In this document: in pieces, positions 1 through 50,934 of the stretch
How positions within the stretch are numbered: the stretch's first letter is position 1
Layout of the letters: every line of letters starts with the position of its first letter
DNA from: Bacteroidales bacterium
GTDB taxonomy: Bacteria > Bacteroidota > Bacteroidia > Bacteroidales > UBA7960
Length of the DNA stretch: 50,934 bases
Direction: 5' to 3'
NCBI GenBank assembly: GCA_007125585.1
Contig: SLCY01000033.1
Coordinates: 1 to 50,934, forward strand
Notes under the pieces: generated by a model
Databases searched by the model: none
What the model saw: the letters and a program-made list of their open reading frames with translations, nothing else
Told to the model about the DNA's origin: nothing
Translations under genes and position numbers: made by a program

Positions 1-13
1 CTCTTCACTCCGC

Positions 14-84
14 GCAGGCAAAGCCGCACGGCACCACCGCATGGTGGTTCTTCCCCAATGTTTACTGCCGTGCTCGTTGCCTGC
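14..84. repeat. Conserved long-hairpin element, copy A
   Basis: Nested inverted repeats are visible. Outer arms GCAGGCAA (14-21) and TTGCCTGC (77-84) enclose GCACGGCA paired with TGCCGTGC, and inside these ACCACC pairs with GGTGGT around a 4-base loop. A second copy lies at 23758-23829 with identical arms but different loop bases. The element directly precedes tandem 70-bp units, as it does in the second copy. It could be a structured RNA, a MITE-like relic or a repeat-array leader; the sequence does not decide which. Confidence 0.75.
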
Positions 85-125
85 TTGCAGATACCCGCCC
101 TGGTGAAGTGGCCTTGTTTTTGACG

Positions 126-290
126 CAGATCCATCAAAGGCGGGTTTATTCTCCCACGGGCCCGGTCAATTAAATGTTTGTGCATGCTTTACAGGCAGAT
201 CCATCAAAGGCGGGTTTATTCTCCCACGGGCCCGGTCAATTACATGTTTGTGCATGCTTTACAGGCAGATCCATCAAAGGCGGATCTGCC
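126..290. repeat. Tandem 70-bp minisatellite, cluster A
   Basis: Two full units (starting at 126 and 196) and a partial third (266 to about 285) begin with CAGATCCATCAAAGGCGG, contain CCCACGGGCCCGGTCAATTA with its palindromic CGGGCCCG core, and end in TGCATGCTTTACAGG. The period is exactly 70 bases, which is not a multiple of three, so the array does not encode a peptide repeat. The same units occur at 23871-24060 and, in reverse orientation, at 50717-50934. Confidence 0.85.
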
Positions 291-333
291 ATCAGCCGGT
301 AACGTGGGCCGGTGGATAAAAAACAAGGCACAC

Positions 334-366
334 CTTGCTGTTTTTACAGGAGAAATCGTACCTTTG
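334..366 (+). promoter_or_regulatory. Bacteroidota-type promoter of the nucleoside kinase gene
   Basis: TACCTTTG at 359-366 fits the Bacteroidetes -7 consensus TAnnTTTG. A TTG lies about 20-25 bases upstream as a candidate -33 box. Transcription would begin near 372, which supports the ATG at 417 as start rather than the in-frame ATG at 312. Confidence 0.6.
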
Positions 367-416
367 TGCCCCGTTTTTTTAAAAACCCGTACACCACCCA
401 AGCAAGCACGAGCATT

Positions 417-1952
417 ATGCCGGAAACCAACTATTCTGCGAACCTCCTGTCACAGTCTCAACCGGAAGCTGTCAAGCTTTCCTTTCGAAACCTGATGGAG
501 CCCCTGTTGGTTTTGTTCAACAAGGCAGCGGGACTGGTTCTGAAAAACAGGGAGTTCTATATTGCTTACAGCATTCCCGGCGGCGTATACGGGTTTTTCA
601 AAGACCATGCGGTGGGTCGTGAAGAGCTGGAAGAGATCAGTGTGCGTATCAAACAGATGATACAGGGGAAAGAGGGTTTTCATCATGAAGTGCTTCCGGC
701 AGAAAAGATATTGCGGTATTTTGAAGCAAACCATCGCACCGACATCATCCACCTTCTCAAATCGAAAAGGCAAGGTGAGGAGTTCGAAGGACTACGCCTG
801 GCGCATCTGAACGGGTACGGGGAGCTTTTGTTCAACCATGTCCGCGAAAACTATGAACTCCTTGAAAACTTCAGGTTACAACAATTTAACAAAGGCTTTT
901 TCCTGATTGCCGACCCGGTCTTTTTTGAGCGTGTAATGCCTGAACGGGCGGAAAAGAGCAAATTTTTCCTTGGCATTGAGGAAACGGAAGAGACCATGAA
1001 GCACCTAGGCATCGCCAGTTTTGCAGAGCTCAATGAGGTGATCAAACAGGGAAACCTGCCAGAGTTTATCAAGCTTTCGGAAGCATGGCAGGCGCGCAGG
1101 ATAACCCAGGTTGCGGACGAGATACTGAGCCATCCCTCCGGGACACGGTTGATATTTTTAGCCGGACCGACTTCTTCAGGAAAAACTACAGCAGCAAACA
1201 GGCTGGCCATTGAGCTGAAGGTCATGAAGAAAAAGGTGCTGATCCTTTCCCTGGATAATTTTTATCTCCCGCACAGTGCCATCCCCGATGATCCGGCCAC
1301 CGGCATGAAAAACTTCGAGCTCATCTCCGCCCTGGACCTTGATCTGTTCAGGCGCAACATCCATGACCTCCTGAACGGCAAAGCCGTTTTTCTGCCGAAA
1401 TACCATTTTGACGGCCAGGGGGCCACACCGGCAAAACAGCCTACACAAATATCCTCCGACACCTACATCATCGTGGAAGGCATCCATGGCCTTAATCCGG
1501 CACTCTGGCAGGATATGATGGATGTTGAATCGTACCGCCTGTATGTTTCAGCCCTGAGCACCCTCAATATACATGACCACCTGCCTTTGTCAACCTCCGA
1601 CCACCGCCTCATCCGCAGAATGGTTCGCGACCACCTGTTCAGGGGATATGGCTTCAACGAAACCATACGCCGGTGGCCCGACATCATGCAAAATGAATAC
1701 CAGAGCATCTTTCCCTTCCAGGAAAGCGCCCACACCATCTTTAACACCGCCCTGATCTACGAACCTGCCGTCTTTGCCCATTATACGCCTTCCATTGTAC
1801 ATGCCGACAGCGCAGAAAACGAACAGATCCGCGAAGAGGTAAAACGACTGAACCGTATCCTCTCCCTGCTGATACCCATCGATCCAAAAGATATCCCCCC
1901 TACCTCCATCCTCAGGGAGTTCATCGGGGGAAGCAGCTTCCAGTATTCCTAG
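417..1952 (+). CDS. Nucleoside (uridine-like) kinase, P-loop
   Basis: This 511-residue cytoplasmic protein has a C-terminal phosphoribulokinase/uridine-kinase domain. The Walker A loop GPTSSGKT lies near residue 250, followed by SLDNFYLP and the conserved EGIHGLNP segment. The N-terminal half resembles the threonyl-tRNA-synthetase-like module that precedes the kinase in this Bacteroidota family. Many relatives also begin with a TGS domain, which I cannot find here. The ATG at 417 is chosen because the TAnnTTTG box at 359-366 makes the upstream ATG at 312 untranscribed from that promoter. It probably phosphorylates a nucleoside in salvage; the substrate is not readable from sequence. Confidence 0.85.
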   Translation: MPETNYSANLLSQSQPEAVKLSFRNLMEPLLVLFNKAAGLVLKNREFYIAYSIPGGVYGFFKDHAVGREELEEISVRIKQMIQGKEGFHHEVLPAEKILRYFEANHRTDIIHLLKSKRQGEEFEGLRLAHLNGYGELLFNHVRENYELLENFRLQQFNKGFFLIADPVFFERVMPERAEKSKFFLGIEETEETMKHLGIASFAELNEVIKQGNLPEFIKLSEAWQARRITQVADEILSHPSGTRLIFLAGPTSSGKTTAANRLAIELKVMKKKVLILSLDNFYLPHSAIPDDPATGMKNFELISALDLDLFRRNIHDLLNGKAVFLPKYHFDGQGATPAKQPTQISSDTYIIVEGIHGLNPALWQDMMDVESYRLYVSALSTLNIHDHLPLSTSDHRLIRRMVRDHLFRGYGFNETIRRWPDIMQNEYQSIFPFQESAHTIFNTALIYEPAVFAHYTPSIVHADSAENEQIREEVKRLNRILSLLIPIDPKDIPPTSILREFIGGSSFQYS

Positions 1953-2021
1953 TCCCGGCAGCAAATCCCATATTGACAAACACTCCGAAACGAAACACCT
2001 GCAATAAAAAAAATCAAAACA

Positions 2022-2054
2022 TTTGTTTAATGCCTTTGTTTTTTTTTTATCTTG
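2022..2054 (+). promoter_or_regulatory. Possible promoter of the FadL gene
   Basis: TATCTTG near 2048-2054 is one base short of TAnnTTTG, and TTTG at 2022-2025 could be the -33 box, 22 bases upstream. A T-rich tract lies between. It is about 55 bases before the chosen start codon. Confidence 0.35.
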
Positions 2055-2107
2055 CGGCATTTTTAAATCCGTTAGTTATCCAATTCATTCACCAAAACAA
2101 CTTTAGC

Positions 2108-3340
2108 ATGCGAAAATTTATGATCAGCACCGCGCTGACGCTGCTGATGGCCACAACATCTCTTGCTGGCGGCTATCAGGTAAGTCTGCACGGCCAGAAA
2201 CAGAGTGGAATGGGGCTGATAGGCACATCGCTTCAGATGGATGCCAGTGCTGCGTATTTCAACCCGGGCGCGTTGGCGATGATGCCCGATCAGCTCAGCA
2301 TACTGGGAGGGGTGAGCGGCATCCTGTCAAGTGTGGCTTTCCAGATGGAACAGCCATCCTTATACCAGGCTACGACCGACAACCCCATGGGGACACCATT
2401 TTATTTCTATGCTGCCGGCATGATCACCAACAGGCTTGCGGCAGGCCTTGCCGTGAACACCCCATACGGCAACAGCCTTTCCTGGGAAGATAACTGGGCA
2501 GGACGCTTCCTCATCCAGGACATCTCCCTGAGTGCCATCACCATCCAGCCTACCGTCTCATACCGGCTCACGCACAACCTGTCTGTGGGGGCAGGCTTCG
2601 TGTATGCGCTGGGCACTGTTGACATGGAAAGGGCGCTGCCGGTTGAAGGACCCGAAGGCGAAGGCCGTGTAAACATCGAAGGAAGCACGGCAAACTTTGG
2701 TTTCAATGCAGGGATACAATATTCGCACCCCGGCGGAATAAATTTCGGGCTGAGCTATCGTTCACAGATCGACATGGAGGTTGATGACGCCGATGCCCTG
2801 TTCAACAACATCCCGGGCACCCTGTCGGCAGCATTCCCCGCCGAGAACAAAGTGGCGGTAACACTGCCGCTGCCGGCAAACCTCGACTTCGGCCTATCAT
2901 ACCAGGCCACCCCCGACCTCATGGTGGGCATGGCACTCAATTATGTGTTCTGGGAAGCATACGAAGAACTGCATTTCGACTTTGAGATCAACACCCCCAA
3001 CCTGCAGGACAGCCACAACCCGAGAGATTACAGCAACACCCTGATCTTCCGGGCAGGAGGCGAATACCGGGTGAACGAAGGATTGTTTGTCAGGGCGGGC
3101 GCCTATTTTGACCCTTCCCCCGTAAACGAAGAATATTTTTCACCCGAAACCCCAAGCCTGGATGTCCTGGCATTCACCGGTGGGATGTCATATTTGCCCA
3201 CCCGAAACCTGAGCATCGATGCCAGCCTGCTGTTCCTCATGGGACTGGAACAGGATATGATGTATGCACCGGAAAATTTTGGCGGCACGTATAAGTCAAG
3301 GGTGATCATCCCCGGCATTGGAATCAGCTACAGTCTATAA
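2108..3340 (+). CDS. FadL/TodX-family outer-membrane transport protein
   Basis: A 410-residue outer-membrane beta-barrel predicted to pass hydrophobic compounds such as fatty acids. The signal peptide is about residues 1-20 (basic MRK, hydrophobic ISTALTLLMATTS, cleavage before GGYQ). It is followed by the FadL-type N-terminal hatch region (QKQSGMG, then AAYFNPGALA) and alternating beta-strand sequence to the C-terminus (IIPGIGISYSL). The ATG at 2108 is chosen because the signal peptide starts there; the frame is open back to 1973 but that stretch has no coding character. The SGNH lipoprotein gene begins 18 bases downstream, so the two are almost certainly cotranscribed. Confidence 0.88.
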   Translation: MRKFMISTALTLLMATTSLAGGYQVSLHGQKQSGMGLIGTSLQMDASAAYFNPGALAMMPDQLSILGGVSGILSSVAFQMEQPSLYQATTDNPMGTPFYFYAAGMITNRLAAGLAVNTPYGNSLSWEDNWAGRFLIQDISLSAITIQPTVSYRLTHNLSVGAGFVYALGTVDMERALPVEGPEGEGRVNIEGSTANFGFNAGIQYSHPGGINFGLSYRSQIDMEVDDADALFNNIPGTLSAAFPAENKVAVTLPLPANLDFGLSYQATPDLMVGMALNYVFWEAYEELHFDFEINTPNLQDSHNPRDYSNTLIFRAGGEYRVNEGLFVRAGAYFDPSPVNEEYFSPETPSLDVLAFTGGMSYLPTRNLSIDASLLFLMGLEQDMMYAPENFGGTYKSRVIIPGIGISYSL

Positions 3341-3358
3341 ACTCAAAAAACATCCGTC

Positions 3359-4645
3359 ATGCATATTCATAAGATCAAAAATAGTTTGCTGTTTATCATC
3401 CTGGCGGTTTTTCTCGGTTGCGAAGCGGAGATTGACCAGCATATCCCCGACACGGGAACAATTGACTTAACTGCCTATGTGGCTGTTGGCAATTCTTTGA
3501 CTGCAGGATACACCGATGGTGAACTCTTCCGTTCCGGACAGGAATATTCTCTGGCAAACATCATGGCCGGGCAGTTTATGCACGCAGGCCTGGAGTCCTT
3601 CAAACAACCTTTGATGAAAGATGAGATTGGCTTCGGTGGCCGACTGGTACTTGCAGAAGTGGATGGGGCGCCCTTTCCGGTGCCCATGCCAGGCAATCCG
3701 GACCCGGCCAACTTTGAGAACATATACCACGCGGATGGCCCGTTCCATAACATGGGCGTCCCGGGTGCCACAGCCCAACACCTCTTATTTGAGGGCTATG
3801 GGACATTAAACCCCTATTTCGGCCGGTTTGCCGCCAATCCGGAAACAAGCAGCGTGATCGCAGATGCCCTGGCATTGCAGCCATCATTCTTTACATTATG
3901 GATCGGCAGCAACGACATCCTGGGCTACGCAATGAGCGGGGGGGAAGGTGCCGGAATCACCCCGTTCGAAGAGTTTGAACTGTACTATCAGATAATTCTC
4001 ACGGAGCTGACTGCCGGCGGTGCCAAAGGGGCCATCGCCAACATTGTCGACATTGTCAAAATCCCGTTTTTCACCACCATCCCATACAATGCGCTGGTGT
4101 TGGACGACAACCAGGCAGCCATGCTTAACGCCGCCTATGCAAACCTGGGCGCCACACACATAAACTTCTCTGCAGGCCCCAATGCCCTGGTGGTGGTCGA
4201 CACCGATCATTCTGCAGGGTTGCGGCAGATGGAGGAGGGCGAGCTTGTTTTGCTCACCGCCATGGAAGGCATCAGTCAGGAAAACTGGGGCAGCCAGCAG
4301 CCAATGGCCCCCGAATATTATCTGAGCCTTGAACAGGTAGATGAAATCGGGGAAGCAGTGGAACACTTCAATACGGTGATCAGGCTGATGGCGGAAGCAG
4401 AAGGTGTGGCCTATGTGGATATACAGTCGCGCCTCCAGGAGGCCGAAACCGGCATCTATTTCGACGCCATCGGCTTCAATACGGAATATGTCTCCGGCGG
4501 CATATTCTCCCTCGACGGCATCCACCTGTCAGCACGTGGCAATGTTATCGTGGCCAACGAGTTCATTGCTGCCATCAACCAGGAGTACAATGCGTCATTC
4601 CCCAAAGCGACCATCGGCAACTTCCCGGGGATCATTTTCCCTTAG
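3359..4645 (+). CDS. SGNH/GDSL-family hydrolase, lipoprotein
   Basis: This 428-residue lipoprotein has the lipobox LAVFLGC (acylated Cys21). SGNH block I is GNSLTAGY with Ser46 as candidate nucleophile. Block II is the GVPGA region and block III is IGSNDILGY. Block V is DGIHLSARGN, with Asp386 and His389 completing the triad. It is probably an esterase or lipase at the outer membrane. Pairing with the FadL-type channel 18 bases upstream suggests that it releases or modifies an acyl substrate for uptake (inference). No clear terminator was found in the 167 bases before the convergent nitroreductase gene. Confidence 0.87.
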   Translation: MHIHKIKNSLLFIILAVFLGCEAEIDQHIPDTGTIDLTAYVAVGNSLTAGYTDGELFRSGQEYSLANIMAGQFMHAGLESFKQPLMKDEIGFGGRLVLAEVDGAPFPVPMPGNPDPANFENIYHADGPFHNMGVPGATAQHLLFEGYGTLNPYFGRFAANPETSSVIADALALQPSFFTLWIGSNDILGYAMSGGEGAGITPFEEFELYYQIILTELTAGGAKGAIANIVDIVKIPFFTTIPYNALVLDDNQAAMLNAAYANLGATHINFSAGPNALVVVDTDHSAGLRQMEEGELVLLTAMEGISQENWGSQQPMAPEYYLSLEQVDEIGEAVEHFNTVIRLMAEAEGVAYVDIQSRLQEAETGIYFDAIGFNTEYVSGGIFSLDGIHLSARGNVIVANEFIAAINQEYNASFPKATIGNFPGIIFP

Positions 4646-4812
4646 GGAAGCAACACCCTGGCAAATGCGACGATCACGGGATTTCGGCCTGTTTTCATCG
4701 CCCGCTGAAGGGTTCTGTTCACGATCCTGAAAAATACTCTGCCACAGGCAGGGCCTGACCGGTTTTGAATGTCCGGGCGATGGAAAAAGGTGTTGCAACG
4801 ACAGCCAGGCCC

Positions 4813-5574
4813 CTACTCCCCCTCGTGGTTCATGAAGCCCTGATCGTGCAACACGTCGAGGAAGACCCGGCTGAAGTGCAGGTTGTCCTTTTTGGTGTAC
4901 CGCTTGAACGTGAAGATCTGTGCCAGGTTATCCAGCTGGTTCTCTTCGATGAGCTGTGCGGTCAACGGCAGGTTTTCCTTTTTACGGTAGATACTGTCAA
5001 TATCCTCCCTGCCATAGTCCTTGTATGTCTCGTGATGCACCACCCCCTCTGACGGGAGGCGGTCGACCTGTTCCGGATCCTCCCCGGGGTAGCCCACCAC
5101 AAGCGTTGTTACAGGGACAACCCCCTCCGGCAGGTCAAAGAAGTCTATCAGCTTGTCGGCCTGATAGGTGGTCGTGCCCAGGTAACATATGCCCAGGCCG
5201 TGTGCCTCGGCAGCAACGGCAACATTCTGCGATACCAGCAAAGCATCGATGGCGGCCGTGAAAAACGACAGGAAGTTGTCATACCCCGGATCGGCATCAC
5301 GCTGGCGGCACCACTTGTTGAAACGGTTGAAATCAGCACAGAAAGTCAACAGCACCGGCGCCTGCTCCACCATCTTCTGCCCGAAATGCAAACGGCAAAG
5401 CTCTTTTCTCTTTTTCTCATCCCTGGAGATGATGACAGAATACACCTGCATATTGCCAGTGGTGGACGCACGAAACCCTGCCTCAAGGATCTCATCCAGA
5501 ACCCCGTCGTCAATGGGGTCGCTTTTGTAGTTACGAATGGTCTTATGATTCAACAGCGTCTTGATGGTTTCCAT
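4813..5574 (-). CDS. Nitroreductase-family FMN oxidoreductase
   Basis: A 253-residue protein with the classic nitroreductase opening (TIKTLLNHKTIRNYK, then ASTTGNMQVYSVI) and the later AEAHGLGICYLGTTTY and VVGYPGE segments that shape the FMN and NAD(P)H sites. The C-terminal extension after VVGYP (HHETYKDYGREDIDSIY) resembles NfsA-like or flavin-reductase members. It would use NAD(P)H to reduce nitroaromatics, quinones or flavins; the physiological substrate cannot be read. It is convergent with the SGNH gene, and its 5' side borders a 319-base stretch without a recognised gene. Confidence 0.85.
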   Translation of the reverse strand: METIKTLLNHKTIRNYKSDPIDDGVLDEILEAGFRASTTGNMQVYSVIISRDEKKRKELCRLHFGQKMVEQAPVLLTFCADFNRFNKWCRQRDADPGYDNFLSFFTAAIDALLVSQNVAVAAEAHGLGICYLGTTTYQADKLIDFFDLPEGVVPVTTLVVGYPGEDPEQVDRLPSEGVVHHETYKDYGREDIDSIYRKKENLPLTAQLIEENQLDNLAQIFTFKRYTKKDNLHFSRVFLDVLHDQGFMNHEGE

Positions 5575-5597
5575 AACAAGAAAAAGTTTCAGTGTGT

Positions 5598-5840
5598 TTA
5601 ACCCAAATCAGCCATTTGAAGATCTATTCCGTCTTCTAATGACCCATCCGGCTTCAAAATGATTGGTACTTGCTGCAAAAATAATACATAACCAAGGACT
5701 TGTACAAAACATTTCTCTTTTCTTTCATTTAAATGCTCCCTGATATCCTTTGGGTAAGGCCCAACCATTTTTAGATATCCCGGCATTAGTGGCCCGGGGA
5801 CCCATCTGGTGACTCCTGAACATCTGTACATCAATTCCAC
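5598..5840 (-). CDS. Unrecognised 80-codon open frame (doubtful)
   Basis: The only notable content of the 5575-5893 gap is this GTG-initiated frame. Its hydrophobic, Pro/Gly-rich opening (RWVPGPLMPGYLKMVGPYP) is followed by a charged stretch (REHLNERKEK). I recognise no family and no promoter. An in-frame stop lies about 50 bases upstream of the GTG, so it is not the tail of a longer gene in this frame. It may be a gene remnant or non-coding. Confidence 0.2.
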   Translation of the reverse strand: MELMYRCSGVTRWVPGPLMPGYLKMVGPYPKDIREHLNERKEKCFVQVLGYVLFLQQVPIILKPDGSLEDGIDLQMADLG

Positions 5841-5893
5841 CAGATATTGCCAAAGGGGTTGTACGCGATGTATGTCGGGAAACCATTACCTGC

Positions 5894-7399
5894 TCACAAC
5901 TTCTTCCTGCCCTCCCTCCGTTTACCGAAAAACACATCCATTGCCACCAGCATGGCCATCATCCCCCAGAATGGAACGGATGCCTTATCGGTATCGAGGA
6001 AGTTGTTGAGCAGTCCGTGGGTAAAGTAGGTGATAAAACCGAGGGATAGTCCCAGTGCCATGAGGCGCATTTCACGTGTGGGGGCTTTTTTGTACAGTTT
6101 AACACCGGTGGCCAGCACTGCCAGGGACAAGCCCAGCATGGTCAGCATGCCGGGCAGGCCGCTTTCCGCCAGCGGCCCGATATATTCGCTGTGGGCGTTG
6201 CCCAGGTCGCCAAAATGGGTGGTGATAATGGTATAATCTTCCGATCGCTGGAAGGGGGCATAGACAAACTGGTAGGTTCCCGGACCCCAACCCAGCACTG
6301 GGCGCTCCTCGTACATCCGGTATGCCGAGCGCCACCTGTTGATACGTTCCAGGTTGGAGGCATCAGAGGTAATATTGGAGATGGAGCGGACATGCTCGGC
6401 AAAATCGCCGGATGACTCCTGCTGGTTGCGTTCAAGCTGCATGATGATCTCGGTCTGAAACAGGTACAGACTCCCGAACACCAATATCACCCCCGCCATG
6501 ATGAAGCGAAACCGGAGGCGAAACAACAGGATAATGAAGCCTGCTGCTGCCACCATAAGGCTTAGCCACGACGCACGGCTGTAGCTGAAGAGGATACCCG
6601 CAGCGAAGATCACAAAAAAGATCAGGGCAATACGCCTGCGCAACACACTGTCGGCCCTGTTGAATGACATCACAATAAAAAAGGGTGCCATCAGGGCAAG
6701 CACGGCCCCATAGTGGGTGTGGTCATTAAAGAACGGCTGTACTGCCCAGTATGCCAGTTCACGTTCAAATCCCACTGTATAGTGTTTGTAGGTGATCACC
6801 AGCACCACAACAGCAAGGGCGGCACCGAACAACCACATAAAATGACCCATCTTCCTGACGTTGGTGAAAAGATAGATGCCCACAAAAAAGAAGGTGGCGA
6901 CAAACCAAACCCTTGAAATGAAAAACTTGAAAGACACCCATGGGATTTCACTGGTCACAGTCGTTACAAACATCCATAGCAAGTTCATTATCAACAAGAT
7001 GGTGACAGGGTGCTTGAGCACACGCAGATCGTAGCTTCTTTCGTAGGCCAGCCGGAAAAAGAACAGCAGCATGATGGCCACGATCACAGGTTCTGTAGGC
7101 AGATCGATGGTAAAACCAAGTGCTTCATGCCTGAACTTAACGGTAAAAGGGGTGAGAAACACCAGCAGCAGGATGAGCTTGTCCAGGGAGAAAAAAAACA
7201 GCAGCATGATGGCCAGCGCAACGGGCAGTGCAGATAACCAGTACACTTCGTTTACGATGAGGAAGATGTTCAGTGCCGTGAACAGGGCACTGCCTCCATA
7301 TAGCCACTGAAGATTGATTTCCTTTTGCACGGGGTTGTCAGGCCTTGGTTGTTTTCGTTGCTTTTGATCTGATGATCCCTTTTTCCTGAAGGTTCTCAT
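5894..7399 (-). CDS. O-antigen ligase/polymerase family membrane protein (Wzy_C)
   Basis: A 501-residue inner-membrane protein with a basic, Gln-rich N-terminal 30 residues and about 11-12 hydrophobic helices. A large periplasmic loop follows the SYSRASW segment typical of Wzy_C/WaaL proteins and contains RWRSAYRMYEERPVLGWGPG and the GNAHSEYIGPLAESG motif, the usual signature of the family. It would polymerise or ligate undecaprenyl-linked surface glycan. It overlaps the 3' end of the chain-length gene by 62 bases, so the two are one transcript, and the neighbouring flippase completes a Wzx/Wzy/Wzz set. Polymerase and ligase cannot be told apart by sequence. Confidence 0.82.
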   Translation of the reverse strand: MRTFRKKGSSDQKQRKQPRPDNPVQKEINLQWLYGGSALFTALNIFLIVNEVYWLSALPVALAIMLLFFFSLDKLILLLVFLTPFTVKFRHEALGFTIDLPTEPVIVAIMLLFFFRLAYERSYDLRVLKHPVTILLIMNLLWMFVTTVTSEIPWVSFKFFISRVWFVATFFFVGIYLFTNVRKMGHFMWLFGAALAVVVLVITYKHYTVGFERELAYWAVQPFFNDHTHYGAVLALMAPFFIVMSFNRADSVLRRRIALIFFVIFAAGILFSYSRASWLSLMVAAAGFIILLFRLRFRFIMAGVILVFGSLYLFQTEIIMQLERNQQESSGDFAEHVRSISNITSDASNLERINRWRSAYRMYEERPVLGWGPGTYQFVYAPFQRSEDYTIITTHFGDLGNAHSEYIGPLAESGLPGMLTMLGLSLAVLATGVKLYKKAPTREMRLMALGLSLGFITYFTHGLLNNFLDTDKASVPFWGMMAMLVAMDVFFGKRREGRKKL

Positions 7400-8378
7400 A
7401 CACCATGATGATCATCACCCCCATAAATCCGGCAGCAAAAGTTGACAGGAATACGATGAGCCAACGGATGGGATATACTTTTCTTTCGGCTTCAAACGCA
7501 CTGTCGATGACGAACTTGAATGGGATGAAACTTTCCATGTCGGATTTTGCTTCCTGGTATCTGCGTTGGACGATGATGATGTGCTCTCCCACGTTTTTCA
7601 GGTAGGAAGTGTTGAACACGTAGGTACCGCCATAGTCGCCAAGCAGGTCGAGGCGCTCTTCGATAGACCGCACCCCTTCTGTGTGGTCGGCCGACAGGTC
7701 TTTTGCAAGTTGTTTTGTCAGCATGGCCGATTGTCCCTCCAGGTCGAAGACGCCCTTTTGCATGATCTGACGGAGACTGTCTTCGGTTTGCTTCACTTGC
7801 TGACGAAAGGTTTCGTATTGGGTCTTTGCCACCATGTATGCCAGCTCAGCCCTTTCGTACCGAAGCTCATTTTGCACGGTGTCTGCAAGGGCAGCCAGCT
7901 CGTTTGCAATGGCCGCAGCCATTGCAGGGTCCCTGTCCCGCACACTGACCTCGACCGCCCCGTACTGGGTGCGGCGAAAAGATATATTGCTCCTGTACTC
8001 CTCGGTCAGGCGTGTCTGACTGAACCTGGCGTCTTCCGGGATCTCATAATGTGCCATCAAATGAAACCGTTCAACAATGCGGTCGCGTATATTGCCCGAC
8101 TCAAGCACCTGTAAAAGCCGCTCGGCATCTTCCACGTCCCCATAATCGAGGAAGTCCTGCCGCCCTGCAGCGCCGGACAGGACAGCACGGGAAAGACTCC
8201 CCCCCGTGGCCGGGAACATCGTTACGGTCGACTGAAACTTGGGCGTGATAAACCGGGGTGAGGAAAAGATCGCAGCGGCAATGGCAGCCACCGCGCAAAT
8301 GATAAACAGATGTTTCCACCAGCGGACAATAAAGACAAATACATTGGTAGAGTCAAAAGCACTTTTGTTATGATCCAT
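7338..8378 (-). CDS. Wzz-like polysaccharide chain-length determinant
   Basis: A 346-residue inner-membrane protein. One transmembrane helix lies near residues 25-43 and a second near 305-330, with a large periplasmic coiled region between (for example MVAKTQYETFRQQVKQTEDSLRQ in two adjacent stretches). This is the PCP/Wzz topology. The RKVYPIRW segment before the second helix matches the Pro-containing end of the family. There is no C-terminal tyrosine-kinase domain. It would set glycan chain length together with the overlapping Wzy-type protein downstream. A good promoter lies at 8446-8474. Confidence 0.82.
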   Translation of the reverse strand: MDHNKSAFDSTNVFVFIVRWWKHLFIICAVAAIAAAIFSSPRFITPKFQSTVTMFPATGGSLSRAVLSGAAGRQDFLDYGDVEDAERLLQVLESGNIRDRIVERFHLMAHYEIPEDARFSQTRLTEEYRSNISFRRTQYGAVEVSVRDRDPAMAAAIANELAALADTVQNELRYERAELAYMVAKTQYETFRQQVKQTEDSLRQIMQKGVFDLEGQSAMLTKQLAKDLSADHTEGVRSIEERLDLLGDYGGTYVFNTSYLKNVGEHIIIVQRRYQEAKSDMESFIPFKFVIDSAFEAERKVYPIRWLIVFLSTFAAGFMGVMIIMVYENLQEKGIIRSKATKTTKA

Positions 8379-8445
8379 GATACATAAAATTGTTGAACAT
8401 TTATTGAAGAACGATAAGTATTCCCGCTTATTGAAGAAATGGCGC

Positions 8446-8474
8446 CAAAGTTAAATAAAAATGCACAATTTCAA
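8446..8474 (-). promoter_or_regulatory. Promoter of the wzz-wzy pair
   Basis: On the minus strand TAACTTTG (plus-strand CAAAGTTA, 8446-8453) fits TAnnTTTG, and TTG (CAA at 8472-8474) lies 18 bases upstream, close to the Bacteroidetes -33/-7 spacing. The start codon follows after about 70 bases. Confidence 0.65.
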
Positions 8475-8494
8475 CGTGATGAAAGATGCCTGTG

Positions 8495-9976
8495 TCACTC
8501 CCCGCCATAACGTACCAGCTGATAGATGGTCCGCAGACTGACCATGCGGATGGCGAGCGCCAGCGAAAGGCTGCATATGCCCATCACGACCAGGTTTACC
8601 TTCCACGGGAAAGGCAGCATCTGCGACAGTCCCGCAATAAGGATCGTGCCCCCGAAGAACAATACAAGCCTCAGGAGAAACCCGTGGTTTGTCGGCAGAC
8701 AGAACAATTTACGCACCACCATGATCTGCACCACAGCCACCAGGAACTGGGTAAAAAGGCTGGCCACCGCCGAACCCGTCGCCTGAAAAACAGGGATCAG
8801 CAAAAAGTTCAGAATGATATTCAATACCATGCCCGAAAAAGCGATGATGTTCAGGTGCTTCAGGTTGCCGTTGGCGGTGAGTAAAGTGCCAAAGATATAG
8901 GTGGTTGCAATGGCCATGAAACAAGTCATCAGCAAGCCAAAGACCCTTGACGACTCATGGATCCGGTAATGAAAAGCCTCGATGGTCTCGCCCGCATGGA
9001 TGGGATACAACAGCTCCATGATCTGGCCGGAATAAAAAAATGCGGCTATCGCAATAATGACCGCCGGTGTGATGATCAGGGTGAAGGCAAGCTTCAACAG
9101 CTCCTCTATTGATTGCCTCTGTTTGACCATCCGGGCAAAGATGGGCAGCAAGAGCACCGCAAAGAGATAGGCGATCATATTGGTGGCATCCAGCAGGCGA
9201 TAGGCGGATGCATATATGCCACTGTAGCGGGCACCATCCTCCAGCAAACGTTCCAACATCACACTGTCAATACGGTTATAGAATGTCATGAGCAATACAA
9301 GCACGGCAAAAGGGAAGCTTTGCCGCACAATGGCCAGCAAAAAGGGAAAGTTCCAGTTTAAACGGAATAAACGCCGCTGCGCATACTGAATGACAAGCAA
9401 AAATGTCACCAGGGCCGTAATGGCATAACCAGCCGACTGGGCATAGATATAATACCGGATCTTAAACTCATCGACCACATTGCCCCATATAAGGACTGCA
9501 CAGATAATGATCATCAGTGAACGGTCGAGTACCGAAATCATGGCGTCCGTACGGAAAAGGTGCAACCCGCCAAGATTGGAACGCAAATAAAGGATAAAGC
9601 TTAAAAGAAACTGGTTCAGTGCAAGGAAATATAACAGCCTCAACTGTTCCTGGCTATAATTGATAAAGAAAGCCGAAGCAAAGGTAATGGACAGGTATAA
9701 CAAAAACAAAATCAGCTTTAACACCAGGATGTTGGACAGGTACTTGGTGAGCAGCTGTTTGTTCTGGGCAATGTTCTTGTTGTTAAAATTGGTAATGCCC
9801 AGGTCAAGCAAGATGTTGAACAGAAAAGAGAAATTGAACACAGCGAAGTAAAATCCATATTCTTCAGCACCCACCGTGTTTTGCACTGTCCGGTCAATGC
9901 CCAGTATCCAAAAGGGCTTGATCAACAGGTTCAAGACCAGCAGTAAAACCAGGTTCTTTACAAATTTACCCTGCAT
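8495..9976 (-). CDS. Polysaccharide flippase (Wzx/MATE-like)
   Basis: A 493-residue protein of about 12-14 transmembrane helices with the oligosaccharide-flippase pattern: GAEEYGFYFAVFNFSFLF near the N-terminus, a FYNRIDSVMLERL segment mid-protein and NIILNFLLIPVFQATGSAVA near the C-terminal third. It would flip lipid-linked repeat units across the inner membrane for the Wzy/Wzz pair just downstream. The 116-base gap to the wzz start carries a separate promoter, so the flippase may be transcribed alone or read through. Confidence 0.85.
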   Translation of the reverse strand: MQGKFVKNLVLLLVLNLLIKPFWILGIDRTVQNTVGAEEYGFYFAVFNFSFLFNILLDLGITNFNNKNIAQNKQLLTKYLSNILVLKLILFLLYLSITFASAFFINYSQEQLRLLYFLALNQFLLSFILYLRSNLGGLHLFRTDAMISVLDRSLMIIICAVLIWGNVVDEFKIRYYIYAQSAGYAITALVTFLLVIQYAQRRLFRLNWNFPFLLAIVRQSFPFAVLVLLMTFYNRIDSVMLERLLEDGARYSGIYASAYRLLDATNMIAYLFAVLLLPIFARMVKQRQSIEELLKLAFTLIITPAVIIAIAAFFYSGQIMELLYPIHAGETIEAFHYRIHESSRVFGLLMTCFMAIATTYIFGTLLTANGNLKHLNIIAFSGMVLNIILNFLLIPVFQATGSAVASLFTQFLVAVVQIMVVRKLFCLPTNHGFLLRLVLFFGGTILIAGLSQMLPFPWKVNLVVMGICSLSLALAIRMVSLRTIYQLVRYGGE

Positions 9977-10101
9977 GCAACTGAAACATTGACAGTTATA
10001 TTATCAAAACGGGGAATATTGAATCACAACACCATGACTTGCCGGCACTTCAAAATTAACAACTTTTTATGATTGACTCCTGGCGACCGGGTACAGGATT
10101 T

Positions 10102-10176
10102 GATGTTTCAGATATTGACCGTGTGTTCGGGCTGACCAGTAATTGTTGGTGATTAAGTGGATAACGCTGAAACATC
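10102..10176. repeat. 10-bp inverted repeat in the flippase/DUF2027 intergenic region
   Basis: GATGTTTCAG (10102-10111) and CTGAAACATC (10167-10176) are exact reverse complements 55 bases apart. CTGAAACAT occurs again at 9981-9989. They lie between the divergent flippase and DUF2027 genes, so a regulator site is conceivable, but chance is not excluded. Apart from this, and the promoter at 10184-10209, the 296-base gap shows nothing recognisable. Confidence 0.35.
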
Positions 10177-10183
10177 GCAATAG

Positions 10184-10209
10184 TTGCGAAAGAATTTGTA
10201 TTAATTTTG
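10184..10209 (+). promoter_or_regulatory. Promoter of the DUF2027 gene
   Basis: TAATTTTG at 10202-10209 fits the -7 box. TTG at 10184-10186 lies 15 bases upstream, a little close for a -33 box. The start codon is about 64 bases downstream. Confidence 0.5.
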
Positions 10210-10272
10210 CATATTGTTTGTACAGGATAAATAAATTGAAGCTTTCGGCGTTATTCAATCGTACCAAAGCCT

Positions 10273-10932
10273 ATGGCCATGCAGTTTAAAGAAGGCGACA
10301 AGGTGTTGTTCTTGAACGAGAAGGGCGGTGGTGTCGTTACACGAGTCGTTGATGAGGAGATCGTTCATGTATCTATTGATGAGGGTTTTGAGATACCATA
10401 TGCTGTGGGTGACCTTATCAAAACTGGGCATGATGATCATGACGGACCTGCAGGAGTGGCATCCCATGGCACCGGCACAACGCCGGGCGACCACAGGCAC
10501 AGCCCGTTGAAGATGCTGGCGCATCAGGCCGGCAGCATCCCCAAAGGCTTATACCTGGCCATGGTGCCGCGCAATCAGGACCAGGTACTGGCCAGCGCAA
10601 TGGACTTCTACCTGGTGAACCATACCGGTTATGAAGTATCCTTCGGGCTGTTTGTCAACAGATCAGGACACTACCAGGGGGTGGCATCCGGTGCGATCGG
10701 GCCCAGCGCAAAACGACATGTGGGGAAGGTGGAACGGGCGGAGATTGAAGAATGGAACCACTCCCTGCTGCAGGCAGTGTTTTTCCAGGAAGGGAAGACC
10801 GAAGTGATCCCCCCGTTGTCAACACATATTGTTTTTAAACCGGTGAAGATATACAAGGAGGAAAGCTTTGCCTTCAATCCCTTGCTGCACCAAAAAGTTT
10901 TGATGGTCAAGGTGCACAGTATCGACCAATGA
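10273..10932 (+). CDS. DUF2027-domain protein, lacking the usual Smr domain
   Basis: A 219-residue cytoplasmic protein. Its opening, FKEGDKVLFLNEKGGGVVTRVVDE followed by VSIDEGFEIPY, is the signature of the Bacteroidota DUF2027 family. The middle part (YLVNHTGYEVSFGLFVN, then HIVFKPVKIYKEESF) is also family-like. Most relatives I know are about 340-380 residues with a C-terminal Smr (MutS2-like nuclease) domain, yet this frame closes at TGA 10930-10932 and no Smr sequence follows before rnpB. The function is unknown. The ATG at 10273 is preferred because the GDKVLFLNEKG block lies a few residues inside. Confidence 0.75.
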   Translation: MAMQFKEGDKVLFLNEKGGGVVTRVVDEEIVHVSIDEGFEIPYAVGDLIKTGHDDHDGPAGVASHGTGTTPGDHRHSPLKMLAHQAGSIPKGLYLAMVPRNQDQVLASAMDFYLVNHTGYEVSFGLFVNRSGHYQGVASGAIGPSAKRHVGKVERAEIEEWNHSLLQAVFFQEGKTEVIPPLSTHIVFKPVKIYKEESFAFNPLLHQKVLMVKVHSIDQ

Positions 10933-11105
10933 ACGGTTAGCAGACAGGGAACACCGGGCAACAGGGAGCACGAGAACCCGCAACACCGGGAGGTTGAAAA
11001 CAAGGGGTTGACTGTTTGGGAGACGTTTGGTTTGAACCGACCGAAAGCGTGGTAAGAAAAATGAAGGGTTTCTGAACAACCTTTTTGTTATACAAGCGTT
11101 CTTTG

Positions 11106-11490
11106 AAAGAGGCAGGCCGTCCTGTCGCGTTCTGCCGGAAGGCAGGATGAGGAAAGTCCGGGCAACACAGAGCAGCATACTTCCTAACAGGAAGCCGGCT
11201 TGCACTTGCAGGCCGAGAGAAAGTGCCACAGAAAACAACCGCCTGCGCCCGGTTCTGCCGGGCCGGCAAGGGTGAAAACGTGAGGTAAGAGCTCACGCCT
11301 TATCCGGGCGACCGGGTAAGGGGGCAAACCTTATGCGTTGAAAGGCCAAATAAACCGGGGCTTGAGGGTTGCTCGCCCAATCCCGGAGGGTAGGCCGTTA
11401 GAGGTAACACGTGAGTGTTATCCCAGATAAATGACAGGAAGCACCCCGCAGGGGGCGCCACAGAACCCGGCTTACAAGCCTGCCTCTTTC
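11106..11490 (+). ncRNA. rnpB: RNase P RNA (class A)
   Basis: The catalytic RNA of RNase P, which matures tRNA 5' ends. The P4 5' strand GAGGAAAGTCCGGGC is at 11149-11163, and the 3' conserved ACAGAACCCGGCTTAC is at 11460-11475. AGATAAATGACAG lies shortly before the 3' block, as expected. The 5' end AAAGAGGCAGGC (from 11106) pairs with GCCTGCCTCTTT (to 11489) to close P1. About 385 nt is a normal length. A run of T follows P1, giving an intrinsic terminator. It sits 33 bases before the TPR gene start. Confidence 0.95.
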
Positions 11491-11497
11491 TTTTTTT
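11478..11497 (+). terminator. rnpB terminator (P1 3' strand plus T-run)
   Basis: The 3' strand of the closing helix ends in CTCTTT and runs into CTTTTTTT, so the P1 helix followed by the U-tract can act as an intrinsic terminator for RNase P RNA. Confidence 0.55.
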
Positions 11498-11522
11498 GTT
11501 CCATTATATCCGTCAAAAAGCA

Positions 11523-14500
11523 ATGACAAAAAAGTGTTTTCCACTGTTGCTGCTGTTATTCCTGGCATTTCACCAGGATGCAATGGCACAGCGATCAGCC
11601 ATTCACGATGAACCGGATGCAACATACCGTCAGGCAAAGGAATTGTTTCATAAAGAGAAATACGGTGCTGCCAGGCAGTTGTTCCTGCTAACGATCGAAC
11701 GGATCAACGACCCCAAAGATGTGTTGCAGGCAGATGCCACCCTTTATTCAGCCATCTGTGCAGCAGAGCTTTTCAATCCCGACGCCGAGACCTTGCTGCT
11801 GTCATTTTTGGAAGACCACCCAGCACACCATGGACAAAAACAAGCCCGGTTCCATATGGGCAACATCAAATACCGGCAGCGCGACTATGATGAAGCGGTA
11901 ACCTGGTATGCACGTTTGGTGCCGCGCGACATCGACAGGGACAGAAGGGATGAGTTTGTCTTCAAAAAGGGATACAGCCACTTCATGACAGAGTCCCTTG
12001 CCACAGCCCGCCAATTGTTTGGTCAGATCACCGATGCAACATCCAGCTATTATGGACCGGCAACCTATTACCACGGACATGTGGCCTATCTTACCGGCGA
12101 TTATGATGCTGCCATGCGTTCTTTTCAGCAGCTGACAGACGACAGGCATTTTGGCCCTGTGGTGCCCTATTATATCGTGCACATCTATTATCTGCAAGGA
12201 CGTTACGACGCATTGCTGGAGCATGCCCCCGCCCTGCTGGAAGAATCCACACCCCGGCGTGCGGCCGAGATCGCCAGGCTGATAGGGGAGGCACACTTTC
12301 AGCAATCACAATACGCTGAGGCCATCCCCTACATGGAACAGTTTATCCACCACGGCAGGGGTGCCGCCGGCAGGGAAGACCACTACCAGCTGGGTTTTGC
12401 TCTTTACATGACTGGGAGGATGGAAGAGGCGATCCCCCAGCTGGAAAGGGCCATCACGGAGGCAGATGAGATGACACAAAATGCTTACTTCCACCTGGCA
12501 TCCGCCTACATCAAGACCGGCCAAAAACGCTTCGCGCGCAATGCCTTTATGCAGGCACACCAGATCGGCATCATCGAAGATATCGCCAGGGAATCCCTCT
12601 TCAACTACGCCCTTCTGTCGTTTGAACTGTCGTATGACCCACACAACGAAGCCATTCTGTCCTTTCAGAAGTATGTCTCAGAATATCCCGCATCACCCAG
12701 GACAGAAGAAGCATTGGGCTACCTGGCAGACCTGTATCTGACCACGAGAAACTACAAAGATGCACTCACCTCGCTTGAACAAGTATCACTCGACACCCCC
12801 AGGCTTCGTGAAGCATACCAGCGGGTCACCTTCTTCAGGGGGGTGGAGCTTTTTAACAATGGCGCCTTCCGGGATGCCATCGCCCATTTTGAAAAGGCAC
12901 AGCAATATACCGAAAACCGCGAGATCCTTGCATCAAGCATCTATTGGATGGGGGAAGCCCACTACCGCCAGGGACAATACGATGAAGCCATCAGCAGGCA
13001 CGAAACATTCCTGGTGACCCCGGGCGCCTCCTCACTGGATCTCTACCCTCAGGCCAACTACTCAATCGGGTATGCCTACTTTAAGAAAGAACAATACAGC
13101 AACGCCATCCCCGCATTCAGGAAATATGTCGCCGCCCCCGGTGAAGACCCCCGGATGGTAAACGATGCCGTGCTGCGGATCGCCGACGCCTATTTTATCA
13201 CAAAACAGTACCATCAGGCGATGGATTTCTATAACCGCGCCATCAACCTGGACGTCATCGACACCGATTATGCGGTCTTTCAAAAAGGCCTGGTCTACGG
13301 GATCACCGGCAACTTTATCCGGAAGATCTCCACAATGGAATCCCTGATCACCGATTACCCCCGGTCGTCATTCATCGATGATGGCAAGTACGAAATAGCC
13401 AATACCTGGCTGATACTGGACAACAACACACGGGCAAAAGACTTCTTTTACCAGGTGATCGACCAGCATCCAAACAGTTCCTATGCCCAGAGTGCCATGT
13501 TAAAGACCGGCCTGATCTATTACAACGAAAATGAAGACATGAAGGCCCTCGACATGTTCAAGACAGTCGTTGAGCAGTATCCGGGCACCACCCAGGCGGA
13601 AGAAGCCCTGGCTTCCATCCGTACGATCTATGTTGGACTGGACCGTGTGGAGGAGTTTGTCCGTTTTACAGAAGAGATAGGCATTGCCGATATTACCACG
13701 GCACAGGAAGACTCGCTGGTATACCAGGCCGCTGAACAACGTTACATGCAGGGCGACTGTGCCCAGGCCATCCAGAGCTTCAACAACTATCTTGACCGCT
13801 TTCCAGGAGGGATCTTTGCGGTGAACGCCCAATATTACCGTTCAGAATGCCTCTTCCGCACCAATGAACAACAGCGCGCCCTGGAGGGCTATCAATTCGT
13901 CATTGACAGGCCACGGTCGAAGTTCCTTGAAAACGCGTTGCTCAGGGCTTCCGGCATTGAATACAACCAGGGCAATTACGAAGAGGCCCTACCATATTAC
14001 CATCAGCTGGAGGAGGTGGCAGAGGTGCGCAACAATTTGCTTGTGGCACGAAAGGGAACAATGCGCTGCCTGGTGCACATGGAAAGGCACCAGGAAGCCA
14101 TGGAAGCAGCAAATGCCGTGCTGAACACCGACAAACTGTCGCAGGAGGAAGAACAGGAGGCCCTGCTGGTACGCGGCCTGTCAGCCCTGTCAGTCCAGCA
14201 GACAGCCGTGGCAAGGGAATCCCTTCAGCAGGTTGTTGAGATCGCTGAAAACCGGCGCGCTGCAGAAGCCATGTATAACCTGGCTTTGATCACTTTCAGG
14301 CAAGGAAATTACGAAGAGGCCGAGGAACAGATCTTTGAATACATCAACAAACTGTCGGCATACGATCATTGGCTGGCAAAAACATTCCTGCTGCTGGCCG
14401 ACCTGTACATCGAAACAGACAACACCTTCCAGGCAAAACACACCCTGGAAAGCATCATCGAAAACGTTGAGGACGACGACCTGCGCATCAAGGCAGAAAA

Positions 14501-14591
14501 CAAACTGGAGTTTATCCTCGAACAGGAACGGATGATGGAAAGGCGTCAGGAAAAAGATACCATCGAAATTGAACTTGGTGAAAGAGAATAA
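11523..14591 (+). CDS. Large exported tetratricopeptide-repeat protein
   Basis: This 1022-residue protein has a signal peptide (MTKK, hydrophobic FPLLLLLFLAF, cleavage near AMAQ). Nearly its whole length is TPR or TPR-like helical repeats; typical units are YDEAISRHETFLV, YSNAIPAFRKYVAA, YEEALPYYHQL and YEEAEEQIFEYI. Start ATG 11523 is chosen for the signal peptide, since the upstream open frame runs into rnpB. TPR proteins are scaffolds, and this one is periplasmic or outer-membrane associated. The gene ends 16 bases before the likely start of a beta-barrel protein, so the two probably form one envelope complex (inference). No enzymatic motif is visible. Confidence 0.85.
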   Translation: MTKKCFPLLLLLFLAFHQDAMAQRSAIHDEPDATYRQAKELFHKEKYGAARQLFLLTIERINDPKDVLQADATLYSAICAAELFNPDAETLLLSFLEDHPAHHGQKQARFHMGNIKYRQRDYDEAVTWYARLVPRDIDRDRRDEFVFKKGYSHFMTESLATARQLFGQITDATSSYYGPATYYHGHVAYLTGDYDAAMRSFQQLTDDRHFGPVVPYYIVHIYYLQGRYDALLEHAPALLEESTPRRAAEIARLIGEAHFQQSQYAEAIPYMEQFIHHGRGAAGREDHYQLGFALYMTGRMEEAIPQLERAITEADEMTQNAYFHLASAYIKTGQKRFARNAFMQAHQIGIIEDIARESLFNYALLSFELSYDPHNEAILSFQKYVSEYPASPRTEEALGYLADLYLTTRNYKDALTSLEQVSLDTPRLREAYQRVTFFRGVELFNNGAFRDAIAHFEKAQQYTENREILASSIYWMGEAHYRQGQYDEAISRHETFLVTPGASSLDLYPQANYSIGYAYFKKEQYSNAIPAFRKYVAAPGEDPRMVNDAVLRIADAYFITKQYHQAMDFYNRAINLDVIDTDYAVFQKGLVYGITGNFIRKISTMESLITDYPRSSFIDDGKYEIANTWLILDNNTRAKDFFYQVIDQHPNSSYAQSAMLKTGLIYYNENEDMKALDMFKTVVEQYPGTTQAEEALASIRTIYVGLDRVEEFVRFTEEIGIADITTAQEDSLVYQAAEQRYMQGDCAQAIQSFNNYLDRFPGGIFAVNAQYYRSECLFRTNEQQRALEGYQFVIDRPRSKFLENALLRASGIEYNQGNYEEALPYYHQLEEVAEVRNNLLVARKGTMRCLVHMERHQEAMEAANAVLNTDKLSQEEEQEALLVRGLSALSVQQTAVARESLQQVVEIAENRRAAEAMYNLALITFRQGNYEEAEEQIFEYINKLSAYDHWLAKTFLLLADLYIETDNTFQAKHTLESIIENVEDDDLRIKAENKLEFILEQERMMERRQEKDTIEIELGERE

Positions 14592-14607
14592 AAAAACACG
14601 TGTTGGC

Positions 14608-16377
14608 ATGATGAATACACAAATTTCATTGAAAGCTTTTGTTATGCTGCTGGCCATAGTGACGTTCTCCTGCAGCATATTGCATGCACAAAGGGTGCTG
14701 GATATCGATGAGATCCAGGTGGTAGCACCCTATGAACCGACGATCTCAGATGCCTTCAAGATCAATGTCAACCCCGCCATTGAAGACACCCTGCGGGTGG
14801 AAATGGATTTTGACTACAGCATACAACCACAAAAGATCGCCAGCAAGTTTGAGACAGACCCCATCACCCCGGCACGCATGCGGGGAGAACCCCTGTCCAA
14901 ACTATACCGTGGTCATGTAAAAGGCGGATACGGCAGCTATCAGACCCCCTACTTCGAGGGGTTCTACAATACGCTGCGATCCAACCAATATGCACTGGGC
15001 GTGCACCTGAAACATCTCTCCTCCGGGAGCGGGACAGAAGATCATCCCCACAGTGTCTACAGCGAAAACAAAGCAAACATTTACGGTACCCGCTTTTTCA
15101 GGAATAATGCCCTGGAAACTGATCTCCTTTACAACAGGCAAGTGGTGCACTATTATGGCACCCATGATGGGATGATCTGGCCTGATGGGGCACCGGATGT
15201 GTTGCCTGCCACCTTGTCAGGGGCCAGCGACATCCGCCAGCGATACGAGTTTCTGTCTTCCCGGGCAGGATTTGGCAGCACTCACGCGGATGTTTCAAAA
15301 CTGCAATACCATGCAGGCATTGGCCATCAATGGCTCAGCGACAGGCACGACGGCAACGAGCATCATTTCAGCCTCAAGGGCAATCTCGGCAGGAAGATCG
15401 GCGCCGACCCCTTTGATATCGCCGACAGGCAATATTTCCGGATGGACATGGGTGCAGATTACTACCATCACAACAATCCCACCGATACATCAAACACCGG
15501 GATATACAGCATCCGCCCACAACTTCATTCCACCATCGACAGGCTGCAGTTTCACCTGGGGGCCAACCTGAGTGTGGAAGACGACAACGCCAGCTACGAG
15601 TTGAGGGCCTATCCCCTCGCCGGACTGGAAATGGAGCTCATTCCCGGGTACCTGGTTGCCCACATGGCGGTTTCCGGCAAAACGGAAAAACAATCGTGGC
15701 GGAAACTCTCAGCAGTAAACCCCTTTGTACAGCCATCACCCAACATGGCACTCACCAACGTCCGTTCAGAAATCGACTACGGCGTGAGGGGATCATTTGG
15801 CGATGTCTTGTCCTTTAAGGTGGGACTCACACACAGCAATGTGGACAACTATCCCCTCTTTGGCAGGGCCATCCATGCCGATGGGATCATCATCAGAGCC
15901 AAGGAGGGAGAATGGACCTTGAGCCAGCCTTTCCATGTAATATACGACAACATAAAAAAGATCCACCTCCATGCCGAATTGTTTTCCCTTTTCGGCGATC
16001 GCTTCTCATTGCGCCTCAGAGGCGACTATTTCGACTACACCCTTGAAAACCAGCAGAAAGCATGGCACAAACCGGATTTTCTCGTGTCGATGAACATCTC
16101 TTACAGCATCCAGGACAAGATCATCCTGACTGCCGACCTGTACGGGCGCGATAAGGCATATGGTGTAATAATGCCCGACAGGCCACCCTTTATGCCAGTA
16201 GCCGCAAAGCTGCACGACTTCTACGTGGACGCCAACCTGGGCATCGAATACCGCTATACCAAACTGCTTGCCGTCTTCCTGAATTTCTACAATATGCAGA
16301 ACGAATCCTACGAAAGATGGCTGCATTATCCCACCCATGGGTTCAGCTTCCTGGGCGGTGTCTCGTACTCGTTTTAA
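14608..16377 (+). CDS. Outer-membrane beta-barrel protein paired with the TPR protein
   Basis: A 589-residue protein with a signal peptide (MMNTQISLKAFVMLLAIVTF, then CSILHAQ). A short conserved periplasmic segment, LDIDEIQVVAPYEPTISDAF, resembles the start of TonB-receptor-like barrels. About 500 residues of alternating aromatic/hydrophobic strands follow and end in FSFLGGVSYSF, with the C-terminal Phe typical of barrels recognised by the BAM complex. There is no carboxypeptidase-like or plug domain, so a TonB-dependent receptor is not supported. The ATG at 14608 (or 14611) is chosen because the signal peptide begins there; an upstream ATG at 14569 would overlap the TPR gene. The function is unknown. 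Confidence 0.75.
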   Translation: MMNTQISLKAFVMLLAIVTFSCSILHAQRVLDIDEIQVVAPYEPTISDAFKINVNPAIEDTLRVEMDFDYSIQPQKIASKFETDPITPARMRGEPLSKLYRGHVKGGYGSYQTPYFEGFYNTLRSNQYALGVHLKHLSSGSGTEDHPHSVYSENKANIYGTRFFRNNALETDLLYNRQVVHYYGTHDGMIWPDGAPDVLPATLSGASDIRQRYEFLSSRAGFGSTHADVSKLQYHAGIGHQWLSDRHDGNEHHFSLKGNLGRKIGADPFDIADRQYFRMDMGADYYHHNNPTDTSNTGIYSIRPQLHSTIDRLQFHLGANLSVEDDNASYELRAYPLAGLEMELIPGYLVAHMAVSGKTEKQSWRKLSAVNPFVQPSPNMALTNVRSEIDYGVRGSFGDVLSFKVGLTHSNVDNYPLFGRAIHADGIIIRAKEGEWTLSQPFHVIYDNIKKIHLHAELFSLFGDRFSLRLRGDYFDYTLENQQKAWHKPDFLVSMNISYSIQDKIILTADLYGRDKAYGVIMPDRPPFMPVAAKLHDFYVDANLGIEYRYTKLLAVFLNFYNMQNESYERWLHYPTHGFSFLGGVSYSF

Positions 16378-16497
16378 ACCCCGGTTTTTACAATGGTTGA
16401 CCCCTTACTTTTTTTCACTGGTTAACCTATTTTATTTCAGACAGTTATAACACCTGCCCTGCTGGTTTTTTTTATAGGAAAAGTCGGCAAAAAGGCT

Positions 16498-16505
16498 TAT
16501 CTTTG
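16498..16505 (+). promoter_or_regulatory. -7 box upstream of gyrB
   Basis: TATCTTTG at 16498-16505 is a full TAnnTTTG match, with a T-rich GGTTTTTTTT tract about 18-20 bases upstream. The transcript would have a leader of about 77 nt before the gyrB ATG. Confidence 0.6.
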
Positions 16506-16519
16506 CCTGTTACTTTTGA

Positions 16520-18556
<2,037 letters not shown>

Positions 18557-18564
18557 GGGAAGCA

Positions 18565-19434
18565 ATGCAGCATCACGAGATCAAACAGTTACAAAGCATT
18601 GCCCTGACGGCGGCCCTTGAGGCGGGCACTGCCATCATGGAGGTGGCTGACGAAACATTGGATGCAGCGGATAAACCGGATGGCACCCCCATTACCCGTG
18701 CTGACAGGCGGGCCAACGCCATCATATGCGAACGGCTTTCACGGACAGCATGGCCGGTTGTCAGCGAGGAGAACATCCTGCCGGCGCATGCTCAGCGCAG
18801 ATCATGGACCTATTATTGGCTGATCGACCCTTTGGATGGCACCAAAGAGTTCATCAAAAAAAACGGCGAGTTCACGGTAAACATCGCGCTGATACACAAA
18901 CAACAACCTGTGATGGGTGTCGTTACGGCCCCCGCGATGCACATGGCCTGGCTTGGCATTGTGCAACACAAGCCACAAAAGATCAATGACACACGGGAAC
19001 TCGGACAGAACCCTGGGCTGCAGCCGGAAAGTCCGGGAAACGGTGAAAGGTTCATGTCAACCATTCAACCAGCCAGCAACGCCAAACCCATCACAGTGGC
19101 TGTCAGTCGCTCCCATCCTGACGCGAAGACCCGGGCACTTGTAGAAAAGCTATCAGCGCGGCACAGCGGCATCACCACTTACGCCAAAGGCAGCTCCCTG
19201 AAGTTCTGTGACCTGGCCGAAGGACAAAGCACGATCTATCCGCGCTTCACCCCCACCTTCGAATGGGATACCGCCGCCGGCCACGCCATATTGAGAGCAT
19301 CCGGGGGTGACATCTTCGACCTGCACACAGGCGAACCCCTGAAATACACCAAAGAAGACCTGCACAACCCACCCTTTGTCGCTTTTGCCAACAAGAATGA
19401 TTCAAAACGTTTCTTTGCGGAATTTTCGTTTTAA
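18565..19434 (+). CDS. cysQ: 3'(2'),5'-bisphosphate nucleotidase, CysQ-like
   Basis: This 289-residue member of the inositol-monophosphatase fold would hydrolyse 3'-phosphoadenosine 5'-phosphate to AMP, relieving toxicity in sulfur assimilation. Metal ligands are in SEEN (Glu68/Glu69) and DPLDGTKEF (residues 88-96), with a second acidic block in WDTAAGHAIL (residues about 233-242). These match CysQ more closely than SuhB. It lies 8 bases after gyrB. Its 3' end overlaps the convergent EamA gene by 33 bases. Confidence 0.9.
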   Translation: MQHHEIKQLQSIALTAALEAGTAIMEVADETLDAADKPDGTPITRADRRANAIICERLSRTAWPVVSEENILPAHAQRRSWTYYWLIDPLDGTKEFIKKNGEFTVNIALIHKQQPVMGVVTAPAMHMAWLGIVQHKPQKINDTRELGQNPGLQPESPGNGERFMSTIQPASNAKPITVAVSRSHPDAKTRALVEKLSARHSGITTYAKGSSLKFCDLAEGQSTIYPRFTPTFEWDTAAGHAILRASGGDIFDLHTGEPLKYTKEDLHNPPFVAFANKNDSKRFFAEFSF

Positions 19435-20295
19435 GAACGGATAACTGAACACGGAGACAAGGATGATGAGGGTCCCCAGGTAAAAGCCGCCCGACATCCG
19501 TTCGGCCTCGGGGAAGAAAAAACGGGCCAGCACAATGCCGTACACAGGCTCCATGTTTATAGCCAGTACGACGATGTAGGCCGACAACACCTTCATCACA
19601 TGCACGATGGCCGTAAAAGCATAAGCAGTGCATATGAAGCCAAGCAGCAAAAGATAGAAAAGGTCTGAGGTGGAAACACGGAAAAAGTCCACGGTGAACC
19701 CACCGGAGAAAGTAAGGAATAATGAAATGAACAGAAACCCCCCGATCATCTCATAAAAACTGATGACAGTGGGGTGATGGCGCAGGCTGATGTTTCTGTT
19801 CAATACCACGAACAACCCATTCAGCAAGGCAGATAACAAAGAGTAGAGAATGCCCTCCAGGTATTGGAACTCATATTGGAATATCAGGTATATCCCTCCG
19901 ATGATCACCAGGCCAATGAAAACTTCCAGCCAGAAGATAGGCCGCCTTTGGGTTATGGGTTCAAGGAAGCTGGTAAACAGTGTGGTGGATGCAAATACAC
20001 CCAGGGTGACCGACACATTAGAGACATTGATGGCATGAAAGAAGGTGATCCAATGCAGGGCCACCACCGTGCCGATGCCCAGCAGGGGCAAAATTTTCCT
20101 GTAAGAAAGCCGGAAGGGGATCTTGCGTCCAAGAAAGTACACCCACAGTCCCACAAAAGCCATAAGCATCCGGTACCATACAAGGTCAATGGCGGCTATG
20201 GTGATCAGGGCACCAAGGATGGCCGTGAATCCAAGCAGGATGACGACCAGGTGAAGCTGCAAGTGTTTTTGAAACGTTGCTGCTGCCATGGTCAA
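19402..20295 (-). CDS. EamA-family (DMT) inner-membrane transporter
   Basis: A 297-residue protein with ten hydrophobic helices in two EamA-like halves. The first contains WYRMLMAFVGL and GVFASTTLFTSFLEP; the second contains NGLFVVLNR and AINMEPVYGIVLARFFFPE, the usual end-of-repeat signature. It is probably a metabolite exporter or importer of unknown substrate. Its start overlaps the NadR-like kinase stop by 4 bases (ATGA), indicating translational coupling in the ptrB-lipoprotein-kinase-EamA unit. Its 3' end overlaps cysQ convergently. Confidence 0.83.
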   Translation of the reverse strand: MTMAAATFQKHLQLHLVVILLGFTAILGALITIAAIDLVWYRMLMAFVGLWVYFLGRKIPFRLSYRKILPLLGIGTVVALHWITFFHAINVSNVSVTLGVFASTTLFTSFLEPITQRRPIFWLEVFIGLVIIGGIYLIFQYEFQYLEGILYSLLSALLNGLFVVLNRNISLRHHPTVISFYEMIGGFLFISLFLTFSGGFTVDFFRVSTSDLFYLLLLGFICTAYAFTAIVHVMKVLSAYIVVLAINMEPVYGIVLARFFFPEAERMSGGFYLGTLIILVSVFSYPFLKRKFRKETF

Positions 20296-20819
20296 CCGGT
20301 ATTGAAAAAGGCATCTATTGCAGCAATGGCATTATCGAGCCGTTCCTGCTTGTTTCCGCTGATGATACGGTAAGGGAATGCATGGCCATCCAGTTCGCGC
20401 CGGAACCAGTCGAAGAAAAATCCACGCATATGCGGGTATTCCCTTTGCGGATCCGGGTCCCAGGGCAGGTCAATATCACACAGGAGGTAAAGGCCGTACC
20501 TGTTCTGCTCAATTTGTCGGAGGATCCATGGATGACAGGTGCCGTACTTATACTTTTCCCAGATCCTGGCAACAATCAATTCAGTGTCGCAAAACAAAAA
20601 TCCATTGGCGGAAGCTTCTGCACGCGCTTCCCTGGCAACCTGTTCCCTTGCTATGACCAGGATATCCTCCTTCCGGTAGGGCCGGTCGAGACAATCCACA
20701 TATTCCCTTGCATACTCAGGGACATACAGGGTGTTGTAGTGATCGGCCAATTGCTCACAGAGCAGGCTTTTCCCTGTAGATTCGGGACCGGTAACAGCAA
20801 TTTTCGTAACGGTTGTCAA
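20292..20819 (-). CDS. NadR-like P-loop kinase (AAA_28 family)
   Basis: A 175-residue protein with Walker A GPESTGKS (residues 11-18), the YVPEYAREYVD segment and LLCDIDLPWDPDPQREYP. This pattern is that of the nicotinamide-riboside-kinase domain of NadR and its stand-alone Bacteroidota relatives. It could phosphorylate nicotinamide riboside for NAD salvage. In many genomes such genes sit beside pnuC; here the partner is an EamA transporter. The start overlaps the upstream lipoprotein stop by 4 bases. The substrate is not proven. Confidence 0.8.
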   Translation of the reverse strand: MTTVTKIAVTGPESTGKSLLCEQLADHYNTLYVPEYAREYVDCLDRPYRKEDILVIAREQVAREARAEASANGFLFCDTELIVARIWEKYKYGTCHPWILRQIEQNRYGLYLLCDIDLPWDPDPQREYPHMRGFFFDWFRRELDGHAFPYRIISGNKQERLDNAIAAIDAFFNTG

Positions 20820-21307
20820 AACTTCACGAGGCTGGTTCGTTTTTCAGGGATGATGACCTGGATAAAGGGCACCTCTTCCATCTCATGACAGGTGTTGCAG
20901 GTGGCAGCCATTCTGTTAAAGAGCTCAAGGAAAGCCTCCCTGTCCTCCGCTTCAATGGCTTCCATCAGCCGGGGCACTGACGTGTTGACAAACTGCGCAG
21001 CAGAAGCTTCCCTCTCAGGGCGCCGGACAAAACCTTTTTTCAGGCTGCCAAGCATTTCGTCAAGCTGGTATCCGGCATAACCCCAGTTTTCATCCTGACC
21101 GGCCCAGTAAAGCTCATTGTATCGATAATTGGTCTCCATCATGGTCTGGTCAAAGCCCCCAATCTGGTCCTCGATGTTGTCGAGGATCTCTTCCATGGTT
21201 TCACCGGCCCAGCGGGTCTCATACCGTTGTTCTGTTTGTTGCTGGCAGGCGGAAATTACCATTGCCGCCATCATGACGGAAAATAAAGCAAATGCAAACC
21301 GTTTCAT
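20816..21307 (-). CDS. Small lipoprotein with a CxxCH haem-binding motif
   Basis: A 163-residue protein with a signal peptide and lipobox (VISAC, acylated Cys21), a helical, acidic body and CNTCH at residues 137-141 near the C-terminus, one haem c attachment site. The helical body with a C-terminal CxxCH recalls cytochrome c'-like proteins. It would be a periplasmic or membrane-anchored mono-haem electron carrier or sensor. It starts 28 bases after the ptrB stop and overlaps the kinase by 4 bases, so it is mid-operon. Confidence 0.72.
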   Translation of the reverse strand: MKRFAFALFSVMMAAMVISACQQQTEQRYETRWAGETMEEILDNIEDQIGGFDQTMMETNYRYNELYWAGQDENWGYAGYQLDEMLGSLKKGFVRRPEREASAAQFVNTSVPRLMEAIEAEDREAFLELFNRMAATCNTCHEMEEVPFIQVIIPEKRTSLVKF

Positions 21308-21335
21308 AATACAGTTGTTTTAGTTAACAAAAAAG

Positions 21336-23450
21336 TCAGTGTTTATCAGCAAGGTCAAGGATGAAGGCAAACACCCTGGCCTGCTCCCTCAGTCTCCGGA
21401 AACGACCCGAGGCACCGCTGTGCCCTGCTTCCATATTGGTATATAACAAGATTCTGGCGTCTCCCGTATGGTGTGCCCGCAGCCTGGCCACCCACTTGGT
21501 AGGTTCCCAGTACTGGACCTGCGAATCATGCAGGCCGGATGTGACCAGCATGTTTGGATAGTCCTGCCGCCGAACATTGTCGTAGGGTGAATACGAAAGC
21601 ATGTATCTGTAATACTCCGGGTCATTGGGGTTGCCCCACTCATCATATTCTGCCGTGGTAAGCGGAATGGACTCGTCCAGCATGGTGGTCACCACATCCA
21701 CAAAAGGCACGGAGGCAACGACCCCTTTGAAAAGATCGGGCCTTTCGTTGACAACAACTCCCATCAGCAGGCCACCGGCACTGCCCCCGGAGGCAAAAAG
21801 GTGTTCGGGCCCGGTATAATTTTCCTCCACAAGGAATTCAGCACAGTCAATAAAGTCGTTAAAGGTGTTCATCTTGTTCAGGAGCTTGCCGTCTTCATAC
21901 CATTGCCGTCCCATATCCTGTCCGCCCCGCACATGTGCAATGCCATAGATAAAGCCCCTGTCAAGCAGGCTGAGCGCATTTGCATTGAAACGGGGGTTGG
22001 CGCTGGAACCATAAGAGCCATAACCATAGAGCAGCAGCGGGTTGGTGCCGTCGCGGTCAACACCTTTCCGGTGCACAATGGTCAAAGGGACCGCCACCCC
22101 GTCACGCGCTTTGACATAATACCTCCTGGTTTCATAATCATCAGGAGAAAAGTCACCCACCACCTCCTGCTGCTTCACCAGGGACAACTCCCCGGTCTCC
22201 ATATGATAGTCATAGGTGGTCATCGGCGTGGTCAGTGAAGTATAGTTAAAGCGCAACACAGGCGTCGACAATTCGGCATTGATGCCGATATATGCAGTAT
22301 AGGCTTCTTCTTCAAAAGGCAGATGGTGGCTGTCGCCGGTAACCATATTGATGATGCGCATCCGGGGCAGGGCCCTTTCCCGTTCCTGAACCACCAGGTA
22401 GTCATCAAACAGCTCAACGTTCTCAAGCAGCACATCCCCGCGATGGGGGATCACCTCCTGCCAGTGCCGGATACCGGTTTGTCCTTCGGTGGCCTCCATC
22501 AGCCGAAAGTTTTCAGCCTCATGGTTTGTCAGTATATAGAACTTCCCGTTGTAAGACCACACACGATAACGCATGTCACGAAGCCGGGGATGAAAAACCC
22601 TGAAGTCTCCCTGCGGCCGGTCGGCTTCAAGCAACCATATTTCATTACTCAACGTAGCATTGGCCGTGATCATCAGGTATCGATTGTCTTTGGTTCGCGA
22701 CACGCCAAGATAATAGAATGTGTGGTCCTCCTCCTCATATACCAGCTCGGGACCTTCACCATCGAAAAAGTTATACCGGTAGATCTGATAATAACGTAAT
22801 GTTTCAGGGTCGATGGAGGTGTAGAAAAAAGTGTTGTTGTCAGCGGCCCAAACCACATCACCACCGGCATGGCTGATCCCTGTGGGGGAAACCTTGCCGG
22901 TAGCAAGGTCTTTCACCATGATGGTATACTGCCGGCGCCCGACGGTGTCGACGGAAAATGCCATCCAGCGGTTATCAAGGCTGATGTCAACCCTTCCTAC
23001 CCTGTAATAGGGATGCGGGGAGGCCAGCTCGTTGACATCCAGCATCACCTCTTCCCCAGCTTCCAGGCTGCCGGGCTTCCGGCAATAGACCGGATATTCC
23101 TTTCCCTCCTCATAACGGATATAATAGTAATATCCGTTCTCATAATAGGGCGCCGACTGGTCGTCCTGCTTTATCCTGCCCTTCATCTCCTCATACAAAC
23201 ATTCCTGCAACTCCCTGGTATGTGCGAGCTGTGTTTCCAGATAATCGTTCTCCGCCTCCAGATAAGCAATCACGTCAGGATTTTCCCTGTCGTTCATCCA
23301 GTAATAGTGATCTATCCGGGTGTCGCCGTGGATCACCAGCTGCTTTTCGTGCCTCGGAGCCACCGGCGGCTCAGCGTCGTCAGGCTTGCGCCCCGGGCCA
23401 CAAGCCATGGCCATCGTTAATAAAAGCATACATACTATTGTGTTTCTCAT
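21336..23450 (-). CDS. ptrB: Oligopeptidase B-like S9 prolyl-oligopeptidase, lipoprotein
   Basis: This 704-residue serine peptidase has an N-terminal beta-propeller (DHYYWMNDRENPDVIAYLEAEN is split by the usual family spacing) and an alpha/beta-hydrolase domain. The catalytic set is Ser557 in GGSAGG, Asp642 in SGLHDSQV and His677 in GHSGASG. A family block is RGGQDMGRQWYEDGK. An N-terminal lipobox (LLTMAMACG) makes it envelope-anchored, unlike the cytoplasmic E. coli enzyme. It would cleave oligopeptides after basic residues. It is first in a four-gene minus-strand unit and has its own promoter at 23552-23559. Confidence 0.92.
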   Translation of the reverse strand: MRNTIVCMLLLTMAMACGPGRKPDDAEPPVAPRHEKQLVIHGDTRIDHYYWMNDRENPDVIAYLEAENDYLETQLAHTRELQECLYEEMKGRIKQDDQSAPYYENGYYYYIRYEEGKEYPVYCRKPGSLEAGEEVMLDVNELASPHPYYRVGRVDISLDNRWMAFSVDTVGRRQYTIMVKDLATGKVSPTGISHAGGDVVWAADNNTFFYTSIDPETLRYYQIYRYNFFDGEGPELVYEEEDHTFYYLGVSRTKDNRYLMITANATLSNEIWLLEADRPQGDFRVFHPRLRDMRYRVWSYNGKFYILTNHEAENFRLMEATEGQTGIRHWQEVIPHRGDVLLENVELFDDYLVVQERERALPRMRIINMVTGDSHHLPFEEEAYTAYIGINAELSTPVLRFNYTSLTTPMTTYDYHMETGELSLVKQQEVVGDFSPDDYETRRYYVKARDGVAVPLTIVHRKGVDRDGTNPLLLYGYGSYGSSANPRFNANALSLLDRGFIYGIAHVRGGQDMGRQWYEDGKLLNKMNTFNDFIDCAEFLVEENYTGPEHLFASGGSAGGLLMGVVVNERPDLFKGVVASVPFVDVVTTMLDESIPLTTAEYDEWGNPNDPEYYRYMLSYSPYDNVRRQDYPNMLVTSGLHDSQVQYWEPTKWVARLRAHHTGDARILLYTNMEAGHSGASGRFRRLREQARVFAFILDLADKH

Positions 23451-23551
23451 TTCACGTGTCTTTTTATACCATCCATCATTCCGGCAGAACAGGGTCTTCC
23501 ATGACTTATGACAGAATGGTTGTTGTGGATTGATCCATCAATACATGACAT

Positions 23552-23644
23552 CAAATATACATGAATTTTTTTCGTTCGAAATTACACACAGACACATGAT
23601 AAAAATCTCAAGGTCTTTCACCCGGTCGTTGCTTGTTTATTTAT
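23552..23644 (-). promoter_or_regulatory. ptrB upstream region; copy 1 of the duplicated ~92-bp promoter segment
   Basis: Read on the minus strand, it ends in the -7 box TATATTTG (plus 23552-23559), about 100 bases before ptrB. The preceding bases match 35752-35843, including an identical stretch of more than 25 bases around GACCGGGTGAAAGACC. Similarity stops right after the -7 box in both places, so the shared part is the promoter and upstream DNA, not the transcript. Confidence 0.65.
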
Positions 23645-23662
23645 CTGGTTTTTTCCATTGTA

Positions 23663-23693
23663 CTTTTTCTTTGGCTCCCATCCAAAGAAAAAG
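23663..23693. repeat. 12-bp perfect hairpin
   Basis: CTTTTTCTTTGG (23663-23674) and CCAAAGAAAAAG (23682-23693) form a perfect 12-bp stem with a 7-base loop. It stands at one edge of composite repeat element B. It has no U-tract of terminator type and no neighbouring gene end, so I read it as part of the repeat. Confidence 0.7.
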
Positions 23694-23757
23694 CTACCAA
23701 AAAGAAAGATCACCGCTTCTGATGCATCTGCTAAAAACCACGGCCTCTTCAGTCTGC

Positions 23758-23829
23758 GCAGGCAAAGCCGCACGGCACCACCGTATGGTGGTTTTTCTCC
23801 AGATTTTTACTGCCGTGCTCGTTGCCTGC
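23758..23829. repeat. Conserved long-hairpin element, copy B
   Basis: The outer arms GCAGGCAA/TTGCCTGC, inner arms GCACGGCA/TGCCGTGC and innermost ACCACC/GGTGGT are all identical to copy A (14-84). The loop segments differ (GTAT instead of GCAT, and a different T-rich linker). Downstream, TTGCAGATACCCGCCCTG leads into the tandem units, as in copy A. Confidence 0.75.
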
Positions 23830-23870
23830 TTGCAGATACCCGCCCTGCTGAAGTGGCCTTGTTTTTGACG

Positions 23871-24060
23871 CAGATCCATCAAAGGCGGATTTATCCCCCC
23901 ACGGGCCCGATCAATTACGGATTTGTCCGCCCCACGGGCCCGGTCAATTACATGTTTGTGCATGCTTTACAGGCAGATCCATCAAAGGCGGATTTATCCC
24001 CCCACGGGCCCGATCAATTACGGATTTGTCCGCCCCACGGGCCCGGCCTTTTGCGTGTTT
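23871..24060. repeat. Minisatellite cluster B with 103-bp variant units
   Basis: Units start with CAGATCCATCAAAGGCGG at 23871 and 23974. The 103-base spacing is the 70-bp unit plus 33 extra bases carrying a second CACGGGCCCG core. The second unit is truncated and joins a copy of the flanking TTGCAGAT-CCC-CTG-TGAA-GCCTT block near 24058-24085, so the array is bracketed by imperfect direct repeats. A GGAACGA-type simple repeat (minus strand) follows at about 24088-24116. The whole 23451-24154 gap holds no gene I can support. Confidence 0.75.
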
Positions 24061-24154
24061 GCAGATGCCCACACTGTTGAAACTGCCTTTCGTTCCATCG
24101 TTCCTTCGTTCTTCCATCCTCCCTTGGCATATGTGGCTGTTGACCGGCCAGGGA

Positions 24155-24427
24155 TTATCGGACAGTAAATGTATCGGCCCTGACATGTTCCTCTTTTTCC
24201 TGTATCTCAACATGGGTTACCCTGGCCATGGCAGGGCCATGCCTGCACCATTCAATAAATCTTTTCATCCCATCTTGCTCTCCACAAGCTTCAATATAGA
24301 CACTGCCATCACGCATATTTTTTACAAATCCTTTTATCCCCAACGAAACAGCCTTTTCCCTGGTGTAATAGCGAAACGCAACACCCTGAACCTTTCCAAA
24401 GACTTGCATGCTGATAGATTGAACCAT
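24155..24427 (-). CDS. acyP: Acylphosphatase
   Basis: A 90-residue enzyme that hydrolyses acyl phosphates. It has the family signature GKVQGVAFRYYTREKA with catalytic Arg19 and GFVKNMRDGSV with catalytic Asn37, at normal family length. A -7 box (TAATTTTG, plus 24515-24522) lies about 90 bases upstream. It is downstream of rlmD on the same strand but separated by 165 bases and its own promoter. Confidence 0.93.
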   Translation of the reverse strand: MVQSISMQVFGKVQGVAFRYYTREKAVSLGIKGFVKNMRDGSVYIEACGEQDGMKRFIEWCRHGPAMARVTHVEIQEKEEHVRADTFTVR

Positions 24428-24514
24428 AGATAGGATGGATTATTGGCGGTGAGAGAGGGGCATGGGTGTTGAGTAGCGGGTTAAAAAATGGCATGATGCG
24501 ATCACATCGGCAAA

Positions 24515-24522
24515 CAAAATTA
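24515..24522 (-). promoter_or_regulatory. -7 box upstream of acyP
   Basis: TAATTTTG on the minus strand (plus CAAAATTA) matches TAnnTTTG. No convincing -33 box was identified. Confidence 0.45.
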
Positions 24523-24592
24523 CCCAAAAAAGAAAACAAAAACCAGGGTGACACATTATGAGTAAGGGATGAATGCATGATGTCCGTATTTT

Positions 24593-26023
24593 TTATGATC
24601 CGGGCTCCCTTTGGGTCATCAGCACAACATTCTCCACATGTTGTGTATGCGGGAACATATCCACCGCCTGGCTTCTTTGTACCTGGTATCGACTGCCCAG
24701 CATTTCGATGTCGCGGGCCTGTGTGGCGGGATTGCAACTGATGTATACAATCCGTTCTGCGCCACTTTTCAAGATCTGCCCCACCACCCCTGGGTGCATT
24801 CCTGCCCTGGGCGGGTCGGTGACGATCAAATGCGGGTGTCCGTATTTTTCCATCAGTGGTTCATTGAACATTTTCGCTACATCTCCTGCAAGAAACGCGG
24901 TATTGTCTATCCCATTCAACTGTGCATTGCTGCGTGCAAGGGTCACCGCCTCATCCACGTACTCTATACCCACCACCTTTTTTGCGCTGGCAGCCAGAAA
25001 ACAGGCAATGGTGCCTGCACCCGTATACAGGTCGTAAACCACCTCCTGGCCGTCCAGGCCGGCAAAATCCCTTGCAATAGAATACAACCGGAAGGCCTGC
25101 GCTGAGTTGGTCTGAAAGAAAGACTTCGGCCCGACCTGGAACGACAGGTCCTCCATATGTTCCTCGAGGAAAGGCGCCCCCTCGTAAATCAAGGGGTCCA
25201 GGTCGGCAATGCTGCTGTTTCGCTTGTCATTGATCATATAGACCAAAGAATGCAGCGCGGGAAAACGCCGGCCAATGAAATGCATCACCTTTTGGATCGC
25301 TTCCCTGTCCTCTTTGCCGAACACCATCACCACCATCACCTGGCCAGCGGGCGTACAACGGATGATGAGGTTTCTCAGCAATCCCTCATTCGCACGCAAG
25401 TCATAGAACGGCAGGTTGTGATCCTTTGCAAATGCCTTCACCGCCAGGCGTATTTCATTGGAAGGATCCGGCTGCAACCAGCATTTTCTGATGTCAAGCA
25501 CCTTGTCAAAAAGTCCGGGAATATGAAACCCTAGGGCTTCCATTTCGGTGATCTCCTGTCCGGATCGGATCTCCCCATGCGACAGCCAGCGGCGGTTGCT
25601 GAAGGTGAACTCCAGCTTGTTCCGGTAAAAGGTGGTTTTTTTTGATCCGGCGATGGGTAAAACATCCACACCGTCGAGATCAACGCGTGCGATGCGCTGC
25701 AAACAGTCTGCGACCTGTTGTTGCTTAAGTGCCAGCTGTCTGGCATACGGCAGGTGCTGCCATTTGCAGCCGCCGCAAGTGCCGAAATGGGAGCAGAATG
25801 GTTCTGTTCTCTCTGCTGAGAGCCGGTGGACATGGGTTATCGTGCCTTCCATATAGTTCCGCCGCACCTTCTTCACCTGCACATCGACCACATCACCCGG
25901 TGCGGCAAAAGGAACAAACAACACCTTGTCCATAACCCTCGCCAAAGCCTTTCCCTCGGCCGCCACACCTGTGATCTCAACTTTCTCAAGCAATGGGAGT
26001 GCTTTCTTTTTTTTCCTGGCCAC
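24593..26023 (-). CDS. rlmD: 23S rRNA (uracil-C5) methyltransferase, RlmD/RumA type
   Basis: This 476-residue enzyme would methylate a uridine of 23S rRNA (U1939 in E. coli for RlmD). The N-terminal TRAM domain (about 10-70) is followed by Fe-S ligands Cys77, Cys83 and Cys86 in CSHFGTCGGC and a fourth Cys181. The SAM-binding fold has YDLYTGAGTIACFLA, then TDPPRAGMHPG, and the catalytic nucleophile Cys430 is in ISCNPAT. The initiator is GTG at 26023, since no in-frame ATG lies upstream; a -7 box at 26060-26067 fits. RlmD and the related RlmCD/TrmA-like forms cannot be told apart with certainty. Confidence 0.88.
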   Translation of the reverse strand: MARKKKKALPLLEKVEITGVAAEGKALARVMDKVLFVPFAAPGDVVDVQVKKVRRNYMEGTITHVHRLSAERTEPFCSHFGTCGGCKWQHLPYARQLALKQQQVADCLQRIARVDLDGVDVLPIAGSKKTTFYRNKLEFTFSNRRWLSHGEIRSGQEITEMEALGFHIPGLFDKVLDIRKCWLQPDPSNEIRLAVKAFAKDHNLPFYDLRANEGLLRNLIIRCTPAGQVMVVMVFGKEDREAIQKVMHFIGRRFPALHSLVYMINDKRNSSIADLDPLIYEGAPFLEEHMEDLSFQVGPKSFFQTNSAQAFRLYSIARDFAGLDGQEVVYDLYTGAGTIACFLAASAKKVVGIEYVDEAVTLARSNAQLNGIDNTAFLAGDVAKMFNEPLMEKYGHPHLIVTDPPRAGMHPGVVGQILKSGAERIVYISCNPATQARDIEMLGSRYQVQRSQAVDMFPHTQHVENVVLMTQREPGS

Positions 26024-26059
26024 AACCTTGGGGTTTCAAAACATTTGGATCCGATGTTG

Positions 26060-26067
26060 CAAAAATA
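26060..26067 (-). promoter_or_regulatory. -7 box upstream of rlmD
   Basis: TATTTTTG on the minus strand (plus CAAAAATA) matches TAnnTTTG and gives a leader of about 30 nt before the GTG start, which supports that start. Confidence 0.5.
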
Positions 26068-26129
26068 ATGATTTGCCATGAAAAGGCTCGAATTGGGATG
26101 ATGCGGCAGTCAGGCAAACAGTTTTTCCT

Positions 26130-26137
26130 TACCTTTG
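26130..26137 (+). promoter_or_regulatory. -7 box upstream of lysS
   Basis: TACCTTTG matches TAnnTTTG, about 72 bases before the ATG at 26209. No clear -33 box is visible. Confidence 0.55.
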
Positions 26138-26208
26138 CACTTCCATAACGATCAACAAGATGATACACCTGTTAAAACCCATTAGACCTTTTGACAAATT
26201 ATAAACAG

Positions 26209-27930
26209 ATGAAGATAAGTGAACAGGAATCCATCCGGCGGGAGGCATTGGAACAGCTCCGTGAACTGGGCATCGACCCCTACCCTGCCGGGACCTATTC
26301 GGTCAGTGCAACGGCCAAAGTGATCCTGGAAAAATTTCCTGCTGACAACAGCTTATACCAGGACATACAGGTTGCCGGGCGTATCATGGGCCGCCGCATC
26401 ATGGGCAGTGCCTCTTTTGCAGAGCTGCAAGACGACAGCGGCCGGATCCAGCTTTACTTCAACAGGGACGAAATCTGTCCTGGCGAAGACAAGACCATGT
26501 ACAACACCGTCTTTAAGCGTCTGATCGACATCGGTGATATCATCGGGGTGAAAGGTTTCGTGTTCACCACAAAAATGGGCGAAACCACCATCCATGTCAA
26601 AGAGTTCACCCTTCTGTGCAAATCATTGCGCCCGCTGCCCGTTGTAAAGGAGAAAGACGGCAAGGTATATGATGCATTTACCGACCCCGAACAGCGTTAC
26701 CGTCAGCGCCACCTTGACCTGATCGTCAATCCCGATGTCAAAGGGGTTTTTCGCCAGCGTGCACGCCTGATCCAGAGCATGCGCGACTTTCTGCTCGACC
26801 GCGGCTACCTTGAAGTGGAGACACCGGTCTTGCAACCCATTTATGGCGGGGCAGCTGCCAGACCTTTTAAGACCCATCACAACAAGCTCGACACAACACT
26901 GTATCTGCGTATTGCCAACGAGCTCTATCTCAAGCGCCTTATTGTCGGTGGCTACGATGGCGTTTTTGAGTTTGCCAAAGACTTCCGCAATGAAGGCATG
27001 GGCCGTTTCCATAACCCGGAGTTCACCCAGATGGAACTGTATGTGGCTTACCGGGATTATGAATGGATGATGGACCTGGTGGAAGAGATGGTTGAAAAGA
27101 TCGTGCTGGACCTCCACGGGAGCACCAGCATCATTGCCGGCGACCACTCCATCAACTTTGAACGTCCCTGGAAACGATATACCATGTATGGAGTGATAGA
27201 ACACTTTACCGGCACGGATGTTTCCGGGATGGATGAGGCGGCCTTGCAGGTGTTTGCCCGTGACATCGGGATTGAAACCGACGATACCATGGGCCGGGGA
27301 AAGCTGATCGACGAGATCTTCGGTGATAAGTGCGAGCCCCTGCTGATACAGCCGACCTTTATCACGGACTATCCCATAGAGATGTCGCCCCTGGCGAGGA
27401 AGCACAGGAGCATCCCCGGCCTGGCGGAACGCTTTGAGGCGATCTGCAACGGCAAGGAGATCTGCAACGCTTTCAGTGAGTTGAACGACCCCATCGACCA
27501 GCGAGCGCGCCTTGAGGAGCAACTGGAGCTTGGACGGCGGGGAGACCCGGAAGCCATGATGCTGGACGAGGACTTTCTCAAAGCCATTGAAACCGGCATG
27601 CCACCGACAGCAGGACTGGGTGTCGGCATCGACAGGCTGGCCATGATACTTTGTAACAAACAAAGCATACAGGATGTGCTTTTCTTTCCACAGATGCGTC
27701 CGGAAAAAGCAGGCACAACCCCCGGCGGGAACGAAGAGTTCATCAGGGCAGGCATCCCGGAACAATGGGCCACGTTAATTTCCAGGGCCGGCTACAACGA
27801 CATGAAAACCCTGAAGGAGGCCAACCCCAACAAGGTCTTCAACCAGCTGTGCGGACTGCGTAAAAAACTGAAGCTGGATATCCCCGCACCCAAACCTGAA
27901 GAAGTGAAAGGCTGGATCCGGCAAAAGTAG
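26209..27930 (+). CDS. lysS: Lysyl-tRNA synthetase, class II
   Basis: A 573-residue enzyme that charges tRNA-Lys. The N-terminal OB-fold anticodon-binding domain (about 50-150) is followed by the class II core: motif 2 in [33 protein letters not shown] before it, and motif 3 [11 protein letters not shown] with its Arg. A C-terminal extension of about 65 residues follows the core, ending [13 protein letters not shown], as in other Bacteroidota LysS. The ATG at 26209 is chosen over the in-frame TTG at 26191 because [11 protein letters not shown] is a natural start. The GH3 gene begins 49 bases downstream. Confidence 0.95.
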
Positions 27931-27979
27931 CGTTGACATGACACTGGCAGCATATTCATTCATGTAAAATATATCTTCC

Positions 27980-29539
27980 ATGCCTATTTTAGGTTCCATC
28001 ATCAAGCGTGCCATCGAGCTTCGCAGCAAAATGCCCGCTATTTTTCAAACCAGACATGCTGGCAAAGCACAGAAAAAAGAACTGAAAAAACTGCTTAAAA
28101 AAGCCAGCAGTACTGCCTTTGGAGAGCATTATGCTTTTCACGACATCCTGAAAAGCAAAGACCCCATTGTCAGCTTCAAAGAAAAGGTGCCCATCCACGA
28201 TTACAACGATATCTTCAAAGACTGGTGGTACAGAACGCTCAACGGTGAACCATATGTTTGCTGGCCGGGAAGGGTAAAGTATTTTGCACTGAGCTCAGGA
28301 ACATCCGGGGCTTCCAGCAAACACATCCCTGTTACCGGCACCATGCTGAGAGCCATTAAGAAAACCAGTGTGAAACAGATATTCTCACTTGCCCGGTTCA
28401 AATTCCCAAAAACATTTTATGAGAAAGGGATCCTGATGCTTGGTGGCAGCACCCACCTGCAATACAACGGCACCTATTTTGAAGGAGACCTGTCAGGCAT
28501 CACCACCAAAAACATCCCCTTCTGGTTTCAGCATTTTTACAAACCAGGGAAACGGATCTCAAAGGAGAGGGACTGGCCGACAAAACTCAACGAGATCATT
28601 GCCAAAGCCAAAGACTGGGACATTGGTATCATCGTTGGTGTGCCCGCCTGGTGGCAGATCCTTCTGGAAAAGATCATTGACCATTACCAGCTGAAACATA
28701 TCCATGAGATATGGCCCAACCTGTCCATCTTTGTTCATGGCGGCGTTTCTTTCGGCCCATATGCAAGGGGATTCAAAAAGCTGCTTGGGAAACCCCTGAC
28801 ATACATTGAAACCTACCTGGCATCGGAAGGCTTTATTGCTTTTCAAAGCCGTCCCGATACCAACGGCATGCAACTGATGCTGGACAATGGCTTGTTTTTT
28901 GAATTTATCCCCTTCGATTCAGATAATTTTGATGCCCAGGGCAACCTGCGTCCCAAGGTGAACACCGTTACCATCCAGGACGTTGAAGAGGGCAGGGAAT
29001 ATGCATTGTTGCTGAGCACATGTGCCGGCGCATGGCGGTATCTGATCGGTGACGTGATAAAATTTACGAACCTGGAAAAAAATGAGGTTGTCATCACGGG
29101 ACGTACAAAACACTTTCTGAACCTTTGCGGGGAGCACATGTCGGTTGAGAACATGAATACAGCTGTCAAGATGGCCGAAGAACAGCTCAATATTGAGGTT
29201 CGTGAGTTTACCGTTGCCGGCGTTAAGCATGGCTCCATGTTCGCCCATAAATGGTTTGTTGGCACAGACAGCGAGGTGGAGCCGGCAACCCTCAGGAAGA
29301 AGATCGATGAAAACCTGAAAATACTGAATGACGACTACCGTGTGGAACGCATCGCAGCCATCAAAGATGTTATCGTGCAAGTGCTCCCATCACAGGCCTT
29401 CTATCAATGGATGCGCATGAAAGGCAAAGAAGGTGCACAGAACAAGTTCCCCAGGGTCATCAAAGATGAAATGCTGCAGGAATGGGAGGAATATGTAAAC
29501 AGCGCAGGGGTAATTTCAATGAAAACCGATAAACCATGA
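27980..29539 (+). CDS. GH3 auxin-responsive-promoter family acyl-adenylating enzyme
   Basis: This 519-residue protein matches the GH3 family (ANL-like acyl-adenylate ligases). The ATP-binding loop is ALSSGTSGASSKHIP (about 94-108). The YIETYLASEG block forms part of the acyl and adenylate site, YLIGDVIKF corresponds to the conserved YRLGD-type motif, and the hinge region is ITGRTKHFLNLCGEH. Plant GH3s conjugate acyl acids to amino acids; the role of bacterial members is unknown. The stop overlaps the gltX start by 4 bases (ATGA), so the two are translationally coupled, with lysS just upstream. Confidence 0.87.
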   Translation: MPILGSIIKRAIELRSKMPAIFQTRHAGKAQKKELKKLLKKASSTAFGEHYAFHDILKSKDPIVSFKEKVPIHDYNDIFKDWWYRTLNGEPYVCWPGRVKYFALSSGTSGASSKHIPVTGTMLRAIKKTSVKQIFSLARFKFPKTFYEKGILMLGGSTHLQYNGTYFEGDLSGITTKNIPFWFQHFYKPGKRISKERDWPTKLNEIIAKAKDWDIGIIVGVPAWWQILLEKIIDHYQLKHIHEIWPNLSIFVHGGVSFGPYARGFKKLLGKPLTYIETYLASEGFIAFQSRPDTNGMQLMLDNGLFFEFIPFDSDNFDAQGNLRPKVNTVTIQDVEEGREYALLLSTCAGAWRYLIGDVIKFTNLEKNEVVITGRTKHFLNLCGEHMSVENMNTAVKMAEEQLNIEVREFTVAGVKHGSMFAHKWFVGTDSEVEPATLRKKIDENLKILNDDYRVERIAAIKDVIVQVLPSQAFYQWMRMKGKEGAQNKFPRVIKDEMLQEWEEYVNSAGVISMKTDKP

Positions 29540-31068
29540 AAAGCGTAAGCGTGAGATTCGCACCCAGTCCGACAGGCCCCCTGCATATGGGGGGAGTCCG
29601 TACGGCTTTGTATAACTACCTTTTCGCAAAAAAACACCACGGCACCTTTGTGTTGCGCATAGAAGATACTGACCGGAAGCGTTTTGTCCCGGGCACAGAG
29701 GACTATATCAAAGCGTCATTGAACTGGTGTGGCATGCAATGGGATGAAGGGCCCGGTATTGAAGGCACTTATGGCCCCTATCGCCAGTCGGAACGAACAG
29801 CCCTTTACAAAGAGTATGCGCTGCAGCTTATCAATAGCGGACATGCCTATTATGCCTTTGACACCCCGGAGGAGATCGATGCCATGCGTAAGCGGCTCGA
29901 GACTGAAAAAAGCGGCAACCCCCAATATGACAGCCAGACCCGCATGGGGATGACAAATTCGCTCACCATGACTGAATCGGAAGTGTCGCAACGACTGAAC
30001 GCCGGTGAAGCGTTTGTGGTGCGTATCAAGATACCCGAAAACCAAGAGGTCGCGGTCAGTGACCTGGTTCGCGGTGAGGTAACAGTCAACAGCAGGTTGC
30101 TGGACGACAAGGTTTTGTTCAAAAGCGACGGCATGCCCACATACCACCTGGCAAACGTGGTTGACGACCACCTGATGAACATCACCCATGTGATACGTGG
30201 CGAAGAATGGCTGCCATCGGCACCCCTGCATGTCTTGTTGTACCGCTTCCTGGGCTGGGAAGAAAGCATGCCTCAGTTTGCCCACCTGCCATTGCTGCTG
30301 AAGCCCGACGGCCATGGAAAACTAAGCAAAAGGGATGGTGACAGGATGGGATTCCCGGTATTCCCCCTGGAATGGAAAGATCCGGCCTCCGGAGAAGTGG
30401 CAGCAGGCTACCGGGAAACCGGCTATTTTCCCGAAGCATTCGTGAACATGCTCGCGTTGCTGGGATGGAACCCCGGTACCGAACAGGAGATCTTTTCCAT
30501 GAAGGAGCTTACCGAAGCATTTTCCCTGGAAAGAGTCAGCAAAGCCGGGGCCCGCTTCGACCCGGAAAAAGCCAAATGGTTCAACCACCAATACCTGCAA
30601 CAAAAACCGGTGGAGGACATAGCCGTACAATTCCAGGCCCTGCTGAAAGAACAGGGACAGCTCCCCGCAAAAGAAAAAGTTGTTAAAATAACCTCCCTCC
30701 TGAAGGAACGTGTCAACTTTGTTCATGAACTATGGGAAGAAGGTTCCTTCTTTTTTCAGCCCCCAGCCATCTACGATGAAAAGTTCGCCAAAAAGAAGTG
30801 GAAAGCCGACACCCCTGACACCTTGCTCCGGCTTGCGGAAAAACTGCTGCCCATCGAAACGTTCGACCTCGACAATATCGAGAATGCGCTCCATTCATTC
30901 ATGGAGGAAAGCGGCACGGGAGCGGGCAAGATCATGCCCGGCCTGCGGCTCGCCCTGGTTGGCGCCGGACGAGGGCCCGACTTGAAAGAGGTCATGGTGG
31001 TGCTGGGAAAAGATGAGGTGATCCGGCGGATAAAACGGGCCGTTGAATATATTCCTGTCAACGAATAA
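29536..31068 (+). CDS. gltX: Glutamyl-tRNA synthetase
   Basis: A 510-residue class I synthetase charging tRNA-Glu. The HIGH-like motif lies in PSPTGPLHMGG (residues 10-20), IEDTDRKR follows, and the KMSKS-like KLSKRDGD is at 262-269. The C-terminal anticodon-binding region has normal length. Family sequences of this type include both strict GltX and GlxRS forms that also charge tRNA-Gln; the choice cannot be made here. It is coupled to the GH3 gene by a 4-base overlap and convergent with the DUF3109 gene across 39 bases without a strong terminator. Confidence 0.95.
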   Translation: MKSVSVRFAPSPTGPLHMGGVRTALYNYLFAKKHHGTFVLRIEDTDRKRFVPGTEDYIKASLNWCGMQWDEGPGIEGTYGPYRQSERTALYKEYALQLINSGHAYYAFDTPEEIDAMRKRLETEKSGNPQYDSQTRMGMTNSLTMTESEVSQRLNAGEAFVVRIKIPENQEVAVSDLVRGEVTVNSRLLDDKVLFKSDGMPTYHLANVVDDHLMNITHVIRGEEWLPSAPLHVLLYRFLGWEESMPQFAHLPLLLKPDGHGKLSKRDGDRMGFPVFPLEWKDPASGEVAAGYRETGYFPEAFVNMLALLGWNPGTEQEIFSMKELTEAFSLERVSKAGARFDPEKAKWFNHQYLQQKPVEDIAVQFQALLKEQGQLPAKEKVVKITSLLKERVNFVHELWEEGSFFFQPPAIYDEKFAKKKWKADTPDTLLRLAEKLLPIETFDLDNIENALHSFMEESGTGAGKIMPGLRLALVGAGRGPDLKEVMVVLGKDEVIRRIKRAVEYIPVNE

Positions 31069-31107
31069 AACGCAATGCAATATCCGGCATGACAGCCGTT
31101 GACACCC

Positions 31108-31686
31108 TTATGGCCCCTCCTGATAACTATACCGTATATATTCCTCCAACTCATCGTACCACGCTCTGCCATACTTGCGCACCAGGGCTTCCTCCAAAAA
31201 ACGGTACACCCTTACCTTCAGTTTGTCACCCCGGGCACGGGCGCAATCGCACAGGGGCCAGTTATGATAATTGAGGGCCTCGTAATTCGGGTGTTTTTGT
31301 ATGCGGACAGGATATAAATGACAGGAGATGGGTTTTGGAAAGTCGATGAGCCCCTCCTCATAGGCCCTCTCAATGGCGCATTTTGCGATGCCACTGTCAT
31401 CGTAAAAAACATATGCACACTGCTTACCCCCTACCAAAGGGGTCGTCAGCTCCCTGTCATCGTCCGTTACCCAAAAACCCTGCTCGTTGACAGCGGCAAT
31501 GCCTTCAGGGATCATGAACAGTGCAACCCGGCCTGCAATTTTTTCCAACACGGCAGTCTCTTCCCCGGTCAAAGGGGCCCCGGCATCCCCTTCTACACAA
31601 CAACCGCCCCTGCATACAAGCAGGTCGCAAACAAACCGTTCCTCGTAAAGCGCATCCGACAGAATGCAGTTGCCCAGAATGATCAT
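31108..31686 (-). CDS. DUF3109 cysteine-rich protein
   Basis: A 192-residue cytoplasmic protein with Cys7, Cys20, Cys25, Cys29 and Cys30 near the N-terminus (FVCDLLVCRGGCC) and further cysteines in GGKQCAYVF, GIAKCAIERA, ISCHLYPVR and WPLCDCAR. This is the DUF3109 pattern, related in layout to YkgJ-type putative metal or Fe-S binding proteins. The function is unknown. A -7 box TAACTTTG (plus 31691-31698) ends only about 5 bases before the ATG, so the mRNA may be leaderless. Confidence 0.85.
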   Translation of the reverse strand: MIILGNCILSDALYEERFVCDLLVCRGGCCVEGDAGAPLTGEETAVLEKIAGRVALFMIPEGIAAVNEQGFWVTDDDRELTTPLVGGKQCAYVFYDDSGIAKCAIERAYEEGLIDFPKPISCHLYPVRIQKHPNYEALNYHNWPLCDCARARGDKLKVRVYRFLEEALVRKYGRAWYDELEEYIRYSYQEGP

Positions 31687-31690
31687 GCTG

Positions 31691-31698
31691 CAAAGTTA
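31691..31698 (-). promoter_or_regulatory. -7 box abutting the DUF3109 start codon
   Basis: Minus-strand TAACTTTG (plus CAAAGTTA) matches TAnnTTTG. With the usual distance to +1, transcription would begin at or next to the A of the ATG at 31686. Confidence 0.5.
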
Positions 31699-31893
31699 AT
31701 CAATACAACATTTCTCCTGTAAAACAAATATTCTTTCTGGATCTTAACGGTTTCAAACCTGAATCATTTTAGGCACCCCCCCCTTTGCAATGGATGCCAG
31801 AAGCCGGCAATAGAACACCGGCCGTTGAACATCCCCGCTGACCGGTGGCAACCGGCGCACTATTGCAACTGCTATCAAATGGGAATGGTTCTG

Positions 31894-31963
31894 ACCCCTG
31901 ACTACAAAGCAGGGGTGCCATCAGTAATAATTCTCGCCACAGAACCCAGATGACCAATCTGGG
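31894..31963. repeat. Two small perfect hairpins in the 331-base gap before the membrane protein
   Basis: ACCCCTG (31894-31900) pairs with CAGGGGT (31910-31916), and CCCAGAT (31945-31951) pairs with ATCTGGG (31957-31963). Neither has a T-run. The 31687-32017 gap otherwise holds the DUF3109 promoter, a possible -7 box (TATCTTTT, 31996-32003) and no gene I can support. Confidence 0.4.
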
Positions 31964-32017
31964 ATAAAACATCACTGTACATATGTAGCTTTTCGTATCT
32001 TTTTATTATTTTTGACG

Positions 32018-32596
32018 ATGATAAAGCCAATGAACCGGTTTGCTGGTCATTGGTTTGAAACAGTGAAAATAAACCATACCGCCATGTTCAACAAAGGAGC
32101 GATTGCAGTTGGCCAACTGTCAGGGGTCAATATCAGGACCATTGTGCTGGATCTGTTTGCACTGGCTTTTATCTATTTATTACCGACCATTTCACACATG
32201 TTGAGCATCAAATTGTACATGCTCGAACCCATGCGGATCATGGTCATTCTGGCGATGGTGCACACCAGGCGGGAGAATGCAACTATCCTGGCTCTGACAT
32301 TGCCGTTCTTCTCCTATATTCTTTCTGCCCATCCTGTATTCGTAAAATCCGGCCTCATTGCAGTTGAACTCGTTGCCATGGTATTCGTGTTTTATGCTAT
32401 TGTGCAACGGATGCACCGCCTGGGGGCAATATTCATCAGCATATGGGCCAGCAAGCTGCTGTATTATGGATTGAAATATTTAGCTGTTATAACGGTATTG
32501 CCCTCCGAACCCCTCGTTGGAACACCGCTGATGTTGCAAGTGATTACCTCCATGGCCTTCAGTCTTTATGTCTACCTGATGCTCAGGGACCGCTAG
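32018..32596 (+). CDS. Small polytopic membrane protein of unknown function
   Basis: A 192-residue protein with about five hydrophobic helices (IVLDLFALAFIYLLPTIS, LEPMRIMVILAMVHT, ATILALTLPFFSYIL, VELVAMVFVFYAIV and a C-terminal pair). The topology loosely recalls ECF-transporter S components or quinone-reactive membrane subunits, but no motif settles it. The ATG at 32018 is preferred to the TTG at 32012. It precedes the Tat-exported DUF362 protein and the multi-Fe-S membrane protein on the same strand (gap 251 bases), which suggests a shared redox role (inference). Confidence 0.65.
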   Translation: MIKPMNRFAGHWFETVKINHTAMFNKGAIAVGQLSGVNIRTIVLDLFALAFIYLLPTISHMLSIKLYMLEPMRIMVILAMVHTRRENATILALTLPFFSYILSAHPVFVKSGLIAVELVAMVFVFYAIVQRMHRLGAIFISIWASKLLYYGLKYLAVITVLPSEPLVGTPLMLQVITSMAFSLYVYLMLRDR

Positions 32597-32634
32597 GGGG
32601 AGGTGAATGCAAACCCTCAGGCAGGAGGCCGGGA

Positions 32635-32759
32635 CGACAACCGGGTTGTCGGTCATCATGTAAAATGTACAGCATGTTTGGATGCAATATATTGGATGAA
32701 ATGAACGTGGAAAATCCCGGACCGGGAGTACACAGGGTGCATCCCCGGAATCATGCACC
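32635..32759. repeat. Cluster of three inverted repeats between the membrane-protein and DUF362 genes
   Basis: CGACAA/TTGTCG (32635-32651), CCCGG/CCGGG (about 32716-32726) and GGTGCAT/ATGCACC (32736-32742 and 32753-32759). A 47-codon frame from ATG 32665 to 32805 spans part of this but has no recognisable product. The hairpins could terminate or process the mRNA between the two genes. Confidence 0.35.
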
Positions 32760-32847
32760 AAAAAGGGGCTGGTTGTGTTTGCGCCGCAAGCCATGTAATC
32801 CCTGACCCGTTGGTCAAGAGACATGAACACAAAAAAATACATCACTC

Positions 32848-33774
32848 ATGAACAGGCGTCAATTTTTGCGAAAAAGTTTCATTTATTCGGCTTTGGGCAG
32901 TGTATATGCTTCTACCATTGGCAGGATGCCGCTCTTTGCATCGCGCAGCATACGGAGCGGGGCGGGCAACTATGATCTGGTTGCTGTCCGCGGCGGTGAA
33001 GTTGTCGAGATGTACCGGCGGGCCATGAAGGAGATGGGAGGCATGGAAAAATATGTAAGGCCCGGGCAGACAGTTGCATTGAAGCCCAATGCCAGCTGGG
33101 ACGTGCCGCCGGAGCGGGCGGCCAACACCAATCCTGACCTTGTGGCTGCCATCGTGGAAGACTGTCTTGGGGCTGGGGCAGATCGTGTGCTCGTCTTCGA
33201 CAACACCTGCGACAACTGGGAAAGGAGCTATGAAAACAGCGGCGTTGCTGCTGCGGTGCGAAGGGCAGGCGGCCAGATGCTGCACGCACACATGGAAAGG
33301 TATTATAAAGAAGTAAGTATCCCCGGGGCAAGGCGGCTCACCTCAGCAAAAGTGTTTGACCGCTTGAGAGAAAGCGATGTGTTTATCAATGTGCCCGTGC
33401 TGAAGCACCATGGCTCCACAACCGTTACCATCGCCATGAAAAACCTCATGGGCGTTGTGTGGGACCGTCGCTTCTGGCACCGCAACGACCTCCACCAGTG
33501 CATTGCAGATTTTTGCCTGTACCGGAAGCCTGACCTCAACATCGTAGATGCCTACCTGGTAATGACACGAAACGGTCCGCGGGGCACGTCTGAAGCCGAC
33601 CTTACACGAATGCGCAGCCTCCTTGTCTCCTCCGACATAGTGGCCGTCGATGCAGCCGGCGCGATGCTGCTTGGCCACCAACCCAATGATATCGGACACC
33701 TGCGTATCGGCGCAGAAATGAACATCGGGACAACCAACCTGGATGCACTCAACATCCAACGGGTCGTATTGTAA
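32848..33774 (+). CDS. DUF362 domain protein, Tat-exported
   Basis: A 308-residue protein. The N-terminus NRRQFLRK followed by a hydrophobic stretch and ASTIG is a twin-arginine signal, so it is exported folded, perhaps with a cofactor. DUF362 features include VALKPNAS, DRVLVFDNTCDNW, DVFINVPVLKHHGS and AMKNLMGVVWDR. Many DUF362 proteins also carry two ferredoxin-type [4Fe-4S] motifs; none is present here, but the next gene encodes a multi-cluster Fe-S membrane protein 60 bases downstream that could serve it. The reaction is unknown. Confidence 0.85.
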   Translation: MNRRQFLRKSFIYSALGSVYASTIGRMPLFASRSIRSGAGNYDLVAVRGGEVVEMYRRAMKEMGGMEKYVRPGQTVALKPNASWDVPPERAANTNPDLVAAIVEDCLGAGADRVLVFDNTCDNWERSYENSGVAAAVRRAGGQMLHAHMERYYKEVSIPGARRLTSAKVFDRLRESDVFINVPVLKHHGSTTVTIAMKNLMGVVWDRRFWHRNDLHQCIADFCLYRKPDLNIVDAYLVMTRNGPRGTSEADLTRMRSLLVSSDIVAVDAAGAMLLGHQPNDIGHLRIGAEMNIGTTNLDALNIQRVVL

Positions 33775-33834
33775 CGGTGATACAAACAAAAAAATGATGA
33801 TGGGCCCTCCTAAGGCCCGATAAGCCCCAACACC

Positions 33835-35409
33835 ATGAGAACAGCCCACCTGAAAAAGATAAGGCTCGTCATATCATTGCTGTTTTTTTTCGCTCTCCTC
33901 TTCCTGTTCCTGGGGATACAGGTTCAACCCTTCAGCACACTTGCCGACATCCTGTTGCGGCTCCAGTTCCTGCCGTCCTTGCTGCGCTTTTTTGCCATCT
34001 TTTTCAGTATCACTGCACTGGGGTTCATCCTTGTCATGATCCTCAGCCTGCTGTTTGGCCGAATCTATTGCTCCGGCATCTGTCCGCTCGGCACCTTCCA
34101 GGACATCGTCATCGCCATCGCCAGACGTTTGAAACCAAAAAAGAAGCGACGTTTCCACTTTACATCGAACCGTAAAAGGATACTGAGATACGGTGTGCTT
34201 TCCGCCACCATCATCTTCTGGGTTTCAGGCAGTATGTTCCTGGTCAACCTGCTTGACCCTTACGCCAACTTTGGCAAGCTGTCGGCGAGCCTTTTTCAGC
34301 CAGCATACATCTGGCTTCATAATGCACTGGCATTTAGCCTGGAACGTTTTGATGTTTTTATCCTGTCACCCATGACCATGCATGCCTTGCCCTGGGACGT
34401 CGTGCTGATATCGACAGCCATCTTTCTCACCATTGTGGTGATGGCAGCCTGGCGTGGCCGTCTTTTTTGCAACACCCTGTGTCCGGTGGGCAGCATACTA
34501 AGCATCTTCACGGGCAAACCCCTTTACCAGATCACTTTCAGCGACGAAGCCTGTACGTTTTGCAGCCGGTGTGAGTGGGTGTGCAAGGCAGAATGCCTCA
34601 ACAGCAAGACCAGGCATGTTGACCACAGCCGCTGTATCAACTGCTTCAACTGCCTCGCTTCCTGCCCCAATGAAGGGATTCGTTATGCAGTTCCGCCGAA
34701 AAGAGAAAAAACGCTACACCAGGGAGAAGAAGGTTCAGGCAAAAGGCAGTTTTTGATGATGCTGGCTTCCGGCATCCTCAGCATCCCCCTGATATCGAAA
34801 CCCGCCAGGCCACAGGGAATGAGCAAGCCCGGGATGATCCCGGTCGAGTCACAAAAGCCGGTCACACCGCCTGGGTCCCTCAGCCACAAACATTTCACTG
34901 GCCACTGTATCGCCTGCTATCTCTGTGTCAGCGCCTGCCCGACAAAAGTGATCGTCCCCTCATTCTTTGAATTTGGGCTCGAAGGCTTCATGCAGCCCAA
35001 ACTCGATTACCACAAGAACTTTTGCAATTACGATTGCGTGAAGTGCACCGAAGTCTGTCCGACGGGAGCCATCACCAAACAAAGCGAAGAAGAGAAAAAA
35101 CGGATCAGGATCGGGGAGGTAAGGTTTCTGGCAGAAAGCTGTGTAGTCACCGCAGACCGTACCGACTGCGGAGCATGCTCCGAACACTGTCCGACAAAGG
35201 CCGTCCGGATGGTACCCTATGAGGGAGGGCTGTTCATCCCCGAGATCCATCCCGAGCTTTGCGTCGGGTGCGGTGCGTGCGAATATGCATGCCCTACCGA
35301 ACCCTTTAAAGCCATTTATGTGACCGGGCTGCCGGTACACAAAGAAGCGGTCCCCATCGACGACGCTGACGGCCCCAGGGAAGATGATACAGACGACTTC
35401 CCGTTTTAA
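33835..35409 (+). CDS. NapH/NapG-like membrane polyferredoxin (fusion-like)
   Basis: A 524-residue protein. The N-terminal half resembles NapH/NosR: four to five helices, with CSGICP (79-84) and CNTLCP (212-217) at helix ends. Two [4Fe-4S] motifs follow, Cys240/243/246/250 and Cys267/270/273/277. Residues 301-325 (GKRQFLMMLASGILSIPL within it) look like an internal Tat-type signal. The C-terminal half then has four more Cys clusters (358/361/364/368, 397/401/404/408, 436/445/448/452, 476/479/482/486), as in NapG. It probably passes quinol electrons to a periplasmic partner, plausibly the DUF362 protein (inference). Confidence 0.85.
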   Translation: MRTAHLKKIRLVISLLFFFALLFLFLGIQVQPFSTLADILLRLQFLPSLLRFFAIFFSITALGFILVMILSLLFGRIYCSGICPLGTFQDIVIAIARRLKPKKKRRFHFTSNRKRILRYGVLSATIIFWVSGSMFLVNLLDPYANFGKLSASLFQPAYIWLHNALAFSLERFDVFILSPMTMHALPWDVVLISTAIFLTIVVMAAWRGRLFCNTLCPVGSILSIFTGKPLYQITFSDEACTFCSRCEWVCKAECLNSKTRHVDHSRCINCFNCLASCPNEGIRYAVPPKREKTLHQGEEGSGKRQFLMMLASGILSIPLISKPARPQGMSKPGMIPVESQKPVTPPGSLSHKHFTGHCIACYLCVSACPTKVIVPSFFEFGLEGFMQPKLDYHKNFCNYDCVKCTEVCPTGAITKQSEEEKKRIRIGEVRFLAESCVVTADRTDCGACSEHCPTKAVRMVPYEGGLFIPEIHPELCVGCGACEYACPTEPFKAIYVTGLPVHKEAVPIDDADGPREDDTDDFPF

Positions 35410-35606
35410 CAGAAAAACCAAGAATTGTTTATTGGTTGTTATAGCCCGCATCTCTTTTGCCCGCTCAACATCCACTGACATGCCCCGGATCGCACACCGC
35501 CAACCGCGAAAAACAAAGCGTTGTGAATGTTGCAACAAGCCACAAATCCATTATATTTCTCCGGTAAAAAAAACACCAGCATTTTGTATGTTGACAGATG
35601 ACGGAA

Positions 35607-35723
35607 GAACGATGGAACGATTGAACGATGGAACGAATCTTTTGGGCATTGGCTGTAAACTATTGGCTTTTAAACCCTTAAACTTTTAAACCCTTAAACT
35701 TTTAAACTTTTAAACCCTTAAAC
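35607..35723. repeat. Simple-sequence tracts: GAACGATG x4 and TTAAAC-type heptamer/octamer array
   Basis: Bases 35607-35638 are four near-copies of GAACGATG. From about 35667 to 35723, TTTTAAAC and CCTTAAAC alternate about seven times. Similar GGAACGA tracts flank repeat clusters B and C. The 35410-36002 gap has no gene; it also holds the duplicated promoter segment and a second -7 box. Confidence 0.7.
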
Positions 35724-35751
35724 CTCTCTGACCTTTTGACAAATGATAAAC

Positions 35752-35843
35752 ATAAATAAACAAGCAACGACCGGGTGAAAGACCTTGAGCGGTTTTTCAT
35801 CCGTCTGTGTGTGATTTTACAAAAAAAATAACATGTACATTTG
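35752..35843 (+). promoter_or_regulatory. Copy 2 of the duplicated ~92-bp promoter segment, upstream of the V-ATPase operon
   Basis: It matches the minus strand of 23552-23644 at roughly 80% identity by eye, with the block CAACGACCGGGTGAAAGACC fully conserved. It ends at the -7 box TACATTTG (35836-35843). It points toward the V-ATPase genes, whose first codon lies about 160 bases on. Confidence 0.65.
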
Positions 35844-35936
35844 TGCCCCTTAAGCGGGTTGGCAAATTGTGCGGATCTGGTTTTCAGAGAGAATTATAAA
35901 ATGCCGGACATCTGTTATTTTGAAGGCATTTTTTTC

Positions 35937-35944
35937 TATTTTTG
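35937..35944 (+). promoter_or_regulatory. Second -7 box before the V-ATPase operon
   Basis: TATTTTTG is a full TAnnTTTG match, with TTTG at 35919-35922 as a closely spaced upstream box. It would give a leader of about 50 nt to the expected subunit E start at 36003. Confidence 0.5.
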
Positions 35945-36002
35945 CCACGTTGTTAACCCAATGACTTGACTGGACAAAAGGATCCTATAAATTACCAAAG
36001 CC

Positions 36003-36635
36003 ATACAGAAAAAACTTCAGGAGCTCACCGACAAGATCTAAAAGGAAGGCGTAGATAAGGCCAACAAAGAAGCTGAAAAGATTCTTTCAGAGGCAAACAA
36101 AAAAGCCAAAGAGATGTTGGCGAAGGCAAAAAAGGATGCTGACGGCACGCTAGAGAAGGCAGAAAAGGAAGCCGAAGACCTGAAAAAGAATGCACTGAAC
36201 GAACTGCAGCTGTCTGCGCGGCAAGCAATATCCGATCTGAAACAGGAGGTGATCAACCTGATCCAGGCAAAAACCATTGAGCCGGAAACAAAGGGGGCTT
36301 TCAAAGATGCCGGTTTTACCCGCGATATCATAAAAACCATCGTCAAAAACTGGGACCCCGAAAGCGTTGACAATGTCGACCTGGTTGTGCTCCTGCCAAA
36401 AGACAGACAAAAAGAGTTCGGGTCATTTTTCAAGAGCAAGGCCAAAGACTTGTTAGACAAAGGGCTTAAGATCGACTTCAGTGAAAAGATCAAAGGAGGT
36501 TTTAAGATCGGGCCGAAAGATGGCGGATACCTCGTTTCTTTCTCTGACAAGGATTTTGACCACTTCTTTAAAATGTACATGCGCCCAAGGTTGATTGAAT
36601 TTCTTTTTGACAAGCCAACAGGCGCGGCAAAATGA
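36003..36635 (+). pseudogene. ntpE: V-type ATPase subunit E, damaged N-terminus
   Basis: Subunit E forms the peripheral stalk. Read from 36003, the frame encodes QKKLQELTDKI, a stop, then KEGVDKANKEAEKIL and the rest of the family helix to GGFKIGPKDGGYLVSFSD and the C-terminus. Two lesions are seen. The codon where the family has its initiator Met reads ATA (36003-36005), and the codon where relatives have Tyr (in ELTDKIY) reads TAA (36039-36041). The rest is intact. Translation from ATG 36114 would give 173 residues, missing about 37. It may be an N-terminally truncated functional gene, a pseudogene, or two consensus errors. It is first in the operon. Confidence 0.7.
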
Positions 36636-36657
36636 GCAACAAACAAAACACCTTCAC

Positions 36658-37488
36658 GTGAAGCGTAAGTATTATTATCTGGTTGCAGGGCTCCAGGACA
36701 TCACCCTGGACATACACAAGCTGGCATCAGGGCAGCTTGCTTTCAGGGAAGAGCTGCGTGCGGAGCTGCACCCGAAAGACTTTCTGCTGGCGGAAAAACT
36801 CTTTCTGCCCTTCGACAACGTCAACCTGCTTACCCTGCTGGAAAAGAAGGACAGGCCGTTTGTTGAAAGAGGCAACTATTCAAGGGAACGCCTTGAAGAA
36901 AACATCAAGGAGCCTTCTGACCTGCCAGGTTACATGCTGCGCTTCATCACGGCTTTCAAGGACAAAGATCCGCTGTACCCCGACATGAGCCCTGAGGATG
37001 AACTGGCAACCCTTTTTTACGATGAGGTCATCGAAAATGAACATAATGAGTTCCTGCGTGCGTGGTTTCAGTTCGAGCTGAACGTGACAAATATCATGGC
37101 AGCCCTGATTGCCCGGAAATATAAAGTGCCTTACGGGAATCATATCATTGGCACAGGAGAGATCGCTGAGACAATCCGCAAGAGCCATGCACGCGATTTT
37201 GGCCTGGGTAACGAACTGGATTACGTGGAAGAGCTGACTGCCATCTCCAAAAAAGAAGACGTCAGGGAGAGGGAGCAGGCCATCGATGAGCTAAAGTGGA
37301 ATTACCTTGATGAAGAGACCTTCTTCCATTATTTTACCATAGAAAAGATCCTTGCCTTTGTGATCAAGCTGGGCATGATAGAACGGTGGTTGAGCATAGA
37401 TAAGGACCACAGCAACGAGCTGTTCAGGAAATTGCTGAAAGAGCTGCAGTCCAGCTATAAATTACCTGAAACATTTACAGAAAAATAG
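36658..37488 (+). CDS. DUF2764 protein, V-ATPase subunit C-like
   Basis: A 276-residue cytoplasmic protein, the usual second gene of Bacteroidota V-ATPase operons. It is thought to replace subunit C/d, which links the rotor to the stalk. The start is taken as GTG 36658 because the family opens with the KYYYLVAGLQDITLD block directly after it; the frame is open upstream to 36595 but overlaps subunit E. Subunit A starts 6 bases after its stop. Family membership rests on position and the opening block; the C-like role is from established operon comparisons. Confidence 0.8.
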   Translation: MKRKYYYLVAGLQDITLDIHKLASGQLAFREELRAELHPKDFLLAEKLFLPFDNVNLLTLLEKKDRPFVERGNYSRERLEENIKEPSDLPGYMLRFITAFKDKDPLYPDMSPEDELATLFYDEVIENEHNEFLRAWFQFELNVTNIMAALIARKYKVPYGNHIIGTGEIAETIRKSHARDFGLGNELDYVEELTAISKKEDVREREQAIDELKWNYLDEETFFHYFTIEKILAFVIKLGMIERWLSIDKDHSNELFRKLLKELQSSYKLPETFTEK

Positions 37489-37494
37489 GACGTT

Positions 37495-39276
37495 ATGAAT
37501 ACAATTGGGAATGTGACCGGCATTGTTGCCAACCTTGTCATTGTTGAAACAGAGGGGACGACGGCCCAGAATGAGATCTGTTATATCAAGCACCGCGACA
37601 CCCGTCTGATGGCCGAGGTGATCAAGGTGGTTGGGAACAAATCATACATCCAGGTATTTGAAAGCACACGTGGCCTGAAGGTGGGCACTGAAGTCGAATT
37701 CATGGGACACATGCTCGAGGCTACATTGGGCCCGGGCATATTATCAAAAAACTTTGACGGACTTCAAAACGACCTGAATAAGATGGAGGGCGTGTTTCTG
37801 AAAAGGGGCCAATATACCGAACCCCTCGATATGGATAAGGCTTTCAAATTCAAAGCCATTGCCAAAAAGGGCGACAAGGTGGTGGCCGGCTCCTGGCTTG
37901 GCGAAGTAAAAGAAAACTGGATCCGACATAAGATCATGGTCCCCTTTAAGTTTTCGGGCGAATACACTGTAAAAAGCATGAAAGGTGCAGGCGAATACAA
38001 GCCGGAAGAAACCATAGCCGTTCTAACAGACAAGGATGGCAAAGACCACGAGGTGACCATGGTACAAAAATGGCCGGTAAAGGTGCCCATCAAATCCTAC
38101 AAGAGCAAGCCGCGCCCTTTCAGGATCATGGAAACAGGCATCCGCGTAATGGATACGTTGAATCCCATGGCAGAGGGTGGCACCGGGTTTATTCCGGGGC
38201 CCTTCGGATCGGGCAAAACCGTTCTTCAGCATAACCTGTCAAAGAATGCAGAAGCCGACCTGGTGGTCGTCGCCGCATGTGGCGAACGTGCCAATGAGGT
38301 GGTGGAGCTCTTTACAGAATTTCCTGAACTTGAAGACCCGCGCAGCGGCCGCAAACTGATGGAACGTACCACCATCATCGCCAACACCTCCAACATGCCG
38401 GTAGCTGCCAGGGAAGCATCGGTATACACCGCCATGACCATTGCAGAATACTACCGTGCCATGGGACTGAAAGTATTGCTGCTGGCCGACTCTACCTCAC
38501 GCTGGGCGCAGGCCCTCCGCGAAATGTCGAACCGCATGGAAGAGCTGCCGGGGCCTGACGGATTTCCCATGGACCTTTCGGCCATCATCGCCAACTTCTA
38601 CGCAAGGGCCGGGTTCGTTTACCTGCCCAACGATGAAACCGGATCGATCACATTTATCGGTACCGTGTCACCCGCCGGCGGGAACCTCAAAGAGCCCGTC
38701 ACCGAATCCACAAAGAAAGTGGCCCGCGCCTTTTATGCACTGTCGCAGCAACGGGCCGACAGCAAACGTTATCCGGCCATCGACCCCATCGATAGCTACT
38801 CCAAATACCTTGAGTACACCGAAATAGCAGAATACCTCAACGAGAACATCGCTGAAAACTGGACCGATAGTGTGTTCAAGGCAAAAGACATCTTGCTGAG
38901 AGGCAAGGAAGCCTACGAACAGATCAATATCCTGGGCGACGATGGCGTGCCGCTTGACTATCATATCCGCTACTGGAAATCTGAGCTGATCGACTTTGTC
39001 ATCCTGCAACAGGACGCATTCGACAAGGTGGATGCATCAACTTCACTGGAAAGACAAAACTACATGTTGCAAAAAACACTCGAGATTGTCGACAAGTCGT
39101 TTTCGTTTGACTCTTTCGAACATGTGGGCCCCTATTTCAAAAGGCTCATCAATGCATTGAAACAAATGAACTATTCCGAATATGGTTCGGACCAGTTCAA
39201 GAAAAATGAAAAAGGACTGGAAAAGATCCTGAAGGAACAAAGACCTGAAAAGGAGAAGGAGGAAGTGAAGGCTTAA
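37495..39276 (+). CDS. ntpA: V-type ATP synthase subunit A (catalytic)
   Basis: A 593-residue catalytic subunit of the A3B3 head. It has the N-terminal beta-barrel, the non-homologous bulge region (about 110-190) found in V/A-type A subunits and absent from F-type beta, then the Walker A loop GPFGSGKT (235-242), ACGERANEVVE and the STSRWAQALREMSNRMEELPG block. The length is typical. It hydrolyses or synthesises ATP together with the B subunit, which follows 28 bases downstream. Confidence 0.96.
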   Translation: MNTIGNVTGIVANLVIVETEGTTAQNEICYIKHRDTRLMAEVIKVVGNKSYIQVFESTRGLKVGTEVEFMGHMLEATLGPGILSKNFDGLQNDLNKMEGVFLKRGQYTEPLDMDKAFKFKAIAKKGDKVVAGSWLGEVKENWIRHKIMVPFKFSGEYTVKSMKGAGEYKPEETIAVLTDKDGKDHEVTMVQKWPVKVPIKSYKSKPRPFRIMETGIRVMDTLNPMAEGGTGFIPGPFGSGKTVLQHNLSKNAEADLVVVAACGERANEVVELFTEFPELEDPRSGRKLMERTTIIANTSNMPVAAREASVYTAMTIAEYYRAMGLKVLLLADSTSRWAQALREMSNRMEELPGPDGFPMDLSAIIANFYARAGFVYLPNDETGSITFIGTVSPAGGNLKEPVTESTKKVARAFYALSQQRADSKRYPAIDPIDSYSKYLEYTEIAEYLNENIAENWTDSVFKAKDILLRGKEAYEQINILGDDGVPLDYHIRYWKSELIDFVILQQDAFDKVDASTSLERQNYMLQKTLEIVDKSFSFDSFEHVGPYFKRLINALKQMNYSEYGSDQFKKNEKGLEKILKEQRPEKEKEEVKA

Positions 39277-39304
39277 TCACAAACAAGGAAAAGTATACTG
39301 AGCA

Positions 39305-40636
39305 ATGGAAAAGGACACAAAAGCGTTTCAACGCGTATACACCAAGCTGTTTCAGCTTACCAAAGCTACGGTCTCACTCAATGCCAGGGGCATTGGGAAT
39401 GATGAGCTGGCCATAGTCGACGGCCGCCTGTCGCAGGTGGTGAAGATCATGGGCGACATGGTGACCCTGCAGATCTTTGGTGGTACCGAAGGGATCGCCA
39501 CCAACGCAGAGGTGATCTTTGCCGGGAAAGCACCTACACTGAAAGTGGGGGATGACCTTGCCGGACGCTTCTTCAATGCCTACGGCGAACCCATCGAGGG
39601 CGGCGAGATCATGGGGCAGGAACGGGAGATCGGGGGTCCCAGTGTGAACCCGGTCAGGAGAAAACAACCTTCGGAGTTCATCCCCACGGGCATCGCCGGC
39701 ATCGACCTCAACAACGCCCTGGTCACCGGCCAGAAGATCCCCTTCTTTGCAGACCCCGACCAGCCATATAACCAGGTGATGGCCATGGTGGCCCTGCGGG
39801 CCAAAGCCGATAAGATCATCCTGGCAGGGATGGGGCTCACCAGGGATGACTACCTGTATTTTAAAAATGTATTTGACAACGCCGGGGCCCTCGACCGCAT
39901 CGTGGGCTTTATCAACACCACAGAAGACCCGCCAGTGGAAAGGCTCCTGGTGCCCGACATGGCACTCTCCGCCGCTGAATATTTCGCCGAAGAGAAAAAA
40001 GAGAAGGTGCTGGTGCTGCTCACCGACATGACATTGTATTCGGATGCACTCAGCATTGTGTCCAACCGCATGGACCAGATCCCGTCGAAAGACTCCATGC
40101 CCGGCTCCCTTTATTCTGACCTGGCCCGCCTGTATGAAAAAGCGGTACAGTTCCCGGATGGAGGATCCATCACCATCATCGCCGTGACAACCTTGTCGGG
40201 CGGCGATATCACCCACGCCGTTCCCGACAACACAGGATATATCACCGAAGGCCAGCTCTTCCTGAGGAAAGACAGCGACATCGGCAAAGTGATCGTCGAC
40301 CCCTTCCGCAGCCTGTCGCGCCTGAAGCAGCTGGTGATCGGCAAAAAGACCAGGGAAGACCACCCCCAGGTGATGAACGCCGCCGTGCGACTGTATGCCG
40401 ATGCCGCCAATGCCAAAACAAAACAGGAAAATGGCTTCGACCTTACCGACTATGATGAGCGCACACTGGAATTTGCCAAAGAATATGCGGATAAACTCCT
40501 GGCCATCGACGTGAATATCGATACCGATGCCATGCTGGAAACCGCCTACGGACTGTTCGAAAAGCATTTTAAACCCGAAGAGGTGGGCATCAAACAAGAT
40601 TTTGTTGACAAGTACTGGGAAAAGAACAGTGAATGA
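39305..40636 (+). CDS. ntpB: V-type ATP synthase subunit B (regulatory)
   Basis: The 443-residue non-catalytic nucleotide-site subunit that alternates with A. It has the family blocks VNPVRRKQPSEFIPTGIAGID, TGQKIPFFADPDQPYNQ, LVLLTDMTLYSDALSIVSN and PGSLYSDLARLYEKAV. As expected for B subunits there is no intact Walker A loop. It lies between A (28 bases upstream) and D (35 bases downstream). Confidence 0.96.
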   Translation: MEKDTKAFQRVYTKLFQLTKATVSLNARGIGNDELAIVDGRLSQVVKIMGDMVTLQIFGGTEGIATNAEVIFAGKAPTLKVGDDLAGRFFNAYGEPIEGGEIMGQEREIGGPSVNPVRRKQPSEFIPTGIAGIDLNNALVTGQKIPFFADPDQPYNQVMAMVALRAKADKIILAGMGLTRDDYLYFKNVFDNAGALDRIVGFINTTEDPPVERLLVPDMALSAAEYFAEEKKEKVLVLLTDMTLYSDALSIVSNRMDQIPSKDSMPGSLYSDLARLYEKAVQFPDGGSITIIAVTTLSGGDITHAVPDNTGYITEGQLFLRKDSDIGKVIVDPFRSLSRLKQLVIGKKTREDHPQVMNAAVRLYADAANAKTKQENGFDLTDYDERTLEFAKEYADKLLAIDVNIDTDAMLETAYGLFEKHFKPEEVGIKQDFVDKYWEKNSE

Positions 40637-40671
40637 ACATTTCCAATATTTCTCTTTAGACCGTTTCGCAC

Positions 40672-41274
40672 ATGGCCATTAAATTTCAATACAATAAGAC
40701 ATATCTTCAACGCCTGAAGAAACAGCTTGAGATCCGCGAGAAGGCGCTGCCAACCTTGAAGAACAAGGAGGCTGCCCTGCGCAGTGAGGTGAAAAAAGCC
40801 AAGGAAACGGCCGAAACGTTTGACAAAAAACTGGAAAAGCAATTGCAGGAATACCAGCACGCCATCGCATTATGGGATGAGTTCGACAACGAGCTGGTGC
40901 ACATTGAAGATGTGGACCTGTCAGTAAAAAAGATCGCCGGCGTCAAAACGCCGGTGCTTGATGACGTCAGGTTCTCAATCAGGGAGTTCAGCCTTTTTAA
41001 CAAGCCGGCATGGACCCTTGATGGCATCCATATCGTCAAGCAACTGGCCATCACCGCCCTGGAAAGGGAGGTCTATTACCAGAAGATGCAGCTGCTGGAC
41101 CATGCCCGGAAAAAGACCACCCAAAAGGTGAACCTTTATGAGAAAGTGCAGATCCCTGGCTTTGAAGAAGCCATTCTCAAAATAAAACGTTACCTGGAAG
41201 ACGAAGAAAACCTGTCCAAAGCAGCACAGAAGATTGTTAAGAACAGACTACAGGAATCGGAGGCAAGCGTATGA
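40672..41274 (+). CDS. ntpD: V-type ATP synthase subunit D (central stalk)
   Basis: A 200-residue protein with long N- and C-terminal coiled-coil helices (LKKQLEIREKALPTLKNK; ILKIKRYLEDEENLSKAAQ) around a short globular middle, the V-type D/gamma-like rotor shaft. Its stop overlaps the start of subunit I by 4 bases (ATGA). Confidence 0.92.
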   Translation: MAIKFQYNKTYLQRLKKQLEIREKALPTLKNKEAALRSEVKKAKETAETFDKKLEKQLQEYQHAIALWDEFDNELVHIEDVDLSVKKIAGVKTPVLDDVRFSIREFSLFNKPAWTLDGIHIVKQLAITALEREVYYQKMQLLDHARKKTTQKVNLYEKVQIPGFEEAILKIKRYLEDEENLSKAAQKIVKNRLQESEASV

Positions 41275-43088
41275 TCGTTCCAATGCATAAGTTTTCTTTT
41301 CTGGTATTCCATCAGGATTACCATGACTTTCTCGACAATGTCAGGAATATCGGTGTAGTGCACCTTATCGAGAAACAGGAGGATGTATCTGATGAAGTGC
41401 GGGAGCAATACGATCTGATCAAAGAGGTCCAGTCGGTGGTTAAAAAGCTCAGCAAGCGTGATGTGGGAGGAAAGGTTGCCGGCAGGGCCGCTGAAGGCAA
41501 AAATGCATTTGAAGAAGTGTCCAGCCTGTATGACCAGCTGGAAGAAAAGTATCAGCAGCTTACCTTGCTGCAGAAAGAGATCAGCCATGTGCGGCCCTGG
41601 GGGGATTTCTCCAGGGAAACCCTGAAAAAACTGTCGGAAGAAGGTCTTGCTGTAAGATTCTACAGCGTGCCGGCCAGCCGCTTTTCCGATGAATGGTATG
41701 CGCAGTATCCTATCGAGACAATTGGCCATCACGCCGGCCAGGTCTATTTCGTCCTTGTTCAAAAAGGCGATGAAGAACCCGCCATTGACGCAGAAGAGGT
41801 TCGTCCGCCGGAAAGGCCGCTTTCAGAGCTGATGCATTACCAGAAAGAATTGAAGAAGGACCTGCAAGCCATCAACAAGGAACTGGACAACCACGCCGTC
41901 AAAAGCCTGGAAGCCATAAAAAACTATGGCTACCAGGTTAAAGAATCGGTCGACTTCAAAAAGGCGGTGGAAAACACTGACAAGCAAGCAGAGGATAAAG
42001 TGATGCTGCTCGAAGGATGGGTGCCCGACGAGAAAAAAGAAACCCTCCTTGCCTACCTGGAAAAGAACAATATCCTTTACATGGCACAGAAGGCACGGGA
42101 AAAGGACCAGGCACCCATTCTCCTCAGGAATAAAAAATTTGCCAGGCAATTTGAAATGCTGGGTGACCTCTATTCTTTGCCCAAGTATAACGAACTGGAC
42201 CTGACCCCTTTCTTTGCTCCCTTCTATATGCTGTTTTTCGGTTTTTGCCTGGGTGATGCCGGCTATGGCATCTTGATGGGCGTTACCGCACTGCTCTTGA
42301 AAAAGAAGGCCAGAAAGGAACTGAAGAAGATCATGGGACTGGTGTTCTACCTCGGCGTGTCTACCTTCATGTTTGGCATTGTCTCCGGGGTTTTCTTCGG
42401 CATCCCGCTTTTCGAGACCGGCCTGCCTGTATACAAAGACCTGGCCGCAGGGTTCGAGCAACAGGGTACAGACATCAATATGCTGCTGTTTTACCTCTCC
42501 CTGATCCTGGGCGGGATACAAATCATTTTTGGACTGGTGCTGAAAGCCATAAATGAGACCAAACAGTTCGGCTGGAAGCATGCCGTCGGCACGGCAGGCT
42601 GGATACTGCTGCTGACAGGCAGTATCGCCCTGTATGGCATCAGCCACCTGGCCGACATCCCTCTTGCGGACCTGAACCCCGCACTATATAGCGTTCTCGG
42701 GGTCAGCGGTGTGATGATCCTGCTGCTGAACAACCTCAACAGAAACATCTTGATGAACTTTGGACTCGGACTGTGGAACACCTACAACATGGTCACCGGC
42801 ATCCTGGGTGACCTGCTCTCCTACATCCGTCTGTTTGCACTGGGAATATCCAGCGCCATCCTCGGATTCGTATTCAACAGCCTTGCCGTGGAAATGAGCG
42901 GCAGCATCCCGGTGCTGAACATCCTCATCATGACGGTGATATTGGTCATCGGACATGGCATCAACCTATTCATGTCGGGGCTGGGCGCTTTTGTACACCC
43001 CATGCGTCTGACATTTGTAGAATTCTACAAAAACGCCGGCTTTACCGGTGGCGGGAAACAATATAATCCATTTAAAAAAATCACATAA
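41271..43088 (+). CDS. ntpI: V-type ATP synthase subunit I (a-type stator)
   Basis: A 605-residue protein with a cytosolic coiled N-terminal half (about 1-310) and about seven C-terminal transmembrane helices. The essential half-channel arginine is Arg520 in GDLLSYIRLFALG, followed by SSAILGFVFNSLA. The length is at the short end of the family, as usual in Bacteroidota. It is coupled to ntpD by a 4-base overlap and followed by ntpK after 27 bases. It forms the ion path together with K. Confidence 0.94.
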   Translation: MIVPMHKFSFLVFHQDYHDFLDNVRNIGVVHLIEKQEDVSDEVREQYDLIKEVQSVVKKLSKRDVGGKVAGRAAEGKNAFEEVSSLYDQLEEKYQQLTLLQKEISHVRPWGDFSRETLKKLSEEGLAVRFYSVPASRFSDEWYAQYPIETIGHHAGQVYFVLVQKGDEEPAIDAEEVRPPERPLSELMHYQKELKKDLQAINKELDNHAVKSLEAIKNYGYQVKESVDFKKAVENTDKQAEDKVMLLEGWVPDEKKETLLAYLEKNNILYMAQKAREKDQAPILLRNKKFARQFEMLGDLYSLPKYNELDLTPFFAPFYMLFFGFCLGDAGYGILMGVTALLLKKKARKELKKIMGLVFYLGVSTFMFGIVSGVFFGIPLFETGLPVYKDLAAGFEQQGTDINMLLFYLSLILGGIQIIFGLVLKAINETKQFGWKHAVGTAGWILLLTGSIALYGISHLADIPLADLNPALYSVLGVSGVMILLLNNLNRNILMNFGLGLWNTYNMVTGILGDLLSYIRLFALGISSAILGFVFNSLAVEMSGSIPVLNILIMTVILVIGHGINLFMSGLGAFVHPMRLTFVEFYKNAGFTGGGKQYNPFKKIT

Positions 43089-43568
<480 letters not shown>

Positions 43569-43741
43569 CCGCCAACCTGAAAGATGGCCTCCCGGACCGG
43601 TGCCAGGGGCATTGTCGCAGCTTGTTTATGATGGGATGGTAACCCAGGAGGTCGTTAGGGGCGTAACCCATAGAATGAAAGGACCCTTTCGTCATTTCCG
43701 CATTCCGGCATGATGATCAAAAAAAAGAGGAGTCTGCAAAG

Positions 43742-44428
43742 TCACTTGCGGCGAACCCATTCATAAACCATCTGTACGATAAACATCATCCCCATAAGGT
43801 AGACGGCATCCTCTACCGGAATGGTGAATATGCGTATCCCAAGATTCTCAGCATCATTGTAGCTTACCACCGGCATCTCGGTGAACATGCCGGTAAGCGC
43901 ACCGTTGATGATCACGAAAGGGATCAGGATGACAACATAGGTCAGGAAAAAGTGTGACAACCAGGTCTTGTGCGAACGGACCAGTGGCTGAAAAAGGGCA
44001 AGGATGGCTACGAGCAGCATCACCACAAAGGTGTAGATGCGATCGGTGTTGAAAACAGCCAGGATGAGAAACAAAACACCCAAAAAGAGGGTGGTGCCCA
44101 AAGCCGCTTTAGGAAAAACAAAACGGGGGAAGAAATACCTGAACACCTCGTAAGTGAACACCACACAATAAGGGATGATGACAAAAAATAACCATTCTTC
44201 AATGGGCAGGCCGGAAATATAGTAACCCAGGACATAGCTGTGGTTGAACGCCCATACGCCGTCACGGGTAAAAATTATGTCCCACGGGATAAATACCAGC
44301 ATCATCACCAGGATCCCGGCAAAAAGTGCAGGCCATTTTTCCCGGAAACGCACCCTGGTCTCAAAACTGCGCATCAACGGTACAGCAATGCTGCCGGCCA
44401 GCAACAAGGCATAATAGTATTTTTCCAT
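43742..44428 (-). CDS. Lycopene cyclase (CrtYcd-type, fused domains)
   Basis: A 228-residue polytopic protein with two lycopene-cyclase-domain repeats: PWDIIFTRDGVWAFN and GLPIEEWLFFVIIPY in the first half, IPVEDAVYLMGMMF in the second. Such fused heterodimer-type cyclases convert lycopene to beta-carotene in the membrane. The ATG at 44428 is chosen (MEKYYYALLL); the frame extends upstream to 44488 but that part is unlike the family and lies in the divergent promoter region. It is divergent from the CrtW-like ketolase 108 bases away, so one intergenic region may control both. Confidence 0.85.
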   Translation of the reverse strand: MEKYYYALLLAGSIAVPLMRSFETRVRFREKWPALFAGILVMMLVFIPWDIIFTRDGVWAFNHSYVLGYYISGLPIEEWLFFVIIPYCVVFTYEVFRYFFPRFVFPKAALGTTLFLGVLFLILAVFNTDRIYTFVVMLLVAILALFQPLVRSHKTWLSHFFLTYVVILIPFVIINGALTGMFTEMPVVSYNDAENLGIRIFTIPVEDAVYLMGMMFIVQMVYEWVRRK

Positions 44429-44536
44429 GACTGATAAACACCCAACCACGTGTTTTTGTTTGGAGACAATCATTGCAGGGCGATCCATTCATTGAGCTTT
44501 TCTCCTTATCTTCGCAATGTAACTACCTTTTTTGAT

Positions 44537-45235
44537 ATGGGCATAATCATCGCTGTTTCCGTCATCCTTGTCTGGGGCGCGCACCTGTTTTACATACTTC
44601 TGTATGTTCCGGTTTCGGCAGTGAACCCCTGGATGTACCTGCACATACTCATTCAGGCCTATCTGTTTACCGGCCTTTTCATCACCGCCCACGATGCCAT
44701 GCATGGCAACATCTCAGCAAAGAGATGGGTGAACAAGGTGTTCGGGTACCTGGCATCCTTTTTGTTTGCAGGCATGTATTACAAGCGGTTGCGGAAAAAC
44801 CATGGCCGTCACCACAAACATTCAGCCACAGAGAAGGACCCGGACTATTATGTGCATTCCCAGAATTTTTTGCGGTGGTGGGGTGCTTTCATGTGGCGGT
44901 ATGTCACGATCATCCAGTTGGTGGTCATGGCCGTCTTTTACAATCTGTTGATCCTGATTCCCGGGGTCACTGAGGCCCGTGCCCTTCTTTACTGGGCTTT
45001 GCCGGCCGTTTTGGGGACATTACAGCTATTCTGGGCAGGGGTTTACTGGCCCCACCGCCTGCCCCACACTGAACAAATGGGACCACACCGGGCACGCACC
45101 CAACACAAAAACCATCCATGGGCCATGCTCAGCTGCTATTTCTTCGGTTATCACCGCGAACACCACAACAATCCGCGAATACCATGGTGGAAACTGTACA
45201 AAACAAAAATTACATCTTCTCCAGACAGCGCCTGA
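44537..45235 (+). CDS. crtW: Beta-carotene ketolase, CrtW-like
   Basis: A 232-residue membrane di-iron oxygenase of the fatty-acid-desaturase/hydroxylase type. The histidine boxes are HDAMH (52-56), HGRHHKH (89-95) and GYHREHHNNP (204-213). VYWPHRLPH before the third box matches CrtW rather than CrtR. It would add keto groups to beta-carotene rings. The ATG at 44537 is preferred over GTG 44450. An imperfect -7 box, TATCTTCG, lies at 44507-44514. Its 3' end overlaps convergent rfbD by 26 bases. Confidence 0.83.
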   Translation: MGIIIAVSVILVWGAHLFYILLYVPVSAVNPWMYLHILIQAYLFTGLFITAHDAMHGNISAKRWVNKVFGYLASFLFAGMYYKRLRKNHGRHHKHSATEKDPDYYVHSQNFLRWWGAFMWRYVTIIQLVVMAVFYNLLILIPGVTEARALLYWALPAVLGTLQLFWAGVYWPHRLPHTEQMGPHRARTQHKNHPWAMLSCYFFGYHREHHNNPRIPWWKLYKTKITSSPDSA

Positions 45236-46082
45236 GGCCATCGCGCCAATGTGGGATCTCTATTCCAAACACTTTCTTGATGCGTGACTTATCGAGGACA
45301 CTGTAGTGCGGCCGGGAAGCCGCCGTTTGGAGCTCCTTTGAAAGCACAGGTACAAGCTTGCAATACAACCCCTCCGTCTCAATGATCGCATGGGCAAAAT
45401 CATACCAGCTGCATACCCCTTCGTTACTGTAATTGAAAATCTCCCCTCGGATCTTTGCAGGCATGCCGGGCAAAATGTCCAGTATTGCTTTCGCCAGATC
45501 GGCGGCATACGTCGGTGTGCCCACCTGGTCGAAGACCACCTTCAGGCTTTTTTCTTGTTTAACCTTGCTCAGTACGGTCTTCATAAAGTTTTGACCATAT
45601 GGCGAATACAACCAGGAAGTACGAATGATGACAGAGCGTGTTGCGTTGAGTATTACCTCCAACTCACCGTCCAGCTTGCTCTTCCCGTATACTGAACGGG
45701 GATTGGCGGGACTGCTCTCTGTATAAGGCCTGCTGCTCTGACCATCAAAGACATAATCGGTAGATAGATGCACCAGCAGGGCATTCACACTGGCAGCAGC
45801 CTCAGCCAATTGCCCAACAGCCCGGGCATTGACCATTTTCACAAGATCAACATTTTCTTCAGCGGCATCGACTGACGTATAACCGGCACAGTTGATCACA
45901 GTATCAATTGTGTTCTGTCTGAAATATTCAGCAAGTGCATCTGCCGAGGTGATATCCAGATTTTCCTTGTCGGTGAACAAAAAACGATAGTCGCTGTATC
46001 CGGCCGCCAAATCCTGGAACTCACGGCCCAGCTGGCCCTTGCTGCCTGTAATTAAAATGTTCTTGACGGGATCTCTCATCAT
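45210..46082 (-). CDS. rfbD: dTDP-4-dehydrorhamnose reductase
   Basis: A 290-residue short-chain-dehydrogenase-type enzyme catalysing the last step of dTDP-L-rhamnose synthesis. The NAD(P)H-binding loop is TGSKGQLGREF (about 12-22). Other blocks are DTVINCAGYTSVDAAE, the STDYVFDG segment and the catalytic Tyr-Lys in SVYGKSKLDGE. rfbA, rfbB and rfbC are not adjacent, so the pathway is split in this genome. It is convergent with the crtW-like gene. Confidence 0.93.
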   Translation of the reverse strand: MMRDPVKNILITGSKGQLGREFQDLAAGYSDYRFLFTDKENLDITSADALAEYFRQNTIDTVINCAGYTSVDAAEENVDLVKMVNARAVGQLAEAAASVNALLVHLSTDYVFDGQSSRPYTESSPANPRSVYGKSKLDGELEVILNATRSVIIRTSWLYSPYGQNFMKTVLSKVKQEKSLKVVFDQVGTPTYAADLAKAILDILPGMPAKIRGEIFNYSNEGVCSWYDFAHAIIETEGLYCKLVPVLSKELQTAASRPHYSVLDKSRIKKVFGIEIPHWRDGLRRCLEKM

Positions 46083-46287
46083 TGATTGAATTGTTGGTCA
46101 TCTGCCAGGATTGATTTTGCATGCCGTAAGCGGATTGTCCATTGTCCGAAGCTCCCGGGCTTTTGGCTGTTTCCTGGGGCGCTCCCGGATCCCGGCCCGG
46201 GCTTCGTCGCTCAATACATCAACCAATCAACGCCTCACACCTTTGGTGAACCAGCACATCAAAGCGCTAAATTAAAATTTTTTTGTT

Positions 46288-46295
46288 TATTTTTG
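46288..46295 (+). promoter_or_regulatory. -7 box of the 482-aa protein gene
   Basis: TATTTTTG matches TAnnTTTG, about 45 bases before the ATG at 46341. The 258-base gap between this gene and the divergent rfbD start shows nothing else I can name. Confidence 0.5.
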
Positions 46296-46340
46296 AGTTA
46301 TTCTACAAATTTTGACGATAAATCCTGATTATTTTTAAGT

Positions 46341-47789
46341 ATGTCTGAACCATTGATAGAAAGGGAGGTGTGGGACAGCAACCGCAAGGCGCTGTTCATC
46401 AACCTTGACACCAGCATATATGGTGCTTTTGCTGAGATCGGCGGAGGCCAGGAGGTGGCCCGCTGCTTTTTCCGGTCGGGTGGTGCCTCCGGCACAGTGG
46501 CACGTACCGTTTCGGCTTACGACATGTCCGTCAGTGACTATCTCTACGGTAAAGGGCCTTCCCGGCGCTATGTATCAGAAGAGAGACTGTTGCAGATGCT
46601 TGACAGGGAGTACAACAGCCTTGTGGATCTGCTGAAGGAGGACAGGGGCAGAGAAACCCGCTTTTTTGCCTTTGCCAATACGGTGGCGACCCTTAACTAC
46701 CGGAAAGACAACGAAGCCCATGGCTGGCTCGGCGTACGCTTTCAACTGCAACCCAACACCAGGCCCAACGATGTGGTGTTGCATATGCGCCTTCTGGAGA
46801 ATGACAACCTGCGCCAGCAGCAAACCCTCGGGGTGCTGGGCGTAAACCTGATCTATGCATGCTATTATTACCACAAATACCCGAACAGTTTTTTAAAATC
46901 ATTGATGGAAGACGTTTCCGATGGCAGGATAGAGATCGACATGATACGGATGAGCGGCCCGGACCTTGACTATGTAGACAACCGCCTGCTGGCCGTTCAA
47001 TTGGTAAAGAACCTAATGACCAAAGCCACCCTGTTCGACCGTCACGGGAATGTTCAGCAGCCTGCCGATCTGCTGTATAAAAAAAATGTGATGGTGCTGA
47101 GAGGCAGTTTCCGGCCAATTACATACGTAGGCTTTGACATGCTGAAAGCCGGGTTTTCACTTTTTAAAGAAGAAGTGGGTTACGACAAGAGGGAAAAAAA
47201 TACCGAGGTCCTGTGCGAGATCACCCTCAACAACCTGATACAGGAAGATGAGTTCGATGAAAGGGATTTCCTCGACAGGGTGGATATCCTCTGTGGCATG
47301 GGGCAGAATGTGATGATCTCCAGCTTCAGGGAATTCTACCGCCTGGCTGAATGGTTTCAGCGCTTTAAGCTGAACAACATACGGATGGTGATCGGTGCAC
47401 TGACCTTCCGGAATGTGGTTCACAAGCAGTATTACACCCATCTGAAGGGAGGCATGATGGAAGCCTTCGGCAAGCTGTTCATGAACAACCTGAGGGTTTA
47501 TATCTACCCTGGAAGGGAAAAGGAAGGGGACGACAACCTCACCAGCAAAAACATACCCGTTGACAAAGAGATCGAATTCCTATACCGCCATCTTACCGCA
47601 AACAAATTCATTCTCGACATCCCCGGTTACCGCGAAGAAGTCCTGCCATGGTTTTCGCACATCGTTTTACAAAAGATAAAAAACAACGACCCGGAATGGG
47701 AACAGATGGTGCCCAAATATGTTTCCGCATTCATCAAAACAAAGAAACTGTTTGGATACCACGACCCGGAGCAACATGGTCTGGGTTGA
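46341..47789 (+). CDS. Conserved soluble Bacteroidota protein of unknown function
   Basis: A 482-residue protein with no signal peptide or membrane helix, so cytoplasmic. Family-like blocks are NRKALFINLDTSIYGAFAEI, GGGQEVARCFF, RFFAFANTVATLNY, HGWLGVRFQL and LLGVNLIYACYYYH-type sequence (GVLGVNLIYACYYYH). I recognise this as a widespread Bacteroidota family that annotation pipelines often label TonB-dependent receptor or nicotinate-nucleotide adenylyltransferase; neither label is supported here. The function is unknown. It is followed by a strong bidirectional terminator at 47892-47925. Confidence 0.8.
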   Translation: MSEPLIEREVWDSNRKALFINLDTSIYGAFAEIGGGQEVARCFFRSGGASGTVARTVSAYDMSVSDYLYGKGPSRRYVSEERLLQMLDREYNSLVDLLKEDRGRETRFFAFANTVATLNYRKDNEAHGWLGVRFQLQPNTRPNDVVLHMRLLENDNLRQQQTLGVLGVNLIYACYYYHKYPNSFLKSLMEDVSDGRIEIDMIRMSGPDLDYVDNRLLAVQLVKNLMTKATLFDRHGNVQQPADLLYKKNVMVLRGSFRPITYVGFDMLKAGFSLFKEEVGYDKREKNTEVLCEITLNNLIQEDEFDERDFLDRVDILCGMGQNVMISSFREFYRLAEWFQRFKLNNIRMVIGALTFRNVVHKQYYTHLKGGMMEAFGKLFMNNLRVYIYPGREKEGDDNLTSKNIPVDKEIEFLYRHLTANKFILDIPGYREEVLPWFSHIVLQKIKNNDPEWEQMVPKYVSAFIKTKKLFGYHDPEQHGLG

Positions 47790-47891
47790 AGCATCTGGTT
47801 CAGGATATGGGTAACACGCTTGTATTGCTGACAACCAGTAGAAAGCAATACACCTTTTCCATTGGTGGGATCAAATGCCGGCTTGCAAAAT

Positions 47892-47925
47892 AAAGGGCTG
47901 CATCATTATCTGGATGCAGCCCTTT
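47892..47925. terminator. Bidirectional intrinsic terminator
   Basis: AAAGGGCTGCATC (47892-47904) and GATGCAGCCCTTT (47913-47925) form a perfect 13-bp stem with an 8-base loop between two convergent genes. The minus-strand exit reads CCCTTTATTTTG, T-rich; the plus-strand exit ends in CCCTTTCTGT. Confidence 0.85.
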
Positions 47926-47951
47926 CTGTAAAGCAACAAAATCCAACAACC

Positions 47952-50480
47952 TTACATCTCAAAATCGTCAAAATCGAGACCGTTGTCGTTGTCACGCATC
48001 TGACGGTCCCTCCGGCGGTCGTATTCATTGATGCGGTATGTGAAGCCCAGGGTGATCTGACGGCTGGTGCGCCAGCGCTCCATATTCATGGTAAAATTAT
48101 CTCCGTAATTATACATGCTGAATTTCATGGTGTTAAAAATGTCCGAGAAGTTAAGCGTGATCGTACCGTTGTTTCTCAGGATGTTCTTTCTTACCGCAGC
48201 ATTTACGGAATACATGGCATCCATTTCCCCTTGCAACATAATGACCGGCGACCGGTAAAAACCGTTGACCTGGATATTCCAGCCATTGCCCAGGTTCTTA
48301 TTGCTGACAAGCCTGCCCGACCAGGAATAGCTGTCATTCTCCTCATCCATCTGTGCCCCCCTGCCTTCGATGATGTTCCTGAAATAACTGAAGGTCCCGT
48401 TCACATTCCACCAGCTGCCAATCCGTTGCGAAAGGACCATTTCTGCACCATAGGAAACTCCTTTGTTAAGGTTCGCAACATTGGTCACGGTCACATCTTT
48501 CCCCTCCATTCCCCGGATGGTGTCTGTTACAGACCGGTACCGGGTGATCATGCCATCGGTATGCCGATAGAAAATACTCGGGTTGATGGTGGTGGATTCC
48601 CTGAACCGTGTGTAGCCCAGCTCAAAAGAGTTGATAAATTCCGCATCCAGGTGTGGGTTACCCATGGTCACCTCATACTCGCTGTTATATCTCATAAAGG
48701 GGTTTATGAACCGGTTGTGCGGACGGTTTATCCGGCGACTGTAGCTCAGCTGCACCGACTGGTTGTTTTCAAAGCTTCTGCGAAGGTGGGCACTGGGGAA
48801 CAGACTGAGATAATTGTTGCTGAAGGATTCGCCGGTGGTGCGCTGATCCCCTTCAACGAATGTTTGCTCGGCACGCAGACCGGCCTGCAGGCTGAAGTTG
48901 CCCAGCATGGTGGCGTACATACCATAGGCGGCGAAAATCTGCTCATTGTAAATAAAATGATTGCTGCGATTCACATTATTATGCCAGCTATTGCTTTCAT
49001 GGTCAAAGTTTTCGAAGAGGAAGTCAGAATCCATCTCCCTGATTTGTATGCGGTAACCGGTCTCAAACTTGGTTTCTTCGCCCAGCGGGTGCACATAATC
49101 CAGTTGTGTTCTGACAGACCAGTTTTGTCCATCCATATGGGACCTCTCAAGAACCTGCTGCCCACTGGGGCTGTCCCAGTCCTGCCCGTAAAATTCCTGC
49201 AGAAAGCTTTGGTCCCGGTCCATGTCGCGTGTAGAAAAAGACACGTCCGCACTCAATTCCCGGTATTGTTGATCAAAGGTGCGCCGGAAATCAAGCCGGT
49301 GGGTAAACGAGTTGTGCAGCATGTCTGTCTCATTGTCCATGATAAACATGCTGTTGGGGGCTGTAATATCCCTGTACAGCATATATTCAGTCACGTTGTC
49401 CATGTCGCGGTTCCAGTTGCTGTAGCGGGACGAAAAGGTCAGGATGGTTTTGGGGTTGAAATTATAGTCCACCCCTGCCTGAACATTATGTGAGTTCATG
49501 CCCCTGTTCCCGTTAATGTCCTGATCCATGAAATTGGGGATGTCTCCGACAAAGGTCTGTCGCTGGCTGTTGCCAAAACTCTCCATATCCGACAGCCGCA
49601 CACTGTAGTTGGTAAAAAAGTTCCAGTTGTTAAGCTGGTAGTTCAGGTTGACGGAACCACTGTATCTTCCTGCTGTCCCGGCATTTAGCGACACCATTCC
49701 GTTGTATCCCGGGCGGCGCTGCTCCTTGAGCACGACATTGATGATGCCTGAGGTCCCTTCCGGATCGTAACGTGCCGAAGGATTGGTGATGACCTCTACA
49801 CGGTCTATCATCTCGGCCGATATCTGTTCGAGCGCCTCCGAAACAGTAAGTCCGGTGAGCGTTGATGGCCTGCCATCAATGAGCACTGTGACATTGGAGC
49901 TGCCACGCAGGCTTACATTGCCGTCGAAATCAACAGCAATGCTCGGAATATTCTCCATCAGTTCCAGGGCAGAACCTCCTACGGCTGTCAGTTCGCGGTC
50001 CACGTTAAACACCCTGCGGTCAAGGCCCACCTCCATCAACTCACGGGCAGCCTCCACCGTAACCTCCGATAAGACAGCAGCATCAGGCGAAATATGGATG
50101 GTGCCAACATCGTACTCCCTTTCACGCGGAGTGATCCGGATGTCGTTGACCGTCTGACGGGGATAACCAACATAATTGATAACCAGATAATACCTGCCAA
50201 ACGGCACTTCCTCAATCATGAACCGCCCCTCTTCATCAGAGATGGCACCGGACACCATGGTTGAATCGGACACCTTGTTCAACACCAGGCTGGCAAACAT
50301 CAGAGGCGTATCTTGTTCTTCATCAAACAGTTGCCCGTACACCTTGCCGATGGCCGGCATTTCTTCCCCCGGACGGCGCCGGCCTTGCTGCCCCTCAGGC
50401 TCCTCAGCATAAAGGTCAGGCGAAAAAAGAGCCGCTGCAAGGAAAATGAGTAGTATCGATTGAATGATAAACCTAAACAT
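47952..50480 (-). CDS. Outer-membrane beta-barrel family protein with carboxypeptidase-like N-domain
   Basis: An 842-residue protein. Signal peptide about 1-25 (cleavage near LYAEE). A carboxypeptidase-regulatory-like domain (about 44-115, KVYGQLFDEEQDTPLMFASL and GRFMIEEVPFGRYYL) is followed by a plug-like domain (SLRGSSNVTVLIDGRPS, then RVEVITNPSARYDPEGTSG) and a long barrel. This is the OMP_b-brl_3/SusC-like superfamily. There is no adjacent SusD, so a glycan system is not indicated. The C-terminus continues about 20 charged residues past the last strand (GFTYRI), which is unusual. The ligand is unknown. Confidence 0.87.
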   Translation of the reverse strand: MFRFIIQSILLIFLAAALFSPDLYAEEPEGQQGRRRPGEEMPAIGKVYGQLFDEEQDTPLMFASLVLNKVSDSTMVSGAISDEEGRFMIEEVPFGRYYLVINYVGYPRQTVNDIRITPREREYDVGTIHISPDAAVLSEVTVEAARELMEVGLDRRVFNVDRELTAVGGSALELMENIPSIAVDFDGNVSLRGSSNVTVLIDGRPSTLTGLTVSEALEQISAEMIDRVEVITNPSARYDPEGTSGIINVVLKEQRRPGYNGMVSLNAGTAGRYSGSVNLNYQLNNWNFFTNYSVRLSDMESFGNSQRQTFVGDIPNFMDQDINGNRGMNSHNVQAGVDYNFNPKTILTFSSRYSNWNRDMDNVTEYMLYRDITAPNSMFIMDNETDMLHNSFTHRLDFRRTFDQQYRELSADVSFSTRDMDRDQSFLQEFYGQDWDSPSGQQVLERSHMDGQNWSVRTQLDYVHPLGEETKFETGYRIQIREMDSDFLFENFDHESNSWHNNVNRSNHFIYNEQIFAAYGMYATMLGNFSLQAGLRAEQTFVEGDQRTTGESFSNNYLSLFPSAHLRRSFENNQSVQLSYSRRINRPHNRFINPFMRYNSEYEVTMGNPHLDAEFINSFELGYTRFRESTTINPSIFYRHTDGMITRYRSVTDTIRGMEGKDVTVTNVANLNKGVSYGAEMVLSQRIGSWWNVNGTFSYFRNIIEGRGAQMDEENDSYSWSGRLVSNKNLGNGWNIQVNGFYRSPVIMLQGEMDAMYSVNAAVRKNILRNNGTITLNFSDIFNTMKFSMYNYGDNFTMNMERWRTSRQITLGFTYRINEYDRRRDRQMRDNDNGLDFDDFEM

Positions 50481-50716
50481 ATTTTGTTCTTTTATTTATT
50501 GGTTCGACAATGAATGGTGCATGCAAGTGTGTCAGCATTTACATAAAAGACAACAAAAGCCCCATAAGGTTTAATGCCCCTGTAAATTCATCCAAAAAAA
50601 CCCATGTTGTTTAACAGAGATTAACGTTTCTGAAAAACAGCGGTAGCAGTTCGGTTAAGTATCACTGCATGACAAAAGGCCTAAAACGAAGGAACGAAGA
50701 TACGAAAGGCCGTTTC

Positions 50717-50934
50717 AACATCGCAGGCCTGTACAAACACGTAATTGACCGGGCCCGTGGAAGGATAAATCCGCCTTTGATGAATCTGCCTGTAAAGCAT
50801 GCACAAACATGTAATTGACCGGGCCCGTGGGGAGATTAATCCGCCTTTGATGAATCTGCCTGTAAAGCATGCACAAACATGTAATTGACCGGGCCCGTGG
50901 GAGAATAAACCCGCCTTTGATAGATCTGCCTGTA
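50717..50934. repeat. Minisatellite cluster C, inverted relative to cluster A
   Basis: Read on the minus strand, units begin at 50928, 50858 and 50787 (spacings 70 and 71) with CAGAT(C/T)(C/T)ATCAAAGGCGG and contain the CACGGGCCCGGTCAATTAC core. The outermost unit (50928-50859) carries the same GGGTTTATTCTCCC variant as the unit at 196-265. The array ends near 50717 and is followed toward the gene by a TGTTGAAAC-GCCTTTCG block and a GGAACGA tract (50685-50712), as in cluster B. The remaining part of the gap, 50481-50684, shows nothing recognisable. Confidence 0.8.

Follow-up and report, generated by a model that had tools for sequence, protein, structure and literature searches.

A dispersed palindrome-hairpin element conserved by its fold in Bacteroidales

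The composite repeat described at positions 23743-24116 of the window, the whole stretch of 50,934 nucleotides of Bacteroidales DNA that was analysed, is real, and the element at its core is conserved by its fold. This element is a non-coding dispersed repeat of about 225 nt, made of a small palindrome, an A-rich linker and an imperfect hairpin of 180 nt. It is multicopy, lies outside called genes and keeps a nearly constant length across families. The letters of the stem have been replaced through compensatory changes with the pairing kept, and the loop of the palindrome and the first hairpin base vary in concert. Relatives with the same fold and very different letters are present in several families, which suggests an undescribed mobile element, unable to move alone. 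The modules named in a preliminary description of the sequence, and their order, are present and recur across the genome far beyond chance; its proposal that the repeats are not random but belong to a structured RNA or to a defined non-autonomous element is supported by the copies in relatives and by strong covariation.

Layout of the composite and fold of its core

The window is contig C95 in its full length, with both ends in repeats, and the source assembly comprises 2.57 Mb in 120 contigs. The module map has revealed the order a - g - b - c - d - e(n) - f - g, with parts absent at many places (Table 1). By folding, the second half of b, together with c, d and the start of e, was found to be a single imperfect hairpin of 180 nt, whose 5' arm begins at 23709 and whose 3' arm spans the TTGCAGATACCC block and ends inside the first repeat unit, at 23888, the outer arms being inverted repeats of about 20 bp. 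When the segment 23690-23900 was folded, z-scores of -7.76 (RNA) and -7.56 (DNA) were obtained and none of 200 shuffled sequences was as stable, either as RNA or as DNA. A long nested hairpin had been placed at 23758-23829; the hairpin stands, but not these limits. No separate hairpin of 12 bp, as proposed at 23743, was found, the bases there being part of the 180-nt stem. The interval 23743-24116 is indeed composite, but its core is shifted and misses the 31-nt palindrome and the linker, both of which are conserved together with the hairpin in other genomes.

Table 1. Features of the window, with coordinates, strand and basis.
Feature	Position	Strand	Basis or remark
Element A: truncated hairpin (1-110), then about 2.3 70-nt units	1..285	+	Cut by contig start
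Flanking gene, prolyl oligopeptidase family	21336..23450	-	Pfam PF02897, PF00326
Module a: dispersed promoter-like repeat, ends in TATATTTG (23552-23559, minus strand)	23552..23644	-	Adjoins the hairpin element; separate repeat
Small palindrome CTTTTTCTTTGG(CTCCCAT)CCAAAGAAAAAG, 31 nt	23663..23693	+	Counterpart before the hairpin in 41/45 copies examined
A-rich linker CTACCAAAAAGAAAG	23694..23708	+	
Imperfect hairpin, 180 nt, conserved core	23709..23888	+	Fold z-scores, covariance models R1/R2, pair counts
Tandem array of 70-nt/33-nt units	23870..24045	+	Tandem Repeats Finder 23886-24045; module map
Module f: diverged copy of the hairpin's inner 3'-arm block	24046..24086	+	Module map
Module g: GGAACGA/TTCGTTCC short-period tract	24087..24116	+	Module map
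Flanking gene, acylphosphatase	24155..24409	-	Pfam PF00708
Second copy of module a, with TACATTTG	35752..35843	-	
Element C: about 2.9 units, diverged block and tract, reversed	50685..50934	-	Cut by contig end

The sequence GCAGATCCATCAAAGGCGG, the terminal 3' arm of the hairpin, is present in each 70-nt GGGCCC unit, and the last 19 bases of the hairpin are copied in every one of these units, which look like tandem growth at the hairpin 3' end. Module f gave 20 matches in the scanned loci, part of which are cross-hits to the block within the hairpin.

Module a, which stands upstream of the prolyl oligopeptidase gene, gave at least 48 matches in the source genome (40 of 106 candidates were scored). 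With a pattern fixing CATGTA..TTT, 25 distinct cores were collected, and 19 of them carry the final G of TAnnTTTG, the Bacteroidota -7 box. The core of 54 nt closes with TATATTTG or a variant of it, a short distance ahead of genes whose functions are unrelated (by eye, gyrB-, thioredoxin- and Nif3-like). The two palindrome arms of the repeat have changed in step in many copies, though not in all (CATTCG/CGAATG, CATGTG/CACATG), and matches were found in 11 of 21 genus genomes, source genome included. At five loci (L050, L089, L097, L055 and L059) two module a copies enclose an inverted repeat, in most copies CTCCTGTA..CATTTTGT..ACAAAATG..TACAGGAG, and short-period arrays (TTTAAGGG, GAACGATG, GCCAATAGC) lie between modules a and b at window positions 35601-35724 and at many loci.

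Copies in the source genome and in relatives, and covariation

In the source assembly at least 55 matches were obtained for the 374-nt interval reported, with 40 of 81 first-look candidates scored, and at least 57 for the stretch on its left (23560-23745), again with 40 candidates scored; both counts are therefore lower bounds. The conserved order pointed out earlier at three loci, elements A, B and C, does recur, but these are only three of dozens of places. By our own reading, the palindrome-hairpin part contains at least 13 of the contig ends in the 120-contig assembly.

A covariance model, R1, was built from 14 copies and gave 30 matches in the source genome, 10 of them full-length hairpins above 170 bits and some of the remainder the same palindrome on the other strand. 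Copies were found with it in 7 of 21 genus genomes and, under stricter filters, in 2 of 198 genomes of the order, which are the source genome and G485, a member of another family. A second model, R2, built from 23 copies of five genomes with the small palindrome outside the model, was applied to genomes of the Bacteroidales order and to five plasmid loci. It gave 51 matches in 16 of 393 order genomes, source included, corresponding to 14 of 207 genera and 10 families. The further copies looked for in relatives have therefore been found with both models, whose E-values are rough; in the weakest genomes (G572, G580, G644 and G782) the best values range from 3e-5 to 3e-9. The palindrome, absent from R2, is also present in G572, G580 and G644, loci L227 and L235 of G782 being outside the palindrome survey. 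The exact palindrome pattern was matched in 1 of 395 phylum genomes, the source genome only, and a pattern search of genome contigs gave seven contigs from three metagenome-assembled genomes.

The G485 genome carries nine copies, each of exactly 180 nt, eight of which have a palindrome and linker of the same type; L185 is a copy with the palindrome lost, and L188 was counted as a genuine copy. At the G485 loci L181-L187 and L189, one of two other repeats follows on the 3' side of the hairpin. Each of these ends in its own palindrome (ACTTTTTGTCGTCACAAAAAGT; CTTTTGC..GCAAAAG type), one has a long hairpin, and they are further repeats of the same plan as the palindrome-hairpin element. A pattern for a second G485 repeat matched 0 of 395 phylum genomes, a sample without G485 and silent on structural relatives.

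Palindrome and hairpin are also present in the genus-mates G001 and G010, with no GGGCCC units after them at the loci displayed, and GGAACGA-type tracts occur in the genus-mate G009 at other places. The minisatellite, the GGAACGA tract and the bracketing direct repeats, which had been regarded as parts of the element, are absent after the hairpin at the loci displayed from other genomes and thus fall outside the conserved element. A minisatellite or random repeats as such were ruled out, since the hairpin recurs without them at those loci.

Covarying base pairs were sought in the stem and strong covariation was found in two alignments, A2 and A3. Locus L154 was left out of A2, and short or truncated copies (L058, L162 and those cut by contig ends) were kept out of the alignments. 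In A2, 96.2% of 1030 cells were paired, against 33-45% with the partner slid, and both sides had changed in 20 of 45 pairs. The 13 genomes outside the R2 training set hold 36 of the 51 R2 matches, and loci for 22 of these 36 were used to form A3, which comprises 24 matches, a second copy being present at two loci. In this alignment, 89.9% of 980 cells were paired, against 34-45% when slid, compensatory changes on both sides were present in 41 of 45 pairs, and the covariation score was 0.625 against 0.168 shuffled; A3 leans towards structure because the alignment was fitted to the model, and relatedness inflates the shuffle control in both A2 and A3. Cells with G-T numbered 7 of 1030 in A2 and 14 of 994 in A3 (0.7% and 1.4%) and those with A-C 9 and 39, G-T not being in excess of A-C. 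As G-T cells are few, with no plus-strand excess, selection would act on a DNA fold and not on plus-strand RNA, and between DNA and RNA single-stranded DNA is tentatively preferred.

A permissive parsing rule was applied to the sequence before the hairpin in 45 copies, with no shuffled control for the palindrome, and by our classing a standard palindrome stands there in 41. L054, L062, L185 and L233 were excluded from the loop-foot test because their palindrome was misparsed, replaced or lost. Most standard loops are of 6 nt (CTTGAN) or 7 nt (mostly CNNCCAY), and five copies have a longer linker of 19-38 nt. The foot of the hairpin reads NTC in all 41 standard copies, and the last loop base complements the first hairpin base in 37 of them. 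When distinct genome/loop/foot combinations were counted, 25 of 29 were complementary, against a shuffled mean of 11.1 (0 of 10,000 shuffles reached this value), and with one copy per genome (17) the mean longest loop-foot match was 4.18, against 3.06 shuffled (0 of 2000).

The extent of this pairing varies between classes. Within the TCAAG class the loop complements at least six hairpin-start bases in 12 of 15 (CTTGAT/ATCAAG, CTTGAC/GTCAAG, CTTGAA/TTCAAG), both G009 copies show a GGCGAT/ATCGCC match, and loop and foot base switch together in eight of eight G485 copies (CAT/ATC; CAC or TAC/GTC); the window's own class (loop CTCCCAT, foot ATCACC) has two loop-foot pairs only. A further alignment, A5, was made from the 8 of 13 TCAAG-class segments that are equal in length. 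For the palindrome stem and the loop-foot pairing taken together, 97.3% of its cells were paired, against 38-55% when slid; seven of the eight both-side changes are in the palindrome stem, and one of the six loop-foot pairs has a both-side change.

Plasmid and phage sequences were also searched. The window as query gave no plasmid match and three 41-nt phage matches, L182 against plasmids and L232 against phages gave none, and a viral search by pattern returned 0 with a narrow pattern that fits only 9 of the 249 loci collected. With L218 as query, plasmid matches of 38-50 nt were obtained over the head (palindrome, linker and foot), at 17 places in all, on four plasmids of Persicobacter sp. 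JZB09 (Cytophagales) and one of Ilyobacter polytropus (Fusobacteriota). The five plasmid loci (L250-L254, positions 690-960) all have CTTGAT, a linker and ATCAAGGC, and a long hairpin of other sequence follows the head in L250, L251, L253 and L254, L252 being unclear; R2 matched none of the five. The plasmids with this head are complete and come from two other orders, one of them in another phylum. Because these loci were found by similarity to the head, their loop-foot pairing is no independent evidence, and the palindrome-hairpin plan may be wider than the R2 family. For the window's own element, a virus, plasmid or phage origin has no support from these searches, in which only the related head was seen on plasmids.

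Genomic position, mobiliser search and possible explanations

None of 32 copies overlaps a called gene, the calls coming from a crude codon-score caller that was trained on the window, overlooked the short gene for acylphosphatase and performs unreliably on G485, which is AT-rich. The called genes of the source genome read away from the element in 11 of 13 cases on the palindrome side and point away from it in 11 of 17 on the 3' side. Other genomes show mixed orientation, with five of nine called palindrome-side genes directed towards the element and four away, and the neighbours of the element vary outside the source genome. At the L031 site the element is present in G001 and absent at the orthologous site in G010 and G003 (flanks of 79-87% identity), where GGTTAAG/GATTGAG short-period arrays fill the slot at the G001 hairpin site; because these element-less sites carry other repeats, ends and target duplication are unreadable there (two genomes compared). 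One pair of copies in L216 is head-to-head and one in L236 is direct, and the G485 hairpins adjoin other palindrome-hairpin repeats.

The earlier remark that no transposase is present agrees with the finding of 0 Y1 transposases (PF01797) in the source genome and of none among the Pfam matches of ten window proteins; the genome-wide transposase search covered the Y1 class. Y1 genes were detected in 8 of 22 genomes, namely three of eight hairpin bearers (G001, G011 and G485) and five of 14 non-bearers, so no association between Y1 genes and the hairpin is apparent. R2 gave 0 matches at the 12 Y1 places retrieved out of 13 (43.5 kb), where some contigs end near the gene and none is a known subclass 2.6 RAYT. 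A Y1-like frame was read by eye in 8 of the 12 Y1 loci, seven IS200-like and one of the YIxDNP type, and a subclass-2.6-like motif (YIHxNP near an HxH motif) was found in none of 250 sequences (743 kb). An association with RAYT genes is unsupported by the Y1 counts, the Y1 loci and the motif scan, PF01797 being a profile that may miss subclass 2.6.

The reading preferred here, tentatively and with a little less than even confidence, is that of a non-autonomous mobile element that would work as a folded strand in trans, by analogy with the logic of REPs and IS200. An enzyme acting in trans would recognise the folded single strand and not the duplex sequence, as in the logic of IS200/IS605 ends and REPs, and the loop 'CTTGAN' and the foot 'NTCAAG' may be related like the guide and cleavage site of IS200/IS605. 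Copies in the source genome would later have gained the tandem 70-nt units on their 3' side and come to adjoin the promoter-like repeat, giving the composite reported. In its favour are the copies in several genomes, the covariation of the stem, the loop-foot complementarity, the intergenic position, the absence of the element from the orthologous site in two genus-mates and the small number of G-T cells. The mobiliser search, with none found in the Y1 class and no Y1-hairpin association, counts against this reading, as do the restriction of the six-base loop-foot pairing to part of the copies, the one both-side change in the loop-foot helix, the weaker structures that PMC6006769 ascribes to subclass 2.6 and the unreadable ends at the one site compared. 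It is distinctly unlikely that the element represents an undescribed mobile class of Bacteroidales, perhaps wider, that works as a folded single strand, in which the loop pairs with the foot of the long hairpin (a pseudoknot) and the shape is recognised by a dedicated enzyme, neither a known RAYT nor a known insertion-sequence transposase.

The main rival, itself rather unlikely, is a multicopy structured RNA, cis-regulatory or free, in which palindrome, A-rich linker and foot would form an H-type pseudoknot before a long stem with conserved internal loops. Partly unpaired hairpin motifs conserved across families (CTaCg, aAgCCgT, ACTCG and TGCTt) agree with such an RNA, as does the loop-foot pairing, which has H-type pseudoknot order and an A-rich third loop. 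A minus-strand RNA would accord with the more stable folding of the minus strand in 24 of 24 copies, flanks included (L157 was excluded from this count and from later analyses), and with the A-C cells, which outnumber G-T by 39 to 14 in A3. These arguments conflict, because the pseudoknot order suits the plus strand and the energy and A-C asymmetry the minus strand. Against an RNA, G-U pairs are rare at the frequencies given above, neighbours and orientation are variable outside the source genome, the element is missing from the orthologous site in two genus-mates, and no Rfam match was obtained.

For the latter point, Rfam 15 returned RNase P only over the whole window at gathering thresholds, seven matches for 23500-24130 to E = 10, none near gathering score, and, for ten further loci, nothing but a SAM riboswitch that lies apart from the hairpin, so that a known RNA family was ruled out by the absence of a match. 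The RNase P RNA is of bacterial class A and lies at window positions 11109-11490 on the plus strand; a SAM riboswitch lies at L219:1188-1295, about 200 nt from a hairpin copy in G611.

Improbable is a classical MITE, that is, an insertion-sequence deletion derivative with the outer ends of the hairpin as terminal inverted repeats, mobilised by a DDE transposase. The element is non-coding, intergenic and multicopy and has a suitable size, all in agreement with the description in the available text of PMC3733652, and its outer arms form inverted repeats of about 20 bp. However, the whole 180 nt are paired with compensatory changes, of which terminal repeats alone need none, conservation across families extends to the internal motifs, the small palindrome that lies outside the hairpin is likewise conserved, and no target duplication was readable at the one site compared in two genomes. 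Slightly less probable again is a passive intergenic repeat, acting as a terminator or as a site for supercoiling or nucleoid proteins, that would have spread not by transposition but through recombination among intergenic regions. The whole intergenic blocks (a, g, palindrome, hairpin, units) that recur in the same order in the source genome, and its 11 of 13 palindrome-side genes reading away, would conform to this, whereas hairpin length and fold are kept in families without the other blocks seen beside the hairpin, and orientation outside the source genome is mixed (five towards and four away, of nine).

If the element is indeed a mobile one working as a folded strand, part of the intergenic clutter that breaks Bacteroidales assemblies would be one structural family, with its fold kept and its letters rewritten. 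The covariance model and the loop-foot rule would then allow the element to be easily counted and dated and its mobiliser to be sought.

Comparison with known systems

No description of the element was found in the literature on Bacteroidetes repeats, as covered mostly by open-access main texts. The BrickBuilt/MITE repeats of Porphyromonas gingivalis are similar in being non-coding interspersed Bacteroidales repeats that coincide with assembly gaps, but their descriptions in the available text of PMC5771137 mention no such fold, and the two are set apart by description, not by sequence. Bacterial MITEs, which include RUP, NEMIS and ERIC according to the available part of PMC3733652, share with the element its non-coding nature, a size of about 70-300 bp, the intergenic position, the multicopy state and the strong secondary structure. 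The element has inverted repeats at its ends, no coding capacity and a length within 70-300 bp, its inverted repeat being the whole hairpin; in contrast to a MITE, selection acts on the whole fold and not on the ends.

In IS200/IS605 the enzyme binds a hairpin, at whose foot a short guide base-pairs with the cleavage site, as presented in the available text of PMC8266576. The element resembles these ends in its imperfect hairpin and in the short upstream sequence complementary to the foot. It differs in that this upstream sequence is the loop of a second hairpin, in a pairing of up to six bases in one class, and in having no tnpA or tnpB inside.

REPs, in the available text of PMC3733652, are palindromes of 20-40 bp that end in an unpaired GTAG or CGTC. 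With REPs and REPINs the element shares dispersed palindromes in intergenic positions, imperfect hairpins and copies specific to a lineage. Its hairpin of 180 nt, however, far exceeds the 20-40 bp given there, and its foot reads NTC instead of GTAG or CGTC, although subclass 2.6 structures reportedly lack GT[AG]G too. No RAYT gene was found in the source genome with PF01797 (0 matches; the profile may miss subclass 2.6), and no copies flanking a RAYT gene were found with R2 at the 12 Y1 places retrieved out of 13, none of them a known subclass 2.6 RAYT. As the element failed these tests, it is not classed as a REP.

The closest published observation, compared by description, is that of PMC6006769, in whose available text the Bacteroidetes subclass 2.6 RAYT genes are flanked by 'atypical secondary structures' that have copies elsewhere in the genome and are devoid of GT[AG]G. 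Those structures are characterised there as weaker than usual, in contrast to the strong hairpin of the element, which may supply sequence and structure for them. In some respects, the element resembles a REP or an IS200 end.
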